The position numbers and the translations under genes are program-made. The notes under the pieces were generated by a model that was given only the letters and a program-made list of their open reading frames with translations, was not told the DNA's origin and searched no databases. This document shows, piece by piece, positions 1 to 64,000 of a stretch of 64,000 bases of DNA. The stretch is from Panicum virgatum. Its lineage: Eukaryota; Streptophyta; Magnoliopsida; Poales; Poaceae. The DNA lies in assembly GCF_016808335.1 (NCBI RefSeq), contig NC_053142.1:2803802-2867801 (forward strand), in the 5' to 3' direction. Numbering within the stretch: position 1 is the stretch's first letter; the number at the start of each line of letters is the position of its first letter.

Positions 1-2364
1 TATGTCCGGGGCTTGCCTTCTCGGTAATCGCTAACTATTTCAGCTCTAGGCTCTTCCAAACTTTGGTCCGGGGCTTCAGTTAGTACGGCGGTGTTTGCTT
101 GAGCTTCGAGATCACCTCCTTCGGAATCCGGGATCAGCTCGTACGTCCCGTCCGATAAAGCAGTCGTATCTATATGTAATGCAAGAACAGTATTATAAAC
201 ACACATGGGCAATCGTTTATAGAGTAGCTAATTAACAAATCTAACTACACAAGGCATCATGATCAACAGCACAAATGAAGTTTACTAACTTTATAAACAA
301 GTGGGGGTGATTTCCTATAACAAGTAAGTTAGGGTTTGCTAATAAATAAACAACTCAAAGCACAAACAGAAATAAATTTAGCAAAAATTACCCTAAACAG
401 AACATGAACAGATTAAGCTACCCTGTAAAACTCATGCCAAAACATGTAGCCATTTATTCGCAACAAACCATTCATTCAGACAACACCTAGAACAAGCTTG
501 AATTATATAGGTCAAACTTTAGGAAAGTAGAAGCTCAAAATTTAACAGGAGGTCTACACAGAAATGAACTAGCAACTGTGAATTTTTCATGATTTTATCT
601 ACAGAGAATTAATTCTGAGAAAATAAACAAAACAGACATCAGATTAGCAAGATTCATTTTTAGCTCCTGTTCTATTCATGAACTGAGGCTCAAACTTTAT
701 GTACAAGATAAATTATCCAAAAAGGTCACTCAGAAATATTTTCATGATTTATCCTCAGCATAAACTATTTAACATAAATTAAGTCTACTAAACAAGGATT
801 AAAACAAATAAATATCTACACCAGAGAACTGATCATGAAATTTTTATAGCCATACTAGTGTTACAAGAACAAACTACCAAAAAAGTTTCACTGCAAGACA
901 TGGCTTCCATCATCAGTTAAGAAAAAGATAAAACATCTAGTATTTATTTACCTAGTGACACAAAACCATTTATACAGCAAAAACTTACAACAAACACCTA
1001 CCATATTATGGTTCTACTGCAAAGAGCTTTACACAAGGATTCCAGAACATCAAGATTTGCTATTTTATGAATTTCTACTGAATTTCAAAGTTCTCAGCTT
1101 GAAATTACAAAGAAGTCCTTAGAGCACTATTCAAATGTGTCACTGACTATTCAAAGAACACCCTGGGTTTTCTTTTCTTTCAACCCGAGGTCAATGGGCC
1201 GGGTCAGAGGGGGAACGCGGGGTTTGACCGGCTGTTTCCCGGCGAGGGGATCACCGGCGGCGAGGGGAAACAGGAGTGGGGGCTAAAGGGGTCCAAGGCG
1301 CACCTCTGGGTGCTTGGAATCGAGGCTGGGGTGGTCGGGAAAGTGGATTTCAACGGCGAGCGGCGGCTTGCGGAGCTCGGCTACGGCGGCGTGGTGACTC
1401 CGGTGGAAGATGGTCGACGGGAAGTAGCTCGTGAGCTGCGTGAGAGGGAGGCAAAGCTATTTGCGTGGTCGATTTGCGCGGAGCGGCTCTAGAATAGCGA
1501 GGCGACGGCGGGGTGAACGCGCCGGCGTTCAAGCGGGGCGGCGGCGCTATTCTGGGGCATGGGGGCGAGGAGCAAGCGAAAGGGCGAACGGATTAGCTTG
1601 CTGGGGCTTTTGTAGTGCCCGGGCGCGCGCGAAGAGAGGGCGGCGGCCTCTGCAGCGGGCTTGCCACCGCGGCGGCGAGGTGGCGGCCGCGCGGCGACTC
1701 TGGGCGGCGTGGCGCGGCAGGGGAGCTCTAGCGCGAGGCAATGGGCGGTGGAGGAGGGGCAGCTCGACGCGTGGGCACCAGCGCGACTCAGAACATGGCC
1801 GGGCAGGCTCTCCCCTGCGCCGGCGACGGCGCTGCACAGCGGTGGCGGAGGAAAACAGAGGAGAGGGCTGGAGGAAGGGGAAAAGGATTGATTTGTAATT
1901 TCCAAAAATTCCAGGGACCAGTCTGTAAACCAGCGATAACTTTTAAAATAGGGCTCAAATGAAAAAGTGCCCAACATAAAAGTTGTTCAACTTTTCAAGA
2001 TCTACAACTTTGATGTTGTGCAAAAAATTTATTTGATCAAAGATTCAAGAGCTAAATTTGAAAACATAAGAGGGATTTGAATTCAAAGGAAACTTGTCTT
2101 TTTCAATGAAATTTCACTTCAAACTTGGGCTGATTTGAAAAGTTTCCTGCCATGTAATGATTACACCACATTTTGCAAAAACACCCTCCACAAAAGCTAT
2201 AATCACACATTCAATTCAAATTAAACTATAGAAAGACCCTTGCATAAAATCAATATTACACATATAACCTTTTCTAATTACAAAAAGGTCCTTTTTCAAG
2301 CAAAACAAGCACATGATGTATAAAAGGTATGCAACACTAATGTGCCGACACCTAGGGTGTCACA
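1..2364 (-). repeat. Tekay-1 3' LTR, partial
   Basis: This stretch matches 11062-13424 almost base for base, with scattered substitutions and small indels. On the minus strand it begins TGTGACACC at 2364, directly after the polypurine tract. The remaining 1.4 kb lies left of the window. It holds AT-rich sequence (1-1150), a GC-rich block (about 1190-1890) and a second AT-rich part. The GC-rich block is probably the promoter-proximal transcribed part. Long overlapping ORFs in it on both strands reflect base composition, not genes. Confidence 0.95.
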
Positions 2365-2380
2365 GCCTTCCCCCCTAAAA
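2365..2380 (-). other. Tekay-1 polypurine tract
   Basis: Minus strand reads TTTTAGGGGGGAAGGC immediately before the TGTGACACC start of the 3' LTR. This is the expected plus-strand DNA priming site. Tekay-2 has the equivalent tract at 39490-39505. Confidence 0.9.
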
Positions 2381-2408
2381 GGAATCTCGCCCCGAGATTA
2401 CAGGAAGA

Positions 2409-5322
2409 CTAAGAATGGAAAGGTTTGATACCTGGATTTGTTCTAAGAAAGTCGGGAAAGTTTCTTTGGAGAAAATTTTCAGTCTCCCAAGTAGCTTCTT
2501 CTTCAGTATGATGATTCCATTGGATTTTGTACATTTTAATCTTCTCCCTTCTAGTACTTCTTTCCTTGGTGTCAAGAATCTTGATTGGATACTCCGTATA
2601 AGATAGATCGGATTCAATCTCGATATCTTGTTTTTCAAGGATCTCAGTAGGTACTCTGGTGCACTTCCAACTGAGAAGGCAGACGAAGTCGGTAGGCAAC
2701 TGGTCCACAAGTTTCGATGATTTCAAACGGTCCGATGTATCGGGGTGCTAATTTTCCTTTGATACCGAAGCGTTGAACACTTCTAGTAGGAGATACTCGC
2801 AAATATACGAAATCCCCTACCTCGAATTGTAAAGGATCTCTTCTTTTGTCTGCATAGCTTTTCTGTCTTGATTGGGCTGCCTTAAGATTAGTATGGACAA
2901 CTTTGACTTTCTCTTCTGCCTCAGAGACTAAATCTGGCCCAAAGATTTTGCGTTCTCCAGCTTGTGACCAACTCAAAGGAGTTCGACACCTTCGACCGTA
3001 TAACGCTTCAAATGGTGCCATTTGCAAGCTGGATTGATAACTGTTATTGTAAGAGAATTCAGCTAGTGCTAGGCATTTGTCCCAGTTCTTGCCATATTGA
3101 ATAGCACATGCCCTCAGCATGTCTAAAAGGATTTGATTGATTTGTTCAGTTTGCCCATCAGTTTGTGGATGATAAGCTGAACTACGAATCAATTTTGTTC
3201 CAAGGGATTCTTGCAATTGCTCCCAGAAACGTGCAATAAACTGAGCCCCACGATCAGAAATGATCGTCTTTGGAACTCTATGCAAACGGACAATCTGATC
3301 GAGATAAATCTCTGCATACTTCTTGGCATAATAAGTTGTATGCACTGGAATAAAATGAGCGGTCTTGGTGAGTCTATCAATGATTACCCAAATAGAATCA
3401 TGCTTCTGAGAAGTGTTGGGTAAACCGACAATAAAATCCATACTGATGTCCTCCCATTTCCAGGATGGAATGGGTAAAGGTTGGAGAGTACCAGCTACTT
3501 TCAAGTGACTAGCCTTAACTCTTTGACATACATCACACTCAGAAACATATCTGGCGATCTCTCTTTTCATTCGAGTCCACCAGAAATCTTGTTTAAGATC
3601 TTGATACATCTTGGTACTACCGGGATGAATCGAAAACTTCGATAGATGTGCCTCATCAAGGATTTGCTTTCTAAGCTGATGATTCTTGGGTACAACAAGT
3701 TGAGATTCAAACCATAAAACTCCTCTATGATCCACACAGAAACATTTGTACTTTGCTTCACCTTGGGATAACTTTTCCTTGATGATTTTGATACCCTCAT
3801 CATGTAATTGTGCCATGATGATGCTATCACGAAGTGTAGGCTCAATAGATATATGGTTCAAACTTCCTTGGGGTACCATTTCTAGGTTTAACTTCATCAT
3901 TTCCTGGCATAGAGTTTCATTGAATGGCTCTACAGATAGACAATGGCATTGTGACTTGCGGCTGAGTGCATCCGCAACCACATTAGCCTTTCCTGGATGA
4001 TAGTGCACTTCTAGATCATAATCCTTTATCAACTCTAGCCAGCGTCTCTGTCTCATGTTGAGATCAGCTTGAGTGAAGATATATTTGAGACTCTTATGGT
4101 CAGTGTAAATATTACAATGAGTTCCCATAAGATGATGTCTCCAAAGCTTGAGGGCGTGTATAACAGCTGCTAACTCCAGATCATGTGTTGGATAATTCTT
4201 CTCATGATTCCAGAGAGCTCTTGATGCATAAGCAATTACTCGGTTGTCTTGCATAAGCACACAACCAAGTCCCGTACCAGAAGCATCACAATAGACATCA
4301 AAAGGTTTGGTACTGTCCGGTGTAGCCAACACTGGAGCAGTAGTGAGCCGAGCTTTGAGAGTTTGAAAGGCTTCTTCACATTTATCATTCCAAACAAACT
4401 TCACTCCCTTCTTTAATAACTCCGTCATAGGTTTGGCTATTCTGGAGAAATCAGGGATGAATCGACGATAGTATCTAGCTAAACCAAGAAAACTGCGAAT
4501 TTGATGAACTGAAGTAGGAGATTCCCAATCCATCACTTCTTGTACTTTAGTTGGATCAACGGATATACCATCACTGGAGATAGTATAGCCTAAGAATTTC
4601 ACACTATCCAGCCAAAATTCACACTTGGAGAATTTGGCATAAAGATGATGATCTCGTAATCATTGAAGAACGATACGCAAATGTTGCTCGTGCTCTTCTT
4701 CATTCTTGGAGTAGATCAAGATATCGTCAATGAATACCACGACGAATTTATCTAGCTCCGGCATGAAGACTGAATTCATCAAGTACATAAAATATGCTGG
4801 GGCATTGGTAAGACCAAAAGACATAACCAGATATTCATATAATCCATATCTGGTCGAGAAAGAAGTCTTTGGAATATCACATGGCTTGATCTTAATTTGA
4901 TGATAGCCAGAACGCAGATCAATCTTAGAGAATACCTTGGCTCCAGCTAACTGGTCAAACAGGATATCAATGCGGGGAAGAGGATACTTGTTTTTAATAG
5001 TGACCGCATTGAGTGGTCGATAATCAACACATAGCCTCTAACTATTGTCTTTCTTCTTCACAAACAGGGCTGGACATCCCTAGGGTGAAGAACTTGGACG
5101 TATAAAGCCTTTGTCAAGAAGATCTTGCAGTTGGACTTTCAATTCTGCTAACTCATTTGGAGGCATTCGGTACGACCTCTTAGAAATAGAGGCGGTACCG
5201 GGTTGAAGCTCAATAACAAACTCGATATCTCTATCAGGGGGCATTCCAGGCAAATCATCTGGAAATACATCCGCATACTCACACACAACAGGGATATCTT
5301 CAAGTTTAATTTCTTTTGTATC
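2409..5322 (-). pseudogene. pol: Tekay-1 pol: reverse transcriptase, RNase H, integrase, chromodomain (broken)
   Basis: This is the 3' part of the polyprotein. RT starts near 5290 and includes the catalytic FIDDILIYS near 4715. RNase H shows [13 protein letters not shown] near 4280. Integrase shows an HHCC zinc motif near 3630-3500, a core with MDFIVGLP and ISDRG, and the HPQTDGQTE box. A chromodomain (YTEYPIKILD ... EEEATWETE) closes it near 2600-2450. Breaks seen: stops near 5080 and 5038, a stop near 4662 (LRDH region), and a small deletion with frameshift near 2650 that removes residues present in Tekay-2 and puts the chromodomain in another frame. The longest open piece is 2644-4602. In the integrase core the usual SDRD reads SDRG. 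Tekay-2 is the close intact comparison. A functional product is unlikely. Confidence 0.93.
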
Positions 5323-6827
5323 TTAGGCACAAGAGTTGAAGCACTCTCGTTGTGGTAGATAGAGTATGGTGGCTCCTTGATATGGTGAATCTATCTCGAC
5401 AGCTCGGGAAGAGATATCTAATAGTACTTTATGTGTAGTCATCCAATTCATGCCCAGAATAACATCCATGCCTTCTAAGTTCAACAGGATCAAATCTGTC
5501 TTTATCAATTTGCTACCCAGCTTAATTGGCACATATCTAGTGATTTGATTGGAAGCTATCTTCCCACCAGGGGTTGTTATCATAAAAGATCCCTTAGTAT
5601 GACAAAAGTCCAATCCTATTCTTGCTCCAAATTTGGCACTTATAAAACTATGCGTTGCACCAGAATCAAATAATATGACTGCGAGTTTATTGTGGATAGA
5701 GAAAGTACCCGTCATGACTGGTGCTCCTTCTGGAAGGTCTGCAAGAGTAGTGAAGTTAACTCGCCCTTGCCGGACTTGCACCATTTGCCTCTTGCCCTTG
5801 CCCTTGTTGTTGTTCTGGTTGGAGTTTTGCCCTGGATTATTCCTTCTGGGCTGTGGACAATTCTTGGCAAAGTGAGAAGTACTGCCGCAGTTGAAGCATC
5901 GATTATTATCATTCCCACTATTGAACTGTGGGGCATTTGTCCTTGGGCTAAACTGCTGCTGCTGCTGCTGCTGAGGCACTGGAGGTCTGAATCCTCCTTG
6001 TTGCTGAGGCGGCCTAAAGACAAGCCTGCCCACTGGGGCATTTCTCTGTGGAGGTCTGGGTGGAGTGTTCTGCACCAGACGATATCTCGGTGGCTGAGCA
6101 CTCGAGGGTCCTGTTGGTGCCTTCCGCTTCTTCTCAGCACGATGGGCAGCAATACAGTCCTCTTGAGTAATGGCCAGGTTGACCAGCTCATTGTAAGTGT
6201 TGGGCTGAACAAGGTTCAGGCATTCTTTGAGCTTAGTAGTGAGACCACGACTAAAACGATCACGTTTCTTGGCATCGGTATCAGCATGATGGCCTGCATA
6301 CTGGCACAGGTGATTGAAGGTCTGTGCATATTGTAGAACTCATTCAACTTTCTCTCTATCAGTCCCTCAGGAATATGATGTTATCTGAAGGCAGTTCGGA
6401 ATTCCTCCCAAGAGATGACATGTTCAGCAGGCTGCATCTCACAATAATGATCCCACCATATACGTGCAGGACCACGAAGCTACTGGGCGGCAAAGTGGGC
6501 CTTGTTTGCATCAGCACACGGTACCGCTAACAGAGCAAACTTGGAATTGATTGTACGGAGCCAAGCATCAGCGTCCAATGGGTCATCAGCTCGGCTGAAA
6601 AGTGGAGGTTGGGTACCAAAGAACTCCTAATAACCCGCGGGTTGAGCATCCCGTCCTCCATGCTGTTGGCGTGGCTGATTTTGTTGCCCTTGGACCAACT
6701 GGCGAAGTAATTCAGTCTGCATGGCCATCAACTCGTGCAGATTCGACGGTGGTGGCGGTGGCTACTGAGATCCACTGCCACTCTCACGACCGAAGCCTTC
6801 AGGCGTTCCACGAGTTTGACCAACCAT
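5323..6827 (-). pseudogene. gag: Tekay-1 gag and aspartic protease (broken)
   Basis: The ATG at 6827 follows a CAG acceptor-like triplet and starts MVGQTRGTP, as in Tekay-2 gag. The capsid-like region has several in-frame stops and a frameshift between about 6780 and 6210. The open piece 5323-6075 holds a Gln/Pro-rich linker (with a CTG repeat near 5951), a CCHC knuckle CFNCGSTSHFAKNC and the retropepsin motif [14 protein letters not shown]. Gag would form particles, the knuckle bind genomic RNA and the protease cut the polyprotein. The breaks make it non-functional. Antisense ORFs of 160-214 residues here are shadows. Confidence 0.9.
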
Positions 6828-6830
6828 CTG

Positions 6831-7470
6831 TAATTATGGAAGACATCCATTAGATACATTTCTCTTGCTCCCAAAATCAATGGTAAATGCAGTGATCAAA
6901 CATTGGATATCAAAATAAAATCAGCAGAAATTAACTAAATGCGGTGTAGCATAATATGCACAGCACATATTTGTGCAACCCATAAAACTCAGAATTGGTC
7001 AACTGTTAGATGGCTTCATGCTCCATCGTATTGATACTCAACGTTGAGAGCAAAAGGGTAAAGAAGATAATCTAGCAATTCACTCTTCATCGTTCTGTGC
7101 TATGCTGCTAATCAATAGAGATTATAGAAATGATTGGACTAAAAATATAGTCTCACAGATTTCATAGGCTAAAACTTGATGAGCCCACATGCCACAAAAA
7201 CTTGCAACATCTTTAGTGTTCATCAAACGGCCTAGAAATGCACAAATGAAGAGATTGGCAAATAGGAAGATCATGATTTTCAAACTGGTAGTCGCTACTT
7301 ATATTACATCCAAAGTAGCCTTTTTCATACAACCTAGCATTTTACACCCTTACCACATATAATACAACAAGTGGTACTCCTCCCTAGGGCTATTTTACAA
7401 CATCATCTTCCCTATGTACATATGCTACAACAAGAGAAAACACAAGCTATCTAGGACAAGTCTAAGGTGC
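6831..7470 (-). other. Tekay-1 spacer between ORF0 and gag
   Basis: About 640 bases separate the ORF0 stop from the gag ATG. I see no coding signal. The minus strand just upstream of gag ends in ATTACAG, which can act as a 3' splice site. Tekay-2 has a spacer of nearly the same length (44028-44678). Confidence 0.6.
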
Positions 7471-8372
7471 CTAGAAGTCGTCGAGGTTGCCCACAGAAGA
7501 GGCTCTGCCGGAAGAAGAGTCGTCCGGCTGAGGGTTAGGCTCAGCAAGCGTGTGCTCTGAAGCAATCTCTGAAACTCCCTCCATCTGCTCTGGATCCTCT
7601 TCTGCTGCTGCAGGCGCGGCTGGAACATCTAGTTGCTCTTGGAGCACACCAATATGGGCCAAAGCATCAGCCCAATCTACCTGAAGCTCATGCACCTGCC
7701 CCTGAAGAAAACCGATCACTGTATCACGCTGCACTATCTCAGCACCATGCTCCAAAGCCTGATGCTCAAACTGTGCAATGGCATGATCCCTACCAGCAAC
7801 GGCATCCTGAAGTCCCTAAATCTGAGTATCCCTCAAACGAAGACCTCGCTGGAAGGACTGAGCTAAGTCTATCACCTGCTCCATGTGTCGCTGCTGAAGT
7901 ATCTGGTAGTGAGACTGCGCATTCATATATCTGACTACTGCCTGAAAAGTCTCCTCAGCTATATCTCCAATTAAGTGCCCAAAGTGTGTGGTCCTGAAGA
8001 GCCACTCTGCATTACCAGCATTGACTGCTGGAAACAAACCAATAGGATACGCATCTACCTCCTCAGGATGGTGCTCACAAAAAGTAGTGATAGCTCTGAG
8101 AGCTGCCGTCTCAAAGGCGTCCACCAAACGATATCCCACCACCTCAATATCAATAGGTGGCCAATCCAAGGTGGGTGCTGAGGAATGGTCATGGTAACTC
8201 GGTTCTTCTGAATTCCATCCTCAGAAAACTGGCGTCCCGTGTACTGGGGTGGATCTGGGTAGTGAAAGGTACGAAGTGTATCCCACAGAATCCTCGGAAA
8301 ACCCTCCCAGTACAGACAGTCGGTATGAGCATTTCCCTCCTCATCCCAACAGATCTGGGGACAAGCCGCCAT
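7471..8372 (-). pseudogene. Tekay-1 ORF0: extra ORF upstream of gag (broken)
   Basis: The sense-strand ORF lies between leader and gag and is homologous to the intact ORF0 of Tekay-2 (44679-45578). Shared segments include a CLYWEGFPRILWDTL-type N-terminus, VTMTIPQHP, and AALRAITTFC. A C-terminal coiled-coil-like part (QVHELQVDWADALAHI) leads to an acidic tail (EEDPEQMEGVSE). It starts at ATG 8372 straight after CAG. A frameshift near 8163 and an in-frame TAG at 7816-7818 break it. Function is unknown. I recall upstream 'ORF0' reading frames being reported in rice gypsy elements of the RIRE3/RIRE8 type, but I cannot check homology here. Confidence 0.75.
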
Positions 8373-8824
8373 CTGAATCAAAAAGGATTCAAATGTGAGT
8401 AATACGATTATCTCAAGACTTCTCAAATAAAGCTTTAAGAAGACTGCGGTAAAGCAAATGTGATTCTAAATCAAAAGAGGATATGGTTCCAAATTCAGAG
8501 AATAATAAACCACAATCGGTACTGGTTCATCATTTGAGATTCTAAGGTATGCAAAGATCCTTAATACAACAAGATGGGGCTTAGGATGAAGGCATGACTC
8601 AAAACCATCTTTTTCATCCAAGAAAGTCTAAGCATTTAACAAGCATGCTTCTAAAATCAAAATCTAACCCACTTATGGTTTAAGCACACTAACACTTATC
8701 TATGAGGATTCATACTGAAATTCCTTACAAAGCTCATGTAACAACTTCAAACACTAGGAACCAAAGCAACATCAACCAAATATGCATGCACGTCCTGTTC
8801 ATTCCTCACAAGATAAACAATTGC

Positions 8825-9365
8825 CAACTATGGTTGGGCTTACGTGGTTAGCACGGTGGCATACATAAATACGGCTCTCCCTATATAGCTAGTCGATACA
8901 TTCTAACCGTTCTTATCTTATCGAACCGCGGTTAGTGTACCTGCAGAAGATTGACAGAACATATATATATCCAATGAACCTTTCATGCCAGCACACATGA
9001 AAGCGTCCCCATACATTACCGCTTACTATAGAAGCGGCAGCCATACAATTTCCGCCGTATGGCCAACGTTAACATACGCTACTCAGTGGCGTATTCACAA
9101 GTTCCTTTACTCCCAATATAGTCGACCAAGATCGATATATTGGCAGCAGCTCAATTAGGCCACTACTTGAGCGCAGCGTTCGGTTCGCATCGCGACGGGA
9201 AGGTCAGACTCCCTCAGCTGACTGAGCACACTTTACTTCCAATATAGTCAACTAATAGTCGGTATATTGGAAGCACCTCAAGTAAGCCACTACTTGAGGG
9301 CAGCGTTCGGTTCGCATCACCGACGGGAAGGTCAGACTCCCTCAGCTGACTGAGGATCCTTACCT
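8825..9365 (-). promoter_or_regulatory. Tekay-1 structured leader RNA
   Basis: Between PBS and ORF0 lies a chain of inverted repeats that also occurs, with compensatory changes, in Tekay-2 (46280-46730). Stems: 8980-9003 CTTTCATG/CATGAAAG; 9019-9037 CCGCTT/AAGCGG; 9041-9062 CCATAC/GTATGG; 9074-9094 ATACGC/GCGTAT. Next comes a module CCAATATA/TATATTGG plus CTCAA/TTGAG plus CTCAGCTGACTGAG, present twice here (about 9110-9230 and 9232-9354) and once in Tekay-2. On the minus strand the block is followed at 8941/8940 by CTGCAG|GTAC, a candidate splice donor. Packaging, dimerisation or translation control are possible roles; this is inference. Confidence 0.7.
9110..9354 (-). repeat. Tandem duplication of a leader hairpin module
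   Basis: Two imperfect copies with a period of about 122 bases. Each contains CCAATATA...TATATTGG, a CTCAA-type stem, GCAGCGTTCGGTTCGCATC and TCAGCTGACTGAG. Tekay-2 keeps a single copy. Confidence 0.85.
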
Positions 9366-9625
9366 TCTTACCTCAACGTAGGTGCGTCGTTACAGGAATT
9401 AAGAGTTGCTTGTGAGTATGGTTTGACAAAAAGTAAAGTGCTGGAAGTCAGATAACATAAACCATACATAAATAGCCACCTAGTAATTCCCATAAATTCC
9501 CTAGGACTTTACGTTCTATCCACAACCCTTAACGAATCCAACGTAGTTTTCCGAAATTCTTTGTTGTTCCAATTTTATAGGAAAAATGATTTTTAAGGTT
9601 CCAACACCTCTAGTGTACACTTGTA

Positions 9626-9637
9626 GCTCGGATACCA
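9626..9637 (-). other. Tekay-1 primer-binding site (initiator tRNA-Met type)
   Basis: Minus strand reads TGGTATCCGAGC two bases inside the 5' LTR. The usual plant initiator-Met complement is TGGTATCAGAGC, so one base differs. It primes minus-strand DNA synthesis. Confidence 0.9.
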
Positions 9638-9639
9638 GC

Positions 9640-12600
9640 TGTGGCAGAACCACCTGAATTATCCCGGCTTAAGTGCGCAGGCCATCACCATAAAGGCAAC
9701 ACCGGCTCAAACGCACTTCAAATAGAACAATCCTTGGTCTGTCGGGTAACATCCCGATACAACCACCGGTTCTCGGATCGAACAAGCATACCCCGCACGA
9801 CGGCGAGTCCAAAGATATTACAACCACCCTTTTACAACACAGACATAGTAATGATTACAAACCAGTTCAAACCTATTATTACAAAACCAACTTAAGTAAA
9901 ACCGTTATACAAGCCACTTAAGTTCAGAGTTTAGACAGCGGAAGATAAAACACGACGGCCACAACACGTCGCAAAAGGATACCAGGCTAGCCCAAGCATG
10001 GTATCACTCGTCATAGTCATTGCCGGTCGAAGACGTATCCCACTCTACGGACCAGCCAGGAGGCAACGAGCAAGGATAGGTCAAGCTAGCGGTCTGTTCC
10101 TCAAAACTCATACCTGAAAAAGGGTTTCAACAGCAAGGCTGAGTATTCTAATACTCAGCAAGACTTAACCGTCAACGGGTATACTAAGCCCACTTTAGCT
10201 AGACTATGCAGGGTTTGTGAGGCTCTGGTTTCCTTTTTGCTGAAAAGCAATAAAGAGTAGATCCTTACTTTCAAGTTTTAGCTTTCAAGATTCTAGTAGA
10301 TTAACCATTCTATGTAAGCAACTACTAATCAACCATGGTAGATATTTAAGCAAACATCAAAATTGAATATCATAATGTTGCTCTTATTACTCTGTGTGGC
10401 AAAGAGATCAAGCAGTCCCAAACTGTGGGAAGCAGACGATTCGAATCGAATTTCTTAACCTGGCTAGGCAAACCTAACACACACGTCTGGAACACCATCG
10501 GGTCATTCCCAAACAACCGTTGACCTTTCTTTCCGGCTTGTGGATAGTGCCACTCTCCCCGACTACAGGGCTCCAAGGCCGAACCTTGTCCCTCGAAGTC
10601 GTAGTGTTGCGCAACATAAAAACAAAACCTATCCCTAAGAGAGAGTGGGAGGTATATCCACTCCCCGGTCCAATCGGCTACTAGGCTTACCGCGTACCAT
10701 ATTTACGGCATGTGGCTAGTACGTTCAAAAACTTAACCAGCACTACCACACACCGCGACCTTAGCAAGTTCATCAACACAGACGGGGTCTCACATAAAGT
10801 CATGATATCGAACACAACCCCGTCCGTCGTCCTTATATTGATAACAGAAAGTAAACAAGCGGTTCCTATAAAGCTCGCGAGTGACAGGCAATCACTCGAC
10901 TTTTACCGGTCCTATAAGCTTAGCAATTATTCGAACTCAGGTCTAGTGTTCAGTACATAGGTTCCTAAGATCATGCATCTAGGGTTTCAATTCAAATCCT
11001 AAGAACTGTAAATGCACAAGTAAATAATAACAGTAAATGGTATTAATTTAAAATATAGGTTATGTCCGGGGCTTGCCTTCTCAGTAGTCACTAACTATTT
11101 CAGCTCTAGGCTCTTCCGAACTTTGGTCCGGGGCTTCAGTTAGTACGGCGGTGTTTGCTTGAGCTTCGAGATCACCTCCTTCGGAATCCGGGATCAGCTC
11201 GTACGTCCCGTCCGAATAAAGCAGTCGTATCTATATGTAATGCAAGAACAGTATTATAAACACACATGGGCAATCGTTTATAGAGTAGCTAATTAACAAA
11301 TCTAACTACACAAGGCATCATGATCAACAGCACAAATGAAGTTTACTAACTTCATAAACAAGTGGGGGTGATTTCCTATAACAAGTAAGTCAGGGTTTGC
11401 TAATAAATAAACAACTCAAAGCACAAACAGAAATAAATTAGAAAAAATTACCCTAAACAGAACATGAACAGATTAAGCTACCCTGTAAAACTCATGCCAA
11501 AACATGTAGCCATTTATTCACAACAAACCATTCATTCAGACAACACCTAGAACAAGCTTGAATTATACAGGTCAAACTATAGCAAACTAGAAGCTCAAAA
11601 TTTAAAAGAAGGTCGATACAGAAATGAACTAGCAACTGTGAATTTTTCATGATTTTATCTATAAAGAATTAATTCTGAGAAAATAAACAAAACATACATC
11701 AGATTAGCAAGATTCATTTTTAGCTCCTGTTCTAGTCATGAACTGAGGCTCAAACTTTATGTACAAGCTAATCTATTCAAAAAGGTCACTCAGAAATATT
11801 TTCATGATTTATCATCAGCATAAACTATTTAACATAAATTAAGTCTACTAAACAAGGATTAAAACAAATAAATAGCTACACTAGAGAACTGATCATGAAA
11901 TTTTTATAGCCATACTAGTGTTACAAGAACAAACTACCATAAAAGTTTCACTACAAGAGATGGCTTCAATCATCAGTTAAGAAAAAGATAAAACATCTAG
12001 TATTTATTTACCTAGTGACACAAAACCATTTATACAGCAAAAACTTGCAACAAACACCTACCATATTATGGTTCTACTGCAAAGAGCTTTACACAAGGAT
12101 TCCAGAACATCAAGATTTGCTATTTTACGAATTTCTACTGAATTTCAAAGTTCTCAGCTAGAAATTACAAAGAAGTCCTTAGAGCACTATTCAAATGTGT
12201 CACTGACTATTCAAAGAACACCCTGGGTTTTCTTTTCTTTCAACCCGAGGTCCCTGGGCCGGGTCAGAGGGGGAACGCGGAGTTTGACTGGCCGTTTCCC
12301 GGCGAGGGGATCACCGACGGCGAGGGGAAACAGGAGTGGGGGCTAAAGGGGTCCAAGGCGCACCTCTGGGTGCTTGGAATCGAGGCTGGGGTGGTCGGGA
12401 AAGTGGATGTCGACGGCGAGCGGCGGCTTGCGGAGCTCGGCTACGGCGGCGGGGTAACTCCGGTGGAAGATGGTCGACGGGAAGTAGCCCGTGAGCTGCG
12501 TGAGAGGGAGGCAAAGCTATTTGCATGGTCGATTTGCGCGGAGCAGCTCTGGAATAGTGGGGCGACGGCGGGGTGAGCTCGCCGGCGTTCAAGCGGGGCG

Positions 12601-13424
12601 GCGGCGCTGTTCTGGGGCGTGGGGGCGAGGAGCAAGCGAAAGGGCGAATAGATTAGCTTGCTGGGGCTTTTGTAGTGCCCGGGCGCGCGCAAAGAGAGGG
12701 CGGCGGCCTCTGCAGCGGGCTTGCCACCGTGGCGGCGAGGTGGCGGCCACGCGGCGGCTCTGGGCGGCGTGGCACGGCAGGGGAGCTCCAGCGCGAGGCA
12801 ATGGGCGGTGGAGGAGGGGCAGCTCGACGCGTGGGCGCCAGCGCGACTCAGAACATGGCCGGGCAGGCTCCCCCCTGTGTCGGCGACGGCGCTGCACAGC
12901 GGTGGCGGGGGAAAACAGAGGAAGAGGGCTGGAGGAAGGGGAAAAGGATTGATTTGCAATTTCCAAAAATTCCAGGGACCAGTCTATAAACTAGCGATAA
13001 CTTTTAAAATAGGGCTCAAATGAAAAAGTGCCCAACATGAAAGTTGTTCAACTTTTCAAGGTCTACAACTTTGATGTTGTGCAAAAATTTATTTGATCAA
13101 AGATTCAAGAGCTAAATTTGAAAACATAAGAGGGATTTGAATTCAAAGGAAACTTGTCTTTTTCAATGAAATTTCACTTCAAACTTGGGCTGATTTGAAA
13201 AGTTTCCTGCCATGTAATGATTACACCACATTATGCAAAAACACCCTCCACAAAAGCTATAATCACACATTCAATTCAAATTAAACTATAGAAAGACCCT
13301 TGCATAAAATCAATATTACACATATAACCTTTTCTAATTACAAAAAGGTCCTTTTCCAAGCAAAACAAGCACATGATGTATAAAAGGTATGCAACACTAA
13401 TGTGCCGACACCTAGGGTGTCACA
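9640..13424 (-). repeat. Tekay-1 5' LTR, complete (3785 bp)
   Basis: The minus strand runs TGTGACACC (13424) to TTCTGCCACA (9640), with TG...CA ends. Its outer 2.36 kb matches 1-2364. Layout on the plus strand: conserved 5' part (9640-11060), AT-rich part, GC-rich block at 12240-12950, then an AT-rich tail. It would carry the promoter of the minus-strand transcript. ORFs such as 12441-12959 are compositional. Confidence 0.95.
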
Positions 13425-14239
13425 CTCTACAAGTTCCGACGTATTATCGCTACTTCAAAGACATCATGGGAAACAAGCGCGAGATACCGCCAAGCACTGT
13501 CAAGCTAACCGAGGAATGTAGCGCGGCAATCGCTAATGAAGCTCCTGAAAAGAAGAGGGACCCCGGATGTCCTACCATCCCGTGTTCCATTGGATCTCTT
13601 ATGTTCGAAAGAGCACTTTGTGATCTCGGTGCAAGTGTGAGCGTCATGCCCAAGAATGTGTTCGAGAAGCTACGCTTACCGGAGCCGGAGCCCACAGCCA
13701 TGTGCCTAGAGTTAGCGGACAATTCCGTTCGCTATCCTTTGGGAATCGCCGAAGACGTGCCCGTGAAGATTGGATAACACTTAGTCCCCATTGACTTTGT
13801 GATTCTCGATATGGGAGAAGGGAGCAAGGCGCCTCTCATACTTGGGAGGCCTTTCCTCAAGACCGCAAGGGCAAACATCGACATTGGCAAGGGGGAGATA
13901 AAGTTCGACATCAATGGCACCACAAGCGAATTCAAGTTTCGTCCACGCCTCGAGGTATGCAACATGATCAATGTCAAATATGTTTCGCTTCACCGACGTG
14001 TCACAGAGGAGAAGCCAAAGAGAGAAGAAGAGCCGAACAAGAAGGAAGCGAAGAAGGAGATAGAAGTCGTCGCATCCATCGCGACAAATAAGATCGTTGC
14101 ACCCGTCAAGAAGAAAGCTAAAAGCCCGCCTGTGAAGACCAAAAAGAAGACTAACGTAGAAGACAAACCCGCACCAAGGATTGTGCGGAAGTGGGTACCC
14201 AAGACTACAGCGCCATCACCGAGCGTTGGTCCGAAGTGA
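13425..14239 (+). pseudogene. Athila-like gag-pro fragment: retropepsin and basic C-terminal tail
   Basis: The reading frame is open at the Tekay-1 junction (VPTYYRYFKDIMGNKREIPP). It shows the plant Athila/Tat-type protease: LCDLGASVSVMP (active site, D-L-G-A instead of DSGA), then LADNSVRYPLGIAEDVPVKIG, then PLILGRPFLKTA. A Lys/Glu-rich tail follows (KKEAKKEIEV, KKKAKSPPVKTKKK). One in-frame TAA at 13775-13777 interrupts it. The upstream gag part was split off by Tekay-1 and lies outside the window. No reverse transcriptase or integrase follows, so the element is non-autonomous or internally deleted. The protease would process Gag in a helped particle. Confidence 0.85.
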
Positions 14240-14271
14240 AGAAGAAGAAAGTCTAGCTATTAGACTATAAA

Positions 14272-14380
14272 TGAAGCGCTTTGCGGGAGGCAACCCGTTC
14301 GTCGAGTCAAGAATAAAGCTGCCGGGAGTTCAACCCGTTCGTCGAGTCAAGAATAAGCTGCCGGGAGGACAACCCGCGAA
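14272..14380 (+). repeat. Short tandem repeat after the protease gene
   Basis: Two and a half copies of a unit of about 49 bases built on GCCGGGAG-CAACCCG and TTCGTCGAGTCAAGAATAA. It lies 40 bases after the stop codon. It may be part of the 3' UTR of the gag-pro transcript. Confidence 0.75.
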
Positions 14381-15649
14381 AGGATTAGGTAAGTGAGTTG
14401 AGAATTTTGCTACGCAAGAAAATGATATACTTTTGAATAATTGGTCGTTCGGTCGAACAATTCGATTTGGAATTTTATTCGCTCGGTCATTCTGATGTTA
14501 TTTCTTATTTTAAACCAATGACATGAGCCATCCTATGATTTGTTTGCCTCTTCTTGAGAAAGCCACATCCAAAATTCTATACCTATTTTTGGCGACCGTT
14601 CTGTCCATGACGGCCAGACCAAGTTGAGATTAAACACACGAATAGAGCCGCGCTATGTTTATATTACTTAAATTCTTGATACGTAGGTTCGCACAAACAT
14701 AGAGATAATTTTCAGTTTCATTACCATAGGGCTAGAATTTTCCTAACCTTAATTGTTCTCTTTTTCAAAATTCTCTCTCTCATTTTGGCAAAAATTAGAA
14801 CCTAAACCCAAGACCCACGATTGAATTCGAGATTGTTCACTATCAATTCATGAAAGTGAACGGTTCCGGTGCAATCAAAATTAATATAGTCGGGAAATAT
14901 TTTTTCGACTTACAAATGTAAAGATGTTTCAATTCCCCTCTAATTATTCATTTAAACTCATTGCATGCTTTGAATCAATTCTGAAATTTCAAAGTTAGAG
15001 GAGGATTAAACATCTAAGCATGATTTGGAAAGGGTTTATGTGCTTGATCAACATCCATTGATCAAAGTGAGTTCATGGGAAAGAGTTGTGCTCTCTACCT
15101 ACCACCACATGCAAATAATTCAAAGGAGGGAGCAGCCATGCATGGGAGGACATGTGATTTTCAGCAAAGATAGCACCATGTGATGCATGATGAAGCATGG
15201 GACAAGGTGAATGACACAAAGTGGAGAAAAAATGTTGCAAGTGGACATCAAAGGCAAAGAAGGAGTGGTTCACAGGATTTGGACGGTGCAAAGCATGCAA
15301 GATGTACTGGACAGAAGCGAATAATTGCACCAGGAAGCCACCAGAGAAAATTGAAGTGGAGAGGAGCTAGGAATCCCCTAGGCCGGCCGGCCTGGCCCCT
15401 ATTTAACCCCTCTGGTGCTCCCCTTTGGCAGGTATACTCCTCACTCATTTCCTTGCTTATGTTCTTCAAGTTCTTCGCCCAGAAACATCAGTTAGAGCCC
15501 TGAAAAAATTCGTCCACCAAAAACTACTCCAAAGATCCCAGAAAATTCACCACAATTCCTAGTTTGTTCCACTCTTCGATATATTGTTCTCCCGCCGGTA
15601 AGAAACCCCCGGTGTGTTTGTTTTTGAGTGTGTGCAGCAAGGAGTCACC
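14381..15649 (+). other. Non-coding spacer with promoter-like segment
   Basis: About 1.3 kb where pol would be expected, with no RT, RNase H or integrase similarity in any frame. Near 15381-15393 it has GGCCGGCCGGCCT followed by CTATTTAACCCC. The same combination (GGCCGGCC motif, then a TATA-like box) occurs in the LTRs at 19672-19760 and 25118-25220. This suggests the downstream ORF has its own promoter. Confidence 0.55.
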
Positions 15650-17301
15650 ATGAGTGGCCTCATGAAGTTCATCGTCGGGAGGAGAAGGACGCATTCATCA
15701 ACATCCGACGCATCGGCAAGTTCTTCGCGGAGGCACTCGGTCTCCGAGTCTCCGCGGAGCATGGAGGAAGACAACCCCGCACCGAGGAGTGACATGCTGC
15801 TCCTTGGTGGGATGAGAGACTCGAGAAGCTCCTCCATGAGATTCACCGAAGGGATACCACCTCCTCCACGGCGTTCGACAAGTTCATCCGCACCACCACC
15901 ATACAAGCCCAAGAATTCAGAATATGGGTTTATTATCTTGTCGAAGGAAGAAGAAGAAAGGCTCAAGTTCATGAAGGGAAGACTGCGAGCAAATTATGAT
16001 TTTGATGATGAAGCATTGGTGAAGCTAGGATTTCATCATGACATCTATGAGATCTTGGAGAACATCGGTTGGAAGTTATTTTCCGACGGTGTCATGGTTG
16101 ATATGCAAGAAGAAGTGGCTCTTGAGATGTTCATGACATTAGAAAAATCAACGGAAGTGGTGGATGATGAAGAAGTTTCATGTCTGAAATTTTGGCTCAA
16201 GAATGAAGAGAAAGTAATCACCTATGGAGAAATAGGAAGGTTGCTCGGATTCAAAAGTAATGCATATGAAATGGTGCAAGTTGAAGATGGAGAGCTTGAT
16301 GAATTTTGGAAAAAGATAGCAAAATATGTCAACCGCCAAAGGAAAAATATAAGTAATGTGACCCTCCAAATATTCCACTCTTGGTTGAGCAAGAGAATTC
16401 TCGGGAGGATGAGAGAATCGAAGGTCACCGACCAAGAATTAAATTGGATGTATGCTGCATTGGTGAAGAAGCAAGTAATTGATCCCACCAACATCATGGT
16501 TGAAAGGTGGCTTTGTGAAGCATCATCCGGCACGAGAGAAGTTGGTTCAGGATGTTATCTCACAATGATAGCCCGAGCCATGAATCCGAGGTTATGAGTG
16601 ACCCAAAAATTTTATGTCCCGGGAAGAGATATTGGGATTGAACATTTGAGGCAAGGTCATTATATCGGAGGGGATGAAAAGAAGGGATTCACTATTTCTG
16701 AGATAGATATTTCCCTCCCCAATCAAAGGCTAAAATTATTTGCAAGAGGGAGGACTGATTGGCGAGTTGAAAATATTGGAAAAAAGGTGAAGAAATCAAA
16801 AAGAGGAAGGTTAATTGAAGGGACATCGGCATCGGCACAACAAGAAGACTTGGAAGTAAACCTTCCACCGCCAAGTTCCGCTTATTGGAGGAATGAATTT
16901 CAAGGTGCATCAAGTGGACAGGGATACCCGCAAGGATGGATGAGTCAATGGGAAGGAAGCCAAGAACAAGCATGGGGGCACGCTGTGGCGGCACCCCCAC
17001 TGTTTAGCAATACCCACCCTCGTCATGTCAAGGAGAGATGTCCGACCCGTCATTTGGAGCACAATATTTTGACCTCCCTCAACCGGAACAAGGAATGAGA
17101 ATCATGGGTGCCTATGCGAGAAGAAACATGGAAGATATAGATGCCATCCGGAGGCATACAACACAACTAGAAGATGGAATTGCAGGAATTGCATATCAAA
17201 TGGGACTTCTAGGCCTAGCGCCACCAGAACAATTTAATGGAGGAGCATTTCAGCAGTATTATGATCAAGGATACAATGCAAGAGCCAATCAAGGAGATTG
17301 A
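15650..17301 (+). pseudogene. Athila ORF-1-like protein gene (one stop, one frameshift)
   Basis: ATG at 15650 sits in a good context (TCACCATGA). The first 327 residues are open to a TGA at 16595-16597. The same frame continues as VTQKFYVPGRDIG, then shifts near 17000-17040 to the frame ending at 17301 (MSDPSFGAQYFDLP). The N-terminus is Ser/Arg/Pro-rich. The core has LGFHHDIYEILENIGW, LKFWLKNEEKVITYGEIGRLLGF-type text (LGF boxes), LDEFWKKIAKY and LCEASSGTREVGSGCYL. This pattern is shared by many grass proteins labelled Athila ORF-1, found in Athila-like gypsy elements; the assignment is from memory of the pattern. Role unknown; it may be a structural protein or occupy the env position. In its present state it is a pseudogene. 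Confidence 0.7.
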
Positions 17302-18326
17302 TCGACGGCATGACCATGAATAAAATGCTCGCGCGTGTGGTTTAGATTTTTCTATTTCTTTTCATTTATTTTCAGCATGTGTGCAACTTTTGTGTGCGTA
17401 GCAATTTTCTATTTATTTATTTCAGCATGTGTGCAATTTGCTTTCTTTTACTTTCATCACCATGATAAATAAATGCATCACCTATGCTTTAATGTTATGG
17501 TTAGTAATGATGATAGAAAGTTTGTGCCATGTTAAAATATGATGATCGTTGCCGCTTTGTCTACTTTCTTGTGCTTGGTTTATGCATGATTAAACTAATG
17601 CTCTCTCTAACATGATCTGAAAATTAATTAAATGCCGGCTAATTCAATTGTGGAGGTTATGATAAATTAAGACCCATATCTTTTATTCTTGCTCTCTTAC
17701 TTAAGCTTGTCAAGGAAAATTTAATTTAGATTTAATTTTGAGCTAACCTTGTCAATGATACCTTTTGCAATTGCTCTACCCTTCCACAAACCTAAATGAT
17801 ATATCATAACAAACCATAGAGCAAGAATTATTTTCAGGTGAATTAATTCAGGATTTATCTTCTTTGGTACGAGACTAAGAAGCTGACCATTCCGTATTTT
17901 TGCGTACCTCTCTTTTGCTAGCCATTCTATCCATGCATTGTGAGTTTCTATACTGGGAACATAGCAAACCTCGCTGGATATCCACCCTTAACCAAAAACA
18001 TCTTTTTGTGAAACACCTCCTTGACCACAACCTATATATTGAGTATATATTTATTTCGACGGCAAAACAGTGGAATCAAGAGCAAAATTCAGTAAAACAT
18101 AAGCTTGGGAAGCATTAAAGAGTTCGCAGAAGAAAAATCCGAAGAAGTGGAAGCCTACAGGCAGTAGGCCGGCCGGCCCAACACCCCTAGGCCGGCCGGC
18201 CTGCCCCTTTTCCTCCTCTGTTGGCTTCAATCTTTCACGAGGAGATGCTCCATTAAATTCCAAAGTTGAGTCCAGAGAATTGATAAAGGTTTTGTGCACT
18301 CACTCCATCAAGTTATCATCACTTCA
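17302..18326 (+). other. Athila-like 3' non-coding region
   Basis: AT-rich sequence with no coding signal. At 18167-18178 and 18190-18201 it carries a close pair of GGCCGGCCGGCC palindromes, as in the LTRs downstream. Confidence 0.6.
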
Positions 18327-18366
18327 TTGCTTGAGGACAAGCAAACGTTCAAGCATGGGGGGGAGG
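18327..18366 (+). other. Stem-loop plus polypurine tract, copy 1 (no LTR follows)
   Basis: TTGCTTG-AGGA-CAAGCAA forms a 7-bp stem with AGGA loop, followed by AAGCATGGGGGGG. Copies 2 and 3 stand right before LTR starts; this one does not. The downstream stretch to 19120 resembles 20940-21490 (for example GCACATGTCCACC), so the 3' end of a related element seems duplicated. Confidence 0.7.
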
Positions 18367-19120
18367 TGGAGTAAGTGCATTGTGTTGCCAACAGTTCTGA
18401 GGAGCAAAAAGAAAGAAAAAAAAAAGAAAGAGAGAAAAGAAAAAAAATGAATGATGATGAAAAGCTCCTCGGTTCCTTTAGCTTCATTAAACTCCAGGTA
18501 CTTTGAAGATTATTCTATACTCAATTATTCCAACCATGTGCAATCCGATAACAAGGACTTCAGTTGTGCCTTGGGATCAACCGTTGCCATTTGCACATGT
18601 CCACCATCTAAAGTGTGTGTTCCATTCTCTCCCTCTCCACAAAGAAATTATTTTCCAATGGTCTTTTTGATGAGTCTCGGTAAATCCATAAGAAGTATTT
18701 CTTGTTTTGATAATATCTTGATTATAATATCTTTTGTTAGGACTAGCCTTTCTAGAGCTCCAAATAAAGCCTCACACATACATATGAGAGAAAGAAAGGA
18801 GGTAGTTCTAGCAAGATTGAGAGACAAGATGAGCTGAGAGTTTCCATGAGCAAATTGCAATGAGGTTTGAATTATTGATCTTGGTTTAGCATTACTTATG
18901 GAACTTACTTTCTTAATTCTGAGACTTGTTTAATATTGACAGCATGTGCTTAATAATTGTGGGGAAGCATTTAACTTGTATCTACCTTCCACATTGAAAA
19001 AGCTGGTTACAACTTGAACTATTAACTGCAAAAAAAAATTTTGGGAGCATTGTGATTTCTCGTGTATGATCAAGTGCAAGGATTGGACACTGAAAGGCAG
19101 CGCTGATTTTTATCAAAGAC
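18367..19120 (+). other. Second Athila-like 3' non-coding segment
   Basis: No gene is seen. It includes a purine tract of about 50 bases (18396-18446) and the GCACATGTCCACC block near 18595 that is repeated near 20957. Confidence 0.6.
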
Positions 19121-19156
19121 TTACTCGAGGACGAGCAAGGTTTAAGCATGGGGGAA
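19121..19156 (+). other. Stem-loop plus polypurine tract, copy 2
   Basis: CTCG-AGGA-CGAG stem, then AAGCATGGGGGAA directly before the TGTTGGCGCTCC start of the LTR at 19157. This is the expected position of a PPT. Confidence 0.85.
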
Positions 19157-20574
19157 TGTTGGCGCTCCTTAAGTATCCATTTTATCCCCTGTTTAACTTT
19201 GATAATGGCATGAATTCAATATCAAAATCACTAACCATCCTAACCTCAGCCCAATTATTGGTCGTTTTCACGTTTGCACATATATTTTGGAGGTACTTCG
19301 TTTTTGCAGGTTTTTGACCAATTTTGGAGCATGAAATTGGTGAGGCCCACGATCACGCGATGACACGAAGAATGACGAAGGCCAAAGCCCGAACAAAGGA
19401 TCGAAGGCCATGATGATTAGAGGCCTGTTCATGCACATCCACCCTCCAATGAAGCCCAAAAGACAAAACCCACAAGATAAGATCATGATACTTCGGGGCT
19501 AAGCAAAGCAAAGAGATATTTAAGGAAGGATTTTCCATCCTATCCTTCTCCTCGAAGAAATCTCGAAGATAACAACGTCTAAAGGGGTGCAATCGTGAAA
19601 GACATAAACTCTAGAAGATTCTAGGAGACTTGGGGAGAAAGATGAGCACGAGCCGGCGAAGGAAAGTGCCAGGCCGGCCGGCCTAGGCTCATTGGGCCGG
19701 CCGGCCCAGCCCTTTTTTAGGTCGGTTCGACCTCCCCTTTGACCGAGGGTTCCCTGAGGCTATTTAAAGACCCCTCCCCAAGGTTCACGCAGAGATCAAT
19801 TTGGGAGACGACGCCAAGGAGCAGAGAAGATAGAGGGACACCTCTCGGAGAGCCGAGGGTCATGCTAGTTGTCTAGGGTTTGCCCTAGCCGACGTGGGAA
19901 CCTTGCAAGGAAGACCACGTCGGAGTTCTGGAGCTAGGATCATCAAGATCAAGGTAGGGCCCCGGTTGTGACCTTGTGATGTACTATCATTCATGGTGAA
20001 GTTATTTGTGATTCTGAATGTTTAGCGACCATGTTCTCTCTTTCGATTTCGTTCTTTTCTTTGGGTTCGCTTCATCCTAGATCTATTATCGAGATAGATC
20101 GCTTAGCATGATCTATCATGGTGGCTAGAGGTTCATGGCAGAACTACCAAAGGGGGTTCGACTTGCTTCAGGGTATCTTTGTTGAAAGGTGTGGCATCGT
20201 GACAGGCCGTTGCCACTAAGTAGGTGGGGTATCGAGGGATCGGATTGGATATTTTGAGTTTAAAGATGCTTTTCATTAAGATTCACATCTACCTTACTTC
20301 ACTTTATCTAGCTGGAACTACAACATATGCATGATCTAGGTGATCTAGATTGGTTATCTCTAACTTTCTCTTGCTACCTTCGGTGTTTGTCGCGTTTTTA
20401 GTAGATTAGATTCGTTTTCACCATCTCACACAAAGGAATCTCTATGCTAGTAGATTGTTTCTTGTCTCTTTGGTTCCGTGGATTGATAAACCTTGGGGGA
20501 ATACTCTAAGGGAAAAGCTACACGAAACCGTGCGCTTGCGGTATATAAATCGGGGGCGCTGAGGAGTGTCAATA
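19157..20574 (+). repeat. Athila-like LTR A (1.4 kb)
   Basis: Begins TGTTGGCGCTCCTTAAGTA and ends near GTGTCAATA, which corresponds to GCGTCAACA in LTR B. It contains two GGCCGGCCGGCC palindromes (19672-19683, 19695-19706) and a TATA-like GCTATTTAAAGACC near 19760. The last 100 bases (GTGGATTGATAAACCTTGG to the end) match LTR B well, the middle poorly. The two LTRs therefore belong to different subfamilies or are old. Confidence 0.8.
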
Positions 20575-21489
20575 GTGAGTCTTAAATTAGTGTTGAGTCA
20601 TGAAAACAAAATAAAAAGAGTCTTTGTTTTTGTTGGATTGTGCAATGTTATTTATGCATTCAGTTTTACTTTATTTTCTTTAAAAGCAATTGTTCACGAG
20701 CGTGGTCATGAAAATTAATTCGTATTTGTGGAGTTTAGTAAATTATTCGTTCATGTTAATACCCACACTTGAGCATTGATCTAGCACTTGGTTTTGATTA
20801 CGCTTGCGAGTAAGGCATGATTTGGAGGATTTTAATTTCATAAAAATAATAAAACCCCTACAAGCATAAGGTTGATCAAGTTCTTAACAAGTCGAGAGTT
20901 AAAATCCTATCATCCAAAAGCTTGTGCCTTGAAGTCAATCTTTTTGTATGCCTTTGCACATGTCCACCATTCTAAATCTTCTTACCCTTGAACCCTTTAC
21001 ATTATGGAGAAACTCTCATGATCATTGGCTCGGAAGGTAAGCAATCATTAGAAGGTTTTCTTAATTTGACAATATATGTATATACTTTGCTAAGCCTCAC
21101 CTATAGCCCCACTTTACACTTGAGAGACTTTTGGGAGACGTGAGTTTGCAAATAATAATAGGATAGCCACTTTTATCGATAGACATGAAAGGACTTGTGC
21201 AAGAATTTTTTGTCTAACCTTTGGTGCAGGGTATTTTGTTTCTTAAATAAAAAAAGGAGAAAAACCTCTAAGGATGGCAAGAAAAGCAAGTGTTGTCGAT
21301 ATTCGAGTTGCCGGCTAAAGGTAAGAGTTGTGGAGTAATATTGGATGAGTTTTTAAATGCCCATGATATGATTATCCTCGCTGCTCCTCTGACCTTTGTT
21401 TGAAGAAATATTGTTAGACTTGTTTGCATAAGTAAATTTTGCAGTTCGAGAACTCTTGAGCAATCCATGGAAGGATTTGATGATTTGAT
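20575..21489 (+). other. Non-coding internal sequence between two Athila-like LTRs
   Basis: No gene. It is the 3' internal end of the element that owns LTR B; blocks near 20957 resemble 18595. I infer that the element ending in LTR A inserted into it. Confidence 0.55.
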
Positions 21490-21526
21490 TTGCTCGAGGA
21501 CGAGCAAAAGCTAAGCATGGGGGGAA
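21490..21526 (+). other. Stem-loop plus polypurine tract, copy 3
   Basis: TTGCTCG-AGGA-CGAGCAA (7-bp stem), then AAGCATGGGGGGAA and the TGTTGGCGCTCC start of LTR B. Compared with copy 1 one stem pair changes from T-A to C-G, keeping the pairing. Confidence 0.85.
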
Positions 21527-24500
21527 TGTTGGCGCTCCTTAAGTACCCATTTTACTATATGATTAGGAGTTGTTTTGGTAAATTCTTCGGGTTGATTCAT
21601 GTACTAACCCGCCACTTGGCACCCGAACTTGACCGTTTTCGATTTTGTCTTGGATTTTGGAGCATGTTGCATTTTGACCGGAAATTGGACATTTTCGGAG
21701 ATGTTTTGACGCATGGTTACAACTGGGCTAAGATGAGGAATAAGAGGAAGATTCAACACGTGAAAGATGGGACCGAAAGGGACCAGAAAGGGCCCAGGCC
21801 GGCCGGCCTGGAGTCCTTGGGTGTAACACCCGGTTTATAAAAGAACATAAACCGAGCAATCATATACGTGCCAGGATCAAGTCACACGTATATACAACAG
21901 AATGAACAGTATATCATAGCACATATCTCGTAAAAAGTCATAATAAAGTGAATATGAATGTTATTTATTACAATAATGACAAAATGTCTGATACAGCGGA
22001 AGCGAAGTACAAAATACGATAAAGACTCTCCGAAGCTGAACAAGGCGCCATAGGGACGTCGACTGGGAGACGAACACCTAGAAGTCCTCGTAGTCCTGGT
22101 AGCGCTGAACGAACTCCCTCGTGTCGGCAGGAACTGAGCAGCAGTAGCGTAGCCAAGAGGAAAAAGTAGAGAAGAGGCAAGAGTGAGTACACAACTTGTA
22201 CTCAACAAGTATAACACAAACTATGAGGCTCTAAGGTTGGCTGACTGACTGCATTAGCTTTTAAGTATTGGCAAAATTTTATTAAAGCTATTTACTACGA
22301 GTTGATGAATTACCATTAACCCAGTTACATAGTAATTAATCAAGTTTAATCATGTAACTACTGAGAAACCATACCAAACCAAGCCACCAAGGTAACCCCG
22401 AGAAGCACCTCCCTCGTCGGAAGGAGATAACTCCACTAATCAAAAGGAGGATCTGGGCTGCTCATAACCGTGAGCACGGCTAGTATACCAGTTTTACACT
22501 CTGCAGAGGTTGCACATCTTTACCCACAAGTCGTGAGCTACGCTAGAGGTTCATCACACTTCCTTAGGTGAGATGACTAGCGACTCACTACGAGGCCGTT
22601 ACAAAGAATCTCGTTGGTAAGGCGTAACCGCGAGAGATAGGTCAGCGACGATGGGGCCCACCTCACGGGGGTACAAGCACAGGAGCGCAATCCAAGCACA
22701 GACCAGCCGGAGGAGCAGGGACCATTGAAGCTTACTACTCTTGCCCCGCAGGTAAGTTACTCCAAACCAAAAAGACCTAATTAGTAAGCCAAGTCTATCC
22801 CATTCTAGCCTTGTGGTAGCGCTGTTGTCCCAGGTTGTCGCTCTATGAACCGGTCCTTATGGAGAGTGGCCAACCAAGCACTAAGCACCGTGCTGGCCCC
22901 CTAAACCATGTTTCTACAAAAACATCTTTTAACGAGACGTGAGCCACTCATCCACACAGAGGGCCACTCTCAGAATTAAGTTCAAGTAAACCATTAATCA
23001 AATTAATTAAAAAGGACCAAAGTGTGTTATAGCGCAGCAACCTAGCACAACTAACCAAAATGCAACCCAAAGGTATATTTAAAGGATATAAACTGGCTAG
23101 GAAATCCTTAAAGGCATACAGTATTAAAATGCAGTATGAAATTGTAATTAAAGGTGATAGGTTGTTCATGTTACACTTGCCTTCCTCGCACTGCTCTGGC
23201 TGCTGCTCAAACTGCTCGGAAGACGGCTGCTCCTGGTACTGGTACTGGGGCTCCTCAGATGGATCAACGTCTACTCACGAACACATGGCCAAAACAATGC
23301 ACAATAATAAGCATACAAGCAAACACTAACAAAAACTAAGAAACAGTACATCAATACATAAAAACAGCACACCAAACTAATCTAAAACTATTCTACGCGT
23401 TACAACGATCGCGTGGATATAAAGAACGCTAAAATCGGAGCTAAAACGCGTAAACTAGGCCTAAAACAAGGTTCAGGGGCTTATTTGTAATAAAAACAGG
23501 GTTCCAGGGGCTTTTCTGCAAAAACCGAGGGCCTAAACGCAATTAAACACTAACTCCAGGGTCTAACTCGCAAAATCAACAGCAAAGGACGGCGGGTTCT
23601 ATTTTAAAGAAGCTCAGGGGGTTATTTGCTAAAAACTGGGCTAAACTGTAAATATTTTTGAACATGAGTGGACTGCGGGTTGAATACTCGGAACCCGGGG
23701 GGCTCTTTAACAAAGTGGGCAGGGCGAAGCGGTACGCTCAAATCTGGACTGTCAGATCCAGATCTGATGGCTAGGATCAAAGGGGGCGACGTTCTAATCT
23801 CGGCCGTCCATCCGATATCGGGCGGCCAGGGCGGATCGGGCGCGTGGGGGCGGCGCGGCTCGCCGGAACTCCCTGTTCCGCGGCGGCGCGTGACCGGAGA
23901 GGGCCAAAGTGGCGCCCTAGGGGTCGGTTTGGGCCGTGGTTTGGCCGTGGGGCATGATGGAGGCACGCGTAGTCCACTGGAGTGGAAGGCAAGGTGCGGC
24001 GGGGTTCGTAGCGGGGTGCTCGGCGGTGGGGGCGGCTCGGTGTGGTGGTGCTTCGCCGGCGAGCAGCGCACCAGCACCTAGGGGGCGTCCCAGGCCAAAA
24101 CATCTAGCGCAAATGAACGGGCGGGTGGTTGTGAGGCTCACCGAGCTTGGAATCGGACGGGGAGGTGGCGCGAGGTGGTCGGCGAGGTGGAGACGCGGCG
24201 GCGCAGGGGTGGATCGGCGGCGCTTCTCCACGAAGATTCACGTGCGCAGCGGGGCCGAGGGCGGAGAAGAAGGGCTCGGGGATGATCCTGGTCCCACGGT
24301 GATGCTCCTGAGCGACTTGTCCGGGACTCCAGTGCGGCGGAGCTGCGTAGCCGCGGTGGCGGGGAGTCTCTGCTACGGCGGAGCTAGGCAAGGGCGGTGG
24401 GATTCGGGCTATGACGGCGGTGGTGTGGATGGGGTGCAAGGGGGGTCACGGTGGGTTTAAAGGGGGCGCCCGGGATCTCGGGCGGGCGCGCTCAAGAAGG

Positions 24501-26017
24501 AAACCGGCGAGGTCTCGAGCGGGGATCGCGGCTTCCGTTGCGTGCGCGCGGCGAGGGGAAGGGGATGACCCTGTTGAGTGGGTCCGGGCGGTCAGTGGCG
24601 GGGCGGGGAGCGCGTGCGGGCAACGCGGGCTGCGGCTGACGGGTGGGCCCAGCGCTGGCAGGTGGGCCAGGCGGAGTGGAGGGCGACGTGGACTACGGCG
24701 CGAAGCAGGCCGCGTCGCGGCGCTGGCTGGCGAGCGGGAGGGGGCGGGGTTTTGGGCCGGGAAGTGACCCGGGCTGCCTGGGCCGGTTTGGGCTGCTGGC
24801 TTCAGGGTTCGGTTGGGTTGGATTTTGGGTTTTCTTTCCTATTTCTATTTTCTCTCTCTATTTCCTTTCTTTTCTAAATCTAAATCAAACAGAGTTTGAA
24901 TTCAAATACAAATTTGAATTCAAACCACACTCAAATAATTAAAACCATGCACCAGCATGAATGCAACATCAAATTTTTAAACTTAGACAAATTTTAATTA
25001 CTTGAGGAACAAAAATTTAGATTAAATGCAAGTCTAACACAATAAACCTTAGAAAATTAAATAAAGCTAATTAAATTTATTGATAAATGCTGGAATTTAA
25101 ATTAGGGTGTTACATTGGGCCGGCCGGCCTAGCCCAATCGGTCTTGGTTTTCTTCAGCACGAAGTATGCGTCAACCCTAATCTATGTTTTACCAAAACCA
25201 CCGACCATATCTGCCTATAAATACCCCGAAGCCGCCGTCAAAGAGGGGATCGCGGAGGCATCACGCAGAGATCGCAGAGAAGAGCATCCAGAGATACATT
25301 CGAGTTAGACACAAGAGAAAGGCGACACCAGAGGCCTCATCGTCCCTCGGTGCCGCTGCAAGTTGGAGGACAGCAAGGGATCCATCCCTTGCCGGAGATT
25401 TCGTCACCATGATCGACTACACTTTGCTTAGCTTCATGGGGTAAAGTCCTCGTTTGTTCATGGGGTTGTAAGGAGATCTTGAGTTGTAATTGCCGAATCC
25501 TTTATGAGATTGATCTATCACGATTCCTGTTGATGATGCTTTGATGCCTAATAGTTCGCGACTTGGCTTTGGGTTTGCTTTGCTCTTGCATGGTTTACTT
25601 AGATTACATCAACTATCGTGTTCTTGTTGTTCGTTACCGATTATCCTCGTGTAGTGACAGTATGCGGGAGGGAATGGTTTTGATCTTGGAACACACCTTT
25701 GGTAGATTAGATCTGTTTTTCGTTGCTCGGTGATTACATCTCTAGTGATCCTAGACCCTATGGACAAATGCGATTCATATCTTGTGCACACATCTATCAT
25801 TGCTCACTAGTCTAGATTAGATTAGATTGGTTAGATTAGATCTATTTCACACTCAAACACTCAATATAGATCTTTTACCAACATCATTAGTGCTTAGTTA
25901 AGCATAGTAATACACTTGTTCCGTGGATTGATAAACCTTGGGGAAATACTCTAAGGGAAAAGCTACACGATCCGTGCGCTTGCGGTACATAAATTGATGC
26001 TTTAAGAAGCGTCAACA
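21527..26017 (+). repeat. Athila-like LTR B, split by a solo LTR
   Basis: Starts TGTTGGCGCTCC, ends GCGTCAACA at 26017. Without the insert at 21822-25119 it is about 1.19 kb. Its GGCCGGCCGGCC pair is at 21797-21808 and 25118-25129, on opposite sides of the insert. A TATA box CTATAAATACC lies near 25216. It sits inside an older LTR (26018-28348). Confidence 0.85.
21822..25114 (-). mobile_element. Solo LTR D of a Tekay-like retrotransposon (3293 bp)
   Basis: Plus strand runs TGTAACACC (21822) to GGGTGTTACA (25114) and is flanked by a perfect 5-bp TSD, TTGGG (21817-21821 and 25115-25119). It holds no gag or pol. Its layout (element-like start, AT-rich part, GC-rich block at 23650-24800, AT-rich tail) parallels the Tekay LTRs on the minus strand. 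A solo LTR arises by recombination between the two LTRs of a full element. ORFs of 100-174 residues in the GC-rich block are compositional. Confidence 0.93.
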
Positions 26018-28348
26018 ACCTAACAGGGTTAGCATGATTTAGAGGAACTGCATGCTTTTGAATTAACAGAACCATAGATATTGAGAGATAGCTTATACAG
26101 GCATTAAACACGATTAAGGCAACACCTCACCAATTGCTAAACGAAAAACCCATTAAACATTTTAACTAGGCACTGCAGATGACAACAAAGTTAAACCAGT
26201 TGGTTGCAAAATTTAGCATGCTACTAACTTCAATTACGCATTTACAAATTACAAAAGGATCTATTCTAGCATAATAAAGCAAGTGATAGCTACATTAATC
26301 AAGTTTAAATTATACAAATAGTTATACTGAGTTCCAGAGGCTCAAACTTTACTGTCATGATTATGTACTCAAGGAGAAGTTCTAGTAAAAATATTATATT
26401 TTTCCAGGCATAGAAATTATTTTCCTTGATTTATTGTAGTTTTTCTTAACAAAAATCATTTGGTCTAGTTAGGTATAACTAAAAAAATTCTCAAACTTTT
26501 TCTATAGCAACTAGGAACCAAAGTAAAGGTAATTTAAAAGTTTCAACTCATGAAACATAGTAGAACAACTTGGAGAAATAAAACCATTTAACCTAGGCAT
26601 AAATCAAGATTTAATTAAAACTATAGCTAAACATGAGAAATGACCATGAAATTTTTATAGTAACACTATAATCACATGTACATTCTACCATAAAACTTTC
26701 ATAGTATGACTTGGCTCCAAACATTGGTTACGAAAAAGATAAGTACAACTAGTCTTTATGCACTATTAATCATAAATCTATTTTTGCAGCAAAAATTTCT
26801 AAATAAAACATGTCATATTATGGTTCCATAGGGTAGAGGTTTTGATAAGGATTCCAAAAAGTCTTTATTTGCTATTTTAGGATTTTTCTACGATTTGTAA
26901 TTGGATTTACAAACTCACTGCAAAAAGTTAAAAACAAATCTAATATTATGTTTAGGCCCCTGGATTTTGCAGAAAGGGGCTCAGAAAGATTTGGGACTCG
27001 TGAATAGGCTCTTGGCCGGAGAACAGAGTAGGGGCGGCGGTTCCGGGCCGGATTCCGGCGGCAGGGCTCGCTGGCGGCGAGGGCCCCATGGGGGAGAAGG
27101 GAGAGGAGAACCTATGGGTGCTTGCGGTTGGGGCTGGGGTGGACGGAGGCGGGCCGGCCATGGAGCTCTGCTCCAGGCGGCGGCGGCGGTGCCGCTCCGA
27201 CGACCCTGGATGACGGGGACCTTGCCGTGGAGCTTCATGGGGGCGAGAGGAAGCTAGCTAGGGGGTCAGTTTGGAAGGAGAAGGGGTGGAGGAGGGAGCT
27301 CAGCGGCGGCCTAGGGGGCGGCGGCGGCCATGGTGATGGTGGCGGTGCTCTGGCGGTGTTGGGCAAGCGGGGAGAGGTCGGAGAGCTGCGCCACGGTGAG
27401 AGGAAGCTCACTGTGGGGTTAGCTCGGGGCAGAGGTGGGTCGGAAAAAGGGGCTCCGCGGCGAGCTCAAAGGGGAGGCGGCCATGGCGCTGGCGGCTCCC
27501 GCTCTGGGTAGAGGAGGAGGGGAAGTCGGACACTGGCTCTAGCGCGATGAACGGAGAGGGGAACTCGGAGTTGTCTTCGTCTTCGGATATGGATGACTTG
27601 AGCGGTGGCGAAGGCAACGGCGTGGCAACGGCCATCCTCGGCGTCGTGGCGAGCAGAGGACGGCGGGGCGTGTGGCGAGCATGGGAGGGCGCCAGGGCGA
27701 ACGGTTTTGGGCGATACCGGGGGCGCGCGAGGCGGTTTGGCCGGGGGCTCGGCGCGTGGCCGGCCGTGAGGCGGCGCCGGTGCACGAACGCCGAACGGCA
27801 TGAGGGAGAACACAGTGAGGAGGGAGAGAGGTGAGCTAGGGACTGAAGTGCGAGGAAATAAGAATTCAGAGACCTGTTTGTCAATCAAGGTTTTCTCAAA
27901 TTTTTGCATTGAAACACGAAAAATTTTAAGAATGAAAATTGTTCAAAATTTAATTTCCTCCAACTTTTGTTTCAGGCAAAACTTCATTTGAATATTAAAT
28001 CATAGTTTAAAATTTGAAATTTTGAAACCAACTCATTAGTGTCCTTTTCAAAGTGAAATCAAAAGTTTTCTTCAAATTTTGTGCTGAAACTTGAAAAACC
28101 ATAACACGAAAGTTTTTCACCACTCCAAACTCTACAACTTTGGTTTTAGGCAAAAGTTTATTTGAACAAGAATTTAAAAGTTGTTTTTAAAGCATGTTTT
28201 ATTGGGTTGAAACCTAGACATCATTTCATGTGTTAACAAGCTAACAAAATGTATTTAAATGATTTTATGCATGCACGGTTAGTGTTAATGACGATATCAA
28301 ACACATGATTAGCCTTAACTATAGGTGATTAACACCTAAGGTGTTACA
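26018..28348 (-). repeat. LTR C: tail of an old Tekay-like LTR, truncated by the Athila-like insertion
   Basis: It has an AT-rich part (26018-26950), a GC-rich block (26980-27840), an AT-rich tail, and ends AACACCTAAGGTGTTACA. On the minus strand that is a TGTAACACC start, as in LTR D. The rest should lie left of the Athila-like cluster, outside the window. No gene; ORFs at 27122-27511 and 27408-27884 are compositional. Confidence 0.75.
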
Positions 28349-28353
28349 GCATG

Positions 28354-29377
28354 TGTTGACACCATTTTTGGCATGCGTCAAAAGGGAATAAGAAAAGAGA
28401 TATCAGTCTGCGAAGATGGTGCTGGTTTGTAGGAAGAAGGGATCGATCACGATTTGGTGCCGATTAGGTGTCTCAGCATTGATGGACGGATTTGGATCGA
28501 GACGACCTTGGTTCGGAAGGTGGTGTTTTGTTTATTAGAATAGTTTTGTTTCTTAAGATAGAATTGTGCTTTGCCGTAATCGGCTAGAATTGTGTTAGCG
28601 TGGGGTATAAATATGAGCCCCCCGGCTATTGTAAAGATTGATACACATACAACAAACACAACTTTATTACTTGCAATTTACTTTCTCGTCGGCGACTTCG
28701 TCATCCTTTTTCTTTTTCTTGTGAGTTCTTTCAAGCTAATCAAGGACGCCTCACATTCGAGCGACTTGGTTTGCTGGTAAGTCTTCGTTTACCGAGTAAA
28801 TCTGAGCTTTTGCTTTCGGGCGCATCGTTGTGGCTTCGTTCAGATCTATTCAAAATTTACTGAATTTATCTAAGCTTTGATCTCGGGCGCATCGCTGTTT
28901 TCTCGTTTAGATTTATTTACAAACTACCCGGCTTAGTGATCTGTTTAATCGGCTGTAAGCTCCTTGTTTATCACGATAAACCTTGTAAAGCTGATTAGAT
29001 AGATTATAAGTTTAGCTTTGTCCAGATCCACACATTCGTTGGTTTGTACATTGTCACCTGGCATGTGTCGGCTCAAGATCTAGCCGTCTAGTTGCATACA
29101 GGTATCGGCAGCTCATTGCCGATTCCCTGTAGATCGCCTTTATTACATGCTTTTTATACCTGATCTGCTGTCGTTTTCTGTATCGGCAGAGTCTTGCCGA
29201 TACGACTCGTAAGAGTGATTCGGAAATCCAGCCGATACACTCTTGAATTTGACTGTTTGCTGTTTTCTTATCAATTTACAGGTCAAATTGACTGTCACGC
29301 TTTGGTTTAAATCAAGTGCAGTCCGAGTTTGACGTACAGGGCTCTCGGGCCTGGTGTGTGATCGTTTCGCGTCAACA
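28354..29377. repeat. LTR E: isolated 1.0 kb LTR of another family
   Basis: Begins TGTTGACACC and ends GCGTCAACA, a 7-bp terminal inverted repeat with TG...CA. A TATA box (GGTATAAATATGAGCC) near 28604 on the plus strand is followed by a leader-like region. I found neither an adjacent PBS or PPT nor a matching TSD (left GCATG, right CCCAG), so it is a remnant or a rearranged solo LTR. Five bases separate it from LTR C. Confidence 0.7.
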
Positions 29378-29927
29378 CCCAGCAACTAGCCGGCGGCAGC
29401 CAAGGTGCCCAGGCCTCCATGCTGCAGCCCTCGGCCCGCGCGCCCCCAGGCTCCAGCTCGCGGCCGGTGAGACACCACCCGCACAGCGGCACAGGCAGGC
29501 CGCAAGCTGCAGGCTGCAGCTGCCCGCCGCCTCCCCATCCCGGCGGCCCAAGAGGCTGGCGCCCAGACCTCCAGCTCTCGCGTCCCCAGCTGGCGATCGA
29601 CAAGCTGATCTGCAACCTGCAATTGCAAGCCCCGAGGAACACCAGCTGAATTATGATTTGTTACATTGAACATATGGATTTATTGTTAGCTTGCTTTTAT
29701 TACTTTTGAAATGTGATGTGTGACTATTCAAATTGAGGAATTTGTGCATTCTTGCTATAGCTGTTGCCAAACCCGCGGGCACCCGAAACCCGCCCGAAAT
29801 CCGGTGGGTGCGGGTGCAGAAATGCACCCGCGGGTCTACCTGCGGGCGGGTTTTCCCCAGCCCCGCGGGTTTGCCTGTGGGCGGGTTTTTGTCAAACCCG
29901 CACCCGCATCTGCAGGTGCCATCCCTA
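29378..29927. mobile_element. hAT-1: terminal part of an Ac/Ds-like hAT element
   Basis: The right terminus on the minus strand reads TAGGGATGGCACC at 29927, typical of grass hAT elements. It is followed inward by dense subterminal GCGGGTTTG and CACCCGC repeats (29770-29920). The GC-rich stretch 29380-29640 may be its 5' region; the boundary there is uncertain. The other end was not found and may be beyond the nested elements. Confidence 0.65.
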
Positions 29928-30915
29928 AATTTTGCAACTAAATAAGGTCCTAGTCCTGATCATGAGCCGCCCAACCCGATATTCCCTATCCGACCCGCCA
30001 GGAAAAACCCCGATCCGAACCGAACCGAAAAATACACAGGCCAGACATGGGCCATTTTTTCTAACCCGACAAGAAATTCGGGTTGGACTCGGGCTGTAAT
30101 TTCAGCCTGCGGGGCCCGACGACCCGAAAAAAAAACCCATTCTCTGCAACCCATGTGCTTATGGCCCAGCCCAATCAAAACGACATATAGCTACTTGTTT
30201 CTAAATTCTAACCCTAATTCCCCATTTGTCCTTCCACAACCACCAGCCCCCATCCCCTGGCCGCCGGCGCACGCTGCACGCGCGCAGACAGCAGCCAGGC
30301 AAGCCGCCCCCTCTCTCCTCTCTGGCAAGCCGACCCGTCGCAACGCCGGCAAGTCACCTCCTCGCCCTCTTCGGCAAGCCCCTCCCCTTCCCGTTGCCCA
30401 CTCTCCTGGCAGACAGCAGGGCACCACGTCATAGGTAATGGCTTCTTTGTTCTCTCATCTGCGATTTCATTTTTGTAGTAAGCAGAATAGTAGATCTCAG
30501 TTTCCTACTAACTTTTTTCTACTGAGAACATGTTTCCTACTATTCCTACCACAGTTTTATTTTCTTTGTAGCATCCACTACTAGCACAGAAGAAGAAGCT
30601 ACAATTATTGATGATAAATAATTTGGTCCTGAATGAGAAGCCTCAAGAAACTGTCCTGTGCTGTTACATGTTATGTACAATTTGCAAGTTGGAGACTTGT
30701 CGTTTTTATTCATGTAATGCTGACTTGTGAGCTTGTGACACTGCTATTTATGAACTGTAAACTGTAATATGCATTTCTGATTCCTCGTTTGTAATTTTTA
30801 ATATGTCAATTGAATTCTGTGCACTCTTCTCTATGAAATAAGGGGTAGATGTCTGTGTTGGTGACAGCCCACGGGCTGGCCTGCGGGCTGTGGGGACACA
30901 CATCAGGCGGGCTTG

Positions 30916-31235
30916 GGGATTTTTTCTTTTTTATATTTAAAAAAAATCAAAATTTCAAAAATAAATGTCCGTTTTGAAAATTTTCAAAAATACCCCCCGG
31001 TCGCCCTATGGGGGCGACAGGCCCTAGATGTAATTTTTTTTCTTTAAATTTGTAATGAAAGGCGGGCATGTCGCCCCCCCAACGGGCGACAGGGTCCCTC
31101 CCCCCTATATAAGAGCCCTGGCCGTCATTCCCTTATCATTTGAGCTTAAAAATTTAGGAAAAAAGAGAGGGGTGAGGAGAAGAAAAGCGGCGAAGCTCTG
31201 CCGAATTCCGCACTTGTGATCTACCGGTAACTTCC
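30916..31235 (+). repeat. MULE left terminal inverted repeat with promoter and 5' UTR exon
   Basis: Matches the complement of 56380-56811: TTTATATTTAAAAAAAATC, GTCCGTTTTGAAAA, CCCGGTCGCCCTATGGGGGCGACAGG, CTAGATGTAATTTTTTT. A TATA box (TATATAA, 31106-31112) reads inward, followed by GAGAGGGGTGAGGAG and GTGATCTACCG|GTAACTT, a splice donor at the inner end. Confidence 0.88.
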
Positions 31236-31522
31236 GTATGAATCCGTTGATATTGTATAACAATTTAATTTAATTAGCGGATTAGCTGAATTAGATTTGG
31301 TGCTTTAGAACACTTGTTTAGTATTACAATTTGAGTACTATTACAGACTTGTTTTTAAATTAATTATGCATTAGAATAGAATTATGACAATACCTTATTG
31401 ATATAGCAGCATAAGACAATAGAATTATGACAGTACCTATATTTTCACGTATTGATTTGGTATACGATATGTGCATTATTTAAATCATTGTTCGTCATTT
31501 GGCGCACCACACTATAGCGCCA

Positions 31523-32112
31523 ATGTCTTCGTCGGGATCAACCTACATTCCGTGGAGCAAGTGTGTAGCCACCGTACCTGAAGGAATTGATGTGCCAATG
31601 TACTTATGCGGTTCGTTATGCAAGTTCATGCAATCTGAGGTTTTAGGAGATGACTACGACATGAGCTTCTTTATGTGTGAGAACTACGAATATGATCCAC
31701 CTAAGCGATACGGCAAAGACCGGGCCAAGGTAGCAGGACAACATACACTATTTTTCTTTGTGATCTAACATTGAGTTATGATTCTAACTTTTGTTGGACA
31801 AAGTCTCCTCCGCCTCTTTGTGATTTTATGCAGTGGTTCGACACCGTGCAGTCGCAGCAGGCAAAGGACTTTGTCGAACAACAAGCAAGGTGGGCTGCAG
31901 AACGTTGGCGCCGAATGAAGCACGAGGAACAGCAAGAGGAGAAGCGCAAGAAAGAGCAAGAAGAGATCCGCAAGAGGATGGAGGAGGTGGATCGTAAGGC
32001 GGCGGTCGAACGTGAAGCTGACAGGGAGAGAAAGCGAGAGAGGGCACACCGTGCGAAGGAAGCCGGCCCCGAAGCAATTAGGAAGGGCAAATATCCTCGG
32101 TGCACTCAGTAG
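31523..32112 (+). CDS. MULE accessory ORF, GRF-type zinc finger with basic coiled-coil tail
   Basis: Two exons by inspection: 31523-31729 and 31804-32112 (donor CCAAG|GTAGCA, acceptor GGACAAAG|TCT; phase 0), giving 171 residues. The N-terminal part has paired cysteines (YLCGSLC, FFMCENYEY) and, across the intron, SPPPLCDFMQWFDT. That is the usual C-terminal block of GRF zinc fingers (PPLCDF.QW.DT), which bind nucleic acid. The second half is a long charged helix rich in Lys, Arg and Glu (EEQQEEKRKKEQEE). It lies downstream of the left TIR promoter and its 5' UTR donor, so it is probably transcribed from that TIR. It looks intact. Its role in the transposon is unknown. Confidence 0.7.
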
Positions 32113-32599
32113 AGTAGTACCATGTAATCCCGGCATTTTGCATTCCATAAGGCATGGTAGGTTTAGATGCAACAAGAAATTACCTTGTCGCGTGCACATG
32201 CCACTGCAATTAGTTATTTATGTTTTCAGTTGAGAGCTTGACTCTGTGTGTTGTAACTTTTACCATTAATTTACAGTTGTAGCCGGGAATCTTTGAAATG
32301 TTTGAACTTGTCCTTAATATTTTTGGAGCTTTTCATGTCACTAGAATACTAAAAAGCGCACATTTAATTAATATAATGATAAGAAATAAGAACTAAGAAA
32401 TGCATTACATAATGTGAACCATCAAATTTTACATCATAATACAACGATAATGAAACACACATCACACATGCAGTGGCATGGCAGAACCCGTTGCAAACTA
32501 CGGTAAACAAATTCCGGACTAACCTAACATGCCTTAGGTAATTTAAAACAAAACACAATAAACACAACGATGCAGCATGTCACTAGCACTAGGGTAGTC
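32113..32599. other. Convergent intergenic segment in the MULE
   Basis: About 490 bases between the two GRF ORFs, which converge here. AT-rich; no gene or clear terminator signal seen. Confidence 0.5.
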
Positions 32600-33306
32600 C
32601 TAGTAGCCGTACCCCCACGTAGCAAACTGCGTTGAGCCTTCTCCGCAGTATCCACCCATTGCAGGTGGTGCAGGCGGTGGTGCTGGAGGCGCAGGGCCCT
32701 TCTTCTTGTGACAAGGGCAGTTGCAGTAAGAAATAGTGCATGGTTCATCCTGTGAATCGGCAGCATTGCTGGTATCATCATCTTCGTCGTCTTTGTTACC
32801 CTCGCTCACTTCCTCATAATGGTTCACCTTGCATTCCAGATCAAAGATCTTTATCTGAAGGTACTCGATGAACTCCTGAATAGAATCAATTGGTGCAGGA
32901 TCGACCCACCTAGTAAAACCACAGTTTTCTGGAGCATCGGAAGACTGCAAAACAAATTTCATGTAAGGTGTCTCATTGAAGATAAAGAAATGAAACAACC
33001 GAGTATTACCCATGCGTGTGAACATTTAAAGAAACGCCGACCGCCATCCATCCCGTCGATGCACATCTGCACTAAGCAGTCCTCACCATGTCTACATTTT
33101 GGCCACGGTTCTCTACGGTTATCGTATTGTCGAAGAGGAGTTTCATTGTTAAATTCACTCTTGTGCCGTGGCGGAAACTCAAACACTGGTTCCGGAAAGG
33201 AATCAGGTCCAAGAGGCCCCTCCCATATTATGGGGTCTCCCTTTCTTTCCCCTTTTCCTTTCCCAAAACCGTAGTAATTCTTCCCGCTAGACCCACCTCC
33301 AGACAT
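32600..33306 (-). CDS. MULE accessory ORF, second GRF-type zinc finger
   Basis: Two exons: 33306-33010 and 32944-32600 (donor GCATGG|GTAATA, acceptor TTTGCAG|TCTTCC; phase 0), 213 residues. A Gly/Lys-rich N-terminus leads to CRHGEDCLVQMCIDG, GRRFFKC and, after the intron, NCGFTRWVDP. This is the C...C...C...C layout of a GRF zinc finger with the GRxF signature. The rest has a helical stretch (FIEYLQIKIFDLECKVNHY), an acidic run (EGNKDDEDDDTS) and a Cys/Pro-rich C-terminus (CNCPCHKKKG). It resembles the plus-strand GRF ORF only in the finger. Intact by eye; function unknown. Confidence 0.7.
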
Positions 33307-34278
33307 TGGGTATACAATGAGCTTTGGTGTTTGTGTGCTGCTGGGAGTTCACAAACTTCGGAGTATTTATAGGCGCACAAAGGTCTGATACCCAGAGTGT
33401 GGAGTGTAAATGCACCTAAAAAGCCTACATGACAACACAGTGAAGAGGCTAGCTGACCTAACACTGAAAAGGCTAGATTCGATTCTCGAAATGACTACTC
33501 GATGCATCTCTGTGCATGCAGACTCACAGCACTGCATTGCTGCCGCTCGGTCGATCGTGCCTAGATGCCGCCTTCCCCACTATACGCCACAGACCTTCGC
33601 TGTAGAATGACAGGTCCGTCGTCCTCGCCAGAGAGACTGCTTTGAAGGTGAGCTGGTGTGGTTGCCGTGTTGTCACATCTTTTTGAAATGGTGGAAGGGC
33701 ACTGCTATTGGGTTGTCGTCTTTTGTCACGTATGTCTGGGCAAAGAATGCGACATTTGGGAAACCCATGATCGCCGTGCTGAGCAGTGGCAACCTGTGAT
33801 CTCGTACTCGCAGCTAGATACACTATGGTTCCTATTTTGAGCTATTCGAGCGTGTAGTCGTCATCATCGTCGACCGGATCTCGGCCGCTAACTCCTACCG
33901 CACCTAACTTATCCTTCATTAAATCACGAAAAAAATTCGCAAGAACTTCCCTTATTTCACGAGTATTATGGAACCCACAAACATAACAAGTTCACATCAA
34001 TAGTATCTATAGAAACAAATGACAAGTAAACTAGCACAATCATAAACATCGGATACAAATAAACGGTCCACAGCTATCTCATTACAAATAAACATCAGAG
34101 ATACAAACATCAGATATATCTAACCACCCCTAGGGCGTCGGACCCTCTTAGCCCTCTGCTGGGCACGGACATGGCCCTCGGAGTAGGTGAGAACATCCGG
34201 AGACCTCACCTGTCGCTCAGAACGCGCAAGGGGCTGCGGTGTCTGCTGCTGAGAGATCCCAAGTGGTGCTCCTCCTAG
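33307..34278. other. MULE spacer with possible PMD C-terminal extension
   Basis: No independent gene seen. On the minus strand 34278-34130 continues the PMD frame after its TAG as LGGAPLGISQQQTPQP through RRPRGG, ending in a stop. It may be a former C-terminal tail cut off by a nonsense change. Confidence 0.45.
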
Positions 34279-35093
34279 CTATGAATACCCCAAGACATCG
34301 GGGTCACCTTGCGCGGCAGGCTCTTCTGGAGTCAAGCTGTCGAGGTCGTCTAAGGTGAAGCCCTCGTTATCTGGTCGAAAGGAGGAAGAAGAAGGTCTGG
34401 CGCTCGCATCGGGGTAGAATCCTACGCATAAAATTCGAATGTTAGCGTACGCTCGTGTCTTTCGTCATGACATGTAGAAACCGAAATACGAAATATAAAC
34501 TAACCTGTGTAGGCCGGTATCTGTGGCCCCGGTACCATCCCTGGATACGGTCCGCCAACTGGTGCTGTCCCTCTAAACATTCTAGTATGGCCGAACGCAG
34601 TAGCTGGATCGTATCCTGTTTGTGATATTAGTAAATATGTAGGAACACTTGATCTAATTTTAAAGAGATATGTACGTTACCTGCACTTGGGAAGAACTGC
34701 AACGTCGGCCCGGGCACGGTCGACGGACACGGGAATGACGATGAGGCCTGGGACGACCCGTGGCTGTCTTCGTACTGCACACAGCTTCCCAAGTTGTGCA
34801 CTACCTGACGCAACTGGTCACGCTGCCTCGACCATGCCTCTGTCTGCTCAAACTGGGTCATTGGGGATCTGGCACGTACAATCGTCAGGTAAGTCGAGCA
34901 GTCCGTCTCCATCATGTTGCAAAGGCGAAACTGCATCCATTCAGTAAAGGAACAGTTAGAAACACATGAATTATCTTATGAATATTAATATATATATATA
35001 TATGCAAATATGATCAAGAGACTCACCGCGCCAGCTAGTGCCTCCACGTGGTGCCGGGCATAGCCATCCTGAGGCCTCGCCTGGTGTGGCTGC
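34279..35093 (-). pseudogene. PMD gene, 3' part (separated by Tekay-2)
   Basis: Continues the PMD gene of 51379-53091. The exon interrupted by Tekay-2 resumes at 35093 with the TSD (complement GCAGC), then HTRRGLRMAM is out of frame while PHQARPQDGYARHHVEALAG is in frame, and ends at a GTGAGT donor near 35026. Later exon-like segments: about 34932-34681 (FRLCNMMETDCSTYLTIVRA, ending at GTAACG), about 34619-34506 (MVPGPQIPAYTG) and about 34420-34279, where a TAG at 34279-34281 ends the frame. The part is Gln-, Pro- and Ser-rich and poorly conserved in the family. Confidence 0.7.
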
Positions 35094-38000
35094 TGTGGCG
35101 GAACCACCCAAAACTACTGGGCCCGGGTGCACTGATCTTCGTTGCTAAGCAACTCTGACCCAATTTGGCACTCACCGGTAGTTCCTCGAGTGAAGCCTCG
35201 ATAAAAGCCACGCTATTCCAGGATCAGCAGACAACACTCACACGAAGGTGAGCCCAGAGATTACAACACAAACCATTTCATACATCTCAGAGTGATTGCA
35301 GCGGAAAGAAAATTTATTACAAACCATGTTCAGACTAGCGAAGTACTACGGAGTTCCAACTCCTCAAATTATTCAAGTCTCAAAGTTCAGCGGAAGCATT
35401 AAAAGATAACTAACGAAATAACGTGACGCATCGGTAAAGCCCGTACGAATGCGTCACTCAGCGGGAGGGTGATTAGCACTAGCTGAAGGGCCATCCCACT
35501 CAACAGACCAACCCGGAAGCAGAGTGCAAGGCCAAGTAAGACTCGCAAACAGATCTTCAAAGTTAGTACCTGAAAAACAGTGCCACAAGCAAGGCTGAGT
35601 ATACTATTACTCAGCAAGACTGACCCGTCTCCGGATATAACATAGTCCGGTAACTAGACATGCAAGGCTTTTTGGTTGGTGGGGTTTGTTTGCCAAAAAA
35701 TGCCGCTAAGTGTTGATCCTTATTTTCAGATTTTATCTAGCCATCTTCTAGTTGGATTAACCATTCTAATTTGCATCTAACTCTACACAAACATGGTAGA
35801 GCAATCATTTAATCAACCAGCAGTATTATCATCATCATATTCCACTTGTTACTCTATGTGACCGAAATCATTAAGCAATCTCATGCCGTGAGAGGCGGAC
35901 GATTCTGAATCGAATTTCAACCTGGCCAGGGGAACCTAGACCACACGCATGGGGATCGACTTCGCTCCCGCCCACGCTACTTTTCCCCTTTCTTTCCAGT
36001 CCGTGGATCCGGAACACCCTCCCCGACTACAGAGTCCGACCACTCTGCACCCGTACGTCGCGACATAAAAATAAACCCTACTTCTACCAGGAGGGTGCGA
36101 GATCGTTCCACTCGCCGGTCCAATCAGGTACTTAAGCTTACCGATTACCATATTTCTCGGTATGTGGCTAGTACTTTCAAACGCTTAGCGAAATGAGCCA
36201 CACACCGCGACCTTAGCCATTTTTGACTACACCAGCGGGGTATCACAACTACACAACCCCGCCCGTTGTCCTTACATTTCAACAGGAATTAAAGTCGGTA
36301 CAATTCCTATTTGCTCGCGAGGGGCAGGAAACCACTCGACTTCTACCGTACTTATTTAGCATGGCAACTAGTCGATAAAAAGATCCGGTATCAAACATAG
36401 GTTCCTATGGATCATGCATCTAGGGTTTTCGATCAACGCCTAGAGAACTTAAATGCAGAAAACCAACTATTACCATACATTAATAAATAGATAGCAGAAT
36501 GATAATTCAAAAAAAAATAGTGGGATTATGCTCCGGGGCTTGCCTTCTTGGGCACTGTCTGGTAGAAAAGCTTCTGGGGCTTGGCCCAGGTCTTGGGACA
36601 AGTTAGTACAGTTCAGATTAACCTCCTGCTCCGCACGAGAGTCCGCGGGCACCAGTTCGTAGTCTCCGTCCGCGAGGTTAACCGTTTCTATATGCAATGC
36701 AAGATTTTGAGTTATTCAGGGATATAATTTCTTTCCTTCACGATAAAGTTGTAGTCCATGAAAGTTAATTTAGTAATGATTTCACATTTCATTGCATGGG
36801 CAATCGTTTATAGAGTAGCAAACATAACTACGGTTATTCATGAATGAGTGGGGTTTTGGGTTTTCATTTTTAATTTCAACACATAGCATGCTTTCATTAT
36901 TCCTTAACAACACAACTACTAAAAAGCTAGTGATGAAACACTAAAGTAACTCAGATTCAAACTTGAACATTCAGGGTATAAATTTCAGCATCTACCATAG
37001 AGCAAGAACTATAACTATTCATGCAAATGGATTACTCTAGTTACTTCATCTTTTTGTACAGAATGTTCAACATGGATTCTGGTGCTACAAATTTTATGCA
37101 AGCAACTTCAAAGCATAAACTCAGTACTGAAATTTTTCCAGATTTTATACAGTTATATAGCAGAGGTGATAAAAAGATTAAAAACAGCAAGCCATCAACA
37201 AAGATTAAATCTACAGAAAGTTTTACTAAGGATTTGGTTCTCAAATTTTTACCAGAGACTAGTCCTGAGTTAAACATACTCCAGAAAATTTTTCAAGATT
37301 TAACTCACTATGATAAATTAGTTATTCAGTTAACTTAACATGAGTTTGCATAAATTTCTCAAGATGCATTTGACCAGTATTGCATCTGAACTTTTTATCA
37401 CAGGTAGAACATACTCTAAACAAGATCATGCCCAAAAAAAATGGTCAGAAACATTGTAGATTACTCAAAACAAAAATAGTAAATCTAGCCCTAAGATGCT
37501 AAGCATGATTATTCACCAAAGCAAAACTCAGTAAATGCAGCTCAAAATTCTTAGACAGGAACACAGAGCTAAAAAGAGACTCCAGAAATAAACATGGATT
37601 TTTCTGAGCATAAGAACTATATATAAGGAATTAAGTTGATAAGAAAAGCATAAATCATGGTATATAGCAAATGAATTCTAATAAATCTTAAATTTAGGTA
37701 TTAACAGTGTTTTAGTCTTACATGCACGCAGTAAAAATTCCAGGGCAAGTTCATGTGCATATTTTCCAGAATTAAATCGAGAAAGCTAACAACAGATTAG
37801 AGAATCTTGATTGTTCCAACATGATAACTGTTTTGGGTTGGTGTCATCTTTTTACTGTGATATTAAAATTCCATTAGTGATAACATATCCAAAAATCAAG
37901 GTCATTTGATGGGTAGAACTTCATGAACATGCATAAGGTGGTTTTCTTATTCTTTTCCCTAGATTAAATTCGGCTGAGTTTCTGCAAATGTGAATGTTAC

Positions 38001-39489
38001 AAAATTTGTAGATTTTGTTACAAGGATTCCAGATCAGTTGAGTTTGCATTTTTCTGATTTTTCTGTGATTTGTTTCGCATTTTAGAAGTTCACTGGTATA
38101 CACTGTAAAACTTGCAGAGACACCCTTGAACGGAAAAAAAGAAATTACAACCGGGTCCTTCGCCGGCCTTCTCCGCCGTGGCATCTTGCCGGTGGTGTTC
38201 TGCGGTGCAGGGCTTACCGGGGCTGCCACGGGGAGGCGCGTGGGGGAGAAAGGATCGAGGAACACCTACCCTGGTCGACGTTCGAGCGTTTGGAGCACAG
38301 GTTCAAGCTCGTCGGCGTTGATGGCGGGTCGGTTGTTCGGTTCGCCGACGCTGGAGGCGAAGGAGGGCTCGGGGTAGGGGAACAAGGCGCGCACGAGCAC
38401 CGCGTGAGCTCGTGGATGCTTCTGGGGTAGCTGTCGGGCTCGGTCTTCCCCGGAGCTGGCCGGTCCGCGGTGAGCCTGAGCTCGCCGGCGGCGGCGCAAA
38501 AGGGGAACGGCTTCGGGAGGGGGTTTGGATTCGATTCCACGCGCGTGGAGCTTAACTGGGAGGTGGCGAAGCTCCTGCGGTGGTCGGAGGGGGCAATGTG
38601 GGGCTGGGCTAGCCGGTCCGCGCGAGCTGGATCTCGGCGGCCATGGCGGAGCGGCGGGAGGAGGAAGAAGAGGGAGAAGGGGGCGCAACTATGGGGTGCT
38701 AGGGGTCTTTATAGGCCAAGGAGCTCCTGGGAGAGGAATGCAGTGACTGGGGGCGGTTGATTTGGTCCTGGGCGACTCGACGGTGAGCGGGCGGAGGAGG
38801 CAGCGGCGCTGCGCCGGCCGGGGTGTCGTGGCGACTCGGGAGCGGCCTGGGACGCGTGTGCGCGCGAGGAGGTGCCAAGGGGCGGGCCAGGTGGCGTGGA
38901 GAGGTTTCCCCGGGTCCATTTGGCCGCGGGCGCGCGGTGGACGAAGTCCACCGGCGGCGTACGGCGGGCGGCGGGCGAAACAGAGCCAGCCGGGAGAGAG
39001 AGATGGAGATGGGGGCTCTTTTGCGATTTCTGAAATTTCCAGGGACCTCTCGGTAAACTAAAATTATCTCCTAATTGGAGGGCTCAAATGGGAAAGTGTT
39101 GAATACCATTTTTGCATAACTTTTCAAGATCTACAACTTTTGTGTTATGCAAATTTTCGTTTGAAACTCACATTTTGAACTATTGGTTCATTTACATATT
39201 TGCACAAAAGGACTTTAGTTTTAATCAGTTTTTGACTTGATTTTGGCTGAAGTTCAATTGAGCACATGTCAATTGAAATACCTCTCATGAGCCAACAAAA
39301 ATTTTGTGCACATTTTTGAATTAAAATTTTAGTAGTTTTTCACTCCTTTCTCTTTTTCCTTTAATTTCTTTTGTATGATTTGTATTTTATTTGGTCCTTT
39401 CTCTTTGAATTAGTTTCCCAAATTTTTCTTTTAACTTTAACTAAGGTGTATTGATTGGATTTAAAAGTATTGACACCTGAGGTGTCACA
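35094..39489 (-). repeat. Tekay-2 3' LTR (4396 bp)
   Basis: Minus strand runs TGTGACACC (39489) to TTCCGCCACA (35094). A TATA box (complement TATAAAG) lies at 38707-38713, about 780 bases inside the LTR. This leaves a short U3 and about 3.6 kb of R-U5. The GC-rich block at 38150-39050 yields long spurious ORFs on both strands. Confidence 0.97.
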
Positions 39490-39505
39490 ACCTACCCCCC
39501 TTAAA
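39490..39505 (-). other. Tekay-2 polypurine tract
   Basis: Minus strand TTTAAGGGGGGTAGGT abuts the 3' LTR start. Same position and form as in Tekay-1. Confidence 0.92.
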
Positions 39506-42500
39506 AAGAATCTCGTCCCGAGATTGGATGATTGAATTGAGGCGGGGAAAATGATATACCTGAGGTGGAGCTAATGAAACCCGGATAATGTCGATTAAGA
39601 TAATCCTCCGTCTCCCAGGTGGCTTCTTCTTCGATGTGATGAGACCACTGAATTTTATACATTTTTACCACCTTTCGACGAGTACCTCTCTCTTTTTGAT
39701 CCAGAATTCTGAGTGGATATTCGGTATATGAGAGATCGGGCTCCACTAAAATTTCATGTTGATCAATGATTTCCGTAGGAACTCGAACACATTTCTTAAG
39801 TTGGGATATGTGGAAAACATTATGGATGGCGGCAAGTCGTGAAGGAAGTCGCAAACGATAAGCCACGGGTCCACATTCTTCAATGATTTCATATGGCCCG
39901 ACATAGCGAGGTGCGAGCTTACCCCTAACTCCGAAACGTTGAACGCCTCGAGTTGGAGACACTCGTAAATAGACGTGGTTACCAACCATGAACTTCAAAG
40001 GATCCCTTCTTTTATCGAAATAACTCTTTTGCCGAGACTGAGCTGCTCGGAGATTAGCTTGTACTATTTTGACTTTCTCCTCAGCCTCGACCACTAATTC
40101 GGGTCCAAATATTTGACGTTCCCCAGTCTGAGACCAACTCAAAGGAGTTCGACACCGTCGACCATACAAGGCCTCGAAGGGTGCCATCTTCAGACTGGCC
40201 TGATAGCTGTTATTATAAGAAAACTCAGCCAAGGATAAACATTTGTCCCAGTTTTTGTCATAATGGATGACACATGCTCGAAGCATATCCTCAAGAATTT
40301 GATTCACCCTTTCGGTCTGTCCGTCAGTCTGTGGATGGTAAGCTGAGCTTCGAATTAATTTAGTTCCGAGAGCCTCTTGAAGTTGCTCCCAAAACCTTGC
40401 CACAAACTGAGGATCACGATCCGATATAATTGTTTTTGGTATACCGTGTAGGCAGACAATCCGATCAATATAGATCTCAGCATATTTCTTGGCTCGATAT
40501 TCAGTATGCACTGGAATAAAATGAGCAGTCTTTGTGAGCCTATCAACAATGACCCAAATGGAATCATGGTGCTGAGAAGTATTTGGTAAGCCCACGATGA
40601 AATCCATGCTGATATCTTCCCATTTCCAAGACGGAATCGGTAGAGGTTGGAGAGTTCCAGCAACTTTCAAGTGACTAGCTTTCACTCTCTGGCAGGTGTC
40701 ACATTCTGCGACATATTTGGCAATCTCTCTCTTCATGCGAGTCCACCAAAAATTTTGCCTGAGATCTTGGTACATCTTGGTGCTGCCCGGATGAATAGAG
40801 AATTTAGAGAGATGTGCTTCGTCCAGGATTTGTTTCCGCAGGTCATGATTCTTTGGAACGACTAGGCGATCCTTGAACCACAAAATTCCTTTATGGTCCA
40901 CTCGGAAACACTTATATTTATTTTCACCTTCTACTACTTGCTGCTTGATGATACCAACACTTTTGTCGTGTAATTGTGCCATGATGACCTGGTCATAGAG
41001 TGTTGGTTCCACCGAAATATGATTCAAAGAGCCCTGAGGAATAATTTCTAATTTCAGCCTTTGCATTTCAGCACACAATGTGTCATTATATGACTCCATT
41101 GATAGGCAATTGCAGTGAACCTTGCGACTGAGCGCATCGGCTACAACATTCGCCTTGCCCGGATGATAATGAACCTCCAGATCATAATCTTTAATTAATT
41201 CCAGCCATCTTCGTTGCCTCATATTCAGCTCACTTTGAGTGAAAATGTATTTGAGACTCTTATGGTCGGTATAGATATTGCAATGAGTGCCCATAAGATA
41301 ATGTCTCCAAAGCTTGAGAGCATGAATAACGGCGGCTAGTTCCAGATCATGAGTGGGATAATTTAGCTCGTGTGGCCGAAGAGCTCGGGAAGCATAAGCT
41401 ATCACCCGATTGTCTTGCATTAGAACACAACCAAGACCAGTGCCTGAAGCATCACAATAAACGTCGTATGGTTTATTGTTGTCAGGTTGAGCCAAGACTG
41501 GTGCAGTGGTTAGATGTGCTCTCAATGTATGGAATGCTTCATCACACTTCGTGTTCCATTTAAACTTGACATCTTTCCTTAGTAGTTCTGTCATGGGCTT
41601 AGCAATTCTGGAGAAGTCCGGAATAAATCTGCGGTAATACCCTGCCAAGCCGAGAAAACTGTGGATCTGATGAACTGAAGTAGGAGGTTTCCAGTCCATC
41701 ACTTCTTGTACTTTGCTGGGATCAACTGAAATGCCTTCACTAGATATAGTGTGACCCAGAAATTTGACTGTGTCCAGCTAGAATTCACACTTGGAGAATT
41801 TTGCGTACAGCTTATGATCTCTGAGACGTTGAAGAACAATGCGCAGGTGTTGCTCATGTTCTACCTCATCTTTGGAATAGATCAGAATGTCGTCAATAAA
41901 AACCACGACAAACTTGTCAAGTTCCGGCATAAATACCGAGTTCATGAGATACATGAAATAGGCCGGAGCATTGGTGAGACCGAAAGACATAACCAAGTAC
42001 TCATAGAGACCATATCGGGTTGAGAAGGCGGTCTTGGGAATATCGCAAGGCCGGATTTTAATTTGATGATAACCCGAACGAAGATCAATCTTGGAGAAAA
42101 TCTTTGCTCCAGCCAATTGATCAAACAATACATCAATGCGGGGAAGTGGATATTTATTTTTGATGGTCACCGCATTGAGAGGCCGGTAATCAACACACAA
42201 CCTCAGACTATCATCCTTCTTCTTTACGAACAATGCTGGACAGCCCCAAGGTGAAGCACTTGGGCGGATAAAACCCTTGTCCAACAGTTCTTGTAGCTGG
42301 ATTTTTAGTTCAGCCAATTCTTTAGGCGGCATTCGGTATGGCCTTTTTGAAATAGGTGTTGTACCAGGCTGAAGTTCAATGACAAATTCGATATCCCGGT
42401 CTGGCGGCATACCAGGTAAATCTTCTGGAAAAACATCTACATACTCACGGACTACCGGAATATCTTCGAGACGAATATCTTTCATGGCATAGGCACAAGA

Positions 42501-44024
42501 GTTGTGACATTGATGATGTGGTAAATATAGAACCGAATGACCATGAGTTGGAGAATTTATTTCAACGGCTCGGGAAGAGATATCTAACATTACCCCATGT
42601 CTTTTCATCCAATCCATTCCTAGTATAATGTCCATACCTTCTAGTGGCAACAATATCAAGGTGGTAGGAACAGTTTTACTACCCAAACTAAGTGGCGCAT
42701 TATGAACAATTTGGTTTGATGCGACTTTACCACCCGGAGTAGATATCATGAATGAACCTTTCGTGTGACAGAAATCTAACCCAACCCTTGCTCCGAATTT
42801 AGAACTAATGAAGCTATGAGATGCACCAGAATCGAATAAAATGACGGTGGGGTGTTGATTTATAGAGAATGTACCCGACATGATTGGTGCTCCCTCAGGA
42901 AGGTCAGCAAGGTTGGTGAAGTTAAGTCGGCCCTGCCTGACTTGAATGGTTTGCCTCTTGCCCTTGTGCTGATCATTTCTGCGAGAAGCCTGCCCTTGAG
43001 ATTGTCCCGCCTGGGGGCACATCTTGGCAAAGTGATCCGGACTCCCGCATCTGAAACAGCGGTTATTATTATCAGGGCGAGCGGCTGGCTGAGCATTTGG
43101 CCTAGGGCCGTTCTGCTGCTGCTGAGGTGCAAATCGAGCTTGCTGGGGAAGCCCGAATCGAGTCTGCTGCTGCTGTTGAGGAGGCCTAATAATCCAACGC
43201 CCTGGCTGAGGGGCCTTCTGAGAGGATGCGGGTGGGTTATTTTGCACAATACGATACCTCGGTGCAGAGGCACTCGAGGGTCCAGCAGGTGCCTTGCGCT
43301 TCTTTTCAGCGCGGTGTGCAGAAATCAGATCCTCCTGAGATATGGCCATATTCACCAATTCATTGAATGAGTCTGCTCGGACAAGGTTTAGCCTCTCTTC
43401 TAATTTGGTACTAAGGCCTCGACGGAAGCGCTCACGCTTCTTAGCGTCGGTATCGGCATGATGTCCAGCATACTGACACAATTGATGGAATACTTGAGCA
43501 TATTGCACCACGGTACGAGTGCCCTGAGTCAAGGCCAAGAACTCGTTAAGCTTACGGTCAAGAAGTCCAGCTGGAATATGATGATCTCGAAAAGCCAATT
43601 TGAATTCATTCCAATTCACCACATGATCAGCCGGTAGCATCCCGTGGTAATGATCCCACCACATACGAGCTGATCCGCGAAGCTGCTGCGCGGCATAGCG
43701 AGTCTTGTTCGCTTCGGAACAAGGAGTAGTCAATAGAGAAAACTTGGACTCGATCGTGCGAATCCAAGCGTCAGCGTCCAGAGGCTCATCCGCTTTATTG
43801 AACAGCGGAGGCTGAGTGCTGAGGAAATCTTGGTAGCTCGCCTCTTGTGCGTGATGAGCATGATGCCCACCCCGCGGTTGTTGCTGAGCTTGAACCAACT
43901 GCCGCAAAATCTCTGTCTGGGCAGCAAGAACCTCAGCAATACCCATTGGTGGAGGAGGTGGAGGTGGATCGCCATTCCCTCCGGCTCCAAAACCACTAGG
44001 GGTGCCTCGAGTTGATCCAACCAT
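39501..44024 (-). pseudogene. gag-pol: Tekay-2 gag-pol polyprotein, one in-frame stop
   Basis: A single frame of 1508 codons runs from ATG 44024 (directly after CAG) to a stop overlapping the PPT. Domains: gag with Pro run and Gln-rich linker (1-320), CCHC knuckle [14 protein letters not shown] (about 322), retropepsin [14 protein letters not shown] (about 395), RT ending with FIDDILIYS (about 707). RNase H follows ([13 protein letters not shown]), then integrase HHCC (HPGSTKMY...[11 protein letters not shown]), its DDE core ([26 protein letters not shown]) and a chromodomain (YTEYPLRILD...EEEATWETE). The TAG at 41778-41780 sits in SKCEF*LDTVKFLG, where Tekay-1 has TGG (Trp). The break falls inside RT, so the product would stop before RNase H unless read through. 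The chromodomain probably guides insertion to marked chromatin. Confidence 0.95.
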
Positions 44025-44027
44025 CTG

Positions 44028-44678
44028 AAATGTGAGTACTTTTGCCTTAGGCTCATCATTATCATCATTTCAAATAGAATATACAACTCAAAATGACATG
44101 GAAGTACTGGAAATTGCTTAATCGGGTTGTGCAGCAAGACCAGCGATACGAAAACGCTCACAACTGGAGTTCGGTACATGATATGGACTTGAAATTTTTA
44201 CAAGAGATAGGAAATTTCATGATCTACAACTTTGGTAGTCATCACAAAGTCAGATTTCCAGAGTAGTTTAGTCGAAAAATTCAATTACTCCTCCTCTGGT
44301 TTTTCTGCTTCACAGAAAACGGAGCTTCTGTAATTTGCGATTATCTCCTGCAATACCAATCCGTTTGGGCTGAAATTTTGCGAGCAGGTTCCTGATGAAA
44401 TTTGGAACAACTTTGGTATTCAACTCAGGAGCTAAATCCGAAAGGAAAAGAGGATAAAAATTCGAACTAACTGCTGCCTTCAGCTTTTTGCAGATCACTG
44501 ATAATTAACACTAGTAGCATTAGGGGTTCATTACATCCATCGTTCTCTCCTTTCTACTTGGTCACTCCTAACATCAGTACTAAGGGGGTTACTCAACTCT
44601 AAGTTAGCCTAGTAGCCATGATCCAAAAGTAGGCCACACTAAGAGGAGTCTACAAAAGCTAAGAAACAGCGCCTCGGT
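44028..44678 (-). other. Tekay-2 spacer between ORF0 and gag
   Basis: About 650 bases, AT-rich, without coding signal. The minus strand ends TACTCACATTTCAG just before the gag ATG, a plausible branch point and 3' splice site. Confidence 0.6.
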
Positions 44679-45578
44679 CTACATGTTGACCGATGCCTCA
44701 CTCGCCGCGGGAGTGTGAACCTCAACCGGTGCGGGCTGCGGCGCCTGGTCCTCGGAGTCCATCTCTGAAACGCCCTCTATCTCCTGGGGCTCGTCCTCCT
44801 CGTCCACCTGCATCTCGTCGGGAGGTGCGTGAAGGGCATCCTGCGCGTGCTGTATCGCGTGGAGCTGCCCCTGAGCCTCGTCCATCTCAAGCTGCAGGTC
44901 GTGAAACTGGTCCTCCAGGAAGTTGATCGTAGCGTCACGATCCGACACAGTGTCCTGAAGCTCGTGAACCTGGCCGTGGAGCTGGGCGATAAGAGTAGCC
45001 CTGCTCTCGAGCTCGGTACTAGCCTCCTGAAGCTGCCCATCTCTCAGCTGGACCGCCAGGTGCAAGGCCTGAGCGTGGTCCACCAACTGAGCGACGGCGT
45101 AACTCTGGTAAGTGTGAAGTCTGTAAAGGCCATCCAAGCACATCGCTGTCGTCCGAAGTGCCCCGACCGGGTCAAGGGTAGCGACCACGTCCACATGTGC
45201 CATCCGGTCGAGCCAAAGCGGGTCTGCCGGGTCAGGTGTAGGGAACAACCCGAACGCGGTCAGAACCACCTCCAGAGGGCGCAAAGAGCAAAAGGTGGTC
45301 ATCGCCCTCATGGCGGTAAGCTCCCAGGTGTCCAGCAGGTAGTGACCGACCATCTGAGTCACGATCGGCTCCCACCCGTTGAGCGGGTGCTGCGGGATCA
45401 CCATCGTCACACTGCAGCGACGAACTCCGTCCTCCACAAACTTGTGGCCATCGTAAACCGGTGGCTGGAGGTAACCGGCTGCACTCAAAAGCTCCCAAAG
45501 ACGGCGGGGAAACCCGTCCCAGTGCAGGCAAGCGGAGTGCACGTGCCCCTGCGCATCAACGACCAGCAGCTCTTCCAT
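44679..45578 (-). CDS. Tekay-2 ORF0: intact extra protein upstream of gag
   Basis: 299 residues from ATG 45578, which follows a CAG acceptor (TCTTTTGTTGGGACAG). The frame can be extended upstream only with non-ATG codons. The N-terminal half is globular-looking (CLHWDGFPRRLWELL, VTMVIPQHP, AMRAMTTFC). From about residue 190 a coiled coil is predicted by heptad leucines (LIAQLHGQVHELQDTV, INFLEDQFHDLQLEM). The C-terminus is acidic (QVDEEDEPQEIEGVSE). Tekay-1 has a homologue with the same layout and clear divergence, so the ORF was kept during family evolution. No enzyme motif, zinc finger or membrane segment is visible. A structural or regulatory role is a guess. The 266-residue ORF on the other strand is a shadow. 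Confidence 0.8.
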   Translation of the reverse strand: MEELLVVDAQGHVHSACLHWDGFPRRLWELLSAAGYLQPPVYDGHKFVEDGVRRCSVTMVIPQHPLNGWEPIVTQMVGHYLLDTWELTAMRAMTTFCSLRPLEVVLTAFGLFPTPDPADPLWLDRMAHVDVVATLDPVGALRTTAMCLDGLYRLHTYQSYAVAQLVDHAQALHLAVQLRDGQLQEASTELESRATLIAQLHGQVHELQDTVSDRDATINFLEDQFHDLQLEMDEAQGQLHAIQHAQDALHAPPDEMQVDEEDEPQEIEGVSEMDSEDQAPQPAPVEVHTPAASEASVNM

Positions 45579-46279
45579 CTGTCCCAACAAAAGACCGATG
45601 GATCAGCTGATGGTAACAAGAACTACTAACTCTGGAACAGTGAAAGAAATGGCCAAAAACTGTAGAGAACTTGCTTCAAAAATTCTCAAAAATTTACACA
45701 AGGTCCCTCTGATGTTAAGGAACAATTCACCTAGTCATCACTAAGCTCAATTCGGATTCCATGGGGGTGATATGCTCAGGTATTCAGAGTGAAGTCAACC
45801 AGGAAAACTGAGTGTCCAGAGTGGGTGTATTTTGACTATAACTCTCAATCCAGACGTCAAAAATTCTTCAAATTTTTATGGTAAGCTCATCACTTAGTTG
45901 TCTACAACTTTCATGTTGAACGATTTTTAGTTTGAACAACTTATAAAGGTCGAAAAATTTCAGTTGTATAGACTGTTCAGAGTTAACAGTTTTACACAGG
46001 GTTGATCCAAAAATACAAATACCATGCTAGAAGGCTTCAAAAATTTTCAAATTTTTACAGAAGCTTGATAACTTAGGAAACATCATTTAGTCTTACTACC
46101 CCAAGTCGATTTGAGTAACTTATCAGAAGGTTAAAATTCGTGGAAACCAGGTTGCAGACTTTCTGGATACTCCCTAGGATAGTGTTTTAACGGATTTGCT
46201 TGCGATTTCCCCCGAGATTTATTTGCTAATCTTTTTGAGAATGAATGCAGAACCTATACGTCCTCACCAAGGAAAAAAA
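45579..46279 (-). other. Tekay-2 leader, candidate intron part
   Basis: AT-rich, no coding signal. If the donor at 46396/46395 (CTGCAG|GTACG) joins the acceptor before ORF0, this stretch is intron. Confidence 0.5.
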
Positions 46280-46730
46280 TTGCCAAGTAACCTTGGTCTT
46301 ACGCAATGACTTTGGTGGCATACATATTACGTCTCTCACTATATAGCTACTCGATATAGCTAGATAGCCTATAATTCGATTTCGAGTTAGCGTACCTGCA
46401 GAAGATTGACAGCATATAAAATGAACCTTTCGTGCCAGCACTCACGAAAGCGTCCCCATACATTACCGATCACTATAGAATCGGCATCCATACCATTACC
46501 GCCGTATGGACAACGTTAAGCATACGTTATCGAAACAACGTATTGACTGAGTACCGTCTTTGACGGGGAATTGAATTCCAATTTCGAACCATTACTCCCA
46601 TATACTCAACCGAAGTTGGTATATGGGCAGCAGCTCAAGTAGGCCACTGCTTGAGCTCCAGCGTTCGGCTCGCATCACCGACGGGAAGGTCAGACTCCCT
46701 CAGCTGACTGAGTAAGCATACCTTCGTGGC
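46280..46730 (-). promoter_or_regulatory. Tekay-2 structured leader RNA
   Basis: Hairpins in the same order as in Tekay-1: 46427-46450 CTTTCGTG/CACGAAAG; 46466-46484 CCGAT/ATCGG; 46488-46509 CCATAC/GTATGG; 46522-46543 ATACGTT/AACGTAT. Then CCCATATAC/GTATATGGG (about 46597-46627, inner CAAC/GTTG), GCTCAAG/CTTGAGC (about 46633-46656) and CTCAGCTGACTGAG (near 46698-46712). Several stems differ from Tekay-1 by paired changes that keep base pairing. The candidate donor CTGCAG|GTACG follows at 46396/46395. Confidence 0.72.
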
Positions 46731-46965
46731 GATGATGTAGTTGCAGAATTTAAATTACAGGATTTAAATACTGAGAAGTAAGGTGCTGGAAGTTAGCAAT
46801 ACAAAATAAGCCACCTGATTATACCCATAAGATTCCCTAGGGCTTTATGTCCTAGACTTGTCCTTGGAGATCCTAAACTCTTTCAAAACTTTAGTAGCTT
46901 TGAAGTCAAGTTTTAAGTTGTTGTTGTGAAAACCGAGGTTGCCATCCCTGGTAGGCTGTCTGCGA

Positions 46966-46977
46966 GCTCTGATGCCA
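46966..46977 (-). other. Tekay-2 primer-binding site (initiator tRNA-Met type)
   Basis: Minus strand TGGCATCAGAGC, two bases inside the 5' LTR. One base differs from the usual TGGTATCAGAGC. Confidence 0.92.
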
Positions 46978-46979
46978 GC

Positions 46980-49900
46980 TGTGGCGGAACCACCCAAAAC
47001 TACTGGGCCCGGGTGCACTGATCTTCGTTGCTAAGCAACTTTGACCCAATTTGGCACTCACCGGTAGTTCCTCGAGTGAAGCCTCGATAAAAGCCACGCT
47101 ATTCCAGGATCAGCAGACAACACTCACACGAAGGTGAGCCCAGAGATTACAACACAAACCATTTCATACATCTCAGAGTGATTGCAGCGGAAAGAAAATT
47201 TATTACAAACCATGTTCAGACTAGCGAAGTACTACGGAGTTCCAACTCCTCAAATTATTCAAGTCTCAAAGTTCAGCGGAAGCATTAAAAGATAACTAAC
47301 GAAATAACGTGATGCATCGGTAAAGCCCGTACGAATGCGTCACTCAGCGGGAGGGTGATTAGCACCAGCTGAAGGGCCATCCCACTCAACAGACCAACCC
47401 GGAGGCAGAGTGCAAGGCCAAGTAAGACTCGCAAACAGATCTTCAAAGTTAGTACCTGAAAAACAGTGCCACAAGCAAGGCTGAGTATACTATTACTCAG
47501 CAAGACTGACCCGTCTCCGGATATAACATAGTCCGGTAACTAGACATGCAAGGCTTTTTGGTTGGTGGGGTTTGTTTGCCAAAAAATGCCGCTAAGTGTT
47601 GATCCTTATTTTCAGATTTTATCTAGCCATCTTCTAGTTGGATTAACCATTCTAATTTGCATCTAACTCTACACAAACATGGTAGAGCAATCATTTAATC
47701 AACCAGCAGTATTATCATCATCATATTCCACTTGTTACTCTATGTGACCGAAATCATTAAGCAATCTCATGCCGTGAGAGGCGGACGATTCTGAATCGAA
47801 TTTCAACCTGGCCAGGGGAACCTAGACCACACGCATGGGGATCGACTTCGCTCCCGCCCACGCTACTTTTCCCCTTTCTTTCCAGTCCGTGGATCCGGAA
47901 CACCCTCCCCGACTACAGAGTCCGACCACTCTGCACCCGTACGTCGCGACATAAAAATAAACCCTACTTCTACCAGGAGGGTGCGAGATCGTTCCACTCG
48001 CCGGTCCAATCAGGTACTTAAGCTTACCGATTACCATATTTCTCGGTATGTGACTAGTACTTTCAAACGCTTAGCGAAATGAGCCACACACCGCGACCTT
48101 AGCCATTTTTGACTACACCAGCGGGGTATCACAAGTACACAACCCCGCCCGTTGTCCTTACATTTCAACAGGAATTAAAGTCGGTACAATTCCTATTTGC
48201 TCGCGAGGGGCAGGAAACCACTCGACTTCTACCGTACTTATTTAGCATGGCAACTAGTCGATAAAAAGATCCGGTATCAAACATAGGTTCCTATGGATCA
48301 TGCATCTAGGGTTTTCGATCAACGCCTAGAGAACTCAAATGCAGAAAACCAACTATTACCATACATTAATAAATAGATAGCAGAATGATAATTCAAAAAA
48401 AAAATAGTGGGATTATGCTCCGGGGCTTGCCTTCTTGGGCACTGTCTGGTAGAAAAGCTTCTGGGGCTTGGCCCAGGTCTTGGGACAAGTTAGTACAGTT
48501 CAGATTAACCTCCTGCTCCGCACGAGAGTCCGCGGGCACCAGTTCGTAGTCTCCGTCCGCGAGGTTAACCGTTTCTATATGCAATGCAAGATTTTGAGTT
48601 ATTCAGGGATATAATTTCTTTCCTTCACGATAAAGTTGTAGTCCATGAAAGTTAATTTAGTAATGATTTCACATTTCATTGCATGGGCAATCGTTTATAG
48701 AGTAGCAAACATAACTACGGTTATTCATGAATGAGTGGGGTTTTGGGTTTTCATTTTTAATTTCAACACATAGCATGCTTTCATTATTCCTTAACAACAC
48801 AACTACTAAAAAGCTAGTGATGAAACACTAAAGTAACTCAGATTCAAACTTGAACATTCAGGGTATAAATTTCAGCATCTACCATAGAGCAAGAACTATA
48901 ACTATTCATGCAAATGGATTACTCTAGTTACTTCATCTTTTTGTACAGAATGTTCAACATGGATTCTGGGTGCTACAAATTTTATGCAAGCAACTTCAAA
49001 GCATAAACTCAGTACTGAAATTTTTCCAGATTTTATACAGTTATATAGCAGAGGTGATAAAAAGATTAAAAACAGCAAGCCATCAACAAAGATTAAATCT
49101 ACAGAAAGTTTTACTAAGTATTTGGTTCTCAAATTTTTACCAGAGACTAGTCCTGAGTTAAACATACTCCAGAAAATTTTTCAAGATTTAACTCACTATG
49201 ATAAATTAGTTATTCAGTTAACTTAACATGAGTTTGCATAAATTTCTCAAGATGCATTTGACCAGTATTGCATCTGAACTTTTTATCACAGGTAGAACAT
49301 ACTCTAAACAAGATCATGCCCAAAAATAATGATCAGAAACATTGTAGATTACTCAGAACAAAAATAGTAAATCTAGCCCTAAGATGCTAAGCATGATTAT
49401 TCACCAAAGCAAAACTCAGTAAATGCAGCTCAAAATTCTTAGACAGGAACACAGAGCTAAAAAGAGACTCCAGAAATAAACATGTATTTTTCTGAGCATA
49501 AGAACTATATATAAGGAATTAAGTTGATAAGAAAAGCATAAATCATGGTATATAGCAAATGAATTCTAATAAATCTTAAATTTAGGTATTAACAGTGTTT
49601 TAGTCTTACATGCACGCAGTAAAAATTCCAGGGCAAGTTCATGTGCATATTTTCCAGAATTAAATCGAGAAAGCTAACAACAGATTAGAGAATCTTGATT
49701 GTTCCAACATGATAACTGTTTTGGGTTGGTGTCATCTTTTTACTGTGATATTAAAATTCCATTAGTGATAACATATCCAAAAATCAAGGTCATTTGATGG
49801 GTAGAACTTCATGAACATGCATAAGGTGGTTTTCTTATTCTTTTCCCTAGATTAAATTCGGCTGAGTTTCTGCAAATGTGAATGTTACAAAATTTGTAGA

Positions 49901-51378
49901 TTTTGTTACAAGGATTCCAGATCAGTTGAGTTTGCATTTTTCTGATTTTTCTGTGATTTGTTTCGCATTTTAGAAGTTCACTGGTATACACTGTAAAACT
50001 TGCAGAGACACCCTTGAACGGAAAAAAGAAATTACAACCGGGGTCCTTCGCCGGCCTTCTCCGCCGTGGCATCTTGCCGGTGGTGTTCTGCGGTGCAGGG
50101 CTTACCGGGGCTGCCACGGGGAGGCGCGTGGGGGAGAAAGGATCGAGGAACACCTACCCTGGTCGACGTTCGAGCGTTTGGAGCACAGGTTCAAGCTCGT
50201 CGGCGTTGATGGCGGGTCGGTTGTTCGGTTCGCCGGCGCTGGAGGCGAAGGAGGGCTCGGGGTAGGGGAACAAGGCGCGCACGAGCACCGCGTGAGCTCG
50301 TGGATGCTTTCTGGGGTAGCTGTCGGGCTCGGTCTTCCCCGGAGCTGGCCGGTCCGCGGTGAGCCTGAGCTCGCCGGCGGCGGCGCAAAAGGGGAACGGC
50401 TTCGGGAGGGGGTTTGGATTCGATTCCACGCGCGTGGAGCTTAACTGGGAGGTGGCGAAGCTCCTGCGGTGGTCGGAGGGGGCAATGTGGGGCTGGGCTA
50501 GCCGGTCCGCGCGAGCTGGATCTCGGCGGCCATGGCGGAGCGGCGGGAGGAGGAAGAAGAGGGAGAAGGGGCGCAACTGTGGGGTGCTGGGGGTCTTTAT
50601 AGGCCAAGGAGCTCCTGGGAGAGGAATGCAGTGACTGGGGGCGGTTGATTTGGTCCTGGGCGACTCGACGGCGAGCGGGCGGAGGAGGCAGCGGCGCTGC
50701 GCCGGCCGGGGTGTCGTGGCGACTCGGGAGCGGCCTGGGACGCGTGTGCGCGCGAGGAGGTGCCAAGGGGCGGGCCAGGTGGCGTGGAGAGGTTTCCCCG
50801 GGTCCATTTGGCCGCGGTGCGCGCGGTGGACGAAGTCCACCGGCGGCGTACGGCGGGCGGCGGGCGAAACAGAGCCAGCCGGGAGAGAGAGATGGAGATG
50901 GGGGCTCTTTTGCGATTTCTGAAATTTCCAGGGACCTCTCGGTAAACTAAAATTATCTCCTAATTGGAGGGCTCAAATGGGAAAGTGTTGAATACCATTT
51001 TTGCATAACTTTTCAAGATCTACAACTTTTGTGTTATGCAAATTTTCGTTTGAAACTCACATTTGAACTATTGGTTCATTTACATATTTGCACAAAAGGA
51101 CTTCAGTTTTAATCAGTTTTTGACTTGATTTTGGCTGAAGTTCAATTGAGCACATGTCAATTGAAATACCTCTCATGAGCCAACAAAAATTTTGTGCACA
51201 TTTTTGAATTAAAATTTTAGTAGTTTTTTCACTCCTTTCTCTTTTTCCTTTAATTTCTTTTGTATGATTTGTATTTTATTTGGTCCTTTCTCTTTGAATT
51301 AGTTTCCCAAATTTTTCTTTTAACTTTAACTAAGGTGTATTGATTGGATTTAAAAGTATTGACACCTGAGGTGTCACA
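46980..51378 (-). repeat. Tekay-2 5' LTR (4399 bp)
   Basis: Near-identical partner of 35094-39489. The TATA box (complement TATAAAG) at 50595-50601 should start the element's minus-strand transcript near 50570. About 3.6 kb of R-U5 therefore precedes the PBS. The 228-residue ORF at 50154-50840 is GC-rich composition, not a gene. Confidence 0.97.
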
Positions 51379-53091
51379 GCTGCGGGTGAGTGTCAACATA
51401 AACCAGACGAGCCCGAGTCCAGGGTAAGTACCAGGTGAGGTAAGCTCTAAAGGAGCTGTCTGTGTGTGGTCCTGTTGGATGGACCAAGTGCTCGTCTTCC
51501 TATTCCCATTGGTCCACCCACGGCTGTATCTTGGTGAGCTAATCATCAGAGCACGGCAAGCCACTCCTTGACAACCTACAAAAGTGGACCACGAAGAATC
51601 ATTAGATTCGACATGAATATACGAGCCAAGTTCATTCATAATTACCTGTGGTCCTGGCGACTGACACGCTCCAACGCGGTGGGCTCCGGAAACTCCTGGC
51701 GCTGCCCAAACTGTCTCCTGACTCTCCAGGGGCAATATGCCTCAACCGCAATGTCATAAACCAGGACGGCTGTAGTAAGCCACAGGCTCGCATTCACGGA
51801 AGCAGTGCGAAGACAGGCCTGCTGGTGCACGGGTAGCCACAGCCTCTGGGCTGTAAGGCTCCCAGACAACGTCCTCGGGCGTCAGCATGTCGAGCTTCGA
51901 AAACAAACTCAGGATATGCGCGTCTAACCTGCGCATGCGCCCAGGACCTCTGCATTCCGAATAAGTAAAATTAAAAGTGCGCTAATGCATCATGTAACAA
52001 TTAATAATAAAATTAGATTTGTTGCGAACGTACCTGACGCCAGATCCAGATAGTTACCATAGTGGGCCTGTCGTCCTCCTCGTCATCGTACATGGCCCCG
52101 TGGTAAGGCTCGTGGCTGACCATGGGCCGACCAACGGCTAGCCTCTCGTACGACCAAAGCTGTAGCAGTAGTGGGCACCCTGCCAGGATAGCGTTCCCAT
52201 GTGTCTTCATGCAGCCGTCGCAGAGTCCACGGTAAGTGGCTGCAAGTACCGCCTCACCCCAGCTGTAGGGCGGTACGTCCTCGTCCCCATCCACAATCTC
52301 CCGTGCATACGGAAGGAGAATCCTATCGACCGAGTTGCCATGAGTGTTGTTGAACATGATGTAACCAAACAACCAAAGTAGGTACGCCTCCAGCGATCTG
52401 GTCACACTGTACTCGTCGGCATCCGCAGCCAACAGGGCAGGCTGCATAAACAATTAAGATTAATGGTTTCAACTGACAATGGAACATGTGAATTGTAATA
52501 ATTAAATTTAAATATGGAATGAATACATACTGTAAACTGTAGGAACCAGGTCTTCGAAGGACCTGCTGCTCGCGGGTGCGGGTTGATCGGACCTGCTTCT
52601 TCCACGCGGTCAACCAGGGCAAAACGGGCCTCCAGGTCATCCTTCCACGAGGCCGCCACCACACGCGGACCTACAGCCTCCCCGACGATAGGGAGGCCGA
52701 GGAGGTAGGCCACGTCCTGCAGCGTAGGAGTCCTCTCCCCACACGGGAGGTGGAACGTGTGTGTCTCCGGCCTCCATCTGTCAACGAGCGCCGTCAAGAG
52801 GGATCGGTCGAGCTGAATAGGCCCACCCTCAACAAGACGGCTCAGAGTCAGTAGACCGGCCTCACATAACCTGCAATAAACAAAATTGTCGAAACAAAGG
52901 AATACCGATGAATACATATGTGATAAACAATAATATTTCATTACATACCTGTCACACCAATCATGGTGTATAGAGATCGCCTCCCCGGGTGGACGAGGAC
53001 GTAGCACCTCTAGGGCTCGGTGCTCAACTGCTGCAAAGTAAGACCTGTGGCTCGAGTCGATAACTGGGTCTAGCAAGGAGTCCATCTCCAT
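51379..53091 (-). pseudogene. Plant mobile domain (PMD) gene, 5' part, interrupted by Tekay-2
   Basis: Minus-strand exons by inspection: 53091-52949 (start MEMDSLLDPVIDS; donor GACAG|GTATG); from 52870 (LCEAGLLTLSRL, HTFHLPCGERTPTLQDVAYL, LGLPIVGEAVG) to about 52530; about 52445-52033 (YLLWLFGYIMFNN, LLPYAREIVDG, WGEAVLAATYRGLCDG, GCPLLLQLWSYERL). Then about 51950-51648 (YCPWRVRRQFG; donor CACAG|GTAATT) and about 51567 down to the Tekay-2 junction (YLTWYLPWTRARLVYVDTHP). The THTFHLPCGE-TPTLQDV and GCPLLLQLW-YERL blocks are hallmarks of the PMD/MAIN-like family, known both as transposon genes and as domesticated host genes. No stop or frameshift is seen up to the insertion. Function in transposition is unknown. 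Confidence 0.85.
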
Positions 53092-53129
53092 ACCTGCATT
53101 CAAAAATATATGAGAACACATAGGTACAT

Positions 53130-53362
53130 ATATGTTTCATACAAACTGGACGCGTAATATTTATACATTACAGATAGGTTCGATACAAACTCCACGCACG
53201 ATTACTATATATTACAGATAGGTTCGATACAAACTCCACGCACGATATTTATACATTACAGATATGTTCCATACAAACTAGACGCACGATATTTATACAT
53301 TACAGATATGTTCCATACAAACTGGACGCACGATTACTACATATTACAAATATGTTCGATAC
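53130..53362. repeat. 44-bp tandem repeat between PMD and transposase
   Basis: About five imperfect copies of ATTACAGATAKGTTCGATAC-AAACTSSACGCACGAT with a period of about 44 bases. It fills the gap between the PMD start and the transposase stop, where the PMD promoter would lie. Confidence 0.85.
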
Positions 53363-53371
53363 AATTGTGGA

Positions 53372-56013
53372 TCATGACACCGAATGCCTTCCACGAGCAA
53401 TTCTCGCCGATGGTCGTCTGAACGTAGGAGGTGCTCCATCTCTGGGATTTCCGGAAGGACCGACGTCAGCAACATCATGAAGTGCATTCTGAGGACACTT
53501 CTTGTAGTTGTGACCCAATGCTCCACATTGGCTGCAACGCTTTTGTGCCTTGCTTGCTTCGGACTCGTCCATACCATTCCGAATACGACGTGTCTGACGG
53601 CGGCCTTTGCCTTTCTTAGTGGCTAGATCAGGAATAAACATCTTATTCTCATTTTCCTGAATGAAAGGTCCCACTATTCCAATCCCGTATACCTCATGTC
53701 TCCAGGTGGATACAACTGCTTCCTTGCTGAAGTAAGGTGAAACAAATACTCCTGGCTGCAACCCAGACTCTGCACATGCCGCAATGAGATGCGAGCATGG
53801 CAAATGCAATAACTTAGGCTTCATGCAAGAGCAGAAGGCATTGCCATCTACTGTAATCAAACTCTTCTATACCACCCTATCTCTACGGATACCACGACCA
53901 GTTCTATCCTTGCATAGAATCTCAAATCTATGCTCCATTGTATCTGTCGATATGACGCGGTGCAGTTTGGCCTTTTCAATCTTCTCTTGCATATATTGTG
54001 TCACTCTTGTGCAAAACTGAATTTGGGAGTTGCTGATGTTTATGCTTGCAGCCATGTAACGCTCTCTGAAATACTTCATGCACCCATACATGATGAACTC
54101 AACAATTCCCACAAGAGGAAAGGCACGACAAAAACGCATAACCATATTGAAACACTCTGCATGGTTCGTTGTCTGAATACCATACAGTATTTCGTTGGTA
54201 TCATAAAGGAATGACCATTTCTCCTTAGGTGCACCTCGAATCCAGTGTGAAAATGGCTTCTCAATTGAATCCCTAGCCTCTGCAGCCTGACTCGTGCCTG
54301 TTCCTGATGCCCTTACCTTCACTAGCTCTGCAGTAAACTGATCAAGCATCTGTCATAATGCATTGAATTGTCTCTGTTGATTTTGGGTGCACAACCTCTT
54401 AAACAGGTTCTTAAGATCCTTGTTCTTGAAGTGGTCATAGAAGTTTGCACCATATTCCTAATGCACCACCTATTTTGGACATCGGGCCTAAGGGAGGCGT
54501 TGTCGCAGTTCCACGTTGCAATTTTAGTATTGATTGCAGCAGACCTGCATGCTATCACTAATAAGACAACACATCTGGACGTGCAGCAACAACATGAACA
54601 TTCACTCGTTCAAGGAACCAATACCAACTTTCTAAGTTCTCATTCTCAAGAAATACAAATGCGAGCGGAACTATTTGGTTGTTGCAATCCTACCCCCGAT
54701 TGCGGTGAGTATCTGACCTTTATACCTTCCAGTCAGAAAATGTGCCATCAATGCAGATCACCGGAAGACAAAACTAAAATGCTCTAACACAATCACCTAT
54801 GCAAAAGAAGGCTCGTTGCATAATTCTTTGCCCCCTAGTCACGGCTGGTACGAGGTATGTGTCATAAAAGCTTTCAGGATTTCTAGCAGCAACCTGGGAT
54901 AACATACGAGGTAGGTTATCATATGAATGCCTCGTATGTGCTGAACCGCATCTCGAACACCCTTGTTTAGCCCGCCATGCTTCAAATAACTAATGGTGTA
55001 CTGGTAAGATCTGCTCAATGTGTCGAACAATCATTTTGGCTCATAATTTAGGTTGTCCATAATCAACCCATATATTTGCTTGGCAACAAAGTCGCATGAT
55101 ATATTGCGATGCGAGGGAAGAACTTCTGACAGCAAATAAGTGTGCTCTGTCACAATGGAACATTTCCAGTTCGACTTCCATTTTTCCTTGAATGCATGTA
55201 CTCGCCATGGACATCCATCATTCACACACTTCACCTCATATTCCTTTACTGCCAGACTTTACGACTCTGGAATTCCTCGTTTCAATGATATTGCCCATAG
55301 TCTCATAGCATCTTTTACGGCTTCAATGTTGGATATGTTGCACCTTGCACTACCTCGTTCCCTCTGTACTCCCACTCCTGATTTCGTACGTCTTCTGCGA
55401 CATGACTGCCAAAACTATGCTCCTTCCACTCTTTTGGCAATGAGTACTGCTCGTCATCAATGAGCCCTCATATTCTTCCATCTCTATTGCGGTTTGGTCT
55501 TCTGCCTCCATCTCGTCCACATGCTATGTATCATCTCTCCCTCATCAGCAAGGCCTTGTGGTCCCATGTTTTGGTTCTTTATCTCTCTGATTCATCTTGC
55601 TCAACATAATTGGTCTCTCTTCGAATACTCGGAGTTGCTTGATCTGCATCAGGTTGGATTTCATTTTGTGTCCTTTCTCTTCCCCGGATTTGAACAAGAA
55701 TGGCCAGAGGCCACCCACGCTCTAGAGCTGCTTGCATGTACTTCTGCCAGTCATCAGTGCTGTGTACTATCATCAATTCCCATAAATCACTTTCTACCTC
55801 CCAATTAACAAGAGACTGGACGGTCATCACATGTGTCAACGGATCAACACGGAACCCACACTGCAGCCACTTACATATGGAACCAAAACTCCTTTTCAAA
55901 GGTTTATCTATGGCGCTAGATGTGCACTTAAAGGCAGAAAGGTCTACTTCATTTGGCCCATACAAAACATTGTAGTCACCATAAAATACTTGAAACTGCA
56001 TCTTGCTCGACAT
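53372..56013 (-). pseudogene. MURA-type MULE transposase (several frameshifts and stops)
   Basis: N-terminal region from ATG 56013 (MSSKMQFQVFYGDYN), then a MuDR-type DNA-binding segment (CPWRVHAFKEKWKSNWKC, near 55205). A catalytic-domain start follows (PVICIDGTF near 54740; NNQIVPLAFVF and ESWYWFLERV near 54620-54680, in another frame). Next come a conserved C-terminal half (TTNHAECFNMV), a SWIM zinc finger (FCSCMKPKLLHLPCSHLIAAC near 53800) and a CCHC knuckle (CSQCGALGHNYKKC). Extra bases shift the frame near 54738 (T run) and near 54690, with further breaks near 54560. Stops lie near 55031, 54839 and 53864. It would cut and join at the TIRs but is now dead. The start follows an acceptor-like ATACAG, matching the TIR exon donor. 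Confidence 0.9.
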
Positions 56014-56379
56014 ATCTGTATATCACAGAATACTTATCGAGTTATACTCTTTACTTCACTACCTTATTCAATAATCCGTAAAAACTAAGTATGGAATTCA
56101 ACTACAACGTATAAGTATTCATAACTACGTGATGACACTCAAATTCTATACTGCATATGCCAAATTCTATTCTAAATCGTAATTAATTTATAAACACGTC
56201 TCTAATAGTACTGCAATTGTAATAATAAGTGCGTAGTACTAATTTTCTAAACTAATTTACTACTACGTAACTAAAGTATCATTAAACTCCTACTTAAATG
56301 GTTCTACTATAGCACTAATTAAATTAAATTACTCTACAATACCAATGGAAAAATACATAAACTAAATGTACTAACCTGC
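56014..56379 (-). other. Presumed 5' UTR intron of the transposase gene
   Basis: AT-rich. The minus strand goes from GATCTGCAG|GTTAGTAC (56376/56375) in the right TIR to ATACAG just before ATG 56013. No coding signal. Confidence 0.55.
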
Positions 56380-56811
56380 AGATCACAAGTGCGGAATCCG
56401 GCAAGGCTTCGCCGCTTTCTTTCTCCTCACCCCTCTCTTTTTTTCTGGATTTTTGGTGGAATTTTCGGGCTCAAATGAGGAGGGAATGGGGGTCGGATGC
56501 TTATATAGGGGGTATAGCCCGGTCGCCCGTGGGGGGGGGGGGGGGGACAGGCCCCCCTGTCGTGCCTGTGGGCGGGGGCCACCGGTCGCCCGAGGGGGGG
56601 CGACAGGCCCCCCTGTCGCCCGTTGGGAGGGGGCGACAGGCCCCCCTTTTATTTTTTTTTCCAACCATGGTTGCAAATTTGAAGAAAAAAAAAATTACAT
56701 CTAGAGCCTGTCGCCCCCCATAGGGCGACCGGGGATAGTTTTGAAATTTTTCAAAACGGACATATATTTTTGAAATTTTGATTTTTTTTAAATATAAAAA
56801 GAAAAGAACGC
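56380..56811 (-). repeat. MULE right terminal inverted repeat with promoter and 5' UTR exon
   Basis: Counterpart of 30916-31235. It is longer because of extra GTCGCCC/GGGCGAC units and a run of 18 G near 56531. A TATA box reads inward (complement CTATATAA, 56501-56509). The exon shares GAGAGGGGTGAGGAG and ends at CTGCAG|GTTAGT. Confidence 0.88.
56515..56730. repeat. GTCGCCC/GGGCGAC palindromic minisatellite in the TIR
   Basis: At least four units of the form GTCGCCC-spacer-GGGCGACAGG separated by C runs. The left TIR has two units (31010-31095). Very G-rich on the plus strand. Confidence 0.8.
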
Positions 56812-57411
56812 GCGGGCTTGGGTTAGGGTTTTTTAGCCCGGAGCTCGGGTCAGGCTTGGGCCAGTAGAAAAACAGGTTGGGTTTCTTCCAACCCGGCCTG
56901 AACGTGGCTCGGCCCGAGATATGATCAGGTATAGTGTGGTCTGCTGAAATTGGAGATACTAGCGTGCCCTGCTCTGTTGAAATCAATGTATTGCGATGAT
57001 TTTTTTAGATATCTATCTAGGTGCTTTGATCTAAAGTTTGACTATTTATCGATTTGACAATGGCATTGCCGTTTTGACATTATATATTTGTTGGATGTTC
57101 CTCCTGCATATTATCCTGGATATATATGAAGTATTCAAACATCAGTAACTTATTTCTATTCTGAACATACCATCCTGATGTATTTTCATAGCAGATTTCC
57201 ATCGTTTTCCGTTTTGCATAACCTGAAATTTCTGGGAAATGTTCATGCGCTACCACTTTTAAAGTCTTCCAGTTTTTAGAAGGAAATGCTTTTGTTAATA
57301 TTTATATATATACATTGCTAGAGATTAGTTACATACTTGAATTTTAATCTGTTTTCAAGTGAATGCTCGTGCGGTAGTGCTAGAGAGAAAAATGAAAAAG
57401 AAAAGGGATAA

Positions 57412-57450
57412 GAGGGGCCCATGGGCCGCGGGCCCATAAAACTGTGGGCC
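57412..57450 (+). promoter_or_regulatory. Site II-like GGCCCA cluster in the kinase promoter
   Basis: GGGGCCCATGGGCC, GCGGGCCCATAAAACT and GTGGGCC lie within 40 bases, about 190-220 upstream of the ATG. TGGGCC/GGCCCA (site II) elements bind TCP factors and are common in promoters of plant genes for ribosomal and mitochondrial proteins. No TATA box is clear. The hAT-2 end lies about 480 bases further upstream. Confidence 0.55.
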
Positions 57451-57633
57451 TCAATTAACTCTGATGAGAGCTTGTGTTGTGCTTCAGGGAAATAGATAGA
57501 CAGAGAAAAGAAGAGAAACGGAACGAGAAAAAGAGGGGAGGAGCCAGAGGAGGAAACGAGGAAGGAGGAGACGGCAGCCACCGAGCGAAAACTGGAAGGG
57601 GAAGAGCTCCACTAGCGCGTGCGTTGCGAGGAG

Positions 57634-60212
<2,579 letters not shown>

Positions 60213-62660
60213 GTCCCAGTGCATGACATTCGAAATTTCTCAGAAAGATTGATGATACAGTTATAGCAATGGTTATGCTGTTTTTCTTTTCCTAGAAGGG
60301 ACCGCATATTTGGTATGTCTAATTATATGCCCTAGAGTAGTGAACCATGTGTGGCCGTCCTAAAGTTTTATTTTTTTCTTTATGTGACTGCTTGCAGATT
60401 ATTATCTAGTAGCACCAAATTGTCTGTGTATCGGTAGTTGTCATGTATGATGATGAATTGGTAATTGGTAGCAAGTTGTTTCAGGGTAACATCTTTTCAT
60501 CACTACTTAAGAGTAAAAAACAATTTCTCACTTGTAAGGTTGCCATTGTAGATATAGAAAGCTATCAGCTAAGCTAATCATTATTGCTAGTAAAATCCTG
60601 ACTATTATGATTCCGTGCCCTTTGTGTTGATGGTTGACAACAAAGAAAGGCATGGCTGACAAGCAAAATGAAAAGGTACCATTTTCTTTTGGTGCTGATG
60701 GCAGAAAGAGAGTAGGATAAGGATGGAACGGGATGCATTTGTCTTTTTGTTGACTCATTTAAGCTATGCTTGTAGCCATTTTGTTGACCCATTTAGATGA
60801 TAGCGACAGCATCTGCAGGCCCCAACTTTGTTAGTGTTATGTATAAAAGAGTGGTGTAATCATTTCACCATTTGCAGGGCAACTCGTGCATTACTTGTCA
60901 ACATGCAGGCGAAAGAGAATTTTTATTACTGTCAATTTCAGTCATTAGCTCATATTAGACTAAGATCATGAACAACAGAAATTTGCACTCTGCAGGTTCT
61001 GATGAGGATCTTCCAAGGAATCCCGGGAGTTTGCTTAGCAATTATCTGTTATTTATTTTTCTTAAAGCCAGTGCTCACTTTGTGCCGTCTAAATCTTTTG
61101 TGCAGTAATTGTATATACATGCTATGCCTTCACGAAATAATACCCAGGGAAACACATATAACTTTGTAACACATCTAACCTGAAGCTCGTCCTGCATGGC
61201 AGGCATTATTTGTTACCTTTATTATTCCTTCTGAATTTGTACTGCAACACCTACATGTGGTTTGCCGCACATGCTGTGTGTTTATGTCTTCTTTTTCAAT
61301 TGTTTCTATTTTGTGTTGGATGCGGATATAAGATTTGGTTACCTGAGATTTTTTTTTATATAATTAGTTACCTGAGATTGAGACAACAGAAAGTCAAAAC
61401 TGCGGCATGTGTTGTGGTAACTTTCTGAGGATTTAGTGGCTGGTTACTAAGATGGAGTAGAGAACAATATGTGCAACTGTGTTTTACATGGAGCCTCTTG
61501 ATTGATTCAAAGTCTATTAGGTGCCGTGGCTGGCTGGTCACTTTGACTTTCAGAGAACAGAAAAGCTTTGCAGGCAGGCAGCCTGCTATTTTTTTAGGGC
61601 AATCACAAGAGCTTATACGCAGTGATTTTTTGTTTGTTGTTAATGCTTGCTTGGTTCCCGGCAGGTAGGGCTATGTTTGTTATAATACGTGGGATTGAGT
61701 ATGAAAGCATTTGTAATTTTGTAGACCATTTTTGTCTTGCTGCAGCCGGCGTGCCTATGATATGTGTATTTGCCAGTTGAAAGATGGGACAGAATCTGAA
61801 AGTGATTGGGGCTTGTGGTGAAGAGAAATGGAGGGCCGGCACTGGCATTGCCACGTAAACTCTGAAAGGAACCCAAGGGATCTTTTGATTACTGAAGCAA
61901 TTCAATTCTTGGATGCTATCATCAGACATTCATTCATGAGACGGAGGAGGTCAATTCTTGTTTCTTTGTGTCGACTTTGCGGTGCCATTTGGCCCCATAA
62001 CGGCCTCCACGTGGCAGTTAGGGGTGGATTAAATTCAGAAACTGACAAATATTGTCTCTTGAACCGAAATTTTTTTAAAAACATCAAACTGGAGTTCGTT
62101 TGAAGATAGGAGCGATATTCAGCCCGAGAACTATAAAGATTAAAAAGACGAGGATGCATCGCAAGCAATCAAAAAGCAAGGCGCCTCATATCATAGGCAT
62201 GACGAGGTTGCGTTTTGAGTCTGTTCGGGTGGTCACCGATACCGGAGACCACAACTCCATGGCCACCTCCAAAACTGCTCATGCGTGATCTTGCCATCCC
62301 GTGTACACCATCGCTTGAGTTTCTTTTCGAAACATAGCACAGACGTTCACAAACACGCGCAATCACTTGAATTTTCTGTATTTCCCTCACAGTTTATTTG
62401 CTTCTTCTTCGCAGAGAAGATATATAAATCAACAATTTTGAACTTTTAATTCCCTTAGGGTCCGACTACGTCAACTCCAGAGCACAACTAGCAACAAGCT
62501 ATGATTTCAATCACCCATCATATTACATGTCGTTATGGTGAATGACAAACGGATTCAATGTCCTCGAGCTACATTTAGGCACTACATACCAACTTATCGA
62601 CTGGCTAATTCATGCAAAAAATCAAATGTTGTTTTGGTGAGCGTAACAACCGGCTGCAGC
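60213..62660 (+). other. Kinase 3' UTR and downstream intergenic DNA
   Basis: The stop at 60210-60212 overlaps a strong donor (AG|GTAAGT). A TTTTCCTAG acceptor at 60295 could give an alternative end. T-rich 3' UTR-like sequence follows to about 60.5 kb; no clear poly(A) signal can be chosen. Further right I see no conserved ORF, RNA gene or element ends. Confidence 0.5.
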
Positions 62661-62666
62661 TAAGGG

Positions 62667-62787
62667 GATTCATAAATATTTTTTGCTTACTACATATGCA
62701 CATTATGCCTTCATAGATTCATAAATATTTTTTGCTTACTATATATATGCACATTATGCCTTTATAGATTCATAAATATTTTCTCAC
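62667..62787. repeat. 50-bp tandem repeat
   Basis: Two copies and a partial third (starts 62667, 62716, 62767) of a unit beginning GATTCATAAATATTTTTTGC and ending CACATTATGCC. Confidence 0.85.
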
Positions 62788-64000
62788 CAACATTTGTGAA
62801 TGCTCCACCCGTTAGTTATAAGGGGAGAAAAATGTTGCACAAGTTAAATTATTTGAAAGGTATTCGAAATAAGATAAATGTTCCGCTAGTTAAAAATTTT
62901 GTTAATGTTCTGCTATAGAAAAAATGTTTAATGCAATCAATGCTCCAGGATAAATAAAAGTTTTCTAGAGGTTAATCTAGATGCAGACCGGCTCTAAGGG
63001 AGTGGCGGACTGCGCCCGCTGGGGGCCATGGAGCCGAAGGCCAAGACTATATCGGTAATTATGATATATAATTTTCTATTTGGCATAATAACCATCACAA
63101 ACCACCTCAGGAGGTCATGTTAGGTGTGGTAATGGATCATAGCTCTAGTGCTCTCTTCACAATCCAACTTGTTTGTTATATTTTTTTAGCTCAAAATTGA
63201 ATAAGATAAGAGGTTCACTCTTTTAAGGCCCGGCCTTAGATTATCTAAGTTAAAATTTGAGGTCCTTTACCACCTCTAGCCATAACGTACAGCCATAAGG
63301 AAGTCTTCCGGCTTGTAACTTAACCATCGACGGAGCGCAAGTATGTTTCGAAGTTCCGTTTTTCTTCCTACCGCCTCCACGACCATGGCACCCTGCCCAC
63401 ATGCTCACGCTATTCTGGGTTCTAGATGAGGAGAGGATACATCGACACCGATGTGATTCGCTCCTCATTCAGCAACCGGCAACGGCAAGGACGGCGGACA
63501 ACAGACACAGACAAATCAAGCAAGTATTATTTTTATTCGAGGTAATCATAATGATTATTGTTCTTATTTTTATTATAGTATTGTTATATTTTATGAGCTA
63601 TATATATTGCAAAGTAATTTTTCTTATTCATGCAATATATTGTAATTTTAATACTAAAAATTAGTTCAATAGGCTCCTATCTTTTTTCTTGCCGAAGATA
63701 AAATTGGTTCAACAGGCTCCTATCTTTTTCTTACCCAAGGAATTTTGAAACTACAGAGTCGGCCCTGTCTAGATGGTTCAATGTACGTGGATCTGATGCT
63801 GATCTGAAAAACCTAAAACAATTTCACATAGAACAAACCAAATATATCTTATATTTCAGAACGGAGAAAGCTAGCACGTGAGCTGATGCATCATCAAATT
63901 TGGATGCATCATCAAATTTGGATTTCAGAATCAAGCGGCAAGGCTTGCACATCATCTTTATTTATTAGGAGTGCAATTTAGTAAACCTTAGGTGTTCCAA
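62788..64000. other. Intergenic DNA with small direct repeats
   Basis: AT-rich; no gene recognised. Imperfect duplications: a unit of about 54 bases at 63664-63737 (GTTCAAYAGGCTCCTATC twice) and an 18-20-base unit at 63881-63920 (GATGCATCATCAAATTTG twice). Confidence 0.6.

What the first reader, a model, noticed from the sequence alone, without database searches (positions are those of the whole stretch)
46396..46730. Covarying hairpin chain in the leader of two diverged Tekay-like elements
Leaders at 8941-9354 (Tekay-1) and 46396-46730 (Tekay-2) keep the same hairpins in the same order while their sequence changes in a paired way. CTTTCATG/CATGAAAG becomes CTTTCGTG/CACGAAAG; CCGCT/AGCGG becomes CCGAT/ATCGG; ATACGC/GCGTAT becomes ATACGT/ACGTAT; CCAATATA/TATATTGG becomes CCCATATA/TATATGGG. 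CCATAC/GTATGG and CTCAGCTGACTGAG are unchanged. Four compensatory pairs across two copies argue for selected RNA structure. Place (between PBS and first ORF) suggests packaging, dimerisation or translation control. I know of no description of this structure.
Basis: partly seen in the sequence, partly recalled or inferred. Interest (0 to 1): 0.78.

Follow-up and report, generated by a model that had tools for sequence, protein, structure and literature searches.

The report
Conserved RNA hairpin chain, retrotransposon leader
Jumping genes of a grass, probably switchgrass, carry a string of RNA hairpins near the start of their message whose shape is kept while its letters change, probably as a signal that marks the genomic RNA for copying rather than translation.

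Summary
Both elements lie on the minus strand; the hairpins sit between the primer-binding site and an extra ORF before gag. The quoted paired changes are present. Alone they would not decide: 4 of 30 control windows in pol also show four or more compensatory pairs. Other copies in the same genome do decide. A hairpin pattern excluding both window forms matched 399 places (reversed control 0); in 99 of the 100 listed the free pair is a standard pair, and with the window elements all six pair types occur. Against a tree-based null, 95.7% of stem cells pair (null 75.4%), with 86 double-change cells (null 14), 0 of 1000 simulations each. A·C cells are depleted and G·U cells are not, pointing to the transcribed strand. 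The chain lies between donor-like GGTA[A/T]G and acceptor-like TGCAG|G, and the donor can pair with the conserved core. Best reading: a retrovirus-like packaging and dimerisation leader inside an optional intron. The structure is close to certain; the function is inferred. An all-pairs covariation test found no pair at E<0.05, and one diverged copy lacks the loop palindrome.

The parts
46980..51378 (-). 5' LTR of the second element (TG...CA); the other LTR is 35094-39489; target-site duplication GCAGC on both sides
   Evidence: blastn 99.4% over 4404 nt; ends and duplication read
46966..46977 (-). Primer-binding site, TGGCATCAGAGC in sense, after a 2-nt spacer; initiator tRNA-Met type by recall
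46720..46725 (-). Donor-like site GAAG|GT(ATG) and 5' arm of stem h0; candidate intron begins at 46721
   Evidence: GGTA[AT]G in 99 of 101 first-unit windows, not dereplicated, and in 12 of 12 dereplicated first units
46685..46690 (-). ACCTTC of the core, 3' arm of h0, can pair with the donor
   Evidence: arms; paired in the minimum-energy fold; counts
46699..46712 (-). Hairpin h1, CTCAG-TCAG-CTGAG, the same in the two window elements
46662..46683 (-). Hairpin h3, CGTCGGT/GCCGAACG
46633..46656 (-). Hairpin h4, GCTCAAG/CTTGAGC; outer pair G-C in some units, C-G in others
46597..46627 (-). Hairpin h5, CCCATATA/TATATGGG with an inner stem that varies
46522..46543 (-). Hairpin h6
46487..46510 (-). 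Hairpin h7
46466..46484 (-). Hairpin h8; loop 46472-46478 is CUAUAGU in sense and holds the 6-nt palindrome CUAUAG; candidate kissing loop
46427..46450 (-). Hairpin h9; loop mostly of the form (U/A)GUGCUGG
46396..46405 (-). Acceptor-like site TCTTCTGCAG|G; candidate intron 46396-46721 ends here (326 nt)
8941..9363 (-). Same chain in the first element, candidate intron of 423 nt, with the donor-side unit of about 127 nt in two tandem copies (about 9105-9230 and 9231-9356)
44679..45590 (-). Extra ORF upstream of gag, 303 aa from TTG or 299 aa from ATG at 45578, weak coiled-coil family matches; related sequence in the first element is interrupted
41778..44024 (-). gag, zinc knuckle, protease and most of the RT domain
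39501..41702 (-). RNase H, integrase, SH3-like and chromodomain-like end

Best explanation
Shown: a chain of small hairpins, kept by paired changes and with the letters expected of the transcribed strand, lies in the leader of a large group of related Tekay-like Ty3/gypsy elements, between the primer-binding site and an extra ORF before gag. Shown: donor-like and acceptor-like sequences sit at its two ends in several forms of the element, and the donor can pair with the core. Inferred: the chain is the packaging and dimerisation region of the full-length RNA. It lies in an optional intron, so that unspliced RNA keeps it and is chosen by Gag for reverse transcription, while spliced RNA loses it and its many upstream AUGs and serves translation. 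Stem h0 with h1 inside would hide the donor and slow splicing. Hairpin h8, whose 7-nt loop nearly always holds the palindrome CUAUAG, would start RNA dimers by loop-loop contact. h9, with its GUGCUGG loop, would be a Gag or host-protein binding site.
For: Covariation: 9 of 36 pairs change on both sides, 32 double-change cells against 13.3 shuffled, 0 of 500; tree-based null 0 of 1000 for paired cells and for double changes in both blocks; still 0 of 500 without h8. Genome pattern: 399 matches against 0 for the control; of the 100 listed (contigs C1-C6), 77 G-U, 13 U-A, 5 U-G, 4 G-C and 1 mismatch, counted by hand. Strand: A·C cells 39 against a null of 132, G·U cells 206 against 212. Loop: matches of the h8 context with a first loop base other than C number only 18, of which 16 are single changes of a known form. 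Splice-like ends: GGTA[AT]G in 99 of 101 first-unit windows, and AG in 96 of the 97 acceptors found among 103 anchored loci (near-identical copies included, and the acceptor was sought by a fuzzy match); in the dereplicated rows, GGTA[AT]G in 12 of 12 first units and GGTA in 0 of 7 second-type units. L095, whose donor-side hairpins are unrelated, has donor-like CAAG|GTAAGC, an h8 stem, the h9 loop and acceptor-like TCTGCAG|G. The stretch holds 11 AUGs in the second element and 9 in the first. gag has a zinc knuckle. A spliced RNA for Gag and conserved dimerisation and packaging signals are reported for barley BARE (PMC3735527, passages).
Against: No RNA data: splicing, dimerisation and Gag binding are untested. 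The candidate intron has higher GC (0.48) than its flanks (0.38-0.43), unlike typical plant introns (recalled). No genomic copy with the second element's spliced junction was found with up to 2 mismatches; the test for the first element did not complete. In L095 the h8 loop reads GUAUAG and is no palindrome; the pattern met only this copy of its family, so it may be a private change, but the other copies were not read. The acceptor was not found by the fuzzy match in 6 of 103 loci: L066 and L095 do have TGCAG|G, L065 has lost AG, and L078, L081 and L088 have other sequence there. No single pair reached E<0.05 in an all-pairs test. The outer junction helix is not supported (146 of 500, no double change) and h9b shows no excess of double changes. 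The number of pair types is not in excess in the donor-side block (245 of 1000). Stem h0 loses its last two pairs in second-type units.
Confidence: 0.45

Rival explanations
1. Translation-control leader: the hairpins and short upstream ORFs make ribosomes shunt or reinitiate to reach the extra ORF and gag, as in plant pararetroviruses.
For: 22 AUGs lie between the PBS and the extra ORF's AUG in the second element. Plant pararetrovirus leaders with short ORFs and a stable stem do this (PMC5902531, PMC2241666, starts of abstracts in search listings).
Against: Folds give mostly a row of small hairpins, not one long stem. It does not explain the donor- and acceptor-like ends. Whether the short ORFs are conserved was not tested.
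Confidence: 0.2
2. Nuclear export element: the chain lets unspliced RNA leave the nucleus, like the MusD transport element of mouse.
For: The MusD element is reported to have a pseudoknot and kissing-loop motifs (PMC12786077, passages). An intron-bearing genomic RNA would need such a route (inference).
Against: No Rfam match in the window. Nothing here separates export from packaging.
Confidence: 0.15
3. Splicing regulation alone: the hairpins only hold donor and acceptor apart or together, with no packaging role.
For: The donor stem is the most 5' structure and its partner is the same in the two window elements. L095 has other donor-side hairpins while keeping splice-like sites.
Against: Kept loop letters in h8 and h9 are not needed for spacing.
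Confidence: 0.12
4. No RNA function: DNA palindromes corrected by template switching during reverse transcription or repair, which makes paired changes without selection.
For: Arms are often perfect. The two-copy test is as strong on the antisense strand (z=-7.0 against -6.0 for h6-h9). Retroelement RT switches templates (recalled).
Against: G·U pairs are fixed in whole forms, such as G-U together with U·G in the commonest listed h8, which correction to perfect palindromes would not give. A·C is depleted and G·U is not. G·U steps occur on the tree.
Confidence: 0.05

Closest known systems
Retroviral 5' leader with splice-donor, dimer-initiation and packaging hairpins (HIV-1 type; recalled)
   Same: Between PBS and gag; chain of short hairpins; one hairpin with a 6-nt palindromic loop; donor sequence inside a stem; structure downstream of the donor.
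   Different: No sequence relation known to me; more hairpins; the stretch ends at an acceptor-like site before an extra ORF; function unproven.
Ty1 and Ty3 cis-acting RNA regions of yeast (PMC4974528 passages; PMC5454406 start of abstract)
   Same: Palindromic or kissing contacts proposed for Ty1 dimers; Gag-binding 5' region in Ty1.
   Different: Ty1's region includes a pseudoknot at the RNA 5' end; no intron was mentioned in the passages seen.
BARE elements of barley, Ty1/copia (PMC3735527 passages)
   Same: Plant LTR element with a spliced RNA and reported conserved dimerisation and packaging signals.
   Different: Other superfamily; where its intron lies relative to those signals was not read; no covariation evidence in the passages seen.
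Tekay elements with a 5' extra ORF, sunflower and grasses (PMC11728184 passages)
   Same: Chromodomain Ty3/gypsy with an extra ORF upstream of gag.
   Different: The terms leader, UTR and upstream have 0 occurrences in its main text; no leader structure in the passages seen.

Membership tests
Tekay clade chromovirus | Domain order gag, protease, RT, RNase H, integrase | tested here: met
   Pfam order across two ORFs of the second element
Tekay clade chromovirus | Chromodomain at the integrase end | tested here: inconclusive
   PF00385 E 1.2e-4, 22.4 bits, below Pfam's cut-off of 25.1
Tekay clade chromovirus | Place inside the Tekay clade in an RT tree | not tested
Tekay clade chromovirus | Extra ORF upstream of gag in typical members (reported, passages) | tested here: met
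   303-aa ORF; related sequence in the first element, E 1e-24
Retroviral-type packaging and dimerisation leader | Conserved RNA stems between PBS and gag | tested here: met
Retroviral-type packaging and dimerisation leader | Hairpin with self-complementary loop | tested here: met
   CUAUAG in h8 of both window elements and in the 399 matches (required by that pattern); 18 exceptions by first base, L095 among them
Retroviral-type packaging and dimerisation leader | RNA dimerises, Gag binds it, RNA is packaged through it | not testable with these tools
   Needs biochemistry
GT-AG leader intron | Conserved donor and acceptor | tested here: met
   99 of 101 donor windows; AG in 96 of 97 found acceptors of 103 anchored loci; 12 of 12 dereplicated first units
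GT-AG leader intron | Lower GC than flanks, as usual in plants (recalled) | tested here: not met
   0.48 against 0.38-0.43
GT-AG leader intron | Spliced RNA or spliced genomic copies | tested here: inconclusive
   0 genomic junction matches for the second element with up to 2 mismatches; first-element search unanswered; RNA not available
Any Rfam family | Score above the gathering cut-off | tested here: not met
   0 matches in the window

The most novel reading that the evidence does not exclude
A plant Ty3/gypsy lineage has a modular retrovirus-like leader: a splice donor hidden in a stem, a dimer-start hairpin with a palindromic loop and a protein-binding hairpin, all inside an optional intron. 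Whole hairpin modules are duplicated or swapped for unrelated ones between families, while the splice sites and the two loop sequences are largely kept.
Probability: 0.35. Interest if true: 0.78.

Novelty: new variant of a known kind. Interest (0 to 1): 0.57.

Why it matters
How plant LTR retrotransposons divide one transcript between translation and genome copying seems poorly known: in a 2025 review the term 'packaging signal' has 0 occurrences and plant elements are said in general to lack introns, with named exceptions (PMC12786077, passages). This gives a defined, covariation-supported RNA structure, with named loops and splice-like sites, on which that question can be tested in abundant elements of a grass genome.

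Tried and rejected
Relatives outside the genome: an exact 24-nt core pattern found 0 places in viral contigs and 0 in prokaryote genome contigs, and the integrase ORF found none in viral contigs. Rfam and tRNA scans of the window found nothing. An R-scape-like test over all column pairs gave no pair at E<0.05: two main clades dominate the alignment, and some top-scoring pairs are loop columns that only mark the clades. The three-way-junction helix (ACGUU/AAUGU) was tested and dropped. Spliced genomic copies of the second element were sought and not found (0 matches; the reversed control pattern had 8). Never answered, so without result: the first element's junction, a search with protein P0016, an h8 pattern with other third bases, an h9 pattern and a linker pattern. 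A translation-shunt reading was considered and ranked second.

Full report
What the window holds. Two related Ty3/gypsy elements lie on the minus strand. For the second, the LTRs are 35094-39489 and 46980-51378, 99.4% identical, with target duplication GCAGC. The internal part holds gag, protease and RT (41778-44024) and RNase H, integrase and a chromodomain-like end (39501-41702). A 303-aa ORF with weak coiled-coil family matches lies upstream of gag (44679-45590). Related sequence in the first element is detectable at protein level (E 1e-24) but interrupted, and 27 database proteins match the ORF at E<=0.001. Such extra ORFs are known in Tekay elements (PMC11728184, passages). The host genome held by the tools has 1.13 Gb in 627 contigs; with one partial database match to Panicum virgatum (P0027, 12% of the query) and recall of that genome's size and 18 chromosomes, I take it to be switchgrass (inference).

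The observation. In sense orientation the order after the PBS is donor stem h0 with h1 inside it, then h3, h4, h5, h6, h7, h8, h9. The leader blocks are 74% identical by blastn, like pol at 72%, while no match of more than 60 nt was listed in the 2 kb between them. In the first element the donor-side unit of about 127 nt is duplicated in tandem. A two-copy test supports structure: for h6-h9 z=-6.0 and 4 compensatory pairs against 0.72 expected (2 of 500); for the donor-side unit z=-4.5, though its 2 compensatory pairs are reached by 76 of 500; for the second tandem unit only z=-1.7. Control: in 30 pol windows of the same two elements (windows with over 20% gaps left out), z was -0.38 on average with a minimum of -4.44, but 4 of 30 had four or more compensatory pairs; of 7 LTR windows the lowest z was -4.05. 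So the two-copy argument alone was suggestive, not decisive.

The wider test. Searches of the same genome with each leader gave 40 and 41 matches from 40 scored candidates each, of 1752 and 2074 first-look candidates. These are copies 96-100% alike, apart from one partial match at 93%, and say little about covariation. I therefore searched for hairpin h8 with the variable 5' base set to neither window form and its partner left free: 399 matches, 0 for the reversed control. I counted the 100 listed rows (contigs C1-C6) by hand: 77 G-U, 13 U-A, 5 U-G, 4 G-C and 1 mismatch. With C-G in the first window element and A-U in the second, all six standard pairs occur at one place.

Alignment tests. A first set (A2) has 25 sequences, left of 85 anchored among 88 loci after removing copies 95% alike or more. 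There 95.6% of 894 cells pair, 9 of 36 pairs change on both sides (shuffled 6.1; 12 of 500), 32 cells are double changes against 13.3±3.0 (0 of 500), further pair types are 30 against 27.1 (37 of 500), and slid versions pair in 33-43%. The second set has 48 sequences, left of 103 anchored among 106 loci at 97%. With a tree and columns re-evolved independently, block h6-h9 pairs in 95.7% against 75.4±2.8 and has 86 double-change cells against 14.1±7.8, both 0 of 1000; extra pair types 35 against 27.0 (5 of 1000). The donor-side block (19 sequences, left of 147 units from 104 loci at 94%) gives 93.9% against 85.0±2.6 and 18 against 3.3±2.9, both 0 of 1000, but extra pair types 16 against 13.9 (245 of 1000). 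Four of the six pairs of h8 are fixed by my search pattern, so I repeated the test without h8: 94.9% against 71.4±3.4 and 64 against 13.7±7.3, 0 of 500 each. By helix, double changes exceed the null in h7, h8 and h9 (1, 1 and 2 of 500), weakly in h6 (28 of 500), and not in h9b or the junction helix. Weak points: L073-, L078- and L095-type rows are misaligned over h9, the stems were drawn from one of the sequences, changes on both sides rest on few independent events per pair, and an all-pairs test found nothing at E<0.05.

Which strand. Folding energies do not tell the strands apart. The letters do: in h6-h9, A·C cells, which would pair only on the antisense strand, are 39 against 132±31 expected, while G·U cells are 206 against 212±37; the stems pair in 95.7% on the sense strand and 86.0% on the antisense. 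In the donor-side block the contrast is weaker (A·C 14 against 31±12, G·U 31 against 42±13). Selection thus tolerates G·U and removes A·C, as for RNA of the element's own sense. Decay of single copies looks symmetrical (for example 5 CG>TG and 5 CG>CA at one h6 pair), as expected after insertion.

The ends of the chain. The stretch is bounded by GAAG|GTA(A/T)G and TCTTCTGCAG|G in both window elements: 9363-8941 (423 nt) and 46721-46396 (326 nt). Over 101 first-unit windows, near-identical copies included, 99 keep GGTA[AT]G with varying letters before it (AAG, GAG, ATG, ACG); among dereplicated rows it is 12 of 12, while 7 of 7 second-type units, which would not need a donor, lack GGTA. A fuzzy match found an acceptor in 97 of 103 anchored loci, and 96 of these keep AG. 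Of the six without, L066 and L095 do have TGCAG|G when read, L065 has lost AG, and L078, L081 and L088 have other sequence there. The paper on BARE gives C(A)AG/GTA and CAG/G as plant consensus (PMC3735527, passage). The donor GAAGGT can pair with ACCTTC of the core, with h1 nested inside; in another common form the donor is GGAGGT, which keeps the pairing by a G·U. Against an intron: GC 0.48 versus 0.38-0.43 in the flanks, and no genomic copy carries the second element's spliced junction.

A diverged family. L095 keeps an h8 stem with changed letters, the h9 loop, a donor-like and an acceptor-like site, but its donor-side part is unrelated in sequence and is again a row of hairpins, for example CATCTCGTAA/TTACGAGATG (single-sequence z -2.95). 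Its h8 loop reads GUAUAG, which is no palindrome. The pattern would have met further copies with that loop in the same context and met only this one, so the change may be private, but the other copies were not read. At least 40 copies at 95-100% identity exist, so it is a family and not one odd copy. L073 keeps h9 with another stem around the same loop and has extra hairpins before it.

Mechanism. I think the chain marks full-length RNA for packaging and helps it dimerise, and that splicing removes it from RNA meant for translation. Shown: stems, strand, place, splice-like ends, largely kept loops. Inferred: splicing, dimerisation through CUAUAG, Gag binding. Rivals are translation control, nuclear export, splicing control alone and mutational palindrome repair; the last is disfavoured by the G·U against A·C contrast.

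Known or new. Structured leaders with packaging and dimer signals are a known kind in retroviruses (recalled) and in yeast Ty elements (PMC4974528 passages; PMC5454406 start of abstract). For plant Ty3/gypsy elements I saw no description in the listings of nine answered searches of an open-licence library, nor in passages of five papers; subscription papers are not covered. I rate it a new variant of a known kind.

Noticed in passing
44679-45590 (-): Extra ORF with weak coiled-coil matches before gag; 27 database relatives from 99% to 29% identity, two sources' names being 'hypothetical protein' and 'chromosome segregation ATPase'; interrupted in the first element.
   Followed up: partly
9105-9356: Tandem duplication of the donor-side hairpin unit in the first element; 43 of the 104 loci in which the core was found carry two copies.
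   Followed up: partly
L095:1168-1700: Family with an unrelated hairpin row between similar donor- and acceptor-like sites; at least 40 copies.
   Followed up: partly
L078, L081, L088: Three similar copies lack h9 and the usual acceptor, with other sequence in their place.
   Followed up: no
10037-11019 and 47379-48346: Some of 7 LTR windows also fold better than column shuffles (z to -4.05), possibly structure in the LTR.
   Followed up: no
30922-31383 and 56163-56805: Pair of inverted relatives, 74-86% alike, another repeat family in the window.
   Followed up: no
53125-53364: Short tandem repeat of about 88 nt units.
   Followed up: no
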